NCBI GenBank assembly: GCA_902516465.1
Contig: CABXZD010000002.1
Location: 62,001 to 126,000 of the forward strand
Origin: an uncultured Pelagibacteraceae bacterium
GTDB lineage: Bacteria; Pseudomonadota; Alphaproteobacteria; Pelagibacterales; Pelagibacteraceae
Direction of reading: 5' to 3'
DNA: 64,000 nt
In this document: in pieces, positions 1 through 64,000 of the stretch
Position numbering within the stretch: position 1 is the first letter of the stretch
Layout of the letters: each line of letters opens with the position of its first letter
Translations under genes and position numbers: made by a program
The notes under the pieces: generated by a model
The model's database searches: none
What the model was told of the DNA's origin: nothing
What the model saw: only the letters and a program-made list of their open reading frames with translations

Positions 1-642
1 AGAAGCTCAATGGACAATAACTCAAAGTTTGAAATTATAGCTGGTGAGAGAAGGTGGTTAGCAGCAAGAAAAGCGGGCCTACATGATATTCCTGCTATAG
101 TCACAGAAGCTGATGATCTTAAATCTTTAGAGTTTGCGATTGTTGAAAATGTTCAACGAAATGATCTAAACCCTTTAGAAGAAGCCCAAGGATATAAAAG
201 ATTAATAGATGAATTTTCTTATGATCAGGAAAAAGTGTCTAAATTTATTGGTAAAAGTAGAAGCTATATTACTAATTCATTAAGGCTTTTAAGTTTGCCT
301 CAAGAAGTTTTAAAATTTATAGATGAAAAAAAAATAACGGTAGGCCATGGCAAAATTTTAGTGGGTCTAGATAATGCTTTATTTGTAGCAAATAAAATTA
401 TTGAAAAAAAGTTATCAGTAAGACAAGCAGAGAGTTTTGTAAAAATTTTTAAAAAAAATCCATCTATAAAAAAACTTCCAAAAGATCCAAATTTAAGAAG
501 TCTTGAACAAAATTTGTCTGAAAAAATTGGATTAAACGTCGTTATCAAAAATAATAAAAAAAATAAAGGAACAATTACTTTTGCTTTTCATGATAACGAA
601 CAGCTAAACAAAATTATTGATATAATAAAATCTAATTATTAA
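1..642 (+). CDS. parB: Chromosome-partitioning protein ParB, 3' part (5' end outside window)
   Basis: ParB binds centromere-like parS sites, loads as a CTP-dependent clamp and works with ParA in chromosome segregation. The open frame runs in from base 1, so the N-terminus is missing; the first ATG (position 10) is internal. The visible part starts in the CTP-binding core with the GERRWLAARKAG motif, followed by ENVQRNDLNPLEEA, both characteristic of ParB/Noc CTPase folds. A helix-turn-helix follows (KVSKFIGKSRSYITNSLRLL), then a short C-terminal dimerisation region. In alphaproteobacteria parB is normally last in gidA-gidB-parA-parB, which fits its being followed by an opposed gene. Its TAA stop shares bases with the stop of the convergent holA. 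Identification is secure; length is unknown. Confidence 0.95.
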   Translation, partial: RSSMDNNSKFEIIAGERRWLAARKAGLHDIPAIVTEADDLKSLEFAIVENVQRNDLNPLEEAQGYKRLIDEFSYDQEKVSKFIGKSRSYITNSLRLLSLPQEVLKFIDEKKITVGHGKILVGLDNALFVANKIIEKKLSVRQAESFVKIFKKNPSIKKLPKDPNLRSLEQNLSEKIGLNVVIKNNKKNKGTITFAFHDNEQLNKIIDIIKSNY

Positions 643-1628
643 TTCTCACAACATTGTTCTAAAATAAAATTAGTCACTAAATTTATTGATATTGTTGGAT
701 TTTTTTTTATTAATAATTCTAGCTTATTGGTTTGAAGTAATAAATTTTGTATCTTAGTTCTGTTTAAGGCTTTAATCTGCGATTTGATAATTTCTTTTTC
801 TTTCCAAAAAATCGGTGGTCTGAATTTTGATATCAAAGTATCTATGTTATCGCTTTGTGGAACTTCCGACGTTAGTTTTAATAATCTCTTTAGTTTATTT
901 AAAAAAATTCTCACAATTATAATGCAATCATCTGTTGAAAAATTATTTTCATTTAAAATATTTAAAGTTTTTTTTTTATTTTTTGCTAATGAATTATTTA
1001 CTAAATAAGAAAGATCGTAATTTTCAGCTAAATTGGTAATTTTCAATAAATCCTCAGTTGAAATTTTTTTATTTTTTAGACAAAAACTTTCTATTTTTTG
1101 AAGTTCATTTAAAAGATTTATCCTATCTCCGCTGCAGCGTTCTACTATTAAATTAATGTTATGTTGAGAAATATTAATATTTTTTCTTGCAAAAAAATCT
1201 AAGGCAATTCTAGCAAGTGTCAGATTATTATCTTCATAAAATGCTATACAAATAGTATTGTTGTTTTTTTCAAAAAAAGTTCGTAACTTAGATTTTTTTT
1301 CCAATATGTTTGAAGTCAAAATTATAGAGACTCCATTTATATTTAAATCCACTATTTCCTCTATTATATCTAAGATTTTATCTGTAACTCTAGAAATTAT
1401 AATTAATTTATCATCTTCAAAAAAAGATTGATTTGACATTGTTTCTCTAAATGAACTTTTATCTTTTATTACTTCAATCTCCTCATAAAAGTAAATATTT
1501 TTAGAGAGTTTTGGCTTTAAATTTGAATTTATAGTTTCGTCAATTAATCCTTGATTTTTTCCATAAAGTAAAAAGAATTTATTATTTTTGATATCTTTTT
1601 GGTTTATTTCATAGGATTTAATTATCAT
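639..1628 (-). CDS. holA: DNA polymerase III subunit delta
   Basis: HolA is the clamp-loader subunit that opens the beta sliding clamp. The 329-residue length is normal for the family. The N-terminus has the typical FLLYGKNQGLIDETI start of the AAA+-like domain (Walker residues are degenerate in delta), followed by the all-helical collar region. It is last in the minus-strand run leuS-lptE-holA, a conserved alphaproteobacterial order, and that context strengthens the call. The start lies 1 base after the lptE stop. It converges on parB with a 4-base reciprocal stop overlap. Sequence divergence is high, as expected in SAR11. Confidence 0.88.
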   Translation of the reverse strand: MIIKSYEINQKDIKNNKFFLLYGKNQGLIDETINSNLKPKLSKNIYFYEEIEVIKDKSSFRETMSNQSFFEDDKLIIISRVTDKILDIIEEIVDLNINGVSIILTSNILEKKSKLRTFFEKNNNTICIAFYEDNNLTLARIALDFFARKNINISQHNINLIVERCSGDRINLLNELQKIESFCLKNKKISTEDLLKITNLAENYDLSYLVNNSLAKNKKKTLNILNENNFSTDDCIIIVRIFLNKLKRLLKLTSEVPQSDNIDTLISKFRPPIFWKEKEIIKSQIKALNRTKIQNLLLQTNKLELLIKKNPTISINLVTNFILEQCCEN

Positions 1629-1629
1629 T

Positions 1630-2079
1630 TTAAAGATTAAAATAAATTATTAGTTTTTCAAAAATTTTATTTACTAAAATAGTTTCGACCTCATTTTGAT
1701 ACTCTGAAAGTTCAAATTTATTTTCGATGTTATTGTAAGAAAAGCTTTCATCAAAAGATTTGGAAGTAATTTTATTGTTCACATCTTCTATAGTTAGATT
1801 TATTTCAACAGTGGTTTTGAATGAATTAGCTTGACCTTTAGCATTTTTTGAAGTCTCAATGATTCTCTTTTTACTATCAATCTTTAGTTTAGAGTAGGTA
1901 AAATTCTGACTATCTTCTTTTAATCCTGAGATTGAAATAATTTTTCTATTAATGTTTTTTTCACCAGTTAATTCAATTTCTTTAAAAATTAGTTTATTTG
2001 ATTTGCTATCAACAAATATTGGTTGGTATCCACAACTGGATAATAGAAACAAAAAAATTATTATTTTTTTCTTAATCAT
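1630..2079 (-). CDS. lptE: LPS-assembly lipoprotein LptE
   Basis: LptE is the outer-membrane lipoprotein plug of the LptD/LptE translocon that delivers lipopolysaccharide to the cell surface. The 149-residue product has a lipoprotein signal peptide (Lys-rich start, hydrophobic stretch, [10 protein letters not shown]) with the lipobox Cys at about residue 16. CGYxP directly after the Cys is a hallmark of LptE. The rest is a short beta-rich domain. The position between leuS and holA is the canonical one. The start ATG overlaps the leuS stop by 4 bases, which suggests translational coupling. The call rests on motif and synteny; overall similarity in this family is low. Confidence 0.85.
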
Positions 2080-4625
2080 TTTACTAGAAGGTTTATTATT
2101 TTATCTTTAACGAATATTATCTTAAACACTTTTTTACTTTTAATATATTTATCAACTAATTTTAATTTTTTAATATATTCAAGCACTTCTTTTTCTTCTA
2201 CACCCTTTTTAAGTGAAATAATGTTTCTTTTTTTTCCATTAATTTGAATTACAATTTCTTTTACGCTTTTTTCAAGTAATTCTTTCTTAGGAGAAGGCCA
2301 CTCGGTATCATCATTTTCTCCAAGTATCTGTAAGCTCTCACTAGTTAAATGAGGTAAAACAGGTGTCATTATTATTAAAATTTTTTTAAAGTTAATTTTT
2401 AAATTTTCGTAATTAAGTTTTTTTTCTAATATTTTTTTGTAAAATGAATAAATTTCGTGAAATAATGCAATAATAACATTATATCTAAACTTTTCTAAAG
2501 AATTGTTTATTTTTTCAATTGTTTGGTTGGTGAAAATTTCTAATTCATCGTTTGAAAGTGCTTTTTTTTCCTTAACAAGATCATGAATCTCTTGATTCAT
2601 CGTCCAAAATTTTTGAATAAATTTATATGAAGATGACATACCACTATCTGACCATTGAATATCTTTTTCAGGAGGACTATCTGATAAAATAAATAGTCGT
2701 ACGGCGTCAGCTCCATACAACTCAATCATTTGTTCAGGGTCTATGGTATTTTTTTTTGATTTTGACATAGATTCTGATGAACCAACTGTAACTAATTTAT
2801 CAGGGTGATTTTTAATATAAAATTCTTTTCCATTCTCAGTTTCAACTTCACTTGGATTTACCCAATTACCATGGATATCTTTATATGTTTCATGACAAAC
2901 CATACCTTGAGTAAATAATCCTTTGAATGGTTCTGAAATTTTAAATTTTGGATTATCCAAATTTATTGCTCTTGTAAAAAATCTTGAGTACAAAAGATGT
3001 AATATTGCGTGTTCTACACCACCAATGTATTGATCAACAGGCATCCAATAATTTAAATCATTCTCCTCAAATTCTTTATCTTTATTATTTGCAGAGCAGA
3101 AACGAAGAAAATACCAAGAGGAGTCGACAAATGTGTCTAATGTATCAGTCTCTCTTACACATTTTTTTCCGTTAATTGTTAGGTGCTTCCAACTGTCATC
3201 AAAATTTAAAGGGTTACCTTTAGTGTTCAAGTTAATATTTTCAGGAAGTTTCACAGGTAAATCTTTTGTGGGAATTTTAATAATTTTATTATTCTCATCA
3301 TACGCAATAGGTATAGGACAACCCCAATATCTTTGTCTAGATATCCCCCAATCTTTAAGTCTATAGTTTATTTTTTTATTACCGATTTTTTTTTCTTCTA
3401 AAATTTTAATTGTTGAAGAAATAGAGCTTTCTGGAACTTTTAGACCATTTAAAAAATCTGAATTAATAATAATACCAGGTCCTGAATAAGCTTCATTTAA
3501 AACTTTAAAATTGTCATCCTGATCATGAGGTTTTACAACTGTTTTTATTTCTAAATCATATTTTTTTGCAAAATCAAAATCTCTTTGGTCATGCGCTGGA
3601 CAACCAAATACTGCACCAAAACCATAATCCATTAAAACGAAATTGGCAAAATAAACTGGGACTTTGTTATTTTGATCTAAAGGATTGATTGCAAATAAAT
3701 TTGTCTTAAATCCAATTTTATCAGCTTGAGCGATAGATTCTTCGGTAGTTCCTGTTTTTGAACACTCCTCTTTAAATTTCAGAAAATCTTTATTTTGTGA
3801 GTAAAATTTAGCTATAGGATGGTCTACCGAAACAGCTAGGAAGGAGAAACCAAATAAAGTATCTGGTCGGGTCGTAAAGCATTTAATCAAATTAATTTCT
3901 TTAGAGCCTTCTATTTTAAAGTTTATTTCGCAACCAAATGATTTTCCGATCCAATTTTTTTGCATTGTTTTGACTTTTGCAGGCCACTCATCCAATTTGT
4001 TTAGGTCATCTAGAAGCTGTTCTGAAAATTTTGATATTTTAAAAAACCATTGGTTTAATTTTTTTCTCTGTACTGTTGCTCCCGATCTCCAGCCCTTACC
4101 ATCAATCACTTGTTCATTTGCTAATACAGTTTTATCGATAGGATCCCAATTTACATAACTCTCTTTTCTGTAAACTAAACCTTTATCGTATAATTCTAAA
4201 AAAATCTTTTGCTGATGTTTATAATACTCTGGAGAACAAGTAGAAATTTCCCTATCCCAATCAATTGAAAGACCCAATTTTCTTAGTTGACTCTTCATCG
4301 TTTTAATATTTTTTTCGGTCCAATCTTTAGGATCTAAATTATTTTCTCTTGCTGCATTTTCTGCAGGCATACCAAATGAGTCCCAGCCCATAGGATGCAA
4401 AACATTAAAATTTTTTGCGTTTTTATAACGAGCCAAAACATCACCAATAGTATAATTTCTCACATGACCCATATGAATTTTTCCTGAAGGGTATGGAAAC
4501 ATTTCGAGACAATAAAATTTTTGTTTTTTTTTATCTAATTTTGCTTTAAAAGATTTGTTTTCCTCCCAAAACTCTTGCCATTTTTTTTCTATTTTCTTAA
4601 AGTTATATCTTGTTGAGTTTGACAT
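2076..4625 (-). CDS. leuS: Leucyl-tRNA synthetase
   Basis: A class Ia aminoacyl-tRNA synthetase that charges tRNA-Leu and edits mischarged products. The product has 849 residues, the usual bacterial length. Visible signatures are the HIGH-type motif HMGH in [19 protein letters not shown] near residue 50, a CP1 editing domain with a conserved [12 protein letters not shown] segment near residue 343, the KMSKS-type MSKSK near residue 620, and a C-terminal anticodon-binding and LeuS-specific region. It heads a minus-strand operon with lptE and holA. Nothing is missing. Confidence 0.98.
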
Positions 4626-4647
4626 TAGAATTTTAATATTAAATATA

Positions 4648-5187
4648 TTAGAAGTCTTTAGGTATAAACACGTCTGAGTTTTTTTCTTTTGTTTTGGCTA
4701 AATCAAATTTTTCTAACTCAGCTGCTTTTTTTAAAATTGTTAATTTTATTTCGTTGTTGGTTGAATTTTCAATACTTGTTATTTTACAGTTATCATAAGA
4801 CAAGCATTGTTTTTTATGAATTATTATTTTAAGTGCATCAGATCTTATTTCGTTAGTTAAGAATCTAACTGCTATTTTAATCTCTTCATCGGATCCTTCC
4901 TCACTAAACCAGTCGGTAACAATTATTCCTCCACCATAATCCACAACACCCAATGGGGCGAAACTTAATTTCTCCATTGCAGCTCTCCACATAGGATTGG
5001 CTGATGAAAAAAGAAAATCTCCTCCCTTTTTATTTAAAGATCCAAGCCTAAAACCTCGACCTTCCTCCATATTTTTTTTAACCCTTTCCTGAGCATTTAC
5101 AGGATTTTTTCTTGCATCAGAATATTTGTAAATTCCGCACGAACTTGTAAAAATCAACATACTTATTAGAGCAAATAGCTTTTTCAT
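4648..5187 (-). CDS. DUF3576-family lipoprotein
   Basis: A 179-residue predicted lipoprotein. I chose the ATG at 5187 because it gives a clean lipoprotein signal ([18 protein letters not shown], Cys near residue 17). The frame stays open to 5265, but the extra 26 residues would bury the signal. The mature protein begins with [17 protein letters not shown] and has a [24 protein letters not shown] segment typical of DUF3576 proteins, which sit next to leuS in many alphaproteobacteria. No catalytic motif is evident. Function is unknown; an envelope role is likely from the lipobox and the lptE/leuS neighbourhood. Confidence 0.85.
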
Positions 5188-5356
5188 AAAATTATATGGT
5201 TTTATTGTAATAATAGCTAAATTAGGTAATTTAAAGAGGTATTTCATTGTGTGATATAATAGCAACAGTAATTAAGAATTTGAGTGTTTTGGCTATTATT
5301 TGTTTAAAAATGGGTTTTTAGTAATAATTTACCATCATTCATATATGAAAAATAAC

Positions 5357-5364
5357 TTAAGGAG
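5357..5364 (+). promoter_or_regulatory. Strong Shine-Dalgarno site of the porin gene
   Basis: TTAAGGAG ends 6 bases before the ATG at 5371. Most genes in this window have weak or no SD, so this full anti-SD match stands out and fits very high expression. The 183-base divergent gap (5188-5370) should also hold the porin promoter, but I cannot fix its -35/-10 with confidence. Confidence 0.7.
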
Positions 5365-5370
5365 AAAATT

Positions 5371-6372
5371 ATGGATAAACTTAAAAAAGTAGGTCTTACA
5401 GCTTTAGCTGGATCTCTTGCAGCAGTTTCAGCTAATGCAGCTGAAATGTCTGTTAGTGGTGCTACTTTGTTGACTTATACATCCGAGGATGAAACTGAGA
5501 CAACAGGTAACCCATTTGGTATGAAAACAAACTTAGCATTCACAGCTTCAGGCGATGTGAACGGCTACACTGTATCTTACTTACAAGCTTCAGTTGACCA
5601 ATTTGCTGGTATGTCATCAGCTAGATTGTCAGTTGATATGGGAGATATGGGTACAATTGCATTTGACCAAGGTTCAGGCTCAGGTCTTAAAACAATTGAT
5701 GATAAAACACCGACAGCTGCTGAAGAAATCTGGGATGGTCTAGATGGTCTTACAGTGGGTGGTTTAGTTGGTGCAGCTGGTAGTACAGGTGTATTTAACT
5801 ACATTAACACATTTGCAGGTATTACTGTAAATGCTGCTGCTAGAAGAGGTTCAGGTACAGCAAACTCTGACGGATCTTCTTCTGGTACAGGTCAAAGTGC
5901 AGCTGATATAGCTTTAACTGGTTCTGGTGACTTGATGGGCGTAGATGGCCTAGCATGGGGAATTGGTTATGGTGAAGCTGAAGCAGGCGAGCAAGCTAAT
6001 ACAGCTGGAACAACAGGTAGCAATAACGAACACTCAACAGTGTTTGCTAACTACTCTGCTGGTCCTGTAACATTTGGTTACCAAATCTCAAGAATCGCTA
6101 ATGTTGGTAATGGAGCTACTGATGAGAATGTTGATCAGTGGGGACTTGCATTTAACGTTAACGACAATCTTTCAGTATCTTATGGTGAAAGAGAAGTTGA
6201 GTTCGAAAAATCAAGTGCTACAAATGTGACTGAAAAAGGTGATGGTGTTGCTATAGCATACACTATGGGTTCAATGAAAATTGCTGGTAACAGAAACGAA
6301 GTTGCTAACAATGGTGGAACAACTGGAAGTGACGATTCAATGACTGAAATCGCTCTTTCATTTGCATTCTAA
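5371..6372 (+). CDS. Outer-membrane porin, SAR11 type
   Basis: A 333-residue beta-barrel protein that should form passive diffusion channels in the outer membrane. It has a Sec signal peptide with cleavage after ...AVSANA (about residue 23), alternating amphipathic strands rich in Gly, Ala, Ser and Thr, and a C-terminal LSFAF with terminal Phe, the usual recognition signal for barrel assembly. It resembles the gram-negative porin_4 group in its start (AEMSVSGATLLTYTSED). Base composition is clearly less AT-rich than its neighbours and codon choice is restricted (GGT, GCT, ACA), as in highly expressed genes. It is monocistronic: strong SD in front, strong terminator behind. Confidence 0.88.
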   Translation: MDKLKKVGLTALAGSLAAVSANAAEMSVSGATLLTYTSEDETETTGNPFGMKTNLAFTASGDVNGYTVSYLQASVDQFAGMSSARLSVDMGDMGTIAFDQGSGSGLKTIDDKTPTAAEEIWDGLDGLTVGGLVGAAGSTGVFNYINTFAGITVNAAARRGSGTANSDGSSSGTGQSAADIALTGSGDLMGVDGLAWGIGYGEAEAGEQANTAGTTGSNNEHSTVFANYSAGPVTFGYQISRIANVGNGATDENVDQWGLAFNVNDNLSVSYGEREVEFEKSSATNVTEKGDGVAIAYTMGSMKIAGNRNEVANNGGTTGSDDSMTEIALSFAF

Positions 6373-6395
6373 TCATTAGAACACTTTAAAAATTT

Positions 6396-6430
6396 AAAAA
6401 GCCCCAACAAAAGTTGGGGCTTTTTTTTTA
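6396..6430. terminator. Bidirectional rho-independent terminator
   Basis: Stem AAAAAGCCCCAAC / GTTGGGGCTTTTT with an AAAA loop, followed by a T-run on the plus strand. On the minus strand the flanking A-rich bases also give a U-tract. It lies between the convergent porin (ends 6372) and TPR-sulfotransferase (stop codon at 6428-6430, within the T-run) and can serve both. It is the strongest terminator in the window. Confidence 0.93.
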
Positions 6431-7978
6431 CCTTAATTTATCTAGAGTTCTTAAATACTTACTGTATTTTTCAAAAGAATTAATCGAAGTTTTGTAAATT
6501 GGCTGTCTTGCTTGTGCTGTACTCATTGTTTTGATAGGGGTTTTATTTTCGTAAAATGATAAACATTTTTGGTCAAAATTTAAATCACAGAATTCTAAAA
6601 TCTTTCTAACCTCATTGATATTGTCAGATACTAAATTCTCGTATTTTATGTCCAATATTGAATTTTTATACTTTGATTTCCAAAAATTCATCAAATCAGA
6701 GTATTGATTATAATATCGAACCAAGTCATCTTGATCATATGAAAAGTAAAGCCCGCCTTCAAATAAATTTTTAAAAATTGACAGACAATTATTTTTTGGG
6801 TCTCTATAACAATGAATTATCTTAGCTTTTGGAAATATTAATTTAATAAAACCTATCCACCTAAAATTAAGGGGCGCTTTATCCGTTATATATTCTTCTT
6901 GAATTCTAAAATTTTTAATAAAACTTAAATATTCTTTTTTTAATTTATCTAACAATAAAGGATTATTGTTTATTTTTTCTAATAAGTTGATGATTTCTTT
7001 TTCCTCACTTATAAAATTATCCTTAATAATTTTTGAAAGTATAGGCAATTCTCCGCATCCAAAGACATTGCTATGAGAAGATATTATCTGTTCTACTAGA
7101 GAAGTTCCAGATCTTGGCATTCCTAATATAAAAATTATTTTATCTTCTATGTTTGAAGAGTTGATATTTGTATCAAAATTGTCAAATTGTTTTTTTATAT
7201 TTTTAATTAAATTAATATCATTTGCAACATTGTATTTACTAAGGCTTTTTTTTAATTTATTACCTAACATCATATATTCAGCAGCTGCCTTTATGTTTTT
7301 AAGATCTTCCTCTGCTTTTGATAAAGAAAAATATATGTCAACCATCTCAAATGATTCCGGATTTATTTCATTAATTTTTTTTTTTAAGCTTATATAATGA
7401 GAGTCATTTTCCTGATATTTTTTTGATTGACTTATTAAATGATCAGCACGTGTAAAATTAGGATTGATTTCAAGAGTTTTTGAAGAGTAATTAATAGCTT
7501 TTTCAAAATTTCCAATTCCTTGATGAGCTAAAGCTAATGAATAATATACAATTGGATTATTATTATTAATCATTAGTGCTTTTTCATAAAGTTTGATTGC
7601 TTCTTCAAATTGATTTACATCTCTTTTTAAATTTCCAAGATTGATAAAAGCATTCAAATATTTTTTATTAATATTAATAATCTTTAAATATAGATTTTCT
7701 GCTAATTCAAATTGTAAAAGATTTTTGTAAGTCATAGCTAAATTATTCATTATAGCTATGTTGTTATGGTCTAGTTTTAAACCTTTTTCAAAAAAGCCTC
7801 GTGCTTCAGAGTGTGCTCCAGAATTTTGATAAGCTGATCCAATTAAATTATACAAAATTACATATTCAGGATTCTTTTTTAGTAAAATTTTTCCTTTGTT
7901 GATGACTTCAATAAAATTTTTTGCATTAAAATGATTTATTAAAATCTGTATCTGTATTGATATATCCTTATTATTCAT
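6428..7978 (-). CDS. TPR-repeat sulfotransferase
   Basis: A 516-residue two-part protein. Residues 1 to about 190 form tetratricopeptide repeats (units such as AFINLGNLKRDVNQFEEAIKL and PIVYYSLALAHQGIGNFEKA). After a helical linker comes a PAPS-dependent sulfotransferase domain: the 5'-phosphosulfate-binding loop ILGMPRSGTSLVEQI near residue 288 and the 3'-phosphate-binding HCYRDPKNNCLSIF near residue 388. It should transfer sulfate from PAPS to an unknown hydroxyl; there is no signal peptide, so the predicted location is cytosolic. TPR-sulfotransferases are common in marine alphaproteobacteria, but the acceptor is not known. The upstream gene on the same strand (ThiE-like) ends 3 bases before its start. 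Confidence 0.9.
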   Translation of the reverse strand: MNNKDISIQIQILINHFNAKNFIEVINKGKILLKKNPEYVILYNLIGSAYQNSGAHSEARGFFEKGLKLDHNNIAIMNNLAMTYKNLLQFELAENLYLKIININKKYLNAFINLGNLKRDVNQFEEAIKLYEKALMINNNNPIVYYSLALAHQGIGNFEKAINYSSKTLEINPNFTRADHLISQSKKYQENDSHYISLKKKINEINPESFEMVDIYFSLSKAEEDLKNIKAAAEYMMLGNKLKKSLSKYNVANDINLIKNIKKQFDNFDTNINSSNIEDKIIFILGMPRSGTSLVEQIISSHSNVFGCGELPILSKIIKDNFISEEKEIINLLEKINNNPLLLDKLKKEYLSFIKNFRIQEEYITDKAPLNFRWIGFIKLIFPKAKIIHCYRDPKNNCLSIFKNLFEGGLYFSYDQDDLVRYYNQYSDLMNFWKSKYKNSILDIKYENLVSDNINEVRKILEFCDLNFDQKCLSFYENKTPIKTMSTAQARQPIYKTSINSFEKYSKYLRTLDKLR

Positions 7979-7981
7979 TTT

Positions 7982-8521
7982 TTAGCTATTTTTAAAATAA
8001 GATATCCCAGAAAAACCATATGCGTTAGTCATTTTTAATCTTTTTAAATTCTTTTTATTTATTCCTCCTAAAGCTACTGTTTTCTTGTCAGTTAAAATTG
8101 ACAATGAATTAAACCTTATTATTTCTAAACACCTTTTATAATTTTTTGTTTTAAACAAAGGTGATATAAAAATAACTTCAGCACCCTGCTTTTCTTTTTT
8201 TTTTATTTCAGAAACATTGTGTGCAGATCCTAATATCAAAAATTTTTTTTTAAATTTATATTTGTTTGATTGAAAATTTTTATTAAAAGCTGGTATATAA
8301 ACTCCATCCAAATCAAGATTAATAGCTAATTTTGCATGATTTGCTAAATATAGTTTTTGATGTTTTTTTTTACATAATTCTTTAGTTTTAAGAATAACAT
8401 CTTTATCGTAACTCTTTTCGTAATTTCTAAAAATAATTCCTATGTTTTTGTTAAATTTTAAAATTTCTTCTTTTTTATAGTCTGAAATAAAAGTAAATAT
8501 ATAAGGAATTTTTTTATGCAT
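7982..8521 (-). CDS. Thiamine-phosphate-synthase-like (ThiE/TenI superfamily) protein
   Basis: A 179-residue TIM-barrel protein of the ThiE/TenI superfamily. Visible are an early barrel strand (PYIFTFISDY), a GSAHNVSEIKKKEKQGAEVIFISPLF segment typical of the phosphate-side strands, and VALGGINKKNLKRL followed by GFSGISYF near the C-terminus. It is short for ThiE (usually about 200-220) and lacks a clear pyrophosphate-binding DDR motif, so it may be TenI-like or a reduced ThiE and not a proven synthase. Its ATG forms the palindrome ATGCAT with the divergent yggS start. Confidence 0.75.
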   Translation of the reverse strand: MHKKIPYIFTFISDYKKEEILKFNKNIGIIFRNYEKSYDKDVILKTKELCKKKHQKLYLANHAKLAINLDLDGVYIPAFNKNFQSNKYKFKKKFLILGSAHNVSEIKKKEKQGAEVIFISPLFKTKNYKRCLEIIRFNSLSILTDKKTVALGGINKKNLKRLKMTNAYGFSGISYFKNS

Positions 8522-9172
8522 AAAAGTATAAGTAATTTAATCGATATCAAAAGAGAAATAAATTTAAATAATTCAGATAAGGACTCCAAAGTAAAAGTTA
8601 TTGCTGTGAGCAAAACGTTCTCTATGAAAAATATTTCTCCTTTAATAAATTTTGGACATAGTGATTTTGGGGAAAATAAAGTACAAGAAGCAGTAGAGAA
8701 GTGGTCTGAGCTTAAAACTGTAAAAAATGATATAAATTTACATATGGTAGGAAAACTCCAAACAAATAAAGTCAAACAAGCAGTCCAGATATTTGATTAT
8801 ATCCACTCATTAGACTCATTAAAATTAGCTAATAAAATTTCTCGAGAACAAAATAAAATTAATAAAAGTGTAAAAATTTTCATACAAATTAATGTAGGAA
8901 ATGAGAATCAAAAAGGTGGTATTAGTTTTGAAGATTTACCTAATTTTTATAGATCTTGTATAGATCAGTTTAATCTTAAAATAATTGGCTTAATGTGTTT
9001 ACCACCAAATGACATTGACCCGTCAGCTTATTTTAAAAAAATGAGGGAGACTGCAAATTCTTTATCTTTAAAAGAATTGAGCATGGGCATGTCGTCTGAT
9101 TATTTAACAGCTGTAAAATATAATTCTAGTTATATAAGAGTGGGAACCAAAATTTTTGGAGAGCGTAGTTAA
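8516..9172 (+). CDS. yggS: YggS/PLPBP-family pyridoxal-phosphate homeostasis protein
   Basis: A 218-residue member of the PLP-binding-protein family, which carries PLP and buffers B6 and amino-acid metabolism without a known catalytic reaction. The PLP-linking Lys is K33 in VIAVSKTFS. Other family motifs: FGENKVQEAVEKW, HMVGKLQTNKVKQAV, IQINVGNENQKGG and a C-terminal LSMGMSSDYLTAV with the phosphate-binding Ser residues, then VRVGTKIFGER-like RVGTKIFGERS. An AAGGA SD (8503-8507) lies inside the divergent ThiE-like gene. The stop overlaps the stop of the convergent YkuD gene (TTAA). Confidence 0.94.
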   Translation: MHKSISNLIDIKREINLNNSDKDSKVKVIAVSKTFSMKNISPLINFGHSDFGENKVQEAVEKWSELKTVKNDINLHMVGKLQTNKVKQAVQIFDYIHSLDSLKLANKISREQNKINKSVKIFIQINVGNENQKGGISFEDLPNFYRSCIDQFNLKIIGLMCLPPNDIDPSAYFKKMRETANSLSLKELSMGMSSDYLTAVKYNSSYIRVGTKIFGERS

Positions 9173-9678
9173 ACAATTTTTATTTTCGTTTTTTTATTAA
9201 TTAACTTAATTAATATTAAAAAATCATTTTTCTTCAAAGCAATACACCCGTCAGTATATTTATAATTATTTGTTAAGTGAATAAAAATTGCACTTCCTTT
9301 ACCAGGAATAATCTTTTTTGAATTATATTGAATTGGAATTAAAAAATCATATTTATTGTCATTTCTATAAAGTTTTTCACATTTAATATTTTCATTAATT
9401 TGAACTAATTTGTTGTAATTTTTTTTATTATAAACATCATCGCACCAACCCATTTCTTTATTTATTGGTATACACTTTATTTTTGTTTTCGGTTTTTTAT
9501 GTTTATCATTTCGAAAATAGAGATTGCCAAGATCATAAGTTCCCTTAGGGGTTTTCTTATCTCCCTCAAGTTTATTCTTGGTAATACCCTTTTTTCCTAA
9601 AGAACATCTAAACTTAAATTCATCAAAAATAAGAGTTTCTTTATTTTTAACCAATATTGACATATTTTTATTATACAT
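9169..9678 (-). CDS. YkuD-family L,D-transpeptidase-like protein
   Basis: A 169-residue protein (164 if it starts at the internal ATG at 9663). It carries the YkuD-type signature FIHLTNNYKYTDGCIALKK, with the catalytic His and Cys of L,D-transpeptidases near residues 133-146, preceded by EGDKKTPKGTY and a conserved GWCDD, as in the short YkuD proteins of alphaproteobacteria. These may crosslink peptidoglycan or tether outer-membrane proteins. No signal peptide is visible, unlike classical periplasmic L,D-transpeptidases, so export is unclear. The start is uncertain: 9678 overlaps the divergent regulator start, 9663 leaves a 13-base gap. Confidence 0.83.
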   Translation of the reverse strand: MYNKNMSILVKNKETLIFDEFKFRCSLGKKGITKNKLEGDKKTPKGTYDLGNLYFRNDKHKKPKTKIKCIPINKEMGWCDDVYNKKNYNKLVQINENIKCEKLYRNDNKYDFLIPIQYNSKKIIPGKGSAIFIHLTNNYKYTDGCIALKKNDFLILIKLINKKTKIKIV

Positions 9679-10240
9679 GAATTTAAAAAAAATAATTGTT
9701 TATAAGAATGATGTTTTATTCCAAATTTTAAATGAAATAAAAGATATTTTTCATTTTGATGTAATTAAGTTAAATCAAATAGATTATGAAAATTTTGAAA
9801 AAAAATTTCAGACAGATTCTCTAATAATTTCAAATTCACAAATAAATAAATTAAAGAATCAATTAGTTATAGATAAAACTCCTTTTAAAATAGAGAAGTT
9901 ATTAGAACAAATAAACCTTAAATTCTTAAAAGAAAAATTTAATTTTCAATCTGATATTTCGATAGGCTTGTACAAACTAAATATTAACTCCAGACAAATT
10001 AGTAAAAATTACAAAACGTTAAATCTTACAGAAAGAGAGATAAATTTAATACTTTTTTTGAAAAAAGTGCAAGCAGCTGTTAAAATAGAAGAACTTCAAA
10101 AAAAAGTTTGGGAATATGGAGCTGAATTAGATACCCATACAGTTGAAACACACATCTACCGCCTCAGAAAAAAGATAAAAGAAAAGTTTAATGATGAAAA
10201 TTTTATCATTAGTTCAAAAAAAGGTTATTTACTAAATTGA
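9677..10240 (+). CDS. Winged-helix transcriptional regulator with degenerate N-terminal domain
   Basis: A 187-residue protein. The C-terminal half is an OmpR/PhoB-type winged helix: LNLTEREINLILFL, then the recognition helix region THTVETHIYRLRKKIKEKF and the wing FIISSKKGYLL. The N-terminal half is about the size of a short receiver domain, but I see no acidic pocket or phosphoacceptor Asp in the expected context, so it is probably not phosphorylated by a kinase. I chose the ATG at 9677; an upstream in-frame ATG at 9578 would lie deep inside the opposed YkuD gene. The stop overlaps the TTG start of the ArfA-like gene (TTGA), so the two are probably co-translated. Target genes are unknown. 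Confidence 0.85.
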   Translation: MNLKKIIVYKNDVLFQILNEIKDIFHFDVIKLNQIDYENFEKKFQTDSLIISNSQINKLKNQLVIDKTPFKIEKLLEQINLKFLKEKFNFQSDISIGLYKLNINSRQISKNYKTLNLTEREINLILFLKKVQAAVKIEELQKKVWEYGAELDTHTVETHIYRLRKKIKEKFNDENFIISSKKGYLLN

Positions 10241-10344
10241 AAAAAAAAAACAAAATTGCAAAAAAACTTTTTACAAAAAGATTTAGACCACAGGTGATAA
10301 GACCAAAGAAAGGAAAAGGAAGTTTTAAAAGGAAAAAAAAATAA
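10237..10344 (+). CDS. arfA: Minimal ArfA-like alternative ribosome-rescue factor
   Basis: A 35-residue, extremely basic protein starting at TTG (10237); no ATG precedes it before an in-frame stop. It ends in FRPQVIRPKKGKGSFKRKKK. From memory, E. coli ArfA has FRQRVEKNKKGKGSYMRK at its core; 11 of these 18 positions match, including the whole KKGKGS block. ArfA binds stalled ribosomes with an empty mRNA channel through this basic stretch and recruits RF2 to release the peptide. Here the N-terminus is short and the protein stops right after the basic patch, without the hydrophobic degradation-prone tail that E. coli ArfA has when made from full-length mRNA. It is coupled to the upstream winged-helix gene by a TTGA overlap. 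The family call is from motif only. Confidence 0.78.
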   Translation: MKKKNKIAKKLFTKRFRPQVIRPKKGKGSFKRKKK

Positions 10345-10366
10345 ATTTAAGAATTATTTATTTTAT

Positions 10367-11308
10367 TCAAAGTCTATAAAAATTAACACCAATCATCACT
10401 CTATCCTCCTTTCCATTATAAGTAGATGAATGTTCTCTATCAGCTGGAAAAATTGCGATAAGTCCTTTTGAAGGCAATATATTTTTTTCAGGGGCATAAA
10501 GTTTCAAAATTCCAGGCTCTGTTCCAGTTTGATCCCCAATAGAGATATAATAAACCAGACTATATTTTTGATCTATTGTTTTATAATATCTATCAAAAGG
10601 GTCGATATGTCTATGAGGAGATGTTCCACTTCCAGAACTTAAAATATTAAAAAAAGATTCAACTATATGTATTTTTGCTTTAACTGATTTTTCCATTATT
10701 TTTAATAAGTCTATCTTTAAATTTTGTAAAATCTTTGAATCTTTTTCTAATAACTTTAAATCTGGGGAACACTTACCATTTCCATATCTTATATCTTTGG
10801 TTTTATTTAGTTCAACAAGATCCATCTTATATAAACTTTCGATAAGACTTGATTCAACAGGTCTTATAACGGTATATGGGTCAGAAAAAAAATTTCTTTT
10901 TATTTCGGTGTGATCTTTTGAGGCTTTTGAACTTTTTATTACGGATAAATTTTTTTTTTGTTCATATATTACATTCAAAACAGTGGTAGCCTCAGATACT
11001 TGTGGGTTAATCTCTAGTGCTTTTTTGTAACAAGGCTCAGCGTCAGTAATTTTACCTAGTCTATAGAACATATTTCCTAAGTTTTTATGAGCTTCTGCAA
11101 AGTTAGGATTAATTTCAACTGTTTTTTTATAACTTAAAATTGCCTCATCTATATTATTTAATAATTGATATGAGATTCCTAAAAAATGATTTACTTCATA
11201 GTTTAGAGGTTGAAGCTGAGATAATTTTTTAAAAATTTGTTTTGCGTTTTCTAATTTTTTTTCTTTGATGGCTTTAATACCTAGTTGAATTTCTTTACTT
11301 ATATCCAT
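10367..11308 (-). CDS. TPR-repeat 2OG-Fe(II) oxygenase-like protein
   Basis: A 313-residue fusion. Residues 1 to about 110 are TPR units (for example EAILSYKKTVEINPNFAEAHK). The C-terminal half looks like a double-stranded beta-helix 2-oxoglutarate/Fe(II) dioxygenase: HRHIDPFD near residue 233 supplies the HxD iron ligands, DREHSST near residue 292 the distal His, and DRVMIGVNF near residue 303 the Arg that binds 2-oxoglutarate. This should be a hydroxylase of unknown substrate. Its architecture parallels the TPR-sulfotransferase 3 kb away. It stands alone on the minus strand, 22 bases from the convergent ArfA-like gene. Confidence 0.85.
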   Translation of the reverse strand: MDISKEIQLGIKAIKEKKLENAKQIFKKLSQLQPLNYEVNHFLGISYQLLNNIDEAILSYKKTVEINPNFAEAHKNLGNMFYRLGKITDAEPCYKKALEINPQVSEATTVLNVIYEQKKNLSVIKSSKASKDHTEIKRNFFSDPYTVIRPVESSLIESLYKMDLVELNKTKDIRYGNGKCSPDLKLLEKDSKILQNLKIDLLKIMEKSVKAKIHIVESFFNILSSGSGTSPHRHIDPFDRYYKTIDQKYSLVYYISIGDQTGTEPGILKLYAPEKNILPSKGLIAIFPADREHSSTYNGKEDRVMIGVNFYRL

Positions 11309-11366
11309 TTAATAACTTTAATAATTATAGTTTTACCATAAGTGTTTTATGTCAAGAGGATAATAA

Positions 11367-12299
11367 TTAATTCAGTCTGGCTCCGATTTTTTGTATTATT
11401 TTTGAGGACATTTCTGTCCCTTTTTCTAAACATTCTTTCTCAGACAAACTATGAATGTGCCCATGAAGATAGCCCGCAGCAAATAAATCACCAGCTCCTG
11501 TTAAATCTAGTATTTTAAGATTCTTTTTACTTTCTACCTCTGTTACTTTGTCATCTAATATAGAAATTGCTCCTTTTTCACCTCTTGTAATTACAAGTCT
11601 TTTTCCTAATTCTTTTGCAAAAGATAGGACTTCATTGAAACTTTTTGCTTCTAATAAAGACATAATTTCATTTTCATTGGCAAAGATTATATCTAGTTTG
11701 TTTTTTACAAGCTCAAGAAAATGATGTTTATGTCTGTCTACACAAAATTGATCTGATAGAGACATTGCAACTTTATTGGCATTAAGAATAGCCTTATCAA
11801 AGGCCTTTTTAGGCTCTCCCTCATCCCATAAATATCCCTCTAAAAAAACCATCTCAGTTTCCTTAATTGTCTCTATATTAATATCGTTCTCACTAATTTT
11901 ACCTGCTGTTCCTAAAAAAGTGCACATAGTTCGTTCTGAGTCGGGTGTTACTAAAATCAGACATGTACCAGTTGGTAACATTTCTTTTTTTTTTGAATAA
12001 ATATATCTTACATTTTCTTTTTTTAATCCTTCTTCATATTTATGTCCAAAATCATCATTTGAAACTTTTCCGATAAATCCAACATCATTTCCAAGTTGTG
12101 ACAAACCTACTATCGAATTAGCTACTGATCCGCCAGAAACAGTTTTTTCTATTTTTAGGTTAGACAATAAATTTTTGAATTCATTCTCATCAAAAATCAA
12201 TTTCATTGTACCTTTAGTTAGATCATTTTTAGAAATGAAAGTTTCATTTACTTTGCAGACAACATCTACAATTGCATTTCCTATGCCAAGAATTTTCAT
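11367..12299 (-). CDS. PfkB-family sugar/nucleoside kinase (adenosine-kinase-like)
   Basis: A 310-residue ribokinase-fold kinase. I chose the ATG at 12299 because MKILGIGNAIVDVVCKV is the usual family start; the frame stays open further upstream, but that would overlap nth. The N-terminal signature is GGSVANSIVGLSQLG; the C-terminal PfkB signature is DLTGAGDLFAAGYLHG near residue 270, with the catalytic Asp in GAGD. Alphaproteobacterial homologues are annotated as adenosine kinase; substrate specificity cannot be read from the sequence. It starts 1 base after the nth stop in the grpE-to-nth minus-strand run and is the last gene of that run. Confidence 0.88.
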   Translation of the reverse strand: MKILGIGNAIVDVVCKVNETFISKNDLTKGTMKLIFDENEFKNLLSNLKIEKTVSGGSVANSIVGLSQLGNDVGFIGKVSNDDFGHKYEEGLKKENVRYIYSKKKEMLPTGTCLILVTPDSERTMCTFLGTAGKISENDINIETIKETEMVFLEGYLWDEGEPKKAFDKAILNANKVAMSLSDQFCVDRHKHHFLELVKNKLDIIFANENEIMSLLEAKSFNEVLSFAKELGKRLVITRGEKGAISILDDKVTEVESKKNLKILDLTGAGDLFAAGYLHGHIHSLSEKECLEKGTEMSSKIIQKIGARLN

Positions 12300-12300
12300 T

Positions 12301-12954
12301 TTAGGCTTTTTTAGTTTTAATTGGTTTTTTACGGTCAGGATAACAAGTTGTGCAAATTTTACAAGTAATTCCATAACAATTTCTTGCTTTACAATATTCC
12401 CTTCCATAAAAAATAATTTGAAGGTGAAGCTTGTTCCAATTTTTTTTCGGAAACAATCTTTTCAAATCTTTTTCTGTTTGAACTACATTTTTACCATTGC
12501 TCAAGCCCCATCTTTGAGCCAATCGATGTATATGTGTATCCACTGGAAAAGCAGGATGACCAAAACCTTGAGACATTACAACACTTGCAGTTTTATGACC
12601 TACTCCAGGAAGTTTCTCTAACTGTTCAAATGTCTTAGGCACTTTGCCATTATAATCTCTGATTATTATACGTGAAAGATTAAATATGCTTTTGGCTTTA
12701 ACTCTAAAAATTCCAATTTTTTTAATTAATTTTTCAATTTTTTTTCGCCCCAATTTAACAAAATGTTCTGGTTTATGATACTTTAGGTATATATTTTTAG
12801 TAACATTATTTACATTAACATCAGTGCATTGTGCAGAAAGTAAAACCGATACTAATAGCGTAAAAACGTTTCTACTTTTCAAAGGCACTCTTATTTTTGG
12901 ATAAGTCTTTTCTAAAATTTTTAGAACAATTTTTGCTCTTTGAATTTCATTCAT
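12301..12954 (-). CDS. nth: Endonuclease III (with unusual Fe-S cysteine spacing)
   Basis: A 217-residue bifunctional DNA glycosylase/AP lyase that removes oxidised pyrimidines. The helix-hairpin-helix LEKLPGVGHKTASVV (catalytic Lys near residue 120) and the catalytic Asp in FPVDTHIHRLAQRWGL near 138 are intact. The C-terminal [4Fe-4S] region normally reads C-X6-C-X2-C-X5-C. Here it reads C-X4-C-X4-C-X2-C-X2-C: five cysteines, with the second canonical position replaced by Gly. A cluster could still form with alternative ligands. It overlaps the dapB stop by 1 base. Confidence 0.94.
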   Translation of the reverse strand: MNEIQRAKIVLKILEKTYPKIRVPLKSRNVFTLLVSVLLSAQCTDVNVNNVTKNIYLKYHKPEHFVKLGRKKIEKLIKKIGIFRVKAKSIFNLSRIIIRDYNGKVPKTFEQLEKLPGVGHKTASVVMSQGFGHPAFPVDTHIHRLAQRWGLSNGKNVVQTEKDLKRLFPKKNWNKLHLQIIFYGREYCKARNCYGITCKICTTCYPDRKKPIKTKKA

Positions 12955-13730
12955 TACTTAAATTTCATAAGGTCTCTCATGGAATAAAGTCCTGGTTTTT
13001 TATTCATTAACCATTTTGCGGCTGACAATGCACCCTCAGAATATAAAGCTCTATCAAAAGCCTCATGATTTAGGACAATAATTTCTTTGCCACTTGAAAA
13101 CTTGACCTCATGCTCGCCTATAATTTCTCCTTTTCTTATTGAATTAAAGTTAATCTTATTACTATAAGGGAAAGTTTTTTTATTGAGATATTTTTTACCT
13201 ATTAAATTATAAAAATTTTTTTTTTTACCTGTGGCAATACCTTTACCTAACATTAAAGCAGTTCCAGAAGGATAATCTTTTTTGTGTTTATGGTGTACTT
13301 CATAAACTTTACTTAAAAATTTTTTGTCTAATATGCCTGAAGCAATTTCAGTCAAGAACATTAAAAGGTTAATTCCTAAACTCATATTACCAGATTTTAA
13401 AATAGGTATTTTTTTAGAAAATTTTTTAATTAAATTTTCCTCTTTTTTAGAAAAACCTGTTGTGCCTATAACTACCCTTTTTTTTTGTTTTAATGCAATT
13501 TTAAGAATTTGAAATGTACATTTTGGAGTTGTAAAATCTATTATTACATTCGCTTTTTTTAAAGACTCCTCTGTATTCAAATTAATTTTAAGACCATTAA
13601 TTTTCTTATTTATTTTTTTACTTTCAGTTAGACTGGTCAATCTAAAACTTTTGTCAGATTTTGCAGATTTAATTATCTGTTGACCCATTCTACCCATACA
13701 GCCAGTTATTGCTAAGTTTATTTTTTTCAT
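12954..13730 (-). CDS. dapB: 4-hydroxy-tetrahydrodipicolinate reductase
   Basis: DapB reduces hydroxy-tetrahydrodipicolinate with NAD(P)H in the lysine/meso-diaminopimelate pathway. The product has 258 residues, normal length. The Rossmann start ITGCMGRMGQQIIKSA, the DFTTP and GTTGF motifs and the catalytic EVHHKHKKDYPSGTAL are intact. lysA, the last enzyme of the same pathway, lies elsewhere in this window. Its ATG overlaps the stop of the preceding small membrane protein gene (ATGA), so translation is likely coupled to the dnaJ-linked transcript. Confidence 0.96.
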   Translation of the reverse strand: MKKINLAITGCMGRMGQQIIKSAKSDKSFRLTSLTESKKINKKINGLKINLNTEESLKKANVIIDFTTPKCTFQILKIALKQKKRVVIGTTGFSKKEENLIKKFSKKIPILKSGNMSLGINLLMFLTEIASGILDKKFLSKVYEVHHKHKKDYPSGTALMLGKGIATGKKKNFYNLIGKKYLNKKTFPYSNKINFNSIRKGEIIGEHEVKFSSGKEIIVLNHEAFDRALYSEGALSAAKWLMNKKPGLYSMRDLMKFK

Positions 13731-13897
13731 TTAAAGATAAGATACGAAATTATCACTACAGTGACAACAATTATAGCCCAAACGACTAAATTTTTAAAAA
13801 ATTGTTGAGATTTCGAATTTGATTTTAAGAAATTAGGAAGTACTAAAATCAAAATGGCAATTAAAAAAAAAGCAGGAATTATTTGTTCTAATCCCAC
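13727..13897 (-). CDS. Small membrane protein between dnaJ and dapB
   Basis: A 56-residue reading frame with a GTG start at 13897, beginning 3 bases after the dnaJ stop and ending in an ATGA overlap with the dapB start. The product has two hydrophobic segments (residues about 6-22, PAFFLIAILILVLPNF, and 37-55, LVVWAIIVVTVVIISYLIF) joined by a short polar KSNSKSQQ loop. That tight packing and the membrane pattern make it a convincing gene despite its size. I do not recognise a family. It is likely an inner-membrane protein with two helices; function is unknown. Confidence 0.72.
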   Translation of the reverse strand: MGLEQIIPAFFLIAILILVLPNFLKSNSKSQQFFKNLVVWAIIVVTVVIISYLIFK

Positions 13898-13900
13898 TTT

Positions 13901-15031
13901 TTAACTTTGCCAAAAATCTTTAGCTCTTTGAAAAAATCTCTTAATGCTTGGGTTTGATTTTTCATTTTCTATTTTTCTAAATCTTTCTAGCAATTCTTTT
14001 TGTTCTCTATTTAAATACACTGGAATTTCAGTTTTAACTTGTACATATAAATCTCCAAAATCTCCCTTTCGAATAAAAGGCATTCCTTTGCCCCGTAATC
14101 TAAATTGTTTACCATCCTGAGTTCCTTCTGGTATTTTAATTTTAGCTTTTTTTCCGTCAATTGTTGGTATTTCTATTGTTGTTCCAAGGGAAGCATCTGC
14201 TATAGAAATTGGAAATTCAAAAAATAAATTTACATCTGATCTTTTGAAAAGTTCATGAGATTTAACATTAACAAACAAATATAGATCACCTGCGCCACCA
14301 CCTCTTGTGCCAGCCTCACCTTTTCCAGCCAATCTAATTCTTGTTCCGTCGTCTACACCTTTTGGGATAGTAACTGATATTTTTTTGTTAGTTTGTTTGT
14401 TTCCTTGACCATTACAATCTGAACATGGATTAGTTATTTCTTCTCCATTACCGGCACACTGAGGACAAGTTTGTTGAACAGTAAAAAAACCTTGATTCGA
14501 CCGAACTCTTCCACTTCCTCCACAGTAACTACATCTATCTGGACTTGATCCAGGCTTTGAGCCATTACCTTTGCAAGTGCCACATCTTTCTGATGTAGAA
14601 AATTGTATATTTTGTTTTTTTCCTGAATATGCTTCCTCCAATGTTATTGATAGGTCATATCTAAGATCTGAACCTCTATTATTTGAATTTCTTTCTCTTG
14701 AGCTTCTTCTACCACCTCCGCCGAAGTCTCCAAAAAAATCCTCAAATATATCTGAAAAATCTGCACCACTAAAACCCCCAAAACCTCCTCGGCCTCCACC
14801 ACCATTTTCAAAAGCAGCGTGTCCAAAGTTGTCGTAGTTTTCTTTCTTAGATTTATCCGAGAGCACACCGTAAGCCTCACTTGCTTCTTTAAATTTGTCT
14901 TCAGCTTTTTTGTCACCAGGATTTTTATCAGGATGATATTTAACTGCTAATTTTCGATAAGCTGATTTAAGTTGATCGGGACTCGCTTCTCTATTTACAC
15001 CTAGGACATCATAATAATCTCTTTTAGCCAT
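13901..15031 (-). CDS. dnaJ: Chaperone DnaJ
   Basis: DnaJ is the Hsp40 co-chaperone that delivers substrates to DnaK and stimulates its ATPase. The product has 376 residues. The J-domain carries HPD at residues 33-35; a Gly/Phe-rich linker follows; then four zinc-finger repeats ([32 protein letters not shown]) and the C-terminal substrate-binding domains ([25 protein letters not shown]). It starts 27 bases after dnaK and probably shares its transcript. Confidence 0.98.
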
Positions 15032-15058
15032 GTATTAACCTGGACAAATAGATGTCAG

Positions 15059-16984
15059 TTAAGCGCTTTTTTCTTTATTATCGTCTTTTACTTCCTCAAA
15101 ATCCGCATCAACAACATTATCGTCTTTTTTATCCTTTTCATCTTTACCATCATCTTTACCAGAGTCTGGTTTAGTGTTTTGTTGTGATTTATAAATAGCC
15201 TCTCCAAGTTTCATTGAAGCTTGAACCAGAGCCTCAGTTTTCTTTTTAATATCTTCAATATCCTCTTTTTTTAAAGACTCTTTCAATGCAAGGGACCCAT
15301 CTTCAATTGCTTTTTTTTCAGCATCTGAAATTTTAGAACCATGCTCTTTAAGGTTTTTCTCTGTTGAATGAATTAAAGTATCTGCCTGGTTTCTAACATC
15401 AACTGACTCTCTTTTCTTTTTATCAGCTTCTTTATTAGCCTCAGCGTCTTTGACCATTTTTTCAATTTCCTGATCACTTAAACCACCAGATGCTTGAATT
15501 TGAATTTTTTGTTCTTTACCAGTGCCTTTGTCTTTAGCGGACACATTAACAATTCCATTCGCGTCAATATCAAAAGTTACCTCAATTTGTGGCACTCCTC
15601 TAGCAGCAGGAGCGATACCAACTAATTCAAAATTACCTAATAATTTATTATCAGTTGCCATTTCTCTTTCACCTTGAAGAACTCTTATCGAAACTGCAGG
15701 CTGATTATCTTCGGCTGTGGAAAAAACTTGGCTTTTTTTGGTTGGTATTGTTGTATTTTTTTCAATAAGCTTTGTTGAGACTCCTCCCAAAGTTTCTATT
15801 CCTAAAGATAGTGGAGTTACATCTAATAATAGCACATCTTTTACATCTCCTTGCAATACACCTGCTTGGATTGCTGCACCCATTGCTACAACTTCATCTG
15901 GATTAACACTTTTATTTGGTTCTTTACCAAAGAAATTTTTAACTTCATTTACAACTTTAGGCATTCTAGTCATACCACCCACCATTACAATTTCATCAAC
16001 TTCACTTGCTGAAATGCCAGCATCTTTTAATGCAGTTTTACATGGTGGAATAGTTCTAGATATTAAATCTTCGACTAAAGCTTCAAGTTTTGCCCTAGTC
16101 ATTTTTAAATTAATATGTTTTGGACCAGTCTTATCAGCTGTTATAAATGGAAGGTTAATATCTGTTTGTTCAGCAGCTGATAATTCTATTTTTGCCTTTT
16201 CAGCAGCCTCTTTCAGTCTTTGTAACGCAAGTTTATCTGATTTTAAATCAATACCACTATCTTTTTTGAATTCAGAAATTAAGTATTCCACCACAGCATT
16301 ATCAAAATCTTCTCCACCTAGAAATGTATCACCATTAGTAGATTTAACTTCAAAAACCCCGTCACCTAATTCAAGAATGGAAACATCGAAAGTCCCTCCA
16401 CCTAAATCATATACAGCAATTTTTTTGTTTTGTTTTTTATCTAAACCATATGCTAGAGAAGCCGCAGTTGGTTCATTAATAATTCTTAAAACTTCAAGAC
16501 CAGCAATTTTTCCTGCATCTTTAGTTGCTTGTCTTTGAGCATCATTAAAGTAAGCTGGGACAGTAATTACAGCTTTAGTAACTGATTGTCCTAAATACTT
16601 TTCAGCTGTCTCCTTCATCTTTTGAAGTATAAAAGCTGATATCTGAGATGGTGAATATTTCTCATTTTTAGCCTCTATCCATGCGTCACCCTTTTCGGAG
16701 TTAACAATTTTGAATGGAGCTGCCTCAATATCTTTTTTTACAGTCGGGTCATCAAAATTTCTTCCTATTAATCTTTTAACTGCAAAAATAGTATTTTCTG
16801 GATTTGTTACAGCTTGTCTTTTTGCTGGTTGTCCAATTAACTTTTCATTTTTTTCAGTAAAAGCCACAACAGATGGTGTTGTTCTTGCACCTTCAGCATT
16901 CTCTAAAACTTTAGCTTGAGAACCCTCCATTATAGCAACACAAGAATTTGTTGTACCTAAATCTATTCCAATAATTTTGCTCAT
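15059..16984 (-). CDS. dnaK: Chaperone DnaK (Hsp70)
   Basis: The ATP-dependent Hsp70 chaperone. The product has 641 residues, normal length. Nucleotide-binding signatures are [16 protein letters not shown] (residues 5-20), [15 protein letters not shown] near 195 and [10 protein letters not shown]; the linker [13 protein letters not shown] and the substrate-binding domain follow. The tail ends in a charged DDG/KDD-rich linker with [12 protein letters not shown], the usual proteobacterial DnaK ending. A sigma32-type promoter lies just upstream (17008-17035), between grpE and dnaK. Confidence 0.99.
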
Positions 16985-17007
16985 TTTTTTATGTTTTATA
17001 TACTCTC

Positions 17008-17035
17008 ATATAGGGTTTAAATTGAATTCTACAAG
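17008..17035 (-). promoter_or_regulatory. Sigma32 (RpoH)-type heat-shock promoter of dnaK
   Basis: Read on the minus strand, the 63-base grpE-dnaK gap contains CTTG (complement of 17032-17035), 17 bases, then CCTATAT (complement of 17008-17014). This fits the alphaproteobacterial RpoH pattern of a CTTG -35 core and a C/T-TAT-type -10 with about 17 bases between. It places a transcription start roughly 15-20 bases before the dnaK ATG. It would give dnaK-dnaJ (and perhaps dapB onwards) heat induction independent of grpE. Predicted from sequence only. Confidence 0.6.
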
Positions 17036-17047
17036 TTGGCATAAATA

Positions 17048-17689
17048 TTATTTATCATCAGAGTTTTCTTTGTTTTTCTCACTATTTTCACTACTTTTTT
17101 CATTTTTTTTTGAGACACATACCAATGAAGGCCTTAACAGCCTTTCTTTAATAGTAAATCCCTTTTGTATTTCTTTTACTATTGTACCAGGTTCTTTTTG
17201 ATTATCTTCTATTTCCATCATAGCTTGATGAAAATTGGGGTCTAATTTTTTATTTAAACTTTCAATTGGTTTAATTTTGTTTTTAGAAAAAATAGAAATT
17301 AAATCTTTGTTTATTATGTCTAAATGCTCTAAAGTTTTTTTTAATGCCTCAGAATCTTTCAAAGCCTCATCATTTTCTAATATTTGTTTAGATCTTTCAA
17401 GATTGTCTATCAAATTTAAACATTCCTTAGCTAAAGCAAAACCTCCATATTCATATGCATCTTCCTTTTCTTTTTCAAATCTTCTTCTCTGGTTTTCCAT
17501 TTCTGCTAGAGTTCTCGATAATTTATCTTCAAGTTCTAAAATCTTTTTTTCAGACTCTTCTTTTTTTATTACCTCCTCATCATCAGACCCTTTACTGACT
17601 TCGTTATCATTATTAGTAGATTTTAACTCTTGATTATTTTTTTGATCAGATTGATTTTTTATAGTTTCATTGTTTTGCTCTTTTTCCAT
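17048..17689 (-). CDS. grpE: Nucleotide-exchange factor GrpE
   Basis: GrpE drives ADP release from DnaK. The product has 213 residues: a Lys/Glu/Asn-rich disordered N-terminus (about 60 residues), a long coiled coil (LEDKLSRTLAEMENQRRRFEKEKEDAY), then the family region LDPNFHQAMMEIEDNQKEPGTIVKEIQKGFTIKERLLRPSLV with the conserved GY/F-x-L-x-x-R-x-LRP-type ending. It opens the grpE-dnaK-dnaJ run. hrcA and rph, which often precede grpE in alphaproteobacteria, are not here; rdgB lies divergently instead. Confidence 0.96.
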   Translation of the reverse strand: MEKEQNNETIKNQSDQKNNQELKSTNNDNEVSKGSDDEEVIKKEESEKKILELEDKLSRTLAEMENQRRRFEKEKEDAYEYGGFALAKECLNLIDNLERSKQILENDEALKDSEALKKTLEHLDIINKDLISIFSKNKIKPIESLNKKLDPNFHQAMMEIEDNQKEPGTIVKEIQKGFTIKERLLRPSLVCVSKKNEKSSENSEKNKENSDDK

Positions 17690-17725
17690 GAAACTTTATA
17701 TGGTAAGAAAATCTAAAATTTCTAG

Positions 17726-18328
17726 ATGCGAAATAAAAAAATTAAAAAACTAGTTATAGGCACAAATAACAAGGGAAAATTAAGAGAAATTCGTGATTTA
17801 TTACCTAAAAATATCAAAATACAATCAGCCTCTGACTTTAAACTTAAAAGTCCCATTGAAAATGGCAAAACTTTTGAGGCTAACTCCCTAATCAAATCTA
17901 AATATTTTTCTAAAAAAACCAATTTGATTTGTCTTGCTGATGACTCCGGTCTAGAGATTGATATTTTAAATAAAAAACCAGGTATTTATTCCTCAAGATG
18001 GGGTGGAAGGGACTCAGATTTTAACAAGGCTATAAAAAAAGTTTATAGTGAATTAAATAAAAAAGATAAATTTTGGAAAAATAAAAAAATAAAGGCACGC
18101 TTCATTTGCGTATTATCAATTAGTTATTTAAATAAAAAAATTGCTTGTGTAAAAGGAAAAATTGAGGGAAAAATTTCAAATGAACCAAGAGGTAAAAACG
18201 GTTTTGGATACGATCCAATTTTTGTTCCTTTAAATATGAATAAAACATTTGGTGAAATGAAAGCGTCACAAAAATTTAAGTTAGATCACAGATATAAAGC
18301 CTTTGTTAAAATTAAAAAATTTTTTTAA
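17726..18328 (+). CDS. rdgB: Non-canonical purine NTP pyrophosphatase (RdgB/HAM1)
   Basis: Hydrolyses dITP, ITP and XTP to monophosphates and so keeps deaminated purines out of DNA and RNA. The product has 200 residues, standard length. Motifs: the substrate-binding start IGTNNKGKLREIRDLLP, DDSGLEIDILNKKPGIYSSRWGG in the middle, and GKNGFGYDPIFVPLNMNKTFGEM near the C-terminus. It is divergent from grpE (36-base gap), as in many alphaproteobacteria. Its 3' end overlaps the convergent LpoA-like gene by 17 bases. Confidence 0.96.
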   Translation: MRNKKIKKLVIGTNNKGKLREIRDLLPKNIKIQSASDFKLKSPIENGKTFEANSLIKSKYFSKKTNLICLADDSGLEIDILNKKPGIYSSRWGGRDSDFNKAIKKVYSELNKKDKFWKNKKIKARFICVLSISYLNKKIACVKGKIEGKISNEPRGKNGFGYDPIFVPLNMNKTFGEMKASQKFKLDHRYKAFVKIKKFF

Positions 18329-19466
18329 GCAATTTATTTTCAATTTTATAAAAATTTAATCTATGATTAATTTTATTATTTTCTATATCAAAAATACCTA
18401 TCTTACCTTTAAAAGTATTTTTATTTTTAAACAATGTTGATGTATTCTTTAAGTCATTTTTTAGCGACAAATAGTACACAAGACCAATAAAATCATAACT
18501 TAACAAAGATAAATAACTTGGAAATTTATTAAATTCTTTTTGAAATCTATTTTCAAAATTCTGTAAGTTTTTTTGGTTTATCGAAGGGTAATATATGGGT
18601 TGAATTGTTTCATCAGAAAGTAAACTTTTATTAAACCATTGATTGAATGTTATTATGTATTTTTTTTCAGGAGAAACATCAGCGTACAAAAGAGACGTGA
18701 TTATGCTTTTTAAATTCTCATCAAAATCTGAAATAATAACTGAGTCAAAATTTACATCTCCAATTGTATAAATTTTTTCTAATTTCTCTAGAAGTTTTTC
18801 CTTATTAGCCAAATCTGAGTTTTCAACTCTTTTTTTTTCATCCTCTAAATTTTGTTTTCTGTCACTGTAATTTGTAATTTTTTCAATTTGTTCAGTAAGC
18901 TTAGTTGGTTCAGTATTATAAATATGGTGTTTTGAAATTTCTATTTTTGAATTATTTATTGCTTTTTTTATTTCACTTTCATAGTCACCCTCTGGTGTTA
19001 AAATTATAGTTTCTTTTATTTCATTTAAATCAATAAATTTTCTTATTGTTAATAACTGGGAAGTTGCATTTATCCCTCCACTAACTACATTCTTAGGAAG
19101 ATTGATAGTTTTATTCGTTAGGGATAAAAAAGTAATTTCTTCTATTTCCTCTAGATAAGTTAAACTTTTATAAAATACAGGACCGATAACTATTTTGACA
19201 CCCAACTGTTTCAATTCATTCGCAGACTTTAAAGTTTTATTTGGATTTGAATTAGTATCCTTAAGATGTATCTCTAACTTTTCTTCATTTATATCTTTTA
19301 GTGCAATTCTCGTTGACTTTATGATTTGTTGACCTAATTCTTTATTCTCACCAGTTATTGGAACCAATAGACCAATCTTGATCTTTTCTTCTGCTGAAAT
19401 TTCTTCTGTAAATAAGAATAAAATTCCAAAAAATAAAAAAAAAATAATTCTAAAAATTTTATACAT
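18312..19466 (-). CDS. Penicillin-binding-protein activator (LpoA-like) / periplasmic-binding fold protein
   Basis: A 384-residue exported protein: signal peptide at residues 1-25 (ends EEISA) followed by KIKIGLLVPITGENKELGQQI, the start of a type I periplasmic-binding (Leu/Ile/Val-binding) fold that also forms LpoA C-terminal domains. Proteins of this kind sit next to rsmI in proteobacteria and are annotated as PBP activators or LppC/YraM. Here it is divergent from rsmI (31-base gap), which supports that assignment. Unlike E. coli LpoA there is no lipobox Cys and no N-terminal TPR domain, so membrane anchoring is not evident. Confidence 0.78.
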   Translation of the reverse strand: MYKIFRIIFFLFFGILFLFTEEISAEEKIKIGLLVPITGENKELGQQIIKSTRIALKDINEEKLEIHLKDTNSNPNKTLKSANELKQLGVKIVIGPVFYKSLTYLEEIEEITFLSLTNKTINLPKNVVSGGINATSQLLTIRKFIDLNEIKETIILTPEGDYESEIKKAINNSKIEISKHHIYNTEPTKLTEQIEKITNYSDRKQNLEDEKKRVENSDLANKEKLLEKLEKIYTIGDVNFDSVIISDFDENLKSIITSLLYADVSPEKKYIITFNQWFNKSLLSDETIQPIYYPSINQKNLQNFENRFQKEFNKFPSYLSLLSYDFIGLVYYLSLKNDLKNTSTLFKNKNTFKGKIGIFDIENNKINHRLNFYKIENKLLKKIF

Positions 19467-19497
19467 TTTAATGATATTATATTATTTATTTTAAATT

Positions 19498-20361
19498 ATG
19501 ATTGTAAATTCTCAAACCCAAAACAATGAAATTGTAAAAGGCCTTTATATAGTATCAACTCCAATAGGAAATTTAGAGGATATAACACTTAGAGCTTTAA
19601 ATACATTGAATAAATCGGATTTTATTTTATGTGAAGATACTAGGATATCTAAGATACTGCTTGATAAATATAAAATAAGTTCCAAACTAATATCAAATCA
19701 TAAATTCAATGAAAAAAAAAACTTAAACAAAATACTTAAATATTTAAAAAATGGGCAAATCGTTTCATTAATCTCTGACGCCGGCACTCCGGGCATTTCC
19801 GACCCGGGCTGTGTCCTTATTAATGCGTGTGTTGAAAATAAAATTAAGATTATACCTTTACCTGGTCCATCATCAGTTATTTCTGCAATTTCTGTAAGTG
19901 GTTTTTCTGAAAAATTTTTTTTTTACGGCTTTTTTCCTGAAAAAAAAAAGAGTCTAGAGAAAGATTTGAAAAGATTGTCTCAGTTAGATTCATCTTTGGT
20001 TTTCTTTATTTCTCCAAAAAAGATACAAAAAATTATTCCATATATAAGAAAAAATTTTTCTGGAAGAAAAATACTTATTTGTAGAGAGATGACGAAATAT
20101 TTCGAAGAACTTATTCGAACCGATGTAGATAAACTTGAAGAATTAAATATCAAAAATAAGGGAGAAATGACAATTGTGATTTCAGAAAAAAAATTTAAAG
20201 ATAAAACTTCGCAAACTCTCTCAGAATCTGATAAAAAAACAATACACAAAATAATTAATAAATTAACTATTAAAGAGATAATAGATTTAATTAATAAGGA
20301 TCAAAACTTATCGAAAAAAGAAATTTATGAATTTTGTATTAAATCAAAAAATGAAAAATAA
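19498..20361 (+). CDS. rsmI: 16S rRNA (cytidine-1402 2'-O) methyltransferase RsmI
   Basis: Methylates the 2'-OH of C1402 in the 16S rRNA P-site using S-adenosylmethionine. The product has 287 residues. Tetrapyrrole-methylase-fold motifs: YIVSTPIGNLEDITLRAL near residue 20, EDTR, ISDAGTPGISDPG near 95 and PLPGPSSVISAISVSG near 120. All are canonical. The 3' end overlaps the next gene by 11 bases. Neighbours (LpoA-like, BON lipoprotein) match the E. coli rsmI-lpoA-dolP locus with two genes missing. Confidence 0.97.
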   Translation: MIVNSQTQNNEIVKGLYIVSTPIGNLEDITLRALNTLNKSDFILCEDTRISKILLDKYKISSKLISNHKFNEKKNLNKILKYLKNGQIVSLISDAGTPGISDPGCVLINACVENKIKIIPLPGPSSVISAISVSGFSEKFFFYGFFPEKKKSLEKDLKRLSQLDSSLVFFISPKKIQKIIPYIRKNFSGRKILICREMTKYFEELIRTDVDKLEELNIKNKGEMTIVISEKKFKDKTSQTLSESDKKTIHKIINKLTIKEIIDLINKDQNLSKKEIYEFCIKSKNEK

Positions 20362-20944
20362 ATTTTTATTAATATTGTCTATATCTCTTATATTATCAGG
20401 ATGTGTTGGAGTTTCTTCTAAAGGAATTTTTGGTACCGGAGTAAGTATTGCATTTGATCCAAGATCTGTTGGAACGCAAATAGATGACTCTATTATGCAA
20501 AAAAGCTTATCTGCTAGGATCTTATTAGCAGATAAAAACTATTTTTTTTCAGTGAAGTCAAAAGTTTTAGATGGAAGAATTTTTTTAACAGGAAAAGTTG
20601 ATGATCCTGAGGAGAAACTTAAATTAACCAAATTAGCATGGGAGACTCAGGGAGTAAGATCTGTAAGAAATGATATTAGAGTTAAGGAAAAATTTGATTT
20701 AAAAAAATCTGCTAAAGATGTTTTAATCACATCACAATTGAGAACATCATTAATTCTAGACAAGAATATAAAAGCAACTAATTATCAAATTGACACATAT
20801 AATAAAAAAATTTACATTTATGGTATCTCAATGACATCAACTGAGAGAGATCTTGTTATAAGTAAAGCTAAAAATATTACTGATGTTGAAAATGTTATAG
20901 CAAGCATAATGCTTGTTGAAAATTTAAGAATTCAGAAAAATTAA
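20351..20944 (+). CDS. BON-domain lipoprotein (DolP/YraP-like)
   Basis: A 197-residue lipoprotein. I chose the ATG at 20351 because it gives a clean lipobox (ILSGCVG, Cys near residue 18); the frame opens at 20327 inside rsmI. Two BON domains follow: one containing KVDDPEEKLKLTKLAWETQGVRSVRN-like features, the second with YIYGISMTSTERDLVISKAKNITDVENV. E. coli DolP (YraP) is a dual-BON outer-membrane lipoprotein that binds anionic phospholipid and supports BAM function, and it lies in the same locus. The ortholog call rests on domain order and synteny. Confidence 0.85.
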   Translation: MKNKFLLILSISLILSGCVGVSSKGIFGTGVSIAFDPRSVGTQIDDSIMQKSLSARILLADKNYFFSVKSKVLDGRIFLTGKVDDPEEKLKLTKLAWETQGVRSVRNDIRVKEKFDLKKSAKDVLITSQLRTSLILDKNIKATNYQIDTYNKKIYIYGISMTSTERDLVISKAKNITDVENVIASIMLVENLRIQKN

Positions 20945-20945
20945 G

Positions 20946-23228
20946 TTATTTTTTATAATCTATAACATCTGCAGAATATGCAGCAATAGATGCTAAATTA
21001 ATAATTTCTGATGTAGAAGATCTAAGCGGCGCTATTTCAATTGGCAATCCCAAACCAATTAATAAAGGACCGATCAATTTTGCTCTACTCATAGACTTGA
21101 TCATCTTATAAGAAATAGCAGCACTATGCTGGCTTGGCATTATTAAAACATTTGAATTTCCCACTATTTCAGAAAAAGGATAAAGTTCTTTATAGATGTC
21201 CTCAAGGGCAACATCGGGCTGCATCTCTCCGTCAAATTTGAAATCAACCTTTTTTTTTCTTAGTAAGTTAACTGCATCACTAATTCTTTTTGTTCTATCT
21301 GTTTGTGGTTGACCAAAAGTAGAATGTGATAAAAAAGCCACTTTAGGATCAAATCCGAAAAGTCTAACGACTCTAGCAGCTGATATAGCCATCTCAGCCA
21401 ATTGATCTGCATCAGGGTATTCAATAACTGAGGTATCGCACATGAAAATCGTTTTACCCCTGTTTACTACCAAGTTTAGTCCAAACATAATCTCACCTTT
21501 TCTTGGATTGACTACTTTAGTTATTTTTTCTAATGAGGACGAATATCTTCGAGTGTTTCCTGTGATCATAGCGTCACTGTCACCAGATGCAACCATGCAT
21601 GCAGCCCAAATAACTCTATCATTTCTAATTAGTCTGTCACAATCTCTTTCCAGCATTCCTTGCTCTCTTTGAAGTCTTTTAAAAATATATTTGACATATT
21701 TCTCTCTTTTTTCGGAGTCCTTAGAATTTACTATTTCAATATCAAAATTTTCGTTATAACCAATTTTTTTAATTTGATCTTTAATTTTTTCCTCTTTTCC
21801 AATTAAAATTGGAATACCTAATTTTGAGTTCTTAAATGCTATCGCTGCTTTGAGCATATTTTCATCTTCACCGTCAGCGAAAACTATTTTTTTTGGTTTT
21901 TTTCTTATATAAGAGTTTATACCTTGCATAATTGTTACTGTTGGATCTAATCTTTGTTTCAATTGTTCTTTATAAATTTCAAAATTATTAATTTTGATTC
22001 TTGCAACACCAGTTTCCATAGCAGCTTTTGCAACAGCTGCGGGGATAACACTTATCAATCTAGGATCAAATGTAGATGGAATTATATAGTCTTTACCATA
22101 GTGTGGTCTTTCACCACCCATAGCAGCTACAACTTCATCTGGCACATCCTCTTTTGCTAAGTTTGCTATGGCATTCGCTGCAGCTACTTTCATTTCTTCA
22201 TTTATAGTTTTTGATCTGACATCTAAAGCACCTCTAAAGATATAGGGAAAACCAATCAGATTATTTACTTGATTTGGATAATCAGATCTTCCAGTTGCTA
22301 TTATTGCATCACCTCTTACTTCCTCGATTTCCTCTGGAGTAATTTCAGGGTCTGGATTTGCACAAGCAAATATTATTGGATTCTTTGCCATTTTCTTAAC
22401 CATATTTTTTGTCAACGCTCCCTTAGCCGATAAACCTAAAAAAACATCAGCATTATTAATAGCGTCATCTAAAGAACGATTTTTTGTATCTATAGCATGA
22501 TTTGACTTCCATTGATTTAAATTCTCTCGTCCTCTGTAAATGACACCAATCCTATCAACCATTACTAAGTTTTTTTGGGGCACTCCACTTTTCTTAAATA
22601 AATCTGCGCAGGCCATAGCAGAAGCCCCTGCTCCATTAATGACAATTTTAACTTTATCAACCGATTTTTGACTTATATTTAAAGCATTTATAAGTGCCGC
22701 TGTTGTGATTATGGCTGTACCATGTTGGTCATCATGAAAAACTGGTATATCTAAAATTTCTTTAAGTTTTTTTTCTATCACAAAACAATCTGGTGCAGCA
22801 ATATCTTCAAGGTTTATTCCACCAAAACTTGGAGAAAAATTTTTAATACTATTAATTATTTCATTTGGGTCAGTTGAGTCTATCTCAAGATCTATTGAGT
22901 CGATATCAGCAAATCTTTTAAATAAAACGGCCTTTCCTTCCATTACAGGCTTTGAGGCTAATGCACCTAAGTTTCCCATTCCAAGTATTGCTGAGCCATT
23001 ACTAATTACAGCTACAAGATTTCCCTTACTGGTATAATCATATGCTGCATCAGGATCATTACTTATAGCTCTAACTGGTGCTGCCACTCCAGGAGAGTAT
23101 GCTAAAGCTAGATCTCTTTTGGTAGTCATATTTTTTGAAGAGGAAATCTCAATTTTTCCTGGTTTTTTATGACTATGGAATTCCAAAGCTTCCTTGTCAG
23201 TGTAGTGATCAACTTTTGTTTTTTTCAT
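20946..23228 (-). CDS. maeB: NADP-dependent malic enzyme with phosphotransacetylase-like domain
   Basis: Oxidatively decarboxylates malate to pyruvate, producing NADPH. The 760-residue length fits the MaeB two-domain form. The malic enzyme part is residues 1 to about 430 (SPGVAAPVRAI, PVFHDDQHGTAI, INGAGASAMAC for the dinucleotide, ANPDPEITPEE). The C-terminal part is a PTA-like regulatory domain (KIVFADGEDENMLKAA, MITGNTRRYSSSLEKI, QPDVALEDI). It is one base from the convergent BON lipoprotein and appears monocistronic. Confidence 0.97.
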   Translation of the reverse strand: MKKTKVDHYTDKEALEFHSHKKPGKIEISSSKNMTTKRDLALAYSPGVAAPVRAISNDPDAAYDYTSKGNLVAVISNGSAILGMGNLGALASKPVMEGKAVLFKRFADIDSIDLEIDSTDPNEIINSIKNFSPSFGGINLEDIAAPDCFVIEKKLKEILDIPVFHDDQHGTAIITTAALINALNISQKSVDKVKIVINGAGASAMACADLFKKSGVPQKNLVMVDRIGVIYRGRENLNQWKSNHAIDTKNRSLDDAINNADVFLGLSAKGALTKNMVKKMAKNPIIFACANPDPEITPEEIEEVRGDAIIATGRSDYPNQVNNLIGFPYIFRGALDVRSKTINEEMKVAAANAIANLAKEDVPDEVVAAMGGERPHYGKDYIIPSTFDPRLISVIPAAVAKAAMETGVARIKINNFEIYKEQLKQRLDPTVTIMQGINSYIRKKPKKIVFADGEDENMLKAAIAFKNSKLGIPILIGKEEKIKDQIKKIGYNENFDIEIVNSKDSEKREKYVKYIFKRLQREQGMLERDCDRLIRNDRVIWAACMVASGDSDAMITGNTRRYSSSLEKITKVVNPRKGEIMFGLNLVVNRGKTIFMCDTSVIEYPDADQLAEMAISAARVVRLFGFDPKVAFLSHSTFGQPQTDRTKRISDAVNLLRKKKVDFKFDGEMQPDVALEDIYKELYPFSEIVGNSNVLIMPSQHSAAISYKMIKSMSRAKLIGPLLIGLGLPIEIAPLRSSTSEIINLASIAAYSADVIDYKK

Positions 23229-23278
23229 TTATGTTAATTAGGTGTACAAATGGCCTTAAATTAAGACTAATATGATTT

Positions 23279-24808
23279 ATGAACTTAATTAAGTCAACAG
23301 GGACTTTTGGTTTTTATACTATAATAAGTAGATTACTTGGTTATTTAAGAGATATTTTAATTGCTATTTTTTTAGGAACAAGCTTTCTTGCGGATGTATT
23401 TTTTGTTGCTTTTAGAATACCAAATACCTTTCGTAGATTATTTGCAGAGGGAACTTTTAATGCTGCTTTTGTCCCTATTTACACATCAGAGTTAATTAAA
23501 GGAAGATCAAAATCAAAAAAATTCGCTGGGGAAATATTTAATTTATTATTTTTATTTTTATTTCTTTTAGTTTTGATCATTGAAATATTTATGCCTATTT
23601 TCGTAGGTTTAATCGCACCCGGTTTTACAGAAGACGATAAAAAAATTGAACTAGCAGTAAATCTTACTAGAATAATGTTTCCCTTTTTATTTTTTGTGAG
23701 TTTATCATCTTTTTTTTCTGCAATTCTTAATTCTCATAATAAATTTGCAGCTGCATCAGCTGCACCGATTATTTTAAACATAATTTTGATAGCGATTCTT
23801 ATTTTTGGGAAAATACTTAATGATCAACTTATATATTACCTCTCTTATGGAGTGTCTTTAGCTGGTTTTTTACAATTAATTTTTTTATATAAGTTTGCCT
23901 ATAAATTTTTTTCAGTAAAGTTTGATTTCAACTTTAAACTTCCTAAAGAAGTAAAACTTTTTTTTAAAAAACTTTTACCTAGTATTTTTTCTTCAGGTGT
24001 AACACAGATAAATATACTCGTAGGAACCATTATAGCATCTTTCCAAGCAAGTGCGGTTTCTTATCTTTATTATGCAGATAGAATTTATCAAATAAATTTA
24101 GCCATAGCAGGTATAGCCATCAGCGTTGTTATTCTTCCTAAACTTTCAAATTTTGTTCAACAAAATAAAAAGAATAAAGTTTCATTAATTCAAAATAAGG
24201 CTCTTGAATTTAGTATGTTTTTAAGCTTACCTGCTTCAGCAGCATTATTAATAGGCTCCCAAGAAATTATATCAGCATTATTTGGATATGGTTCTTTTAA
24301 AGAGGTTGATGTATATAATTCTGCAAAAGCTCTGTATTTTTTTAGTTTAGGTCTTCCAGCTTTTGCTTCAATTAAAGTTTTTTCAAGTTTTTTCTTTGCA
24401 AATAAAGATACAATAACACCTTTTTATATCTCACTCATATCAGTAATTTTAAATATTGTTATTAGTATTTATTTTTTTAGAGATATAGGTTTTATAATTA
24501 TTCCTATAGCAACTACTATTTCCTCTTGGTTTAACGCAATCACATTATTTATTTTTTTAAGAAATCAAAATTTATTTAAATTAAATGATATATTTTTTAT
24601 AAAATTTTTTAAAATAATATTTGCATCAGTTATGATGGGGCTATTTTTTAAATACCTCATATTAGTTTTTGAAAATCAATTAATGTACTATTATGGTTTT
24701 AAATCTTTTTATCTTATTTTGTCTGCAATTTTAGCTTTAATATTCTATTTATTAGCAACATACTTTATCAAAGCTTTTAATTTCAAAGATCTTAAATTAA
24801 AGTATTAA
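23279..24808 (+). CDS. murJ: Lipid II flippase MurJ (MviN)
   Basis: A 509-residue integral membrane protein with about 14 hydrophobic segments that flips the peptidoglycan precursor lipid II. The N-terminal STGTFGFYTIISRLLGYLRDILIA and RIPNTFRRLFAEGTFNAAFVP are highly characteristic of MurJ and contain functionally important Arg residues. The extreme A/T codon use produces long runs of Phe, Ile and Leu. It is followed 3 bases later by trpS on the same strand. Confidence 0.97.
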   Translation: MNLIKSTGTFGFYTIISRLLGYLRDILIAIFLGTSFLADVFFVAFRIPNTFRRLFAEGTFNAAFVPIYTSELIKGRSKSKKFAGEIFNLLFLFLFLLVLIIEIFMPIFVGLIAPGFTEDDKKIELAVNLTRIMFPFLFFVSLSSFFSAILNSHNKFAAASAAPIILNIILIAILIFGKILNDQLIYYLSYGVSLAGFLQLIFLYKFAYKFFSVKFDFNFKLPKEVKLFFKKLLPSIFSSGVTQINILVGTIIASFQASAVSYLYYADRIYQINLAIAGIAISVVILPKLSNFVQQNKKNKVSLIQNKALEFSMFLSLPASAALLIGSQEIISALFGYGSFKEVDVYNSAKALYFFSLGLPAFASIKVFSSFFFANKDTITPFYISLISVILNIVISIYFFRDIGFIIIPIATTISSWFNAITLFIFLRNQNLFKLNDIFFIKFFKIIFASVMMGLFFKYLILVFENQLMYYYGFKSFYLILSAILALIFYLLATYFIKAFNFKDLKLKY

Positions 24809-24811
24809 TTT

Positions 24812-25813
24812 ATGAAAAAAAAAATTTTTTCAGGTGTCCAACCAACAGGTAATCTTCATTTAGGTAATTATTTAGGAGCAATAAAAAATTTTGTTGAATT
24901 AAATAATGATGAAGAAAACAAATGTATTTTTTGTGTTGTTGATTTACATGCTATTACTGTTAAACAAAATCCAAAAGAGTTAAGAAGCAATATAAGAGAG
25001 ACAGTTGCAACGTTTTTAGCGAGCGGTATTGACGCAAACAAAAGTATTATATTTAATCAATCAACTGTTTCAGCCCACTCAGAGGCTGCGTGGGTTTTAG
25101 GTTGTGTTGCTAGGACAGGATGGCTTAATAGAATGACTCAATTTAAAGAAAAAGCAGGCAAAGATAAGGAAAAGGCTAGCCTTGGATTATATTCTTATCC
25201 AGTTTTAATGGCTGCAGATATACTACTATATGACTCTACTCATGTCCCAGTTGGAAATGATCAAAAACAACATTTAGAGCTTTGTAGAGATATAGCTCAA
25301 AAATTTAATATAGATTTTGCGGCTGATAATTTTTTTAAAGTTCCAGAGCCTTTAATTCAAAAAGATTTTTCCAGAATTATGAGTCTTAAAGATGGTTTAA
25401 AAAAAATGAGCAAATCTGATTTGTCAGATTTTAGTAGGATAAATTTAACTGACGACGAAGATCAGATAATTAGTAAAATTAAGAAGTCAAAAACAGATAC
25501 ATTACCGTTACCAAATAATTTTAATGAATTAGAAAATAGACCTGAGGCAAAAAATCTTTTAGGAATCTATTCTAGTTTAAAAAATTCTGATCTTGAAAAA
25601 ACTATTAAAAATTTTGCTGGAAAAAACTTCTCAGAATTTAAAGAAAATTTGTCTCAAGAATTGGTTGACAAAATTGGTCCAATATCATTAGAAATCAAAA
25701 AGTTGTTAGGCGATAAAGGTTATCTTGATAAAATACTTAGTAATGGATTCGAAAAAGCCAATGAAATTGCTACAAAAAAAATGAAAAATATTCGTGAAAT
25801 AGTGGGTTTTTAG
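24812..25813 (+). CDS. trpS: Tryptophanyl-tRNA synthetase
   Basis: A class Ic aminoacyl-tRNA synthetase. The product has 333 residues, standard length. The HIGH-type motif is in [18 protein letters not shown] (residues 5-22), the conserved VDLHAIT follows, and the KMSKS motif is KKMSKSD near residue 206. The catalytic region [27 protein letters not shown] is intact. It shares a transcript with murJ. Confidence 0.98.
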
Positions 25814-25866
25814 ATAAATCCTTATATTCAAGTTTCAATTTATAAATTATTGATTATATATAAATC

Positions 25867-26406
25867 ATGTTCGTACAGACAGAAACTACACCAAATCCTA
25901 ATTCATTAAAATTTTTGCCCGGTAAGATAGTATCAAACAATGGTTCATTTGAAATATCAGCAAAAAATAAAACAAATAATGAGTTGATTAAAAATTTATT
26001 ATCTGTTGATGGTGTAGAAACTATTTTTTTAGGAAAAGATTTTATATCTGTAAATAAAAAAAGCGATATTGCCTGGGAACATATTAAACATATAATAATT
26101 TCATTAATTAACGATTTTTATTCTAAAGGAAAGGAGTTTGTAATAGAAAAAGATATATTCGAGAAACCAGAAAATTTAGAAACAATAGAAAAAAAAATTG
26201 TTAAATTATTGGATGAGAAAATAAGACCTGCAGTAGCTAAAGATGGGGGGGACATTAGATTTAAAGAATTTAAAGATGGTGTAGTTAAAGTTCAACTACA
26301 AGGAAGTTGCTCAGGTTGCCCGAGCTCTAAAATGACTTTAAAGCAAGGTGTTCAAAATCTCTTATGTCATTACATACCTGAAATAAAAAGTGTAGAGGCA
26401 GTTTAA
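25867..26406 (+). CDS. nfu: NifU-like Fe-S cluster carrier (Nfu)
   Basis: A 179-residue Fe-S scaffold/carrier. The N-terminal Nfu_N domain begins MFVQTETTPNPNSLKFLPG. The C-terminal NifU domain has LDEKIRPAVAKDGGDI and the cluster-binding CSGCPSSKMTLKQGV with a CxxC near residue 153. This is the mitochondrial/alphaproteobacterial Nfu architecture. It is followed 1 base later by the glucosaminidase-like gene. Nfu, tsaB and miaB are commonly neighbours in alphaproteobacteria. Confidence 0.96.
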   Translation: MFVQTETTPNPNSLKFLPGKIVSNNGSFEISAKNKTNNELIKNLLSVDGVETIFLGKDFISVNKKSDIAWEHIKHIIISLINDFYSKGKEFVIEKDIFEKPENLETIEKKIVKLLDEKIRPAVAKDGGDIRFKEFKDGVVKVQLQGSCSGCPSSKMTLKQGVQNLLCHYIPEIKSVEAV

Positions 26407-26407
26407 A

Positions 26408-27463
26408 ATGATAAAAGGGTCTTTAAAATATTTTGATCAGAAAAAAATTGGCTCTCTTCCCAGGATTTTCATAAGCTCAATATTAACAATATCTTTTTTT
26501 TATTTTGTGCCATTGATTGCTCAATTTTTAAAAATAAATAATTTAGAGTTCCAAAATAATTCAAAAGCAGTCTTAGTCTACACCCTCAACAATAAGGCAA
26601 ACGATACTAATGATCAAAACCAAGCCTTAAATGAAAATGATTTGTTAGTTGATATTTTTAGTTTGAATGATTTAGAAACTGATACTGTAAGACTTAACGC
26701 ATCAACTATAAAGCAACTTTTTGAAGATACTAATTATACGCTTGACGATGTGAGGGAAAAAAAATTAGTAAAACCTGTAGCTCTCACTTTGCTTCCGAAT
26801 GAAATTAAGATGATTGAGAACACAAAAAAAAGAAAAGAATTTTTTATTCAAATTATTTTGCCATTAATTTTAAAAGAAAATAATAACATAAAATTAGATA
26901 GAAAAAGACTTTTTACAATTATTAATAAAAGTAGTAATTCTAATTTAGAAAAAAAATGGTTAGATAAAAAGTATAAACAATATGGAATACCATCAAAGGA
27001 TTTATCAATTTTAAAAATAAGAATGGATGAAATACCAGTTTCTTTAGCAATAGCTCAAGCAGCAAAGGAGACTGGTTGGGGAACATCTAGATTTGCACAA
27101 GAGGGAAATGCACTTTTTGGACAATGGACTTGGTCTGGCGAGGGACTAAAGCCTAAAGAAGCTGATAATAATCAAGGTCATAAAGTAATGAAATTTAATG
27201 TGCTACAAGCATCTGTAAGAGCTTATCAAAGAAACTTAAATACTCATAAAACTTATCAAAAATTTAGAGAAGCAAGAGCAGACTTAAGAGATCAAGGGAT
27301 TGGTCTAGATAGTATTATATTATCAAATTATTTAAATTCATATGCAGAAACTGGCAAAAAGTATGTAGATGTTTTGCAACAAATTATAAAACAAAATAAT
27401 CTAAAAGATTTTGATGATGCTAAGCTACTACCATCAAGCATAGAGCTTGAGAGTTTAATTTAG
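26408..27463 (+). CDS. Bax-like glucosaminidase-domain protein
   Basis: A 351-residue protein: an N-terminal hydrophobic segment (residues about 18-37, signal or anchor), a low-complexity Asn/Asp linker, and a C-terminal glucosaminidase (GH73-like) domain with IPVSLAIAQAAKETGWGTSRFA (catalytic Glu in AKETGWG), NALFGQWTW and LNTHKTYQKFREARA. It resembles E. coli Bax, predicted to cleave peptidoglycan N-acetylglucosaminyl bonds. The stop shares bases (TTAG) with the stop of the convergent deacetylase gene; both act on glycans, which may be coincidental. Confidence 0.88.
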   Translation: MIKGSLKYFDQKKIGSLPRIFISSILTISFFYFVPLIAQFLKINNLEFQNNSKAVLVYTLNNKANDTNDQNQALNENDLLVDIFSLNDLETDTVRLNASTIKQLFEDTNYTLDDVREKKLVKPVALTLLPNEIKMIENTKKRKEFFIQIILPLILKENNNIKLDRKRLFTIINKSSNSNLEKKWLDKKYKQYGIPSKDLSILKIRMDEIPVSLAIAQAAKETGWGTSRFAQEGNALFGQWTWSGEGLKPKEADNNQGHKVMKFNVLQASVRAYQRNLNTHKTYQKFREARADLRDQGIGLDSIILSNYLNSYAETGKKYVDVLQQIIKQNNLKDFDDAKLLPSSIELESLI

Positions 27464-28518
27464 TTTTCCCTTATTGTAAATTGTGTTCCAAACCATCTCC
27501 ATTTTCCATTTTGATTTAGAGAACAATTTATTCTTCCTCTACGAGGAATAAAAGTATTTAAAAAATTTATTTCGAGAACGTTGTCTTTGAATAATAAATT
27601 TGATTTTTTCCAGATTCCCCCATCGTTAGAGTAACAAATTATATCTTTGATGTTTTTTTGCTCATCGAAAAACTCAACAATTATTTTTGGAGGATTGGTT
27701 TCTTTAGTCAGTTTTTTTTCCTCAGGTATTAAGGAACGATATTCTAGTGGTGAATAATCTATAAGTGATTTAAACCTTTTTAAGTCACCGTATTTCTCAT
27801 TTATCGGAAATCTTGGTAACTCGTATCTATCTTTATTTAAATCTATAATTCCAGAATGTTGACCAAAAGCCAAAGTGAATTTATTAGAAATATAATCTTT
27901 CATAAATTTCGAATATTCGCCAAATGGATATGAAAATATAGATGGGACATAGCCTAGCCTTTTTTTAAAAATTTTACTAGCTATTTCGATGTCATTAATA
28001 AAATCTTTTTTTGTCATATCTATAAGATATTTATGAGTATGAGAATGGTGTCCGATAGTGCCTATTTTAGAATTTTCAATTTCTAAAATTTGACTCCATG
28101 TCATATAACCTTTTCTTCCAACAGGCTCTGTTGAAATAAATAAAATAAATGGTATATTGTTTTCTTTTAAATAAGGCCAAGCTTCCTCATAAAAAGACTG
28201 AAACCCATCATCAATTGTAATCAGTATTTTTTTTTTATTTTTAGTTATGTCAAATTCTCTTTCAAAAAGTTTCGGATTGTAAAATTCATATCCATGACTC
28301 TTTATTATTTGCATTTGTTCATCAAAAATATTCATCCTTATATTTGTCGAAGGATATTTATTTTCATTAAAACGGTGGTACATCAATGATAAAACTCCAC
28401 TATCATTTGAAAAAGATTTGCTATTCATATCTTCTGAATTACAATTGTTTAAAAAAAAAGATATTTGAAAAATGAATAAACTGATAATAGACGCAACTAA
28501 AAATGAAATTTTTTTCAT
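27460..28518 (-). CDS. Polysaccharide deacetylase (NodB-type) family protein
   Basis: A 352-residue secreted carbohydrate esterase. It has a signal peptide (MKKISFLVASIISLFIF), then the NodB domain: LSLMYHRF, KKILITIDDGFQSF (catalytic/metal Asp pair), GTIGHHSHTHKYL (metal His pair) and IFSYPFGEYSKF. Deacetylates N-acetylated glycans such as peptidoglycan or exopolysaccharide; substrate unknown. The C-terminal 90 residues form a beta-rich domain without clear identity. Its first 47 bases overlap the start of the divergent tsaB. A later Met (start at 28428) would remove the overlap but also delete the signal peptide. Confidence 0.88.
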   Translation of the reverse strand: MKKISFLVASIISLFIFQISFFLNNCNSEDMNSKSFSNDSGVLSLMYHRFNENKYPSTNIRMNIFDEQMQIIKSHGYEFYNPKLFEREFDITKNKKKILITIDDGFQSFYEEAWPYLKENNIPFILFISTEPVGRKGYMTWSQILEIENSKIGTIGHHSHTHKYLIDMTKKDFINDIEIASKIFKKRLGYVPSIFSYPFGEYSKFMKDYISNKFTLAFGQHSGIIDLNKDRYELPRFPINEKYGDLKRFKSLIDYSPLEYRSLIPEEKKLTKETNPPKIIVEFFDEQKNIKDIICYSNDGGIWKKSNLLFKDNVLEINFLNTFIPRRGRINCSLNQNGKWRWFGTQFTIREN

Positions 28519-28855
28519 GATAATTAGTAAAGATAATAATTATAGTATTAGTCATCAAAATACTAAAGTTAATTTTGATAAAATGGTTGTTCTAATAAAT
28601 GATTTTTTGAATTCAAAAAATCTCAGTATAAGTGATCTTTCTAGTATTTATGTAAATAGAGGTCCAGGTAGTTTTGCTGGTATCAGAAATTCATTTTCAA
28701 CAATTAAAGCTATACACTTAGCAATACAAATTGATTACTATTGCTATAGTTTTAAAGATTTTGGAAAAAATGAAATAAAATATGAAAATATTCCTAATCT
28801 ATGCAATAAATTTAGGGTTAAAAAAAATTTGATTAATCCTATTTATATAAGATAA
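28472..28855 (+). CDS. tsaB: tRNA threonylcarbamoyladenosine protein TsaB, short form
   Basis: TsaB partners TsaD in synthesis of t6A37 on ANN-decoding tRNAs. This frame encodes only 127 residues, against about 220-230 usually. The N-terminal ASKHA lobe is recognisable: KLIIDATKNEIFFMII (usually ILAIDTS) and VNRGPGSFAGIRNSFSTIKAI (usually GPGSFTGLR). The C-terminal half of the fold is missing, and only 8 bases separate the stop from fur, so no second half is hidden downstream. It may be a reduced but functional dimerisation partner of TsaD. rimI, normally next, is absent. It overlaps the divergent deacetylase by 47 bases. Confidence 0.85.
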   Translation: MNKLIIDATKNEIFFMIISKDNNYSISHQNTKVNFDKMVVLINDFLNSKNLSISDLSSIYVNRGPGSFAGIRNSFSTIKAIHLAIQIDYYCYSFKDFGKNEIKYENIPNLCNKFRVKKNLINPIYIR

Positions 28856-28863
28856 AATCAGTT

Positions 28864-29292
28864 ATGTCAGATACAATTGAACAAAAATGTTTAGCTAAGG
28901 GTGTCAAACTTACTGACCAAAGAAGAGTAATAGTAAAAATTCTCTCTGAGTCCAAAGAAATTTATGGAGAGTCAGATCATCCAGACGTTGATGAGCTTTA
29001 TAATAGAGTTTCTAAAATTGATCCCAAAATAAGTATAGCTACTGTTTATAGAACTGTAAAAATTCTTGAGGAGGCAGGTATTTTAGTCAAGCATGATTTT
29101 AAAGCAGGTAAAGCAAGATATGAACAAATTCAAGAAAGTCACCACGATCATTTAATTGATGTTAAAACGGGTGAGATAATTGAATTTGTAGATGAAGATA
29201 TTGAGTTGCTTCAAAAGAAAGTTGCAGAAAAATATGGATACACCCTCGTGGATCACAAATTGGAATTATATGGGGTCAAGAAAAAACCCTAA
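28864..29292 (+). CDS. fur: Fur/Mur-family metal-responsive repressor
   Basis: A 142-residue ferric-uptake-regulator family protein. The winged helix includes KLTDQRRVIVKIL and IATVYRTVKILEEAG; the metal site includes ESHHDHLIDVKTGEIIEF (HHDH motif). The order tsaB-(rimI)-fur-miaB is the alphaproteobacterial location of Fur, which responds to manganese (Mur) in rhizobia and to iron elsewhere. Which metal is sensed here cannot be read from sequence. A second family member, Irr, lies at 44227. Confidence 0.95.
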   Translation: MSDTIEQKCLAKGVKLTDQRRVIVKILSESKEIYGESDHPDVDELYNRVSKIDPKISIATVYRTVKILEEAGILVKHDFKAGKARYEQIQESHHDHLIDVKTGEIIEFVDEDIELLQKKVAEKYGYTLVDHKLELYGVKKKP

Positions 29293-29296
29293 AAAT

Positions 29297-30625
29297 ATGT
29301 ATCAAAAAATATTTATTAAAACCTTCGGTTGCCAAATGAATGAGTATGATTCGAACAGGATTTTTGATTCTGTTAAAAAAATTGGTTTTGAGAAAATAGA
29401 TAATTGTGATGATGCGGATTGTTATTTATTGAATACTTGTCATATAAGAGATAAAGCTAAAGAAAAAGTTTATCATGAAATTGGTAGAGTTAAAAAAATT
29501 TTTAGATTTAAAAAAAAACCATTAGTAATTATTACAGGATGTGTTGCTCAAGCTGAAAATCAAGAAATGTTAAAGAGAGAACCCTATATAGATTTAATTG
29601 TAGGTCCTCAATCTTACCATAAAATTAATGATTTGATTACGAACTATTTTAAAAAAAAGAAAAAAATAGAAGAAACAAATTTTGACCCAATTTCTAAATT
29701 TGACTATTTAAGTAAAATTAGAAATGACTCTGGTAAAGTTTCATCTTTTTTAACTATTCAAGAAGGTTGTGATAAATTCTGTCATTTTTGTGTGGTTCCA
29801 TATACAAGAGGTCCAGAGTGCTCGAGACCCTTTAATCAAGTTTTAGATGAAGCAAAATATTTAGTTGATAATGGTGCTAAAGAAATAACTTTACTTGGTC
29901 AGAATGTTAACGCTTATAATAATTCAGGATACAGATTATCAAATTTGATATTAGAAATTGAAAAGCTATCTGGATTAGAGAGAGTTAGATATACAACATC
30001 TCATCCTAAGGATATGACAGAAGATTTGATTGAAGTTTATATGTTTACAAAAAAACTTATGCCACTAGTTCACTTACCTGTTCAAAGTGGATCTGATAAG
30101 ATTTTAAAGCTAATGAATAGAAAACATTCTATTAAAGAATATTTAGAGACGTTTGATAGACTTAAAAAGATAAATTCAAATATTGAGTTCTCTAGCGACT
30201 TTATTATTGGTTATCCTGGTGAGCAAAAGCAAGATTTTAATGATACGTTAGATTTAATAAAAAAAGTTAAATTTATAAACTCGTATTCTTTCATCTTTAG
30301 TCCAAGGCCTGGTACAATTGCTGCAGATTTGGAGTTAATAGACAAAAAAATTTCAATGGAAAGATTACAGGAAGTTCAAAATCTGTTATTTGAAAATCAA
30401 ATTGCCGTGAATAAATCATTAGAAAATAAAACTTTAAATGTTTTAGCTGAAAATTTAAGTGAAGATAAAACTCAGATTTTTGGACGTTCTGAATATATGA
30501 CATCAGTTATATTTAATGGTAAAAAAAGTGATATTGGAAAAATAGTTTCTGTTAAAATTAAGCGAAGTAATAGAAGTACTTTATTTGGAGAAAAAATTGA
30601 TAACTTTAATCAGAAGGTAGCATAA
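29297..30625 (+). CDS. miaB: tRNA-2-methylthio-N6-dimethylallyladenosine synthase MiaB
   Basis: A radical-SAM methylthiotransferase that modifies A37 of tRNAs. I chose ATG 29297 (442 residues): MYQKIFIKTFGCQMNEYDS is the normal start, although the frame is open back into fur. UPF0004 domain Cys residues are present (FGCQMN, LNTCHIRDKA, TGCVAQ); the radical-SAM triad is EGCDKFCHFCVVPYTRG; a C-terminal TRAM domain follows. It is 4 bases after fur and heads miaB-phoH-ybeY-lnt. Confidence 0.98.
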   Translation: MYQKIFIKTFGCQMNEYDSNRIFDSVKKIGFEKIDNCDDADCYLLNTCHIRDKAKEKVYHEIGRVKKIFRFKKKPLVIITGCVAQAENQEMLKREPYIDLIVGPQSYHKINDLITNYFKKKKKIEETNFDPISKFDYLSKIRNDSGKVSSFLTIQEGCDKFCHFCVVPYTRGPECSRPFNQVLDEAKYLVDNGAKEITLLGQNVNAYNNSGYRLSNLILEIEKLSGLERVRYTTSHPKDMTEDLIEVYMFTKKLMPLVHLPVQSGSDKILKLMNRKHSIKEYLETFDRLKKINSNIEFSSDFIIGYPGEQKQDFNDTLDLIKKVKFINSYSFIFSPRPGTIAADLELIDKKISMERLQEVQNLLFENQIAVNKSLENKTLNVLAENLSEDKTQIFGRSEYMTSVIFNGKKSDIGKIVSVKIKRSNRSTLFGEKIDNFNQKVA

Positions 30626-30628
30626 TAA

Positions 30629-31624
30629 TTGAGTGGATTAATAAAAAAAAACCATGATACTTCACTAAAGTTTGTGTATTCGGATAATAATTCTTTAAGT
30701 GTTATTTTTCACGATAATGATTTATTGATGGGAGTGGTTGGGGAGTTTAATAAAAACCTCAAAGAGTTAGAAAAAATTACCAAGTCGAGTTTGTATTCTA
30801 GAGGAAACTCAATATTGATTAAATCTGATGCAAAAACAAACGAGATTGTTAAGAACGCGATTCAATTTTTAGCTAATCAATTTATAAATAATGGTAGTTT
30901 AGAAAATAAGGATATAGTTTCATCAGTAGATAATTTTATGATTAATGAAAAAGTTAAAAGTAATAATATAACTGATATTATAAAAACTCCAAAAAAATCA
31001 ATTATTCCACGGTCTGAAAAACAAAAAGATTACGTCAGAGCTTTGAGACAGAGTGATATCATTATTTCAGCAGGTCCAGCTGGAACTGGTAAAACTTTTT
31101 TAGCTGTAGCTGTTGGTCTTACGATGCTGCTAGAAAAAAAAATTGAAAGAATAATCTTATCAAGACCAGCAGTAGAAGCTGGTGAACGCTTAGGTTTTTT
31201 ACCTGGAGATATGAAAGAGAAAGTTGATCCTTATTTAAGACCTTTGTATGATTCTTTATATGACCTCTTTGATTTCGAAAAGATACAAAGAATGATCGAA
31301 ATAGGTGACATTGAAATCGCTCCATTAGCATTTATGAGAGGAAGAACATTAAAGAATTCTTTTGCAATTTTAGATGAAGCCCAAAATGCAACTGATACCC
31401 AAATAAAGATGTTTCTTACCCGTATTGGTGAAAATTCGAAAATTGTCGTTAATGGAGATCCATCTCAGATAGACTTACCTAATAATAATTTGTCAGGCTT
31501 AGTAAGATCAAAACAATTATTAGGACATCTAAATGAGATTGCAGTTGTTGATTTTGATCATTCAGATGTGGTCAGACACCCGCTTGTATCAAAAATCGTA
31601 AAAGCTTATTCTAATAATGATTAA
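30629..31624 (+). CDS. phoH: PhoH-like ATPase (YbeZ)
   Basis: A 331-residue PhoH-family ATPase that works with the endoribonuclease YbeY in rRNA maturation and RNA quality control. Start is TTG at 30629, 3 bases after the miaB stop. The Walker A motif is ISAGPAGTGKTFLAVAVG near residue 155, followed by RPAVEAGERLGFLPGD and Walker B FAILDEAQNAT near 250. A KH-like N-terminal segment precedes it. It overlaps ybeY by 8 bases, consistent with a shared role. Confidence 0.95.
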   Translation: MSGLIKKNHDTSLKFVYSDNNSLSVIFHDNDLLMGVVGEFNKNLKELEKITKSSLYSRGNSILIKSDAKTNEIVKNAIQFLANQFINNGSLENKDIVSSVDNFMINEKVKSNNITDIIKTPKKSIIPRSEKQKDYVRALRQSDIIISAGPAGTGKTFLAVAVGLTMLLEKKIERIILSRPAVEAGERLGFLPGDMKEKVDPYLRPLYDSLYDLFDFEKIQRMIEIGDIEIAPLAFMRGRTLKNSFAILDEAQNATDTQIKMFLTRIGENSKIVVNGDPSQIDLPNNNLSGLVRSKQLLGHLNEIAVVDFDHSDVVRHPLVSKIVKAYSNND

Positions 31625-32078
31625 TGTTGATGTCTTCTCAGACGAGAAGGGTTGGTCTACAAAATTAAAAAACAAACAAATTTTTTTTGATGAAGTTTGT
31701 AAGGGATTTCCTAAAAGATATCAATTTTCAAAGAAAAAAATTAGCTTTTCCCTTCTATTATCAAATAATAAGAAAATTAAAAAACTTAATAATAATTTTA
31801 GAAATAAAAATAAACCCACCGATATTTTATCTTTCCCTTTTGTAAAGAAAATTAAAATAAAAGAAAAAACTTATATAGGAGATATTGTTATAAGCTATGA
31901 TTTTATAAATAAGCCAAAAAAACAAAAAATAAAAATTTTTAAAGAAAAATTAGTTAAGATATTCATTCACGGCTTTCTTCATTTACTAAATTTCGATCAC
32001 AAAAAAAATACAGATTACAAAAAAATGTTAAAAGAAGAAAAACTAATTTTTAAATCAGTTATTTCAAAGATCAATTAA
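31617..32078 (+). CDS. ybeY: Endoribonuclease YbeY
   Basis: A single-strand endoribonuclease for 16S rRNA 3'-end maturation and ribosome quality control. The product has 153 residues. Family features are FRNKNKPTDILSFPF, GDIVISYDF and the zinc-binding HGFLHLLNFDHKK near residue 118 (three His ligands). In other proteobacteria a CorC/YbeX gene follows before lnt; here lnt follows after 1 base. Confidence 0.95.
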   Translation: MINVDVFSDEKGWSTKLKNKQIFFDEVCKGFPKRYQFSKKKISFSLLLSNNKKIKKLNNNFRNKNKPTDILSFPFVKKIKIKEKTYIGDIVISYDFINKPKKQKIKIFKEKLVKIFIHGFLHLLNFDHKKNTDYKKMLKEEKLIFKSVISKIN

Positions 32079-32079
32079 A

Positions 32080-33633
32080 TTGAAAAAAAAATTTTACATT
32101 GAGGCATTATTCTTAATTACTTTAGGAATGATTACTTCCTTAAGTTTACCTCCCTTAAATTATTTTGTACTAAATTTTTTTACTTTTACTTTATTTTTTT
32201 TATTTTTAATTAAAAAATCTGAGCAGCACAAAAATTTATTTATTTTTTTTCTATATGGGTGGTTATTTGGTTTTGGTTATTTTGTAACAAATTTATACTG
32301 GATATCAATCTCCCTGACATTCGATCAAAATTTCAAATTTTTGATACCCTTAACAGTATTTTTAATCCCCAGTTTTTTAGGAATATTTTATGGATTAGTT
32401 TCATTTTTCTTTAGGATACTTGAACCAAGATCTAAAGTGGTTTCATTTTTAATTTTTTCATTAATTTTTGGAGTTTTAGAATTTGTAAGAGGTTCGATAC
32501 TGACAGGTTTTCCATGGAACCTAATTGCTTATAGTTTTTCAAATTTTTTGGAAATTTTAAGTATAACTTCAATACTTGGCACTTATGGGTTTAACCTTTT
32601 TTGCATAACTTTATTCACTATGCCAGCAATTTTCTTTATATCTTATAAAAATAAAAAAAATTTTAGTATTGGAATTTTAGTTTTAACATCAGCTCTTTCA
32701 TTCTACATCTATGGTATATTATATAAAGAAAAATTTGATAAAATAGCATTGGAGACAAAAGATTTTAAAATAAGAGCAATAGGATCTAATATTAGTCTAG
32801 ACAGATTCTATTTAGATATAGACCCTACTTCTGTAATTAAGGAATTGGTAGATTTGAGTAATCCAAATAATAATGAAAAAATAATTTTTGTTTGGCCAGA
32901 AGGAGTTATTCCAAAAATTTCTCAAGAAGAATTAATTAATTATAGTCCGTTATTTCAAAATAGATTTAATAAAAATCATTTGCTTATAATTGGAACAAAT
33001 AATTATTATGACACCAATGGATCAAAAAAATATTTCAACACATTTTCAGTTTATGACAATAAATTAAGAATACTTAACTCTTATGATAAAATTAACTTAG
33101 TACCGTTTGGAGAATTCTTACCACTTGAAAATTTACTAAGAAAGTTCGGTTTAAAATCACTAACTAATAATTATCACTCTTTCTCAAAAGGGTCCCAAAG
33201 AAATATAATTGAAATTAACAAAGATAATTTTTCTTTAAAAATTCTACCACTCATATGTTATGAAATAATATACTCTGGTAAACTATTTAGTAAACCTGAC
33301 TTTGATTTAATTATTAATCTTTCCGAAGATGGTTGGTTTGGTAAATCTATTGGACCCAAGCAACATTTTGTTCATAGCATTTTCAGGGCCATAGAAAGTG
33401 GAAAATATATAGTTCGTTCATCAAATAATGGGGTCGCAGGAATAATAAATCCTCTAGGTTCTATAGAGCAAAAAGTAAATTTTGGGGAGTCAGGATATAT
33501 AGATTTAAAAGCAATGAGAAAAATACAACCAACGATATTTTCTTTATACGGAAATAAAATTTTTTTATTAGTAATTTTACTGTATATTGTTATGATATTT
33601 TTATTTAATAAAATTAATCATGAGCAATCTTAA
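32080..33633 (+). CDS. lnt: Apolipoprotein N-acyltransferase
   Basis: Adds the third acyl chain to the N-terminal Cys of lipoproteins at the inner membrane. The product has 517 residues and a TTG start. About six N-terminal membrane helices precede a nitrilase-like periplasmic domain with catalytic Glu (FVWPEGVIP), Lys ([16 protein letters not shown]) and Cys ([12 protein letters not shown]). A final membrane helix closes the protein. It supports maturation of the several lipoproteins in this window (LptE, LptM, BON protein, DUF3576). It overlaps metK by 14 bases. Confidence 0.96.
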
Positions 33634-34789
33634 AAATTATATCTTTACTAGCGAGTCAGTTTCTGAAGGGCATCCTGATAAAGTATGCGACAGAATTTCA
33701 GATATGGTTGTTGATACATACTTAGGTAAGGAGCCACAAGCAAGGGTAGCTTGTGAGACTCTAACAACTACAAATAAAGTAGTATTAGCTGGGGAAACAA
33801 GAGGACCTGATATTAATAAAGACGAATTAATTTCTAAAGTTAGGGATTGTATTAAAGATATTGGCTATGATCAAGACGGTTTTACTTGGAGAGATGTAAC
33901 TAAAATTGAAAGTCATTTACATTCGCAATCAGCTGATATTGCAATGGGAGTAGATTCGTCGGGTAATAAAGATGAGGGTGCTGGAGACCAAGGTATAATG
34001 TTTGGTTATGCCTGTAAAGAAACAGAAGCTTTAATGCCGGCTCCGATTCATTATTCTCATAAAATTCTCAGGTTAATGGCTCAAGATAGAAAGTCTGGAA
34101 ATCTTAATGGAGTAGAACCAGATTCAAAAAGTCAGATTACTATTGAATATAAAGACGGTAAACCATCAGCTGTTAAATCAGTGGTAATTTCTACACAACA
34201 TTCTAAAGATATCAATTTAGCAAAAGTAAAAGAGCTTTGTATGCCATATATTGAAAAATCTATTCCAAAAAATTTATTAGGAAATTTGGATGAAAATGAA
34301 ATTTATATAAATCCTACTGGAAATTTTGTAATTGGCGGTCCAGATGGAGACAGCGGTTTGACAGGTAGAAAAATTATTGTTGACACATATGGAGGTGCAG
34401 CACCTCATGGTGGAGGAGCTTTTTCAGGAAAAGATCCAACAAAAGTGGATAGATCAGCAGCATATGCTTCTAGATATGTTGCAAAAAATGTTGTTGCTTC
34501 GGGAATTGCCGACAAATGTTTAATTCAATTAGCTTATGCTATAGGTGTTTCTAAACCATTATCAATATATGTAGATTTGTTTGCTAATGATGAGGAGAAA
34601 AATAGACACGTTGAGAAGTTGATAAATGAAAATTTTGATTTAAGTCCTAGAGGTATTAGAGAAATGTTAGGTTTAAACAAAGCAATATACCAAAAAACAG
34701 CAGCTTACGGCCATTTTGGAAGAGAACCAGAGTCTGATGGTTCATTTTCATGGGAAAAAACAGATAAATCCTCAGTTTTTTCCAAATAG
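33620..34789 (+). CDS. metK: S-adenosylmethionine synthetase
   Basis: Makes S-adenosylmethionine from methionine and ATP. The product has 389 residues, normal length. Motifs: [20 protein letters not shown] at the start, [38 protein letters not shown] with the P-loop-like segment and metal ligands. It begins inside the 3' end of lnt, leaving no room for a SAM riboswitch of its own. It is the last gene of the tsaB-to-metK run. Confidence 0.98.
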
Positions 34790-34795
34790 TTTCTA

Positions 34796-34823
34796 TTGAA
34801 TAATCAAAAAACTTTAATATATT
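34796..34823 (+). promoter_or_regulatory. Candidate promoter for nusA operon
   Basis: TTGAAT (34796-34801), a 16-base spacer and TATATT (34818-34823), lying between metK and the terminator hairpin before nusA. A promoter is expected here because the hairpin at 34846-34872 would stop read-through from metK. Both hexamers are one or two changes from sigma70 consensus, but such matches are common in AT-rich DNA. Confidence 0.35.
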
Positions 34824-34845
34824 TCAGCTACATTGCTGAATTATC

Positions 34846-34872
34846 AAAATGGGCTCTGGCCCATTTTTTTTT
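34846..34872 (+). terminator. Intrinsic terminator or attenuator between metK and nusA
   Basis: A 9-base-pair stem, AAAATGGGC / GCCCATTTT, with a TCTG loop and a run of nine T. A smaller hairpin (TTCAGC / GCTGAA, 34823-34840) precedes it. It ends metK transcription and, since the candidate nusA promoter lies upstream, may also act as an attenuator in the nusA leader. The nusA SD (GGAG, 34873-34876) follows the T-run directly. Confidence 0.85.
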
Positions 34873-34887
34873 GGAGTAAATAAAATT

Positions 34888-36441
34888 ATGTTAAATAAAA
34901 GAGCTGACAAACTTGAATTGTTACGTATAGCTGAAGCTGTTGCTTTAGAAAAATCAATAGATAAAGAATTAATAATAAGTTCTATGGAAACTGGTATAGC
35001 AAAAGCTGCTAAATCAAAATTTGGTCAAGATAATGAAATTAAAGTTATAATAAATAGAGAAAATGGTGATATAGGGATTTTCAGGAAACTTACGATAGTT
35101 GATAATCCAGAAAATGCTAATACAGAAATTAGACTAAAAGATGCTTTAAGTTTAAATGAGTTAAATAAAGATAAAAATATTGGAGATGAAGTGTTACAAC
35201 CTCTGCCCTCATTCGATTTTGGAAGAATTGCTGCACAAACAGCAAAACAGGTTATAAGCTTTAATGTTAGAGAGGCTGAACGAGAGAGACAGTTCAATGA
35301 TTTTATTGATAAAAAAGATACAATATTAAGTGGGATAGTAAAAAGACTAGAATTTGGAAATGTGATCGTTGATTTAGGAAGAACCGAAGCAATTATACAA
35401 AAAAATGAACTTATACCTCGTGAAAATATTAAAGCTGGAGACAGGATTAAGGCTTATTGTAGTGATGTGAGAAGGGAACCTAGAGGTCAACAAATTTTTT
35501 TATCAAGAGCTCACCCAAAGTTTATGGAAAAGTTGTTCGTCCAAGAAGTTCCAGAAATTTATGATGGGTTGATTGAAATAAAATCATCTTCGAGAGATCC
35601 TGGAAGTAGAGCTAAGATTTGTGTTAAAGCAGTAGATACTTCACTTGATCCAGTAGGCGCATGTGTTGGAATGAGAGGCTCGAGAGTTCAAGCAGTAGTG
35701 AATGAATTACAGGGAGAAAAAATTGATATAGTAAATTGGTCTGAAGACCCAGCAATATTAGTGTCAAACGCACTTTCCCCAGCAGAAGTGCAAAGAGTTA
35801 ATGTTGATGGGGAAAGAAAAAAACTAGACGTTATATTGACAGAAGAAAATCTTAGTAAAGCAATTGGAAGAAGAGGTCAAAACGTTAGACTTGCCACAAA
35901 GTTGTTAAACTATGAAATAAATATTATGACTGATCAAGAAGATTCAGAGAGACGACAATTAGAATTTAAAGAGAAAACAGATAACTTGGTTAGAAATTTA
36001 GAACTAGACGAAACTCTTGGACAACTTTTAGTAGCAGAGAGTTTTTCAACTATTGATGACATAAAAGACAGTTCACCAGAAATTCTCTCAAAAATTGAGG
36101 GTATAGAAGAAGATACGGCTAAAGCATTGATTGAAAGAGCAAAAGAATTTCATTTAAAAGATCAAGAAGATATTTCTCAAAGGATTAGGGACTTAGGCTT
36201 AGAGGATGGACTAATAAATCTTAAGGGCCTGACACATGGAATGTTAGTAACACTTGGAGAACAAAAAATATTAAGCTTAGTTGATTTTGCAGACTTAGCT
36301 TCAGATGAATTAACAGGTGGATATGATTTAGTTAAAGGAGAGAAAGTGAAGATTCAAGGTTATTTAGAGGATTTTGCTTTATCAAAGACTGAAGCAGACG
36401 ATTTAATTATGTCAGCGAGAAAAATTGTTTATAAAGATTGA
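34888..36441 (+). CDS. nusA: Transcription termination/antitermination factor NusA
   Basis: Binds RNA polymerase and controls pausing, termination and antitermination. The product has 517 residues from ATG 34888; an in-frame ATG at 34849 lies inside the terminator stem and would add an unnatural Gly/Phe leader, so I rejected it. Domains: N-terminal polymerase-binding domain, S1 (SGIVKRLEFGNVIVDLG), KH1/KH2 (VGACVGMRGSRVQAVVNEL and SKAIGRRGQNVRLATKLL) and two acidic C-terminal repeats with DELTGGYDLVKGEKV. The usual upstream rimP and downstream ylxR are absent. Confidence 0.97.
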   Translation: MLNKRADKLELLRIAEAVALEKSIDKELIISSMETGIAKAAKSKFGQDNEIKVIINRENGDIGIFRKLTIVDNPENANTEIRLKDALSLNELNKDKNIGDEVLQPLPSFDFGRIAAQTAKQVISFNVREAERERQFNDFIDKKDTILSGIVKRLEFGNVIVDLGRTEAIIQKNELIPRENIKAGDRIKAYCSDVRREPRGQQIFLSRAHPKFMEKLFVQEVPEIYDGLIEIKSSSRDPGSRAKICVKAVDTSLDPVGACVGMRGSRVQAVVNELQGEKIDIVNWSEDPAILVSNALSPAEVQRVNVDGERKKLDVILTEENLSKAIGRRGQNVRLATKLLNYEINIMTDQEDSERRQLEFKEKTDNLVRNLELDETLGQLLVAESFSTIDDIKDSSPEILSKIEGIEEDTAKALIERAKEFHLKDQEDISQRIRDLGLEDGLINLKGLTHGMLVTLGEQKILSLVDFADLASDELTGGYDLVKGEKVKIQGYLEDFALSKTEADDLIMSARKIVYKD

Positions 36442-36451
36442 GGTATGAGAA

Positions 36452-38671
36452 ATGGAAAACAAAAAAACAAAACTTACTATTTCTGGAAGTCCAAAAAAAA
36501 CATTTAAAAATTTTGATAATTCAAAAGATCAAGGAAAAAAAACTGTTATAATTGAAAAAAAAATAACTAGCAAACAATCTTTCAAAGGAAGTTTTAATAA
36601 AACAACATTGACCAAACCATTATCAGGCGGTTTTAAAAGACCTACCTCAACAAAATCAAACATATTTTCAAAAACATCGACAAATACCAGTGATTTTGAA
36701 AGACGTAAACTTGCTGAACAAAGAGCTACTAAACGATTAAAGGGAGATTTAAATAATAAAGAAAAAAAAACAAAACAAACAATTAAAAAAAGGGATGTCA
36801 AACTAACAGTCTCCAGAGCGCTTAGTGATGAAATTGAAGCGAGAGAAAGGAGTCTAGCATCTGTCAGAAGAGCGAGGTTAAAAGAAAATAAAAACTCTTT
36901 AAAAATTGAGGATAAAGAAAATTTAAAACCCATCAAGAGAAATATTGATATTCCTGAGGCAATTACAGTTAGAGAACTTGCTAATAGGATGGCTGAACAA
37001 TCAAGCAATGTAATAAAGTATCTATTTGGAATGGGCGTTACAGTAACAATTAACCAAACGCTTGCTGCTGACACTGCTGAATTTTTGGTAAAAGAGTTTG
37101 GACATAATCCTATTAGAGAGGAAAAAGCTGAGGAAATCATTAAGAAGATTAAAGCATCTAGAGCTGAAAACCTTAAGAATAGGCCACCGATTGTAACCGT
37201 CATGGGTCACGTCGACCACGGTAAAACTTCTGTTCTAGATGTTTTAAGAAGTACCAATGTTGTTTCTGGAGAGTTTGGGGGTATAACCCAACACATTGGA
37301 GCTTATCAAATTGAAAATGATAAAAGTAAGTTAACATTTATTGATACACCAGGCCATGCAGCCTTTACAGAAATGAGAGCTAGAGGGACTAAATTAACTG
37401 ATGTAGTTGTTTTAGTTGTAGCTGCAGATGATGGTGTTAAACCGCAAACAATAGAGTCAATTAAACATGCAAAAGCAGCTAGTGTGCCGATAGTAGTTGC
37501 TATAAATAAATGTGATTTACCAGAGGCGGATGTTAAAAAAGTAAAAAATCAATTACTAGAGCATGAACTTATAGCAGAGGATTTATCAGGTGATACACTG
37601 ATGGTTGAAATATCCGCTAAGACAAAAAAAAATTTAGATAAATTAGTGGAAGCGATTATTCTGCAAGCAGAAATTTTGGATTTAAAGACAGACTTTGACT
37701 CAAAGGCAACAGGAATTGTCTTAGAGTCAAAAATAGATATTGGTAGAGGACCAGTTGCTACAATAATTGTAACTGCTGGAACTCTCAAAAAAGGAGATTA
37801 TTTTGTTAGTGGATTAAGATGGGGAAAAATACGAGCAATAATTAATGACAAAGGAGAAAATATTAATGAAGCATTGCCTTCAACACCTATAGAGATTTTG
37901 GGTATAAATGGTGCAGCTAAAGCTGGAGATGATTTCATAGTTTTGGGAAGTGAGAAAGAGGCCAAAACGTTGAGTGAAAATAGAGATCAAGAAAGAAAAG
38001 ATAATAAAAACCCTTTATCATTTGCAACGCAAGAGTCAGCTTTTTCTGATAAATCAACTAAAGATCTTAATTTAATAATTAAATCAGATGTTCATGGATC
38101 TTCTGAAGCAATTAAAAGTGCAATTAATCAGATTAAGCATGAAGAAGTAAAACCTAAGATAATCTTAGCCGATATTGGCATGGTCACTGAGACAGATATT
38201 ACTTTAGCTAAAGCATCTAACGCAATATTAGTAGCATTTAACGTAAAACCAAGTAAAGAAGCTAAAAAACTCGCTGAGATTGAAAAAATAAAAATTTCAT
38301 CTTACAACATAATTTATGAAGTTCTAGATTATGTTAAAAAAAGAATGTCTGGATTACTAACCCCTGATCTTAAAGAGACTATTATTGGAACTGCACAAAT
38401 TTTAGAGATATTCAAAGTTTCAGGTGCTGGAAAAATTGCTGGATCAAAAGTAATAGAGGGTGAGATTACAAGTTCGTCTGAAGTGCGAATTATTAGAGAT
38501 GGGAATATAATTTTTACAGGAAAAGTAGCGAGCTTATTTAGAGAAAAAAACCAAGTAAAACAGGTGGCTACTGGTCAAGAATGTGGAATAACCGTAAAAG
38601 ACTATATTGATTTTCAAAAAAATGATACTTTGGAGGCTTTTAATGTTATCTCAACTGAGAGGTCAATTTAA
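36452..38671 (+). CDS. infB: Translation initiation factor IF-2
   Basis: The GTPase that places initiator tRNA on the 30S subunit and promotes subunit joining. The product has 739 residues, short because the N-terminal region is a compact Lys/Thr-rich segment. G-domain motifs: [17 protein letters not shown] near residue 250 (G1), [15 protein letters not shown] (G3), NKCDLPEAD (G4). Beta-barrel and C-terminal fMet-tRNA-binding domains follow. The stop overlaps the rbfA start by one base. Confidence 0.98.
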
Positions 38672-39039
38672 TGGCTGATAGAATAGGAAAACCAATCTCA
38701 CAAAGACAGCTTAGAGTTGGTGAAATGATTAAGCAGTCTTTAAGCATGATTTTTATTAGAAATGAGGCTAAGGTTCCAAAATTTGAAACTAACAATATAA
38801 CTGTAACCGAGGTAAGAATGAGTCAAGATTTAAAAATCGCTAAAGCATATGTTTTACCTTTAGGTGGAAAAAATGCCGAGGAATCAATTAAAGTTTTGAA
38901 AGAAAACTCATTTTTGATTAGAAAAATTTTGTCAAAGAGAGTGGATATGAAATTTTTACCAAAATTACTTTTTAGAAAAGACGATTCTTTTGATTATGCT
39001 GAAAAAATAGAAAATTTAATAAAACAAACTAACAAATAG
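38671..39039 (+). CDS. rbfA: Ribosome-binding factor A
   Basis: A KH-fold protein for late 30S maturation and cold adaptation. The product has 122 residues. Family features: RQLRVGEMIKQSLSMIF, VTVTEVRMSQDLKIAKAYV-like TVTEVRMSQDLKIAKAYVLP, and the C-terminal LPKLLFRKDDSFDYAEKIE. truB, which usually separates rbfA and rpsO, is missing. Confidence 0.96.
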   Translation: MADRIGKPISQRQLRVGEMIKQSLSMIFIRNEAKVPKFETNNITVTEVRMSQDLKIAKAYVLPLGGKNAEESIKVLKENSFLIRKILSKRVDMKFLPKLLFRKDDSFDYAEKIENLIKQTNK

Positions 39040-39051
39040 GAAAAATAAGAA

Positions 39052-39300
39052 ATGAACAAGAAAGCCCAAGAGTTAGCAACCCACGACAAAGATACGGGAT
39101 CCTCTGAGATACAGATAGCTTTGTTAACAGATAAAATTGAAACTCTTTCAAACCATATAAAGAAGTTTAAAAAAGATAAACATTCTTCAGTTGGATTACT
39201 AAAAGCAGTAAATAGAAGAAAAAAATTGTTAGAATACTTGAAAAAAAATAAAATGGATTCTTACAAGAATGTGCTGTCGAAATTGAATTTAAGAAAATAA
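39052..39300 (+). CDS. rpsO: 30S ribosomal protein S15
   Basis: A primary 16S rRNA-binding protein of the small subunit. The product has 82 residues, about seven shorter at the N-terminus than the usual 89. The core DKDTGSSEIQIALLTDKIETLSNHI, the HSSVGLLKAVNRRKKLLEYL rRNA-binding segment and the LNLRK ending are intact. It precedes pnp, as in most proteobacteria. Confidence 0.97.
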   Translation: MNKKAQELATHDKDTGSSEIQIALLTDKIETLSNHIKKFKKDKHSSVGLLKAVNRRKKLLEYLKKNKMDSYKNVLSKLNLRK

Positions 39301-39318
39301 AGATTTAGATAGGTAGAA

Positions 39319-39343
39319 CGAAACGAAACGAAACGAAACGAAA
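39319..39343 (+). repeat. CGAAA pentanucleotide tandem repeat in the pnp leader
   Basis: Five perfect head-to-tail copies of CGAAA fill almost half of the 53-base gap between rpsO and pnp; the tract from 39315 to 39343 contains no T. It is followed by TGGAAATGAAATG, where the last ATG (39354) starts pnp. Two further out-of-frame ATGs (39343, 39349) sit just before it. In E. coli this gap holds an RNase III hairpin used for pnp autoregulation; here there is no such stem, only an unstructured purine-rich tract. Confidence 0.92.
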
Positions 39344-39353
39344 TGGAAATGAA

Positions 39354-41426
39354 ATGTTTAAAGTATATAAGAAGGAAATTGAAGTAGCAGGTAAGAAGAT
39401 AAGTTTAGAGACAGGCAAAGTAGCAAGACAAGCAGACGGAGCAATCATAGCAACATCAGGAGAGACAGTTATTTTAGCAACAGTAGTAGGAGCAAAGAAA
39501 GTAAATCCAGAAATGGATTATTTTCCTTTATCAGTCAACTACCAAGAAAAATATTATGCAGGAGGAAAAGTACCTGGAGGATATTTTAAAAGAGAAGCAA
39601 GGCCAACAGAAAGTGAGACATTAATCTCCAGATTAATAGATCGACCAATCAGACCTTTGTTTCCTGATGAATTTAAAAATGAAGTGCAGTTACTACCAAC
39701 AGTAATTTCATATGATAAAGAAAACCAGCCAGATATTTTAGCGATCACCGCTTCATCAGCAGCACTTGCTATTTCAGGTATGCCCTTTATGGGCCCTGTA
39801 GGAGCTTCAAGAGTAGGTTTCGTTGATGGCAAGTATATACTTAACCCATCAAAAGATGAATTAGAGAACTCAAGTTTAGATTTAGTTGTAGCTGGTACTA
39901 AAGATGCTGTGCTCATGGTTGAGTCTGAAGCAAATGGTTTAACAGAAGAGGAAATGTTAAATGCAGTTAAATTTGGTCATGAGGGTTTTGTTCCAGTAAT
40001 TGAAATGATAGAAGAACTTGCTAAAGAGTGTAGAAAACCAGAATGGACTGTTGAGAAAAAAGACTTGTCTGAAGTTAAGAAAAAACTTGAAGCAACATTT
40101 ACAGATGATTTAAAAAAAGCTTTTGCAACAAAAGATAAACAAGATAGATCAAATCAAATTTCAGAAATTACAGATAAAGCTAAAAAAATTTACGAAGAAG
40201 ATGAAAATTACACTGATCTTGATGTGAATAGCCAATTAAAAAGTTTAGAAAAATCTATAGTAAGAACTGATATTCTTAAAAATAAAAATAGAATAGATGG
40301 CAGAGGTTTATCCGATGTAAGAGCAATTTCATGCGAGGTTGGTGTCTTGCCAAGAACTCATGGCTCCGCATTATTTACTAGAGGTGAAACCCAAGCAATA
40401 GTTGTTACTACTTTAGGAACTTCTGATGATGAACAGAGATTAGAAAGTTTAGATGGGCAACACAGAGAAAGATTTATGCTACACTATAACTTCCCCCCTT
40501 TTTCAGTTGGTGAAACTGGAAGAATTGGAACTGGAAGGCGTGAGATTGGGCATGGTAAATTAGCATGGAGAGCAATCAATTCTTCGCTGCCGTCAAAAGA
40601 AACGTTTCCATATACTTTTAGAATTGTATCAGAGATTACAGAGTCTAATGGATCTTCTTCAATGGCAACTGTTTGTGGAGCATCTCTAGCATTGATGGAT
40701 GCTGGTGTTCCGATTAAAGAGCCAGTTGCTGGTATTGCAATGGGTTTAATTAAAGAAGGTGACGATTTTAGTGTTCTATCAGACATCTTAGGTGATGAGG
40801 ATCATTTAGGGGATATGGACTTTAAAGTTGCTGGGACTAAAGATGGAATTACCTCACTTCAAATGGATATCAAAATTACTGGTATTACTTTTGAAATCAT
40901 GGAGCAGGCATTAAGCCAAGCTAAAGATGGAAGAATTCATATCTTAGGTGAAATGAATAAAGCTTTATCAGCTTCAAGAGAAGAAGTTGGAAAACACACT
41001 CCAAAAATGGAACAGATTACAGTTGATAAAAAAGATATCGCTGCCGTGATAGGTAAAGGTGGTGCAACTATCAGAGAAATTGTTGAAAAATCAGGTGCAA
41101 AAGTTGATGTGAATGATGAAGGAGTAGTCACAGTTGCTGCTCCAGATGAAGAGTCTAGAAATATTGCTATGCAATTTATTAAAGACATCACTGCAAAAGC
41201 TGAACTTAATAAAATTTATTCTGGCAAAGTAATGAAAATTATGGAGTTTGGTGCTTTTGTTAATTTTTTAGGAAAACAAGATGGACTTGTTCATATCTCA
41301 GAACTTGCAGACAAAAGAGTCGCTAAAGTTACTGACGTTGTCAAAGAAGGTGACGAAGTAAAGGTTAAAGTGATTGGTTTCGATAGGGGTAAAGTTAAAC
41401 TTTCTATGAAACAAGCTGCTGAATAA
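39354..41426 (+). CDS. pnp: Polyribonucleotide nucleotidyltransferase
   Basis: The phosphorolytic 3'-5' exoribonuclease of the degradosome. The product has 690 residues. Two RNase PH domains (first with [17 protein letters not shown], second with [32 protein letters not shown] and the active-site segment [18 protein letters not shown]), then KH ([18 protein letters not shown]) and S1 ([16 protein letters not shown]) domains. The first roughly 270 bases prefer A-ending codons (GCA, GTA, ACA, GGA), unlike the T-ending preference further on. Confidence 0.98.
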
Positions 41427-41445
41427 TACTTTAAATTAAAATTCC

Positions 41446-41478
41446 AAACCCCTAGAATGAGAATTTAAGGGGTTTTTT
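41446..41478. terminator. Rho-independent terminator after pnp
   Basis: Stem AAACCCCT / AGGGGTTT with a 14-base AT-rich loop, followed by TTTTTT. It closes the nusA-infB-rbfA-rpsO-pnp transcript. The stop codon of the opposed small membrane gene (41477-41479) touches its T-run, so on the minus strand the same stem, preceded by that gene, may end the fab transcript too. Confidence 0.82.
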
Positions 41479-41626
41479 ATATTGAATAAAAAACTAAAGA
41501 AAAAACTACAAACAATAAAATAATAACAAAAAAATCAACGTCTTTTTTTTTAATTCTTTTTCTTTCTAGATGTTCACCAATGACTGCAAATATTAATCCT
41601 AAAATAATCGCCCTAAAGGCACCCAC
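41477..41626 (-). CDS. Small two-helix membrane protein after fabI
   Basis: A 49-residue frame with GTG start at 41626, 4 bases after the fabI stop. The product has a first hydrophobic helix (FRAIILGLIFAVIG), a charged loop EHLERKRIKKKDVD and a second helix (FFVIILLFVVFSLVFY). This inside-positive two-helix pattern and the tight spacing to fabI argue for a real gene. I do not recognise a family. It would be co-transcribed with fabA-fabB-fabI; a link to lipid synthesis is only positional. Confidence 0.7.
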   Translation of the reverse strand: MGAFRAIILGLIFAVIGEHLERKRIKKKDVDFFVIILLFVVFSLVFYSI

Positions 41627-41630
41627 GATT

Positions 41631-42416
41631 TTAAGTTATATTCTTAGGATCTGGCATCCCAACCTTGTTATATCCAGCATCTACATAGTGAATTTCTCCG
41701 GTAACACCGTTTGCAAGATTACTTAGCAGATATAATGCTGAATTTCCAACATCATGGATATCTACGTTTCTTTTAAGGAAAGAATGGTCTTCATTCCATT
41801 TGTATAAGAATTTAGCATCTCCAATGGCAGAAGCCGCTAATGTTTTAATAGGTCCTGCACTTATTGCGTTAACTCTCATGCCTTTAGCGCCTAAATCTCT
41901 TGCTAGATACTTAACGCTAGACTCTAAAGCTGCCTTACATATACCCATTACATTGTAATTTGGAATAGCTTTGTTTGCTTCATAGCTCAAGGTGATTAAA
42001 CTTCCACCTTCTTTCATTACTTTAGATGCTTCTTTTGCAACTTCTGTAAATGAAAAGCATGATATCAACATGCTCCTTAAAAAGTTTTCTCTTGTAGTGT
42101 TTAAATATTCACCTGATAATTCTGACTTATCTGAAAATGCAATTGCATGAACTACAAAATCAATTTCACCCCATTGAGACTTAACATCCTCAAATAATTT
42201 TGTTACATCTTCTTTTTTTTCAACATCACAGCTAAATGTAGTTTTTGAATTTAATTTTTCTGCTAAAGGAATTACTCTTTTTTTTAAAGCATCACCAAGG
42301 TAAGTGAATGCAAGTTCAGCTCCAGCTTCAGCAAGTTTTTGTGAAATTCCCCAAGCAATAGATCTTTCATTAGCAACGCCCATGATTAATCCTTTTTTAC
42401 CTTTCATCAAACTCAT
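41631..42416 (-). CDS. fabI: Enoyl-ACP reductase (NADH) FabI
   Basis: Reduces trans-2-enoyl-ACP in the last step of each fatty-acid elongation cycle. The product has 261 residues. Short-chain-dehydrogenase features with FabI-specific variants: GLIMGVANERSIAWGI at the start and the catalytic Tyr-X6-Lys in YNVMGICKAALESSV near residue 155. It follows fabB by 3 bases in fabA-fabB-fabI. Confidence 0.97.
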   Translation of the reverse strand: MSLMKGKKGLIMGVANERSIAWGISQKLAEAGAELAFTYLGDALKKRVIPLAEKLNSKTTFSCDVEKKEDVTKLFEDVKSQWGEIDFVVHAIAFSDKSELSGEYLNTTRENFLRSMLISCFSFTEVAKEASKVMKEGGSLITLSYEANKAIPNYNVMGICKAALESSVKYLARDLGAKGMRVNAISAGPIKTLAASAIGDAKFLYKWNEDHSFLKRNVDIHDVGNSALYLLSNLANGVTGEIHYVDAGYNKVGMPDPKNIT

Positions 42417-42419
42417 AAT

Positions 42420-43631
42420 TTAAACCTTTTCAAAAATTAAAGCAGCGTTAGTTCCACCAAAACCAAAACTATTAGACATTATAGTGTTTAAAGTTACTCC
42501 AGTTTCTGTTTTAGCGACTATTGGAAATTTTTTAGCCTCTTCATCCATCTCATTTATATTTGCTGATCCAGCAATGAAATTATTTTTCATCATTATTAAA
42601 CAATAGATAGCTTCATGTACTGATGCGGCTCCCAAAGGATGTCCAGATAAAGATTTTGTCGAACTAATTTTCGGAATTTGATCTCCAAAAGTTTCTTTTA
42701 CTGCATTTAATTCTGTAATATCTCCAACTGGAGTTGATGTTCCATGAGTATTAATGTAATCAATTTTATTTTTAGCAGTTGACATTGCCATTTTCATACA
42801 TCTTACAGCTCCTTCACCGGATGGTGCTACCATGTCATATCCATCTGAAGTTGCTCCATAACCAGTCAATTCTGCATATATTTTAGCCCCTCTAGCTTTC
42901 GCATGTTCATATTCCTCTAAAACTAATACCCCACCTCCTCCAGCAATTACAAAACCATCTCTAGTTTTGTCATAGGCTCTTGAGGCTGTTTTGGGTGTGT
43001 CATTGTATTTAGATGATAATGCTGTCATTGCATCAAACATTGCAGTCATAGCCCAATGAATCTCTTCACTACCACCAGCAAACACAACATCTTGCTTTCC
43101 CATTTGAATTAATTCCATAGAATTTCCAATACAGTGTCCACTTGTGGCACAAGCAGAACTCATTGTGTAGTTTGTACCTTTAATCTTAAAAGGAACAGCG
43201 AGTGTTGCTGAAGCAGTACTCGCCATAGTTCTTGGAACAATAAATGGTCCCATTAATTTTGGTGTTTTAGCTCTAGTTTTGTCTGCTGCTAAGATTACAT
43301 TTTCTATTGAGGGTCCACCTGAACCCATAACTATTCCAGTTTTAAAATTACTAATCTCATTTTCCTCTAGGCCTGAGTCGGATATTGCTTCTTTCATAGC
43401 AATGTAGTTATACGCTGAGCCTGAACCCATAAATCTAATTGTTTTTCTATCAACATGATCTTCAAGTTTGATATTAGGTTTACCGTGAACATGACTTTTT
43501 AGATTATGTTCTTTATATTCTTCAGAAAATGAAATTCCTGACCTCGAATTTGAAAGAGATTGATGAACCTCTTCTTGATTATTGCCTAAACAAGAAACAA
43601 TTCCTAAACCTGTAATTACCACTCTTCTCAT
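42420..43631 (-). CDS. fabB: 3-oxoacyl-ACP synthase I FabB
   Basis: The condensing enzyme needed for unsaturated fatty acid synthesis with FabA. The product has 403 residues. Catalytic Cys in [13 protein letters not shown] near residue 163, His in [13 protein letters not shown] near 298 and His in [13 protein letters not shown] near 333. The start overlaps the fabA stop by one base (TAATG). Confidence 0.97.
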
Positions 43632-44131
43632 TATTTAAATAATCCGACCTTTAAGCTGTCAGCTGAATAAATTTTTTTTTCGTCTGCCAAAACAACTCCA
43701 TTTGCAAGACCAACTGTAGTACCACCGGGTGACATAATTTTTTTCATATCAATTTCATATCTTACTAACTTTACATTTTGTAAAACTTCACCTGTAAATT
43801 TTACAGTCCCAACTCCTAAGGCTCTTCCTTTTCCAGGATTTCCAATCCATCCAAGATAAAAACCCACCAACTGCCACATAGCATCAAGACCTAGGCATCC
43901 AGGCATGACAGGGTCTTCTTTGAAGTGACAATCAAAAAACCAATGGTTTTTTTTAATGTCTAATTCAGCTTTTAATAAGCCTTTTTTAAAAGCGCCTTTA
44001 TCATCACTAATTTCTGTAATTCTATCAAACATAAGCATTGGTGGAAGAGGTAATTTAGCGTTACCTGGACCAAATAATTTACCATTACCGCAATTAATTA
44101 GCTCATCATATGAGTAAGTGTTTTTTTTCAT
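43631..44131 (-). CDS. fabA: 3-hydroxydecanoyl-ACP dehydratase/isomerase FabA
   Basis: Introduces the cis double bond in anaerobic unsaturated fatty acid synthesis. The product has 166 residues. The hotdog-fold active site [24 protein letters not shown] contains the catalytic His near residue 68 and the central-helix Asp near 82. It heads the fab operon and is divergent from irr across a 95-base gap that contains an Irr-box-like palindrome. Confidence 0.97.
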
Positions 44132-44190
44132 AAAACCGAGTACCTTTATTTACTTGATTTTGAGAATATATAATATAATTATAATAGTAG

Positions 44191-44207
44191 TTTAGAATAA
44201 TTATAAC
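44191..44207. promoter_or_regulatory. Irr-box (ICE)-like operator between fabA and irr
   Basis: TTTAGAATAATTATAAC, an imperfect palindrome that closely follows the alphaproteobacterial iron-control element recognised by Irr (roughly TTTAGAA-N-NTTCTAA). It ends 19 bases before the irr GTG and could also act on divergent fabA. A near copy lies before katG (15 of 17 positions identical). I infer autoregulation of irr. Confidence 0.6.
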
Positions 44208-44226
44208 TAACAATTTTAATTAAATA

Positions 44227-44625
44227 GTGAAATATATAGAAAAATTAAGAAATTCTGGATTAAGACCCACAAAACAAAGACTTCAGATATGTGAAGTTTT
44301 ATTTGATAGAGAAAAAACGTTTCATTTTACGATTAATGAATTAGAACAAAAAATTAAAAATCATACAAGCAGAAAGATATCATTAGCTACAGTATATAAC
44401 ACAGTTCATGCTTTTGAAAAAAAAGGGTATCTAAAACAAATACCAATTAATTCTAGTGAAACTTATTTTGACACAAATGTTACTGATCATCACCATTTTT
44501 ATGACTTAAAAGAAGAAAAATTGATTGATTTAGAAAATTCAGATGTAGGACCAATCAATATTTTAAAAAGAATTAACGGAAAAAAGATCAAGTCAGTTGA
44601 AGTTCTTGTAAAGCTAGAGGACTGA
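44227..44625 (+). CDS. irr: Iron response regulator Irr (Fur family)
   Basis: A 132-residue Fur-family protein with a GTG start (no ATG available). The winged helix is LRPTKQRLQICEVLF and ISLATVYNTVHAFEKKGYL; the DHHHFYDLKEEKLIDL segment carries the His cluster that in rhizobial Irr takes part in haem binding. Zinc CxxC pairs of classical Fur are absent. In alphaproteobacteria Irr represses iron-using functions and responds to haem status, not to Fe2+ directly. katG follows on the same strand, and matching operators precede both. Confidence 0.87.
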   Translation: MKYIEKLRNSGLRPTKQRLQICEVLFDREKTFHFTINELEQKIKNHTSRKISLATVYNTVHAFEKKGYLKQIPINSSETYFDTNVTDHHHFYDLKEEKLIDLENSDVGPINILKRINGKKIKSVEVLVKLED

Positions 44626-44668
44626 TCCTCAAATCAATTTAGCGTCATTTTAAACCAATTGACACTTT

Positions 44669-44685
44669 TTTAGAATCATTATAAA
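44669..44685. promoter_or_regulatory. Irr-box (ICE)-like operator upstream of katG
   Basis: TTTAGAATCATTATAAA, 37 bases before the katG ATG. It differs from the irr operator at 44191 at two positions only. It overlaps a possible -10 (TATAAA, 44680-44685) that lies 15 bases after a TTGACA (44659-44664), so a bound repressor would block the promoter. The promoter spacing is shorter than ideal; the operator match is the stronger evidence. Confidence 0.58.
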
Positions 44686-44721
44686 CTGGAAATTATCATA
44701 CAATTACAAATAGGAAACTAA

Positions 44722-46959
44722 ATGAGCACTGAAAATTTTAAAGAAAAATCTTTTAAAACAAATCAACTAAGTAAATGTCCTTTTACAGGAACTGGAACAC
44801 CTGCAAAGTTTTCTGCGGGTAGAGGTCAATCAGTAAGAGATTTTTGGCCGAATAGTTTAAATCTCAAAATACTTAGTCAACATTCTAGTTTATCAAATCC
44901 TATGGATAAAAAATTTAATTACGCTAAAGAATTTAAAAAACTAAACTACAAGGCTCTTAAAAAAGATTTAAAAAAATTAATGACAGACTCCCAAGAGTGG
45001 TGGCCAGCTGATTATGGTCATTACGGACCTTTATTCATAAGATTAGCTTGGCACGCAGCTGGTACATATAGGACAGGTGATGGAAGAGGTGGAGCTGGGA
45101 CAGGAAATCAAAGATTTGCACCCCTTAATTCTTGGCCAGACAATGTTAATTTAGATAAAGCAAGATTACTTTTATGGCCTATTAAAAAAAAATATGGAAA
45201 TAGGATTTCTTGGGCAGATTTATTTATTCTTGTTGGAAACGTTGCCTTAGACTCAATGGGATTTAAAACATTTGGTTTTGGTGCTGGGAGAACAGATATT
45301 TGGGAACCAGAGGATGATATTTATTGGGGATCAGAAAAAGAGATGTTAGGTGTTGAAAGGTACACTAAAAATAGAGATTTAGAACAACCACTTGGTGCTT
45401 CACATATGGGTTTAATATATGTAAATCCCCAAGGTCCTGATGCTAACCCTGACCCAAAACTTGCTGCACATGATATTAGAGAAACATTTGGTAGAATGGC
45501 AATGAATGACTATGAGACAGCAGCATTAGTTGCAGGTGGACATACATTTGGAAAATCACATGGAGCTGCACCCGAATCACACAAAGGTCCTGACCCTGAA
45601 GCTTCAAAAATTCAAGAGCAATCAACTGGATGGAATAGTGGATATAAATCTGGAAAAGGTGTTGATACAATCAGTAGCGGTATAGAAGGTGCTTGGACAC
45701 AAAATCCAATTCAATGGGATATGGGTTATTTAGACTGTTTATATGATCATGAATGGGAACTTACAAAAAGTCCTGCTGGTGCTCATCAGTGGACCCCAAA
45801 AAAAAATGGGCAAAAGATAAAAATGGTTCCCGATGCACATGATAAAAATGTTTTTCATCCTCCTATGATGCAAACAACAGATATTTCGATGAAAGTCGAT
45901 CCAAGCTACGGACCAATTACAAAGCATTTTCATAGAAATCCGAAAGAATTTCATGATGCTTTTGCTAGGGCTTGGTTTAAATTAACACACAGAGATATGG
46001 GACCAAGAGTATGTTATCTTGGTAGCGATGTTCCAAAGGAACAATTAATTTGGCAAGATCCAATTGATAAATCAAAGTATAAATTAAAATCGAAAGATAT
46101 TAAAGATTTAAAATCAAAAATATCAAAATCAAAAATATCAGTTTCTGAACTAGTATCTACTGCTTGGGCATCAGCTTCAACATTTAGAGGGTCAGATAAA
46201 AGAGGTGGAGCCAATGGTGCAAGAATAATGTTGGAGCCGCAGAAGAATTGGAAAGTCAATAATCCATCTAAGCTTTTAAAGATTATCTCAGCTTTAAAAA
46301 AAATTAAAAAACAATTTGATGGTAAAAAGAAGAGTGTTTCAATGGCTGATTTGATTGTATTAGCCGGAGGAGTAGGAGTTGAAATGGCTGCTAAAAAAGG
46401 CGGCCATACAATAAAAGTTCCTTTCTCGCCAGGAAGAGGAGACGCTAGGCAAGATCAGACTGATGTGAACTCATTTGGATTACTAGAACCCCAAGCAGAT
46501 GGTTTTAGAAATTATCTTAATGGAGACAAGTCAATTGTATCAGCTGAAGAAAAGCTTATTGATAAAGCTCAATTAATGGGTCTTACGGCTCCAGAAATGA
46601 CAGTTTTAATTGGTGGAATGCGTGTGTTGGATACTAACTTTGATGGCTCGAAACATGGAGTCTTTTCTAAAAAGCCTGGTGTACTTACTAATGATTATTT
46701 TACTAACTTACTAGATATGAACATAACATGGAAAGAGTTAGATAAATCTGAACAGGTATTTATTGGAGTTGATAGAAAAACTAAGAAAACCAAGTGGAAG
46801 GGTACACGAGTTGATCTTATATTTGGTTCAAATTCACAACTAAGAGCTCTAGCTGAAGTTTATGCGTGTGAAGACTCTAAAGAAAAATTTATCAATGACT
46901 TTGTGGCAGCCTGGGTAAAAGTTATGAATGCAGACAGGTTTGATTTAAGATTAAACTAA
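44722..46959 (+). CDS. katG: Catalase-peroxidase KatG
   Basis: A bifunctional haem catalase and peroxidase. The product has 745 residues, the standard tandem-domain length. The distal site is [17 protein letters not shown] (Arg-Trp-His); the Met-Tyr-Trp adduct partners are present (Tyr in [11 protein letters not shown], Met in [13 protein letters not shown]); the proximal His is in [12 protein letters not shown]. The C-terminal domain has [16 protein letters not shown]. It starts with a PFTG motif ([13 protein letters not shown]). Control by the adjacent Irr is inferred from the operator. Confidence 0.98.
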
Positions 46960-46979
46960 TATGAATTAAACATTAAAAT

Positions 46980-47576
46980 ATGGCAGCAACAATCTTCAAA
47001 GATTTTTACGAAGTACCTAATCTAAATTTTGATATTTCAAAACTAAGAGAAGACTTAGATAAGATATTAAAAAAAAAAAATTTCAACTCACTAGGAATTA
47101 CACATTTTGGTGCAATACCAATAAACCAAATTCCTAATGATGAGAGTTCTATTAAAGGTAATAATGTAAGAGGAAAATATTGGACAATAGCAGATGAAAC
47201 TGGCAAAGAAGTTTCAAGGGATGTCGCTATTGATGAATCAAAATATACCCAATTGCTTCCAGAATTTGAAAAAACTTATTTTAAAGAAGTGTTCGAAAAA
47301 TTAAGAGAGAGATATAAATTAGGAAGAGTAAGACTTTTGTTGAAAGAGCCAAGATCAACTCTCAGCTGGCATAAAGATCCTGAATGTAGATTACATATAC
47401 CAATTATAACAAACAAAGGTTGTTCTATGGTAATTGAAAATGTTGCTAAACATCTTCCTGCCGATGGAAAAGTTTGGATAACAAACAACACCAAATATCA
47501 CAATTTTTTTAACGGGGGGGAACAGGCAAGAATTCACCTGGTAGCGTGCGTTCTAGAAAGTCCTTTTAAAAATTAA
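46980..47576 (+). CDS. Aspartyl/asparaginyl beta-hydroxylase-like protein
   Basis: A 198-residue predicted 2-oxoglutarate/Fe(II) oxygenase. The core fits the Asp/Asn hydroxylase family: WHKDPECRLHIPI near residue 132 (iron His-x-Asp and the following RLHIP), then TKYHNFFNGGEQARIHLVACV near 170 (distal His, and Arg for 2-oxoglutarate). Substrate unknown. It starts 20 bases after katG, and its stop overlaps the next gene (TAATGG), so katG, this gene and the DUF2061 gene probably form one transcript. Confidence 0.82.
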   Translation: MAATIFKDFYEVPNLNFDISKLREDLDKILKKKNFNSLGITHFGAIPINQIPNDESSIKGNNVRGKYWTIADETGKEVSRDVAIDESKYTQLLPEFEKTYFKEVFEKLRERYKLGRVRLLLKEPRSTLSWHKDPECRLHIPIITNKGCSMVIENVAKHLPADGKVWITNNTKYHNFFNGGEQARIHLVACVLESPFKN

Positions 47577-47818
47577 TGGAGTTCACAAACGGTATTTTTA
47601 ATGCTGCTGGTAGCATATATAAAAATAACAAAGGTTCGATATTAAGAACAATTGTTTACACGATAGGGCATTTTGCTATTGCTATTACTGTTTTGATGCT
47701 TGTTGCCGATGTGTCTTTTGCTGTAGCATTAACGGACGCGATTGTTGAACCAATAGCTAACTCAATATGGTACTTTATTTTAGATAAATGGTGGGCTAGT
47801 AGAACAAAAAATAATTAG
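47576..47818 (+). CDS. DUF2061 membrane protein
   Basis: An 80-residue protein with two membrane helices: TIVYTIGHFAIAITVLMLVA near residues 25-45 and AVALTDAIVEPIANSIWYFI near 48-68, ending DKWWASRTKN. The pattern (RTI.YT..H, then W.....R) matches the DUF2061 family, found singly or fused to sulfur-assimilation proteins. Function unknown. Its ATG overlaps the stop of the hydroxylase-like gene. Confidence 0.8.
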   Translation: MEFTNGIFNAAGSIYKNNKGSILRTIVYTIGHFAIAITVLMLVADVSFAVALTDAIVEPIANSIWYFILDKWWASRTKNN

Positions 47819-47840
47819 ATCAAATTATTTTTTTAAAACT

Positions 47841-48299
47841 TTATTTTATATTTCCCCAAAGATTTTTTTTATCAATCCACCCTTTAAATTTTCCTGATAT
47901 AATTTTACACCAATCACGATCACATTTTTTTACAATTAAAACTCTTCCAGTTTTTATTTTAGCTATTGGTTCTGATAAATTACTGGGTTTTTTAAATAAA
48001 GTTTTGTCTTTTAGGGCAATCAACGAATTTGTTTTTTTTAATTGAGATATGTGAATCCACCCGCTATTATTTTTGAGATCTATTATTCTTCTGAAATTTT
48101 CTTTTTTATCTATTTGTTTTATAGGTAAATTGATCTTTCTATAAACAAATTTTATGGGTGACTCAAAGCTCGGCCCATATCTGACATTTACATTATCTTT
48201 TTTTAAAGATAAAAAAATATCTTCAGCCAAACTAGCAGGAGAAAAAAATAGAAAAAACAAAATTATTAAAATATTTTCAAAATAAAATTTTTTAAACAT
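47841..48299 (-). CDS. Exported bacterial SH3-domain protein
   Basis: A 152-residue protein with an N-terminal signal peptide (ILIILFFLFFSPASLAED) followed by two SH3-like repeats: LKKDNVNVRYGPSFESPIKFVY...GWIHISQL and a second, IAKIKTGRVLIVKKCDRDWCKI...GWIDKKNLWG. These are typical of alphaproteobacterial SH3 proteins that probably bind cell-wall peptides. It overlaps the ThiF-family gene start by 8 bases and is last in the ubiE-to-here run. Confidence 0.85.
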   Translation of the reverse strand: MFKKFYFENILIILFFLFFSPASLAEDIFLSLKKDNVNVRYGPSFESPIKFVYRKINLPIKQIDKKENFRRIIDLKNNSGWIHISQLKKTNSLIALKDKTLFKKPSNLSEPIAKIKTGRVLIVKKCDRDWCKIISGKFKGWIDKKNLWGNIK

Positions 48300-49038
48300 T
48301 CTTTAATTTTTTTAGTTTTACTTTTCTAAAATCCAAATTTAATAAATCTATAATCAAAATATAACCATTGAGACTTTTGCCAATATTTAAAATTCTTTTT
48401 AAAACTTCATTCGCCTGAATAGTACCTATGATACCCGCAACCGTTCCTAAAATTCCTTCGTATTCACAATTCAGAATGTCGTCTGAAATCTCTTTTTCCT
48501 GAAAAAAAGATCTTATACAGGGGGTTTTTTTATTTTTGAAATCAAATGTAAAAATGTGCCCATTAAACTTACTGATAGCTCCAGTAACTAGAAATTTCTT
48601 AGATAATTTACAAAAATCATTTAAAAGGAATTTGGTTTTAAAGTTATCAGAACCATCAATAACGTAATCATAATTTTTAACAATTTTTTTATAATTATTA
48701 TTTTTAAGTCTTAATTTATAAGAAATTATTTTTGTTTTGGGGTTAATTTTATTTAATTTTTTTTTAGCAATAGTTACTTTAGATTTATTTAAATCATTGA
48801 TGTTATAAAGGCTTTGACGATGAATATTTGATAAATCAACTTTGTCTGAGTCTATTATTCCTAAAGAGCCAATTCCTGCCCTTGTTAAAAATTCTGCAAC
48901 AGGACAACCTAAGCCTCCCATACCGACTATAAGTACTTTAGATTGAATAATTCTTTTTTGGCCTTTGATACCAATATTTTTTAATATAATTTGTCTAGAA
49001 AACCTTTCAATTTGAATTTTATTTAATTTTGAATTCAT
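48292..49038 (-). CDS. ThiF/MoeB/HesA-family adenylyltransferase lacking zinc cysteines
   Basis: A 248-residue E1-like enzyme that adenylates the C-terminus of a ubiquitin-like sulfur carrier (ThiS or MoaD). Motifs: VLIVGMGGLGCPVAEFLTRAG (nucleotide loop), GSLGIIDSDKVDLSNIHRQ with the Arg finger, and DGSDNFKTKFLLND. The usual structural zinc site is degraded: the first pair reads CIRS where CxxC is expected, and the C-terminal CxxC is absent. The mobile catalytic Cys region (ILNCEYEGILGTVAGIIGT) remains. Partner unknown. Confidence 0.88.
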   Translation of the reverse strand: MNSKLNKIQIERFSRQIILKNIGIKGQKRIIQSKVLIVGMGGLGCPVAEFLTRAGIGSLGIIDSDKVDLSNIHRQSLYNINDLNKSKVTIAKKKLNKINPKTKIISYKLRLKNNNYKKIVKNYDYVIDGSDNFKTKFLLNDFCKLSKKFLVTGAISKFNGHIFTFDFKNKKTPCIRSFFQEKEISDDILNCEYEGILGTVAGIIGTIQANEVLKRILNIGKSLNGYILIIDLLNLDFRKVKLKKLKNV

Positions 49039-49472
49039 TTACCCGTAGATCCAAATCCTCCCTCTCCTCTTATTGTTTTTGGCAATTCATTTGTCTCTTC
49101 TAATTCCATCTTGATTATAGGAGATAACACTATCTGAGCGATACGGTCACCATTTTTAATTACAAAATTATCATTTCCATGATTAAAGATGATAACTTTT
49201 ATTTCACCCCTATAATCACTATCAATAGTCCCAGGTGTATTTAAAACGCTTATATTGTTTTTTGCTGCTAAGCCAGATCTAGGTCTAATTTGAATTTCAT
49301 AACCCGAAGAAAATGCTACTGATAATCCAGTAGGAATTAAAGAAGATGTCTTTGATTTTATATTTATGGGCTCTTTAATAAATGCCATTAAATCCATACC
49401 AGAAGCTCCACCAGTTTTATAAACAGGTAGATTGACTGCTGGATCTAACTTTTTTATCAGTACTTTAGCCAT
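49035..49472 (-). CDS. dut: dUTP diphosphatase
   Basis: Hydrolyses dUTP to dUMP, preventing uracil incorporation. The product has 145 residues and forms a trimer in this family. All five motifs are visible: GMDLMA, RPRSGLA, NTPGTIDSDYRGEI, GDRIAQIV and the C-terminal RGEGGFGSTG. It overlaps coaBC by one base and the next gene by 4; dut after coaBC is common in alphaproteobacteria. Confidence 0.97.
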   Translation of the reverse strand: MAKVLIKKLDPAVNLPVYKTGGASGMDLMAFIKEPINIKSKTSSLIPTGLSVAFSSGYEIQIRPRSGLAAKNNISVLNTPGTIDSDYRGEIKVIIFNHGNDNFVIKNGDRIAQIVLSPIIKMELEETNELPKTIRGEGGFGSTGK

Positions 49473-50677
49473 TAATTAATTTGAGCAACAATTCTATCTA
49501 CAATTTCCTCTGATATTTCTGACTTTTTTTTAAATGAAAGTACTTCTTTAGTTTTTTTTTTATCTTTGTAATGGATAGTAACTTCATTATAATCACTCTC
49601 AAAACCTCCATTTTTTTTTGATACATCATTGGCTATAATCCAATCACAGTTTTTACTTGTAAGTTTCATAACCGCATTTTTATCTAAATCTTGAGTTTCT
49701 GCCGCAAAACCAATAACTAATTTTGGTCTCATAGAATTATGATTTGATACATAGTTTAATATATCAATATTTTTTTCTAAATTGATTGTTAGACTCTCTT
49801 GTTTTTTAATTTTGGTTTCTTTTTTCTTTGTAATTTTGAAATCTGATACAGCAGCAGAAAAAATAGCTATATCTATTGGTAAATTTTTTTGAGTAGCTTT
49901 AAACATTTCTTCAGCAGTTTCTACCTTGATGAGATTAATTTTATTGTCAACATCAAGGTTGGTAGGGCCAGATATTAATGTTGTGTCAAATCCTCTATTT
50001 AGTAAACTATTTGCTATTTCATAGCCTTGTTTTCCACTTGACTTATTAGTTATAAATCTAACTGGATCTAAATACTCATTTGTTGGACCCGCAGTTACTA
50101 AAACTTTAGTCTTCTTATTTTTTAATTGATTCGATATAAAAATATTAATTTTATTAAAAATATCAGTAGGTTCTGCCATTTTTCCTTCTCCATATTCTCC
50201 ACAAGCCATTTCACCTATAATTGGACCAATAGTTTTATAACCATAACTTTTTAATTTTACTAAATTGTTTCTTGTTGATTTGTGTTCCCACATTCTAACA
50301 TTCATTGCTGGTACTAAAAATACTGGTTTATTTGAAGCTAGAATTACTGTTGAGGCGAGGTCTTCAGATGAACCTTGGCTGAGTTTAGAGATTGTGTTTG
50401 CTGTAACTGGAGAAACAATTATTACATCAGCCCATCTAGATAATGCAATATGATTCATCTCCGATTCATTTTCTACATTAAAAAGATCATCATAAACCTT
50501 TCCTTGTGATAATGATGCAACTGACAGTGGTGTTACAAATTTTTTCGCACTTTTAGTTAAAATAGTTTTTATTTTGGCATTATTTTTTTTGAATAATCTA
50601 ATTATTTCAAGACTTTTATATGCAGATACTCCACCACAAATAATAAATAAAATTTTTTTATTTTTTAAGTTTTTCAT
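49472..50677 (-). CDS. coaBC: Bifunctional phosphopantothenoylcysteine decarboxylase/synthase
   Basis: Two consecutive steps of coenzyme A synthesis. The product has 401 residues. CoaC domain (flavoprotein, residues 1 to about 190): SGGVSAYKS-like CGGVSAYKSLEIIRL, VPAMNVRMWEH and the catalytic Cys in GEMACGEYGEGKMAEP. CoaB domain: VLVTAGPTNEYLDPVRFITN, KSSGKQGYEIANSL, and the KNCDWIIANDVS substrate loop. It starts 8 bases after ubiB. Confidence 0.97.
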   Translation of the reverse strand: MKNLKNKKILFIICGGVSAYKSLEIIRLFKKNNAKIKTILTKSAKKFVTPLSVASLSQGKVYDDLFNVENESEMNHIALSRWADVIIVSPVTANTISKLSQGSSEDLASTVILASNKPVFLVPAMNVRMWEHKSTRNNLVKLKSYGYKTIGPIIGEMACGEYGEGKMAEPTDIFNKINIFISNQLKNKKTKVLVTAGPTNEYLDPVRFITNKSSGKQGYEIANSLLNRGFDTTLISGPTNLDVDNKINLIKVETAEEMFKATQKNLPIDIAIFSAAVSDFKITKKKETKIKKQESLTINLEKNIDILNYVSNHNSMRPKLVIGFAAETQDLDKNAVMKLTSKNCDWIIANDVSKKNGGFESDYNEVTIHYKDKKKTKEVLSFKKKSEISEEIVDRIVAQIN

Positions 50678-50685
50678 CGACCAAA

Positions 50686-52254
50686 TTAAAATACCAATAG
50701 ACCAAAAATTACAAGGATTAATAAACCAATAATAGATTGATTTCTAAAGGCTGTCATTTCAGATTTTTTGGCATTCAAAGCTGTATAAGAATTGGAATTT
50801 TGTGGAATTTGACCACTTGCCAAATATGTGAGGGCTTGATTTGCTTTATCCATTATTTCAGGAAATTCTGGCAATCTTTTAATCACTTCAGAGGTGTTCT
50901 GTAAAGTCTCGTTTAAAGTTTTTAATGGATCTTTTGTTTCTTTTAACCAGTTTTCAAGAACAGGTTTAGATGTTGTCCAAATATTAGTATTTGGATTTAA
51001 CTTTCTAGCAACCCCCTCTACTACTACCATTGTTTTTTGTAACATCAAAAGTTGGGGTTGAGTCTGCATATTAAACTTTTCGGTAACTTCAAACAGTTGT
51101 TTTAATAACTTTCCTCCTGAAATATCTTTCACAGCTTGACCAAATATTGGTTCACCAATTGACCTTAGAGCCTGTGCCAAATCGTCAATTGGAACTTCTT
51201 TAGGAACTAAGCCAGCAACCAAATGTACTTCAGCAACTTTTCGATAATCTCTTTGGATAAAACCAAATAGTATTTCAGCTAAAAATCTTTTACTCATTTT
51301 ATCTAATCTACCCATAATACCAAAGTCAATTGGTACAATATGTCCATTATTATCTATAAATATATTACCTTGGTGCATATCGGCATGAAAGAATCCATCC
51401 CTTACTGCGTGCCGTAAAAAATTTTGAATAATATCCTCGGAAATTTTTTCAGTATTTAAGTCTTTCTTCTTAAGCTCCTCTGTTTCTCTAATAGAAATGC
51501 CCTCCACCCAGTCAAGTGTCATTACATTTTCGCTAGTAAAATTCCAATAAATTTGGGGAACTCTGAAACCAGCATCGTTTTTAGTATTTTCAGAATATTC
51601 ATTTGCAGCTGCAGCCTCAAACCTTAAGTCCATTTCGAGATTTGTAATTTCTTTTAATAAAAAAACTACTTCGACCAATTTAAGTCTTTTTGTTTTTTTA
51701 ATCAAAGACTCGATTAAAAAGGCAAAAAGCATAATCGCATCTATTTCTTCATTAAATATTTTTTTTATATTTGGGCGTAATATTTTGATTGCTACATCTT
51801 TTAATATCCCATTATCTTTAATTTGAGCTTTATGAACTTGTGCTATAGAAGCTGCAGCCACAGGTTCACTTAAATTAATTATAGAATTAAAAGTTTTTTC
51901 ACCTAGATCATTTCTAATTATTTCTCTAGCTTGAACAAGCGAAAAGGCTGGAAGTTTATCCTGGAGATTTTCAAGTTTTTTAGAAAGTTGGTCACCAATA
52001 ATGTCGGGTCGTGTTGCTAAAAATTGTCCTAATTTAATAAATGTAGTTCCCATGGACTCTAATGAGCTAGATAGCCTATCTCCTTCATCTTTTATTATGT
52101 CTGCTTGTTTTTTTTTTGAAAAAGAAAAAGATAAAATCTTAAATATTATTTTTAATGAAAATGGTGGTTCATGAAATTTTGAGGTAATATTAAGTATATC
52201 TGACTGAGCTACTTTTCTCCCAAGCTTAAACAAAGTGATTATTCTTTTGAACAT
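50686..52254 (-). CDS. ubiB: UbiB-family atypical kinase for ubiquinone biosynthesis
   Basis: A membrane-anchored atypical kinase/ATPase needed for ubiquinone production. The product has 522 residues. UbiB hallmarks: the KxGQ motif in FIKLGQFLATRPDIIG, the Ala-rich nucleotide loop EPVAAASIAQVHKA, and FHADMHQGNIFIDNNGHIVPIDFGIMG. A C-terminal hydrophobic helix (IIGLLILVIFGLLVF) anchors it. It overlaps the ubiE stop by one base; ubiE-ubiB is a conserved pair. Confidence 0.96.
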   Translation of the reverse strand: MFKRIITLFKLGRKVAQSDILNITSKFHEPPFSLKIIFKILSFSFSKKKQADIIKDEGDRLSSSLESMGTTFIKLGQFLATRPDIIGDQLSKKLENLQDKLPAFSLVQAREIIRNDLGEKTFNSIINLSEPVAAASIAQVHKAQIKDNGILKDVAIKILRPNIKKIFNEEIDAIMLFAFLIESLIKKTKRLKLVEVVFLLKEITNLEMDLRFEAAAANEYSENTKNDAGFRVPQIYWNFTSENVMTLDWVEGISIRETEELKKKDLNTEKISEDIIQNFLRHAVRDGFFHADMHQGNIFIDNNGHIVPIDFGIMGRLDKMSKRFLAEILFGFIQRDYRKVAEVHLVAGLVPKEVPIDDLAQALRSIGEPIFGQAVKDISGGKLLKQLFEVTEKFNMQTQPQLLMLQKTMVVVEGVARKLNPNTNIWTTSKPVLENWLKETKDPLKTLNETLQNTSEVIKRLPEFPEIMDKANQALTYLASGQIPQNSNSYTALNAKKSEMTAFRNQSIIGLLILVIFGLLVF

Positions 52255-52958
52255 TAAATTTTCCAGCCACTATGTATGGAAACGATTCCACCAGATAAAT
52301 TTCTATACGAATTTTTTACAAAACCGTTTTTTTTTAATAAATCTATTAATTCCTCTTGATGTAAAAAATTTGCAATACTCTTTACAAGATAATCATAGGG
52401 CTCTCTTTCACCAACTATTAACTTGCCAATCAATGGTATAAGTTTTGAATAATTATTATAGATAAAATTTAACTCTGGATTTTGTATTTTTGAAAACTCA
52501 AGACAAAAAAAACGGCCTCCTGGCTTCAATACGCGATAAGCTTCAGTTAAAGCTTTATCTAAATTTTTGGTATTTCTTAAACCAAAACTTATAGTATAAA
52601 AATCAAAAAAGTTATTCTTTAAGGGGAGTTCTTCTGCAGATCCAATTACCCAATTTATATTTTTAAATTTTTTAAGTTTCTCAACACCTTTTTTGATCAT
52701 ACCTTTATTAGGATCGACACAAGTTACATGAGATAATTTATCAGTATTATTCAAAAAAAGTTCTGCAATATCACCTGTCCCACACGCTACATCAACTAAA
52801 TTTTGATTAGATGAGGCATTCATCATATTTAAAAGATTTTTTTTCCAAAATCTGTGAATCCCTAAAGACATGAAATCATTCATAAGGTCATATCGATCAT
52901 AGACTTTATCAAAAACACTTTTCACTAGTCCTTTTCTGTTTTGTAGATATTGTTGCAT
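52254..52958 (-). CDS. ubiE: Demethylmenaquinone/2-methoxy-benzoquinol C-methyltransferase
   Basis: The SAM-dependent C-methyltransferase of ubiquinone synthesis. The product has 234 residues. Motifs: VFDKVYDRYDLMNDFMSLGIHRFWK, the SAM site LVDVACGTGDIAELF near residue 57, ISFGLRNTKNLDKALTEAYRVLKPGG. It opens the minus-strand run to the SH3 protein and is divergent from mutM across 32 bases. Confidence 0.97.
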   Translation of the reverse strand: MQQYLQNRKGLVKSVFDKVYDRYDLMNDFMSLGIHRFWKKNLLNMMNASSNQNLVDVACGTGDIAELFLNNTDKLSHVTCVDPNKGMIKKGVEKLKKFKNINWVIGSAEELPLKNNFFDFYTISFGLRNTKNLDKALTEAYRVLKPGGRFFCLEFSKIQNPELNFIYNNYSKLIPLIGKLIVGEREPYDYLVKSIANFLHQEELIDLLKKNGFVKNSYRNLSGGIVSIHSGWKI

Positions 52959-52990
52959 AATAATAAATAATAAATTGAATATAGTACTAA

Positions 52991-53857
52991 ATGCCAGAAT
53001 TACCAGAAGTAGAAGTAGTCAGACAGTCACTACACAAAAAAATTAATAAAAAGAAGGTTAAAAAAGTAATAGTAAGAAACAGAAACCTCAGATTTAAGAT
53101 TCCTTCTAATTTTTCAAACATTTTAGAAGATCAAAAAATAATCAAAGTTGGAAGATATTCAAAATATTTAATCTTACATTTATCTGATAAAAGATATTGT
53201 CTATTACATCTAGGAATGTCTGGAACGATACACTTAGTGAACCAAAATAAAAAAAATTTGATAACAAATACTAGTTTTTATAGTTCACCAACTCTACCCA
53301 AAAAACATAATCATGTAGAAATAATTTTTGATAATTTTAAAATTGTTTACAATGATCCACGACGATTTGGTTTTTTTCAGATTATTGATGATATTAGTAT
53401 GTTAAAGCAAAAGTTCTCTAATCTCGGTCCTGAACCCTTTCAACCAGAGTTTAATATTAATTATATTACTTCTTTTCTTAAAAAGAAAAAAAAGAATATT
53501 AAAAATTTTTTATTAGATCAAAAATTTGTTGCTGGTATTGGTAATATTTATGCAAGTGAGATTTTATTCTTAAGCAAGATTAATCCAAGCAAAAAAGCAT
53601 ATTTGTTAAAAAAAAATGACTGTAAGAAAATAATTATAAATTCTAGAAAAGTTCTTCTGGAAGCAATAAGAAGAGGGGGTTCAACTATAAGAGATTTTAA
53701 AAATACTTCTGGCAAAAAAGGAGATTACCAAAAAAATTTTAGAGTATATGAGAAAGAAGGGCTTATCTGCAAAAGATTAAAATGTTACGGAATAATTAAA
53801 AAGAAAACTATTTCCAAAAGATCAACTTTTTTTTGTGATTTATGCCAAAAATTTTAG
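52991..53857 (+). CDS. mutM: Formamidopyrimidine-DNA glycosylase
   Basis: Removes 8-oxoguanine and formamidopyrimidines and cleaves the abasic site. The product has 288 residues. The N-terminal PELPEVEVVRQSL supplies the catalytic Pro2 and Glu3; LGMSGTIHL has the conserved Lys region; GIGNIYASEILF is the H2TH signature; the zinc finger at the C-terminus has Cys pairs CKRLKC and CDLC before QKF. It is divergent from ubiE, the usual alphaproteobacterial arrangement. Confidence 0.97.
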   Translation: MPELPEVEVVRQSLHKKINKKKVKKVIVRNRNLRFKIPSNFSNILEDQKIIKVGRYSKYLILHLSDKRYCLLHLGMSGTIHLVNQNKKNLITNTSFYSSPTLPKKHNHVEIIFDNFKIVYNDPRRFGFFQIIDDISMLKQKFSNLGPEPFQPEFNINYITSFLKKKKKNIKNFLLDQKFVAGIGNIYASEILFLSKINPSKKAYLLKKNDCKKIIINSRKVLLEAIRRGGSTIRDFKNTSGKKGDYQKNFRVYEKEGLICKRLKCYGIIKKKTISKRSTFFCDLCQKF

Positions 53858-53904
53858 ATTATTTAATTGACCAAAATAATTTCACAAGTTATACCCCTGT
53901 TCTT

Positions 53905-54165
53905 ATGGCAAATACTAAATCAGCTATTAAAAGAATCAGAAGGATATCAAAGCAATCAGCTGTAAATAAAGCACGAAAAAGTAGATATAAGGCTGCTTTA
54001 AAAAAAATGAACTCTCTGATTGAAGAAAAAAAGAAATCAGACGCATTAAAATTCTTACCTAAGTTGAATTCTGAATTAATGAAGATTGCTAAAACTGGGA
54101 TTATTAAAAAACAAAATGCTTCAAGAAATGTTTCGAGAATAACAAAAAGAATTTCTGCTATTTAA
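53905..54165 (+). CDS. rpsT: 30S ribosomal protein S20
   Basis: A basic 16S rRNA-binding protein, 86 residues. I chose ATG 53905 because MANTKSAIKRIRRISKQSAVN is the normal start; the frame opens earlier, inside mutM. The conserved internal segments RKSRYKAALKKM and a C-terminal NASRNVSRITKRI are present. mutM-rpsT-dnaA is a common alphaproteobacterial order. Confidence 0.97.
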   Translation: MANTKSAIKRIRRISKQSAVNKARKSRYKAALKKMNSLIEEKKKSDALKFLPKLNSELMKIAKTGIIKKQNASRNVSRITKRISAI

Positions 54166-54442
54166 CTTTTATACCAGAGGTTGTCAAAAGGATTCAACTT
54201 AAGAAACTACATAATCTATATATTTTTTTTTTTTCAATACTATATTTAGATTTAGTAAACAAACTAATATTTTTAATTCAATTATAAATTTTATTTATTA
54301 AAATTTGTGAATTTTATTTCTATCTAAACTTCTTTTATGAAACATTTAAAGACACAATCCTAGATTTAATTTTTTTTCTGTATTTCAAAATTATTTGTTG
54401 CAATAATTAAATTATGGTTCTAACTGAACTTGCCTCGTATTT
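54166..54442. other. AT-rich rpsT-dnaA intergenic region (277 bases, largest gap)
   Basis: The longest non-coding stretch in the window. It holds a run of 13 T near 54229, several A/T blocks and no stable hairpin. It must carry the dnaA promoter. I find no good DnaA boxes (TTATNCACA-like) on either strand; the best is a TGTGAATTT with two mismatches. No convincing small gene is present. It is a possible but unproven origin-adjacent region. Confidence 0.6.
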
Positions 54443-55855
54443 ATGAATAAATCTAATATTAACAAAGAAATACTAAATTTAAATCTAGAAACTTTAAATT
54501 GGAGTTTAATTCAATTAGATTTAAAAAAAAAATTAGGACCGGATATTTATGAAAGTTGGCTGAAAAAAATAAGTTTTGTTGAAGAATTTAATAATTATAT
54601 TTTATTATCAGTTCCTACAAGATTTATCAGAGATTGGATTACCTCAAGATACTTAGATCAAATTTTAAAAGTTATAAAAAATTATAAAAAAAGTGTAATG
54701 AGAATTGAATTCAAAATTGTTGAACGAAGTACAAATAAAGATGATGAAGATTTAAAAAATTTAGCTTTAAAAGAAAATGTCTCTTTTATAAAAGATACTT
54801 ACCTACAATATAATAGAATTGATCCAAATAAAAAATTCGGTAATTTTATCACAGGTTCAAGTAACAAGCTTGCATATGAGGCATCCATAAAAGTTTCAGA
54901 GAATGTTTCTCATTATAATCCGCTTTATATTTATGGTGGAGTAGGCATGGGCAAAACTCATCTATTAAATTCTATAGGAATTGAAATTAAAAACGAAAAT
55001 AAAGTTTTGTTTATTTCAGCTGAGCGGTTTATGTATCAATTTGTTAAATCAATAAAATCTAACAATATGGTGAAATTTAAAGAATATTTCAGGAATACAG
55101 ATGTGCTTTTAATTGATGATATTCAATTTATGAATGGTAAAGAGGCTATGCAAGAGGAATTTTTTCATACATTTAATGCTTTAATTGATAAAGGTTCGCA
55201 AATAATAGTTACTGCTGATAGACCACCTAATAAGCTTTCTAGGATGCAAGAAAGAATTAAATCCAGATTTTCAGGTGGGTTAGTAGTTGATATTCAAAAA
55301 CCAGATTACGAATTGAGAAAAAAAATTGTTGAGAAGAAAATAGAGGAATCAAACTTACTTTACTCAAAAAAACTCGAAATTCCAAAAGAAATATCAACTT
55401 TTATAAGCTTTGAAATAAAGACAAGTGTTAGAGAACTAGTTGGAGCTTTAAATAGAATAATTTCTTTTTCAAGAATTTATAACAAGATGCCCAATCTATC
55501 TGAAGCCAAGATAGTATTAAAAGATTTGCTTCATATATCAGAAAACAAAGTTACAATTGACTTGATTCAAACTTTGGTTTGTAAATTTTTTAAAATAAGT
55601 AAGAATGAAATGTTGTCCTCAAGGAGATCAAGATATTTAGTTAGACCTAGACAAACTGCCATTTATTTAACTAAAACTCTTACCTCAAAATCCTTACCCG
55701 AAATTGGCAGGGAATTTTCAAATAGGGACCACACAACGATTATTCACTCAGTCAAAACGATAGAAAGGCTTAAAGAAAAAGATCCAGAAATTGTTGAAAA
55801 TATTAATAAATTAAAAAATCAGATATTATTTAATAACAAGGAAAATGAAATTTAA
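54443..55855 (+). CDS. dnaA: Chromosomal replication initiator DnaA
   Basis: Binds oriC and opens the duplex to start replication. The product has 470 residues. Domain I at the start; AAA+ Walker A is YGGVGMGKTHLLNSIG near residue 172; Walker B is VLLIDDIQFMNG; the domain IV DNA-binding signature is FSNRDHTTIIHSVKTIE near 432. It overlaps dnaN by 11 bases, so the pair is co-translated. Confidence 0.98.
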   Translation: MNKSNINKEILNLNLETLNWSLIQLDLKKKLGPDIYESWLKKISFVEEFNNYILLSVPTRFIRDWITSRYLDQILKVIKNYKKSVMRIEFKIVERSTNKDDEDLKNLALKENVSFIKDTYLQYNRIDPNKKFGNFITGSSNKLAYEASIKVSENVSHYNPLYIYGGVGMGKTHLLNSIGIEIKNENKVLFISAERFMYQFVKSIKSNNMVKFKEYFRNTDVLLIDDIQFMNGKEAMQEEFFHTFNALIDKGSQIIVTADRPPNKLSRMQERIKSRFSGGLVVDIQKPDYELRKKIVEKKIEESNLLYSKKLEIPKEISTFISFEIKTSVRELVGALNRIISFSRIYNKMPNLSEAKIVLKDLLHISENKVTIDLIQTLVCKFFKISKNEMLSSRRSRYLVRPRQTAIYLTKTLTSKSLPEIGREFSNRDHTTIIHSVKTIERLKEKDPEIVENINKLKNQILFNNKENEI

Positions 55856-56957
55856 CGTCAATCAACAAGATCTTCAACAAGCATTGAATTATTGTCAAGG
55901 TGTTATTGAAAAAAGAAGTACTCTTCCAATATTATCTAATATATTGCTTGAGGCACAAAACTCTAATTTAACTATAACTGCAACAGACCTGGATTTAATA
56001 TTTATTCACCGGTTGAATAATATAGAAGTTTTTGAACAGGGTAAGATAACTACTGTTTCCTCTATTATGTATGATATAGTGAGAAAGTTCTCTTCAGGTA
56101 AAAAAATCAATTTAACATTAAATGATTCTAGTAAATTACATATTGAGTCTGAAAAATCCTTTTTTAATTTGAATACCTTAAGTGCTTCTGAATTTCCTTT
56201 GACCGATGAAGATTTTAATGAAAACCAATTTTCGATAAAATCTAAACAATTATTAAAATTATTAAACAAATGTAAATTTTCGATTTCTAGCGATGAAACT
56301 AGACATTATCTAAGTGGGATATATTTACACCAAACTGAGGTAGAGGACAAAAGTTATTTAACTGCAGTAGCTACTGATAGTCACCGAATGTCTATATCTA
56401 AAATTAGATTAGAAGAGCGGATTGATTTTGAACCAATTATATTACCTAAAAAGACTATTTTTCAGTTATGCTCTTTGTTAGATAGTTATGATGGAGATGT
56501 TAAAATTTCAAACATAAAGTCAAAAATAAAATTTGAGCTCAATAATAGTGTTTTAATTTCTAAATTAATTGATGGAAAGTTTCCAAATTATATCCAGGTA
56601 ATTCCAAAAAACAATCAGAAAAAATTAGAGATAAATTTAAAAATATTTTTGGACTCTGTGGACAGGGTTGCCTCTGTATCTTTGGACAAAAAAGATGGTG
56701 TTAAGTTTAATTTAACAAAAGATATTTTAAATTTATCTGTAAATAATACAAATAGTGGAGATGGGAAGGAAACTTTAGTTGTAAAATTTGACCATGATTT
56801 AGAAATTAGTTTTAATTCGAGATATCTAATCGATATTGCATCTCAAATTATTGGAGAAAAAATAGAGATATTTTTTAATGACACAGGTTCACCAGCGTTA
56901 ATAAAAGATCCAGGAGATTTTGATAGTATTTTTGTTGTTATGCCAATGAAAGGCTAA
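55845..56957 (+). CDS. dnaN: DNA polymerase III beta sliding clamp
   Basis: The ring clamp for DNA polymerase. The product has 370 residues with three repeated clamp domains; recognisable points are LPILSNILLEA, the TAVATDSHRMSIS segment of the middle domain and the C-terminal SPALIKDPGDFDSIFVVMPM (usually ...YVVMPMR). It converges on plsC, with stop codons sharing 4 bases (CTAA). recF, often next, is not here. Confidence 0.97.
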   Translation: MKFNVNQQDLQQALNYCQGVIEKRSTLPILSNILLEAQNSNLTITATDLDLIFIHRLNNIEVFEQGKITTVSSIMYDIVRKFSSGKKINLTLNDSSKLHIESEKSFFNLNTLSASEFPLTDEDFNENQFSIKSKQLLKLLNKCKFSISSDETRHYLSGIYLHQTEVEDKSYLTAVATDSHRMSISKIRLEERIDFEPIILPKKTIFQLCSLLDSYDGDVKISNIKSKIKFELNNSVLISKLIDGKFPNYIQVIPKNNQKKLEINLKIFLDSVDRVASVSLDKKDGVKFNLTKDILNLSVNNTNSGDGKETLVVKFDHDLEISFNSRYLIDIASQIIGEKIEIFFNDTGSPALIKDPGDFDSIFVVMPMKG

Positions 56958-57655
56958 TTTAATAAATTAAGTTCTGAGTAAATATTGTTTTCTAAAATTT
57001 TAATAAATTCATCTTTTTGAAGACCAGATGGTATTGGCTCTAAAATTGAAATAATTATAGTTTTATTTGGAATCTTCAAACCCTTTTTTGGCCAAACATA
57101 TCCTGAATTAATTGCAATTGGCTGACATTTAATCTTCAATTCAGAATATACTCTTGATACGCCTTTCTTAAATTGAGGTCTTTCATTCGGTAAGGCTCTT
57201 GTGCCTTGAGGAAAAATTATTAAAGGGCGATCTGAATTAACTAACGTTTTTTGAATATCATCCAAAAATCCTAGATTATCTCTCGTTATTTTATTTCTTT
57301 TTACTGAAATAGATCCGATTTTTTTTAAGTACCAACCAAAAACTGGTATTAAAGTTAATTCTTTTTTAAGAATAAAAATTGGTGAATTAAAAATAGTTTG
57401 CAAGTAAAAAGTCTCAAACATTGATTGATGAGATGAAGCTATAAAAAATTTATCATTATTAACAATGTTTCCCTCCCCTTTGATAATTATCTTAGTTGAC
57501 ATAAAAAATTTTAAACAAAAACCTGCCCAATATCCCATCAGTTTTCCACCAAACAGAGTAATTTTTTGGGGTAAGAAAAATGAAGGCAAAAAAATTATTG
57601 ATATAAATGTTATTCCAAAAAAAAAGAAAATCGAAAATATTGAGTTTCTTATCAT
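56954..57655 (-). CDS. plsC: 1-acyl-sn-glycerol-3-phosphate acyltransferase
   Basis: Forms phosphatidic acid in membrane lipid synthesis. The product has 233 residues, with an N-terminal hydrophobic segment. The first acyltransferase block is ASSHQSMFETF (His-X4-Glu; the Glu variant replaces the usual Asp). The second block reads FPQGTRALP where FPEGTR is usual, so Glu is replaced by Gln. The final segment GVSRVYSELKIKCQPIAIN fits PlsC. The product is probably active but with atypical residues. It is last in argH-lptM-lysA-plsC. Confidence 0.88.
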   Translation of the reverse strand: MIRNSIFSIFFFFGITFISIIFLPSFFLPQKITLFGGKLMGYWAGFCLKFFMSTKIIIKGEGNIVNNDKFFIASSHQSMFETFYLQTIFNSPIFILKKELTLIPVFGWYLKKIGSISVKRNKITRDNLGFLDDIQKTLVNSDRPLIIFPQGTRALPNERPQFKKGVSRVYSELKIKCQPIAINSGYVWPKKGLKIPNKTIIISILEPIPSGLQKDEFIKILENNIYSELNLLN

Positions 57656-57667
57656 TAATATATGAAG

Positions 57668-58882
57668 CTAAATTAAATCTTTATATTTTTGCCTTTTTTT
57701 AATAACTCTTATCTTAGATTTTTTAATAATTAACTCTAAAGGTTTAAGTCTTAAATTGTAGTTAGAGCTAAGAGACATTCCATAAGCACCCACATCACAG
57801 ATTGCTATGATATCTTTCTCTTTTAATTTTTGAAATTTTTTTAAGGTTATGAATTTGTCAGTGCTTTCACAAATTGGTCCAACAAATTCATAATTTTTTT
57901 TGTTTTGTTTACCTATTTTTTTTGAGGGTAAAATTTTATGAGTAGCACCATATAAAGCTGGTCTCATCAAATCGTTCATTGCTGCATCCAAAATGATAAA
58001 ATTTTTGTTTTTTGTTTCTTTTATGTAAATAATTTTAGAGATCAATGTTCCAGTGTTTCCTATAATAGATCTTCCCGGTTCAAAAATTATTTTTGATTTA
58101 TGTTTTTTTAGAAATCTTTTTATTGCAAAGTTATATTTTTTGTAATTTAGTTTTTTGTTTTTGTCGTTATAAGAAATACCCATGCCTCCGCCCAAATCAA
58201 TAAATTCAAATTTATAATTTGTTTTATTGATAATTTTGTCAATTACTTTTAGCATTCTTTCATATGGCTTGTGATTTAAAATTTGGCTTCCAATGTGAAC
58301 ACTTAAGCAACTTAATAGAATATTTCTAGAATTTTTACAATATTTTACAAGATCTATAAATGTTTTTTCATTAACACCAAACTTATTTTCTTTTTTTCCA
58401 GTAGATATTTGGCTTAAAGTTTTTGCGTCAGTATTTGGATTTAAGCGAATACCTATTTTAATTTTCTTTTTTTTTAGTTTTGCAATCCTATTTATTTCTT
58501 TAATTTCACTTTTAGACTCTGCATTTATAAGCAGTATTTTTTTTTCAATAGCATAAATTATTTCATTTGAAGTTTTGCCAACTCCTGAAAAAACTATTTT
58601 TTTGGGATTAATTCCAGCTTTAATTGCAGTCATTAATTCTCCTATTGATACAACATCTGCACCTAATCCAAATTTCTTTATTTCTTTAATCAAACTTACA
58701 TTTGAGTTTGATTTAACAGAAAAACATATCAATGGTGAAAAAGATTTAAAATTTTTTTTAAAATTATTAATATTTGTCCTTAATTGATTATAGGAATAGC
58801 TATAAGTTGGTGTACCATACTTTTTGGCTATATTTTCTATACTAATTTTTTCAATTACCAATTTCTTATTGATGTATTTCAT
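57668..58882 (-). CDS. lysA: Diaminopimelate decarboxylase
   Basis: The PLP-dependent last step of lysine synthesis. The product has 404 residues. The PLP Lys is in ICFSVKSNSNVSL near residue 57; HIGSQI, LGGGMGISY and FEPGRSIIGNTG bind substrate and cofactor; the C-terminal CESTDKF and CDVGAYGMSLSSNYN supply catalytic Cys and Tyr regions. The ATG overlaps the lptM stop by one base (TAATG). Confidence 0.97.
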   Translation of the reverse strand: MKYINKKLVIEKISIENIAKKYGTPTYSYSYNQLRTNINNFKKNFKSFSPLICFSVKSNSNVSLIKEIKKFGLGADVVSIGELMTAIKAGINPKKIVFSGVGKTSNEIIYAIEKKILLINAESKSEIKEINRIAKLKKKKIKIGIRLNPNTDAKTLSQISTGKKENKFGVNEKTFIDLVKYCKNSRNILLSCLSVHIGSQILNHKPYERMLKVIDKIINKTNYKFEFIDLGGGMGISYNDKNKKLNYKKYNFAIKRFLKKHKSKIIFEPGRSIIGNTGTLISKIIYIKETKNKNFIILDAAMNDLMRPALYGATHKILPSKKIGKQNKKNYEFVGPICESTDKFITLKKFQKLKEKDIIAICDVGAYGMSLSSNYNLRLKPLELIIKKSKIRVIKKRQKYKDLI

Positions 58883-59016
58883 TAAATTTTATTTATTAAA
58901 GTATTTTGATATTCTACTTTTTTTTTTGAATCGTTATAAACAGGATCTCCTTTTTTTCCACAAGAGATAATCGTGGAAAATAAAAATAAAATTAATATAA
59001 TTTTTTTAACCATCAT
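58882..59016 (-). CDS. lptM: Small lipoprotein LptM (YifL-like)
   Basis: A 44-residue lipoprotein (43 if the second of two adjacent ATGs, at 59013, is used). It has a lipoprotein signal peptide, IILILFLFSTIISCGKKGDP, with the lipobox Cys near residue 19 followed by the family hallmark CGxKGxP. In E. coli LptM (YifL) stabilises the mature LptD/LptE translocon. Between argH and lysA is its classical alphaproteobacterial position; it overlaps both by one base. lptE lies elsewhere in this window. Confidence 0.85.
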   Translation of the reverse strand: MMVKKIILILFLFSTIISCGKKGDPVYNDSKKKVEYQNTLINKI

Positions 59017-60401
59017 TATTTTTTATATTTCATTATCATTTTTTTAATATTACCAAAAGCAGTTCCCCCATAAGATTTTTTAGAGTCTACTGAATGTTTT
59101 AAATCAAAAACCTTAAAAACATCTTTAGTTAGCCTTGGTTCAATTTTTTTGAGTTCTTTAAGAGTTAATTCGTCAAGATTTTTTCTCTTTTTTTCTGCTA
59201 AATTAACTATATTAGCTGTTTTTGAATACGCATCTCTGAAGGACATTGCATGATTTTTTACAAGATAATCAGCCAGATCAGTAGCGGTAATATAACCAAA
59301 GTTTGTAAGTTCAAACATTCTTTTTTTGTTAGGGCTTATGTTTTTGATAATTTCATCAAATATTTTTAAACAGTCTAGAAGCGTATCATTTGATCTGAAA
59401 ATTATTTCTTTATCATCTTGTAGGTCTTTAAAATATGATAAAGGTAAACCTTTTAAAATAGTAAACATAGATAATAAATTACCATAAATGACTCCAGATT
59501 TTCCTCTAAGGAATTCTAACAGATCGGGGTTTTTCTTTTGGGGCATTATAGATGAACCCGTAACTATCTTATCTGATAAATTTATTAATCTAAAGCCTTC
59601 TGAGTTCCAAATAATAAGATCTTCAGCAATTCTTGAGATATGCATTGAACATACTGAAGAGCTATACAAAAAATCTAAAACAAAATCTCTGTCTGAAATA
59701 GTATCAATAGAGTTATTTGTAGGTCTTTTAAATTTAAGTTTTTTACTTGTATAAATTCTATCAATGTTAAAAGACGTTCCTGATATTGCAGCAACACCCA
59801 AAGGGTTTTCATCTAAATTATGCAAATTATCGTTAAATCTTTTTTTATCTCTATTAAGCATTTCTACGTAAGCCATTAAATAATGTGCAAAAGAAATAGC
59901 TTGAGCACTTTTTAAATGTGTAAAGCCAGGCATGATAGTTTTTATATTTTTTTCTGCTAGCTTTAAAATACTTTTAATTATTTTATCTATTATAGATCTT
60001 ATCTCTATAGTTGATGATTTGATCCAAATTTTCAAATCAGTAATAACTTGATCATTTCTTGATCTTGCAGTGTGTATGTAGCCAGCCTCTACCCCAATTA
60101 TTTGAAAGAGTCTTTTCTCAATGTTCATATGAATATCTTCATATTTTTTATTAAATTCAAATTTTTTTTTAGTTATCTCTTTTTCTATTCTATTCAATCC
60201 ATAGACAATTTTATTCTTAACTTTGAAGGAAATTATTTTTTGTTTAAATAACATCTCTACATGAGCAATAGATACAGCTATATCTTGTTTATAAAGCCTT
60301 TTATCAATATCTATTGAGCTTCCAACTTTTTGAAAAAGTAAGGAAGGAGTACCTTTGATTCTTCTACCCCATATTGCCCGGTTGTTTTTATTTTTTGTCA
60401 T
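59016..60401 (-). CDS. argH: Argininosuccinate lyase
   Basis: Cleaves argininosuccinate to arginine and fumarate. The product has 461 residues, normal length. The fumarase-superfamily signature is GSSIMPQKKNPD near residue 278; HTARSRNDQV, TIMPGFTHLKSAQ and the N-terminal IWGRRIKG are intact. It opens argH-lptM-lysA-plsC and is divergent from the TlpA-like gene across 24 bases. Confidence 0.97.
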   Translation of the reverse strand: MTKNKNNRAIWGRRIKGTPSLLFQKVGSSIDIDKRLYKQDIAVSIAHVEMLFKQKIISFKVKNKIVYGLNRIEKEITKKKFEFNKKYEDIHMNIEKRLFQIIGVEAGYIHTARSRNDQVITDLKIWIKSSTIEIRSIIDKIIKSILKLAEKNIKTIMPGFTHLKSAQAISFAHYLMAYVEMLNRDKKRFNDNLHNLDENPLGVAAISGTSFNIDRIYTSKKLKFKRPTNNSIDTISDRDFVLDFLYSSSVCSMHISRIAEDLIIWNSEGFRLINLSDKIVTGSSIMPQKKNPDLLEFLRGKSGVIYGNLLSMFTILKGLPLSYFKDLQDDKEIIFRSNDTLLDCLKIFDEIIKNISPNKKRMFELTNFGYITATDLADYLVKNHAMSFRDAYSKTANIVNLAEKKRKNLDELTLKELKKIEPRLTKDVFKVFDLKHSVDSKKSYGGTAFGNIKKMIMKYKK

Positions 60402-60425
60402 GATAATTAATTATACCTTTTTAAT

Positions 60426-60935
60426 ATGAGATTTTTAATAATATTTATCTTTTTTATATCTAATTCTTTTGCTGATGAGAAAAAGAATATAAAAAATCTT
60501 GTTATCAATAAGCAACTAAAAAAATATGATACTATAACGTTTTTAAATGCTAAAAGTAAGAAAATAGACCTGAATGATTACAAAGGAAATTTAATTTTAC
60601 TGAATTTTTGGGCAACTTGGTGCGCTCCTTGTCGAGAAGAAATGCCCTCTTTGGACTCCTTACAAGTTCAAGAAAATTTTGATAATTTAAAAATATTTGC
60701 AATAAATATTGGAAAAGAGGATGAAAAAAAAGCTATAGAGTTTTTTGAAGATTTAAAAATTGAAAATTTAAAATTATATTTTGATCATCCAATCACCTTA
60801 GCAAAAAAATTTAAACTTAGAGGAATACCAACATCAATTTTAATAAATAAAGAGGGATTGGAGTTTGCAAGAATTATCGGATCAACTGATTTTAATGATA
60901 GAAAATTTATAGAATGGTTAAAAGACTATAATTAA
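60426..60935 (+). CDS. TlpA-like thioredoxin-fold protein
   Basis: A 169-residue periplasmic thiol-disulfide protein. Signal peptide FLIIFIFFISNSFA, then a thioredoxin fold with the redox motif FWATWCAPCREEMPSL (CxxC near residues 64-67) and GIPTSILINKEG near 140, including the cis-Pro. TlpA proteins act in cytochrome maturation and disulfide reduction. The location next to argH and divergent from it is its common alphaproteobacterial place. The stop shares TTAA with the convergent HIG1 gene. Confidence 0.9.
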   Translation: MRFLIIFIFFISNSFADEKKNIKNLVINKQLKKYDTITFLNAKSKKIDLNDYKGNLILLNFWATWCAPCREEMPSLDSLQVQENFDNLKIFAINIGKEDEKKAIEFFEDLKIENLKLYFDHPITLAKKFKLRGIPTSILINKEGLEFARIIGSTDFNDRKFIEWLKDYN

Positions 60936-61135
60936 TTTTTAAAAAAATATGCAAAACCTACCAAAGCAATTACAGCTATAAACTGAAGCAAAACTCTCAA
61001 TTGCATTAATTTATTTGAATATTTTTTACTTGTTTCCCCACCCTTGAACAAAGTTCCAATTCCAAGTATTAGAACTATACCAACTGCTATTAATAAAGTG
61101 ATTGATAAGATTTTTACAATTATTCCAGAAATCAT
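60932..61135 (-). CDS. HIG1-domain twin-transmembrane protein
   Basis: A 67-residue protein from ATG 61135 (the frame opens earlier but would overlap the divergent esterase). Two membrane helices (IIVKILSITLLIAVGIVLILG and VLLQFIAVIALVGFAYFF) flank GTLFKGGETSKKYSNKLMQLR. The loop with KYSNKLMQLRVLLQ is typical of the HIG1/twin-TM family, which in mitochondria supports respiratory supercomplexes. Function in SAR11 is unknown. Confidence 0.85.
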   Translation of the reverse strand: MISGIIVKILSITLLIAVGIVLILGIGTLFKGGETSKKYSNKLMQLRVLLQFIAVIALVGFAYFFKN

Positions 61136-61184
61136 GTAAGTATTGTAAAGTCTTTTAATTATAAAAAAACATAAATAATACGGT

Positions 61185-61838
61185 ATGACATTTTGTCTAG
61201 ACTCAAACATAATTGAACCTGAGAAAGGAAAAGAAATCAAAAAAGCAATCATTTTACTTCATGGATATGGAGGAGATGGAAAAGACATAAGTATGCTTTC
61301 ATTGAATTGGAAAAGGCACTTACCCGATACGATCTTTATTTGCCCTAATGGACATGAACGATGCTCAATAAATCCATCAGGCTTTCAGTGGTTTGATTTA
61401 ACAAAAGATGATCCAAATTATATTATAAAGGAAAGTATTAAAGCAGAAAAAGTATTAAATAAATTCATTAGCGAGGTTAAGAAGGAATTTAATTTAGAAA
61501 ATAAAAAAATCTGTTTATCGGGTTTTAGTCAAGGTTGTATGATGTCAATAAATTTAGGCTTAACATCTGAGGAAGAATATAATTGTATTATAGGTTTCTC
61601 AGGTAAGATCATTAATAAAAAAGATTTAAAAACTAGGATAAGGTCATCAACAAGAACCTTATTAGTACATGGAGAGTCGGATCAAGTTGTCTCACCTAAA
61701 TTTATGTTAGAAGCAAAAGATTTTTTTATAAGAAGTAATATTGAAATTGAGACACATTTAGTTAAAAATTGTGATCATCATATTCCTCTTGAAGCCTCAA
61801 GTATAGCATTAAATTATATTTTAAAAAAAAATTTATAG
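61185..61838 (+). CDS. Alpha/beta-hydrolase (carboxylesterase/phospholipase family)
   Basis: A 217-residue soluble esterase of the YpfH-like family. ILLHGYGGDGKD (oxyanion region) near residue 25, nucleophile Ser in LSGFSQGCMMSI near 112, Asp in LLVHGESDQVVSP near 160, and His in CDHHIPLEA near 200 form a full catalytic triad. Substrate unknown; such enzymes hydrolyse short acyl esters or lysophospholipids. Confidence 0.9.
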   Translation: MTFCLDSNIIEPEKGKEIKKAIILLHGYGGDGKDISMLSLNWKRHLPDTIFICPNGHERCSINPSGFQWFDLTKDDPNYIIKESIKAEKVLNKFISEVKKEFNLENKKICLSGFSQGCMMSINLGLTSEEEYNCIIGFSGKIINKKDLKTRIRSSTRTLLVHGESDQVVSPKFMLEAKDFFIRSNIEIETHLVKNCDHHIPLEASSIALNYILKKNL

Positions 61839-61895
61839 TTGCTAAACATTGAAATTAATTTTTATTTAAGCTAAGATTTATTTAGAATTAGCTTT

Positions 61896-62453
61896 ATGGA
61901 AAAAAATATGTCTTTAGAAAAATGCCCAGCATTAGTTTTAAATGCTGATTATAGACCTTTAAGCTATTACCCCTTATCTTTGTGGTCATGGCAAGACACG
62001 GTAAAATCTGTTTTTTTGGATAGAGTTATCATAGTAAGTAATTATGATAGGGTCGTAAGAAGTCCAACTTTTAGCATGCAATTACCAAGTGTTATTGCTC
62101 TTAAAGATTATATCGTCCCACAATCTAAACCAAGTTTTACGAGGTTTAATGTTTTTCTAAGAGATAAATTTTCATGTCAATACTGTGGAAGTAGTGAAGA
62201 ATTAACATTTGATCATTTGCTTCCAAGGTCAAAAGGTGGAGAAACCCACTGGAGTAACGTTGTAACAGCTTGTTCGGCATGTAATGTCAAAAAAGGGGGG
62301 AAATTACTTAAGACTTCAGGAATGAAGCTTACTCAATATCCTTATCAACCATCTACTGAAGACCTTCACCGTAATGGAAAAAATTTTCCGCCAAATTATT
62401 TACATAAAAGTTGGATGGATTATTTATATTGGGATGTAGAGCTTGAAGCTTAA
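61896..62453 (+). CDS. HNH endonuclease-domain protein
   Basis: A 185-residue protein of the conserved HNH family found in nearly all alphaproteobacteria: PALVLNADYRPLSYYPLSLWSW at the start and CQYCGSSEELTFDHLLPRSK followed by NVVTACSACNVKKGGK (HNH core with CxxC zinc pairs) near residues 103-135. The biological role is not established; it lies in single copy in core regions and shows no toxin or phage context here. Confidence 0.9.
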   Translation: MEKNMSLEKCPALVLNADYRPLSYYPLSLWSWQDTVKSVFLDRVIIVSNYDRVVRSPTFSMQLPSVIALKDYIVPQSKPSFTRFNVFLRDKFSCQYCGSSEELTFDHLLPRSKGGETHWSNVVTACSACNVKKGGKLLKTSGMKLTQYPYQPSTEDLHRNGKNFPPNYLHKSWMDYLYWDVELEA

Positions 62454-62455
62454 GA

Positions 62456-62986
62456 TTAAATTTTTTCAGAGATATTAATTGCTAATTTAGATCCAGTTTT
62501 GATAATTTTATCCATTATAGCATACAAGCCTTTCTTTGATGCGCCCTCCTCATAAGCAATTTCTTTATGATCTAATTCGTCTTGTCTGAATTTTGTTATT
62601 TTCTTTTTTAATTCTTTTTCATCAGGACCTAGCTGATTAATTTGATCTAAATAATGTTTATCAATAACTTCTTCAACAGATGCCGTACAAAGCATTGCAG
62701 CTTTTTTACCTAATAATGTTGAGCCAAAACCTAAACTAACTCCTAATAAATCCCATAATGGTAAAAATTTTGTTGGTTCAATATTTCTTTTTTTTATTTC
62801 TTTTTCAAAAAATTGACAATGTTCCATTTCATGTTCCTTCATATCTTCAATTGTTTTTTTTAAATTGTCATTTTTTACGATGGTGTTCAAAGCTAATAAT
62901 TGACCTTCATAAATTTTTACAGCGCCTCTTTCGCCGGCATGGTCAACTCTAATAAATTCTTGCACTTTTTTATCAGTCTTTTTCAT
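62456..62986 (-). CDS. coq7: Ubiquinone biosynthesis hydroxylase Coq7
   Basis: A diiron hydroxylase for the C6 hydroxylation of demethoxyubiquinone. The product has 176 residues. Diiron ligands are visible in HAGERGAVKIYEGQL, MKEHEMEHCQFF, ASVEEVIDKHYLDQ and RQDELDHKEIAYE (E-x-x-H pairs). It overlaps dsbB by 14 bases. With ubiB and ubiE the window holds three ubiquinone genes. Confidence 0.95.
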   Translation of the reverse strand: MKKTDKKVQEFIRVDHAGERGAVKIYEGQLLALNTIVKNDNLKKTIEDMKEHEMEHCQFFEKEIKKRNIEPTKFLPLWDLLGVSLGFGSTLLGKKAAMLCTASVEEVIDKHYLDQINQLGPDEKELKKKITKFRQDELDHKEIAYEEGASKKGLYAIMDKIIKTGSKLAINISEKI

Positions 62987-63455
62987 ATTTAGTATAAATT
63001 TTTAAAAGTGTTATAACTAACAATAAACTAATTACAATATTAATACTTGTAAGTGATAATCCAAAAATCCTAAATGTCACATCTTTACAGCTTATTGTTT
63101 TCTCACTTAATTGCTTAAGCAAATCTTCTTTGGTAAAACTTTCAGTTAAATTTTTTACCCCACAAATTGATGATTCTTGAAAAAAACCCTGCTCAATCCC
63201 ATAATGATAAAATGAAATCGCAAAAGAAAATATAAAAGTAAGAACTAATAATAAAACTAAGAATTTTTGATTTTTTTTAATTAAAAAGATTAACATTATG
63301 ATAAACATACTTAATCCATATGGAATTCTCTCTATCAAACATAAGTTGCAAGGCTGGTGTCCAAGAATGTATTCTATAAAAAAAGCAGAAATTAAAGAAA
63401 CAAAGCTAAATAGAAAAATTATTTTTAAATAAAATTCAGCTTTTAAATTAAACAT
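62973..63455 (-). CDS. dsbB: Disulfide bond formation protein B
   Basis: A four-helix membrane protein that reoxidises DsbA with ubiquinone as acceptor. The product has 160 residues. The first redox pair is GHQPCNLCLIERIPYG near residues 35-40; the second periplasmic loop has Cys residues in ESSICGVKNL and KTISCKDVTF. It sits with coq7 and a YqaA-like gene, consistent with alphaproteobacterial order. Confidence 0.9.
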   Translation of the reverse strand: MFNLKAEFYLKIIFLFSFVSLISAFFIEYILGHQPCNLCLIERIPYGLSMFIIMLIFLIKKNQKFLVLLLVLTFIFSFAISFYHYGIEQGFFQESSICGVKNLTESFTKEDLLKQLSEKTISCKDVTFRIFGLSLTSINIVISLLLVITLLKIYTKYEKD

Positions 63456-64000
63456 GAGATTTAAAAATCAGATAAATTACTGCGCTGACAATAACAATTA
63501 ATATCCCAATTACTGTAAACCATTTTGACCCATGTTTATCCATAAATTCAGTAAATAAGTCTCCAAATTTGTAAGAAAGATATGACACTAAAAAAAATCT
63601 TAATCCTCTAGATATTAAGCTTATCAAAATAAAGATTAAAAAGTTAAAACCTATGAGACCACTTGCTATAGTAAAAACTTTATAGGGAAGAGGGGTAAAA
63701 CCTGCTAAAAATAGTATTCCTAGCCAAGCATAAAAACCATCATTTCTCATCAAGTTTTGTTTTAAATTAAATAATTTATCATCATAATCATAAAAATTCA
63801 TAATGTGAGTTCCAAACTCAAAAAAGAATGCTCCAATTACATAACCAAGCACACCACCTAAAACTGAAAAAATTGTTGTTATAAGAAAAATTTTTATGAA
63901 ATCGTTTTTTTTTGAGATTACCATTGGAATAACCATAATATCTGGTGGAACAGGAAAAAATGAACTTTCAACAAATGACACAATCGCTAAGTAATATTTA
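63448..64000 (-). CDS. YqaA/DedA-like (SNARE-associated/VTT) membrane protein, partial
   Basis: The visible 184 codons are the C-terminal part; the frame is still open at base 64000, so the start is outside. The segment FVESSFFPVPPDIMVIPMVIS is the family hallmark (ESSFFPIPPD). Several membrane helices follow, with GFTPLPYKVFTIASGL and a C-terminal RGLRFFLVSYL. YqaA/DedA proteins act in lipid transport or membrane homeostasis. The GTG at 63981 is internal, not the start. Confidence 0.88.
   Translation of the reverse strand, partial: KYYLAIVSFVESSFFPVPPDIMVIPMVISKKNDFIKIFLITTIFSVLGGVLGYVIGAFFFEFGTHIMNFYDYDDKLFNLKQNLMRNDGFYAWLGILFLAGFTPLPYKVFTIASGLIGFNFLIFILISLISRGLRFFLVSYLSYKFGDLFTEFMDKHGSKWFTVIGILIVIVSAVIYLIFKSHV

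Follow-up and report, generated by a model that had tools for sequence, protein, structure and literature searches.

A conserved Irr-type operator in front of an exchangeable peroxidase gene behind irr in Pelagibacteraceae, predicted by comparison of genomes

The iron response regulator Irr and its ICE-type operator sites have been described in several Alphaproteobacteria. In R. sphaeroides, Irr binds the ICE at mbfA and at the peroxidase gene ccpA, the mbfA start lying inside the ICE, and the available portion of that work reports no binding at katE (PMC3413700). According to the accessible part of another publication, Irr can repress or activate (PMC7762939). As for SAR11, KatG has been reported in offshore genera (PMC12636525) and rubrerythrin in 4 of 28 genomes (PMC11366302), in the available parts of both papers, and the operator treated below is not described in the corresponding part of the iron-limitation paper on Ca. 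P. ubique (PMC2864753). The excerpts available from the literature on Bradyrhizobium, Rhizobium and Rhodobacter do not name katG as an Irr target. A full-text search found no paper on Irr and katG in Pelagibacter, and one on Irr and rubrerythrin in SAR11 found only the iron-limitation paper; an ICE between irr and rubrerythrin may have been predicted earlier.

Few cells in the ocean are as abundant as SAR11 bacteria, whose handling of peroxide is discussed in community models. The locus presented here lies in a stretch of 64,000 nucleotides from an uncultured Pelagibacteraceae bacterium, called the window in what follows. Its features are these:

43631..44131, minus strand: fabA, divergent from irr and a conserved neighbour, start at 44131
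44154..44159, plus strand: candidate irr -35 TTGATT, found by eye, conserved as TTGATT/TTGAGT
44176-44181, plus strand: -10-like TAATTA for irr, 16 bp after TTGATT, found by eye
44191..44207, plus strand: ICE-type site TTTAGAATAATTATAAC 5' of irr, predicted autoregulatory operator
44227..44625, plus strand: irr, Fur-superfamily iron response regulator, 132 aa, GTG start, best match IrrA, domain PF01475
44638..44654, plus strand: weak ICE-type site TTTAGCGTCATTTTAAA, 14/17, centred 31 bp 5' of the centre of the main site
44659..44664, plus strand: predicted katG -35 TTGACA, read from the sequence
44669..44685, plus strand: main ICE-type (putative Irr) operator TTTAGAATCATTATAAA, in the katG promoter
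44680..44685, plus strand: predicted katG -10 TATAAA, inside the operator, 15-bp spacer from the -35
44722..46959, plus strand: katG, bifunctional haem catalase-peroxidase, 745 aa

The KatG protein scores 1133.7 bits against the catalase-peroxidase HPI model TIGR00198, above its cut-off of 770.25. Beyond katG lie genes for an Asp/Asn beta-hydroxylase-domain protein (46980-47576) and a DUF2061 membrane protein (47576-47818), one or both of which also occur 3' of katG in many relatives.

A preliminary description of this DNA had pointed to two near-identical, ICE-like 17-mers, one in the divergent gap between fabA and irr and the other over a possible katG -10, and it was right on sequence, coordinates and placement alike. 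The sites at 44191-44207 and 44669-44685 have 15 of 17 bases in common, with mismatches at positions 9 and 17 only, and they agree at 15 and 16 of 17 positions, respectively, with the palindrome TTTAGAATNATTCTAAA, which we take to be the ICE consensus and to which 17/17 sites next to irr elsewhere in the Alphaproteobacteria conform. They are the sole plus-strand matches of at least 15/17 in the window, and a whole-genome pattern scan of the genome that holds it (G000) returned these two exact TTTAGAATNATTATAA matches and no others. As a bare count the two sites are weak and not beyond chance: 0.56 matches of at least 15/17 are expected in the window, and two or more arose in 9% of 100 Markov simulations. 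Nor is there enrichment of looser matches, with 40 three-mismatch occurrences in the window against 38.16 expected and 79 two-mismatch occurrences in G000 against 85 for a reversed control pattern; the genome-wide motif count, showing no excess over chance, was dropped as proof of the sites. It is position and conservation, not number, that establish them as real.

Conservation was followed in two samples of the family, whose genomes are related, so that site counts are not independent. The first comprises 147 genomes, 87 of them with an irr of the window type (matches down to 3.1e-35); all 87 loci were taken and turned to one strand, katG being next in 65 and not in 21, and one locus (L094), whose contig ends inside irr, being dropped from the downstream counts. 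The second, which may overlap the first, consists of 80 named Pelagibacteraceae assemblies from single cells or metagenomes. Between irr and katG, a site of at least 15/17 is present in 64 of 65 gaps (0.13% in dinucleotide shuffles); between irr and rubrerythrin, it is present in 18 of 21, and in all 21 at 14/17 or better (0.14% in dinucleotide shuffles). At the threshold of at least 14/17, the second sample has the site downstream of irr in 79 of 80 loci and upstream in 75 of 80. The downstream exception (L290) possesses irr and katG and has nothing above 12/17 on either side. The palindrome downstream of irr is conserved across SAR11 relatives, and the operator that the preliminary description had put in front of katG falls within the predicted katG promoter and is tied to irr by comparison.

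When the gaps were aligned on the site, 84 of 86 had at least 14/17 to TTTAGAATNATTATAAA, and positions 11-16 proved near invariant across these 84 loci. A -35 with at least five of the six TTGACA bases lies 14-17 bp 5' of TATAAA in 61 of the 84, and is a perfect TTGACA in 39. The right half of the site departs from a perfect palindrome because the same bases serve as the -10, and the predicted operator, set between -35 and -10, is in the position of a repressor. A mirrored second site at an offset of 31-32 bp 5' accompanies it in 12 of the 84 family loci, and the weak copy at 44638-44654 is its positional counterpart in the window; in 19 of the 84, by contrast, the best left match falls at an offset of 45-47.

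The site on the other side of irr has a narrower distribution. It reaches at least 15/17 in 50 of the 87 fabA-irr gaps (0.22% in shuffles) and in none of the 50 irr loci sampled in other families, and is probably a lineage-specific addition in SAR11 on the strength of that comparison. The candidate irr promoter would set the ICE at 44191-44207 over the transcription start. Self-repression of irr, as claimed in the preliminary description, is likely in this genome and its lineage, but it would not be universal.

What stands behind the downstream site varies. In irr-bearing relatives that lack katG, genes for a rubrerythrin (PF02915), a CCG-domain Fe-S protein and a DUF3501 protein come next. 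Of the 147 genomes, 94 have katG, 21 have this rubrerythrin and none has both; the 53 near-complete genomes have katG in 38 and rubrerythrin in 11, and the 80 named loci have katG in 47, rubrerythrin in 32 and a peroxiredoxin in one. This last locus (L306:4502-5026, isolate AG-333-B23) carries a Redoxin (PF08534) peroxiredoxin preceded by two ICE-type sites forming a paired operator; the 61 genomes of the genus contain six relatives of that peroxiredoxin, none at the irr place on its contig. The gene after irr is, as judged from these comparisons, a peroxidase slot, in which the occupant has been exchanged repeatedly and the predicted operator kept. The preliminary description had named katG, which is the predicted target here, but it missed that at least three enzyme types share the slot and that rubrerythrin is probably its original occupant. 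On a FabA+FabB tree, which may itself be disturbed by recombination, the katG/rubrerythrin state of 95 loci corresponds to 12 changes and the presence of irr to 6, and well-supported branches force at least nine changes of the rubrerythrin label. Five loci or genomes (G134, L289, L291, L293, L299) combine a divergent irr, of 62-63% identity, with a katG 90-91% identical to that of the window, a pairing that points to separate recombination of regulator and enzyme.

The slot is not confined to SAR11. An Irr match is present in 115 of 190 genomes of the class, and 50 irr loci from other families were inspected: the 30 best, and 20 picked by hand, mostly from small genomes. Rubrerythrin lies 3' of irr in 34 of the 50, within the stretch examined, and an ICE of at least 15/17 lies downstream of irr in 15, four of them (L161, L174, L181, L197) with a perfect 17/17 site between irr and rubrerythrin. 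From its occurrence in these other families, the arrangement of irr, ICE and rubrerythrin is probably ancestral in Alphaproteobacteria, and the upstream site would be the SAR11 addition. One locus outside the family (L187, in G313) has a 16/17 ICE and katG next after irr. A different order, katG directly 5' of irr on the same strand, occurs in two genomes from other families (G332:C9 and G351:C52, of the L332/L351 type). In a tree of 112 KatG proteins, the slot enzymes occupy four places, supported branches force four label changes, and a single clade of slot KatGs is rejected (AU p 4.6e-77, on a quick tree); since label changes can be gains or losses, katG entered the slot up to four times.

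Loci from which irr is missing provide a natural counterpart. In eight genomes (G001, G006, G049, G062, G073, G077, G122, G130), katG diverges directly from fabA; irr is missing from the gap and was not detected elsewhere in these genomes, which are 55-95% complete. Only one of the eight (G006) has a site of at least 15/17 in this gap, and two have one of at least 14/17; where katG lies away from fabA, in the irr-less genera g5, g9 and g12, no promoter in 14 reaches 14/17. A weaker Fur-type match is still present in at least five of the eight (G001, G049, G073, G077, G130), none of which has a site of at least 14/17, so that site loss follows the loss of irr and not that of a Fur gene. By this comparison, the predicted operator is dependent on the presence of irr. 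A broken 5' end of irr, apparently a fossil of its loss, was seen by eye in the fabA-katG gap of G130 (L126). In irr-less genera, katG follows genes for the permease and the ATPase of an ABC transporter (L138, L142) or, at L136, has an FTR1 iron-permease gene nearby, neighbours that suggest that a link between katG and metal uptake may persist by another route.

These observations lead us to read the downstream site as an Irr operator controlling the peroxidase slot, with a probability of roughly 80%. It might instead belong to a Fur or Mur paralogue, given that the boxes of the Fur superfamily are AT-rich palindromes and that most irr-bearing genomes, including G000, contain the second, weaker Fur-type match; the absence of the site from the five irr-less genomes known to retain this gene, and the identity of the sequence with the alphaproteobacterial ICE, of which other families have perfect copies next to irr, make this very unlikely. 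That transcription alone has conserved the motif, as the -10 region of a strong AT-rich promoter and nothing more, is highly improbable. Its right half is indeed the -10, and loose matches do occur at chance frequency, but the TTTAGAAT half, which has no role in the promoter, is nevertheless near invariant, G5 being kept in 77 of the 84 aligned loci, and that half is missing from most irr-less katG promoters as well as from most of 30 Prx6 promoters, several of which have TATAAT.

An Irr operator at the slot promoter could also serve activation, which is unlikely in our estimation: the site occupies the spacer between -35 and -10 and extends into the -10, the classical place of a repressor, and the comparable mbfA site of R. 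sphaeroides fits repression in the available part of that study (PMC3413700). The case for an activator comes from the excerpts at hand of two papers, in which direct activation by Irr is common (PMC7762939) and rubrerythrin mRNA of Ca. P. ubique is 1.57-fold up under iron limitation, a state in which Irr should be DNA-bound, with neither fur nor irr responding to iron (PMC2864753). That rise speaks against simple repression at low iron or haem and leaves room for a peroxide-led or an activating role of Irr. The preliminary description had further proposed that the upstream site might govern the fab operon and so tie unsaturated fatty-acid synthesis to haem status. The site is 60-76 bp upstream of the fabA start, and the divergent fabA-irr arrangement is widely conserved; yet 37 of the 87 family loci with this arrangement lack a site of at least 15/17, as do all 50 upstream regions in other families (where fabA is not always present), no conserved fabA promoter could be discerned by eye over the site in the family gaps, and fabA is not mentioned in the accessible excerpts of the literature on Irr DAP-seq in Brucella. 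Control of fabA-fabB-fabI by Irr is decidedly unlikely, and we do not uphold the proposal.

Among nine families, the window protein matches NCBIfam IrrA best, with 125.9 bits, less than the cut-off of 150, and scores 116.8 bits against FeRespRegIrr (cut-off 170); its FUR domain is clear (PF01475, 69.8 bits, cut-off 23.1). All 87 family proteins and all 50 from other families possess the haem-binding HxH motif, H88 and H90. Alignment to Bacillus PerR (2fe3), with the ligand numbering that we take to apply to PerR, brings H33, D82, H88, H90 and D101 into register with the PerR ligands, and this His3-Asp2 set for a regulatory metal site is invariant in all 87 family proteins. The parallel with PerR-kat pairs drawn in the preliminary description gains support from these ligands; they are, however, common to Irr in general, with four of them in 50 of 50 proteins from other families and D82 in 47 of 50, and are neither PerR-specific nor a SAR11 novelty. 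The protein has a single cysteine, C22, and no CxxC structural zinc site, and it stays below the cut-offs of the PerR models (PerRA, 60.2 bits against 200; PerRB, 53.2 against 250). A CP-type haem regulatory motif is absent from the first 45 residues of all 87 family Irr proteins.

The comparison of genomes shows a predicted operator that lies in the promoter and depends on irr, and an enzyme behind it that has been exchanged. In the mechanism that we propose, an Irr dimer would bind the 17-bp ICE between -35 and -10 behind irr and, once bound, would block RNA polymerase; its release would allow the slot enzyme to be made, KatG here and rubrerythrin with its two partner genes elsewhere, and through the upstream site Irr would limit its own expression in this lineage. 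The signal might be haem; it might also be peroxide, through the His/Asp metal site or a haem site. On the most likely reading, Irr represses both the slot gene and irr until haem or peroxide inactivates it. More tentatively, and with some doubt on our part, SAR11 Irr may be chiefly a PerR-like switch of peroxide defence that senses peroxide, through its His/Asp site, no less than haem, with the operator as a docking site for unrelated peroxidases: the haem enzyme KatG, which would have entered more than once, the di-iron rubrerythrin and, once, a thiol peroxiredoxin, to which a second peroxiredoxin promoter would be added in some strains.

Sites away from irr were sought as exact matches in the 61 genomes of the genus, irr loci being set aside, and 20 stretches were looked at. 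Two turned out to be irr loci after all (L326, L327), and three (L315, L318, L322) are peroxiredoxin promoters, two of which do not differ in their upstream sequence. Several sites lie inside genes, one gene being hit in two genomes (L312, L321), and the others are scattered. These exact sites do not add up to a wider iron regulon, and no iron genes lie near the one-mismatch sites of G000 (L003-L006). At the three peroxiredoxin loci, the ICE-like site covers the -10 of a Prx6-like gene that is often divergent from an MBL-fold gene (gap near 1960-2037). A systematic survey of Prx6-like loci (L328-L357) gave sites of at least 14/17 in 8 of 30, seven at the -10, or in 11 of 33 when the three pattern-found loci are included; the peroxiredoxin promoter of G000 has no ICE-like site of at least 14/17. 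In G013, one of the eight, irr was not detected.

For the SAR11 lineages that carry katG, the locus offers a concrete and testable switch for a catalase gene, and strains without katG would use rubrerythrin under the same operator. It is also a clear case in which a regulatory site stays and the enzyme behind it is exchanged, and one in which the decay of an operator after the natural loss of its regulator can be followed.

Set beside described systems, the locus resembles PerR-kat pairs, in which a Fur-superfamily repressor likewise adjoins a catalase or peroxidase gene and the five ligand positions are the same; it differs from them in that the Irr of the window lacks the CxxC zinc site and scores far below the PerR cut-offs, and in that its site is presumably of the ICE type rather than a PerR box. 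With the Irr/ICE systems of Bradyrhizobium, Rhizobium and Rhodobacter, it shares the 17-bp palindrome, the promoter position and a Fur-superfamily regulator with HxH, and peroxide-related targets, mbfA and ccpA, are also known for R. sphaeroides from the available part of that study (PMC3413700). In contrast to these systems, SAR11 Irr has no CP-type motif in the region considered, and its best-supported target is the gene adjoining irr, katG or rubrerythrin. Closest of all is the irr-rubrerythrin-(Fe-S)-DUF3501 arrangement of other Alphaproteobacteria, which has the same slot and the same predicted operator as SAR11, where many lineages have katG instead of the three-gene cassette.
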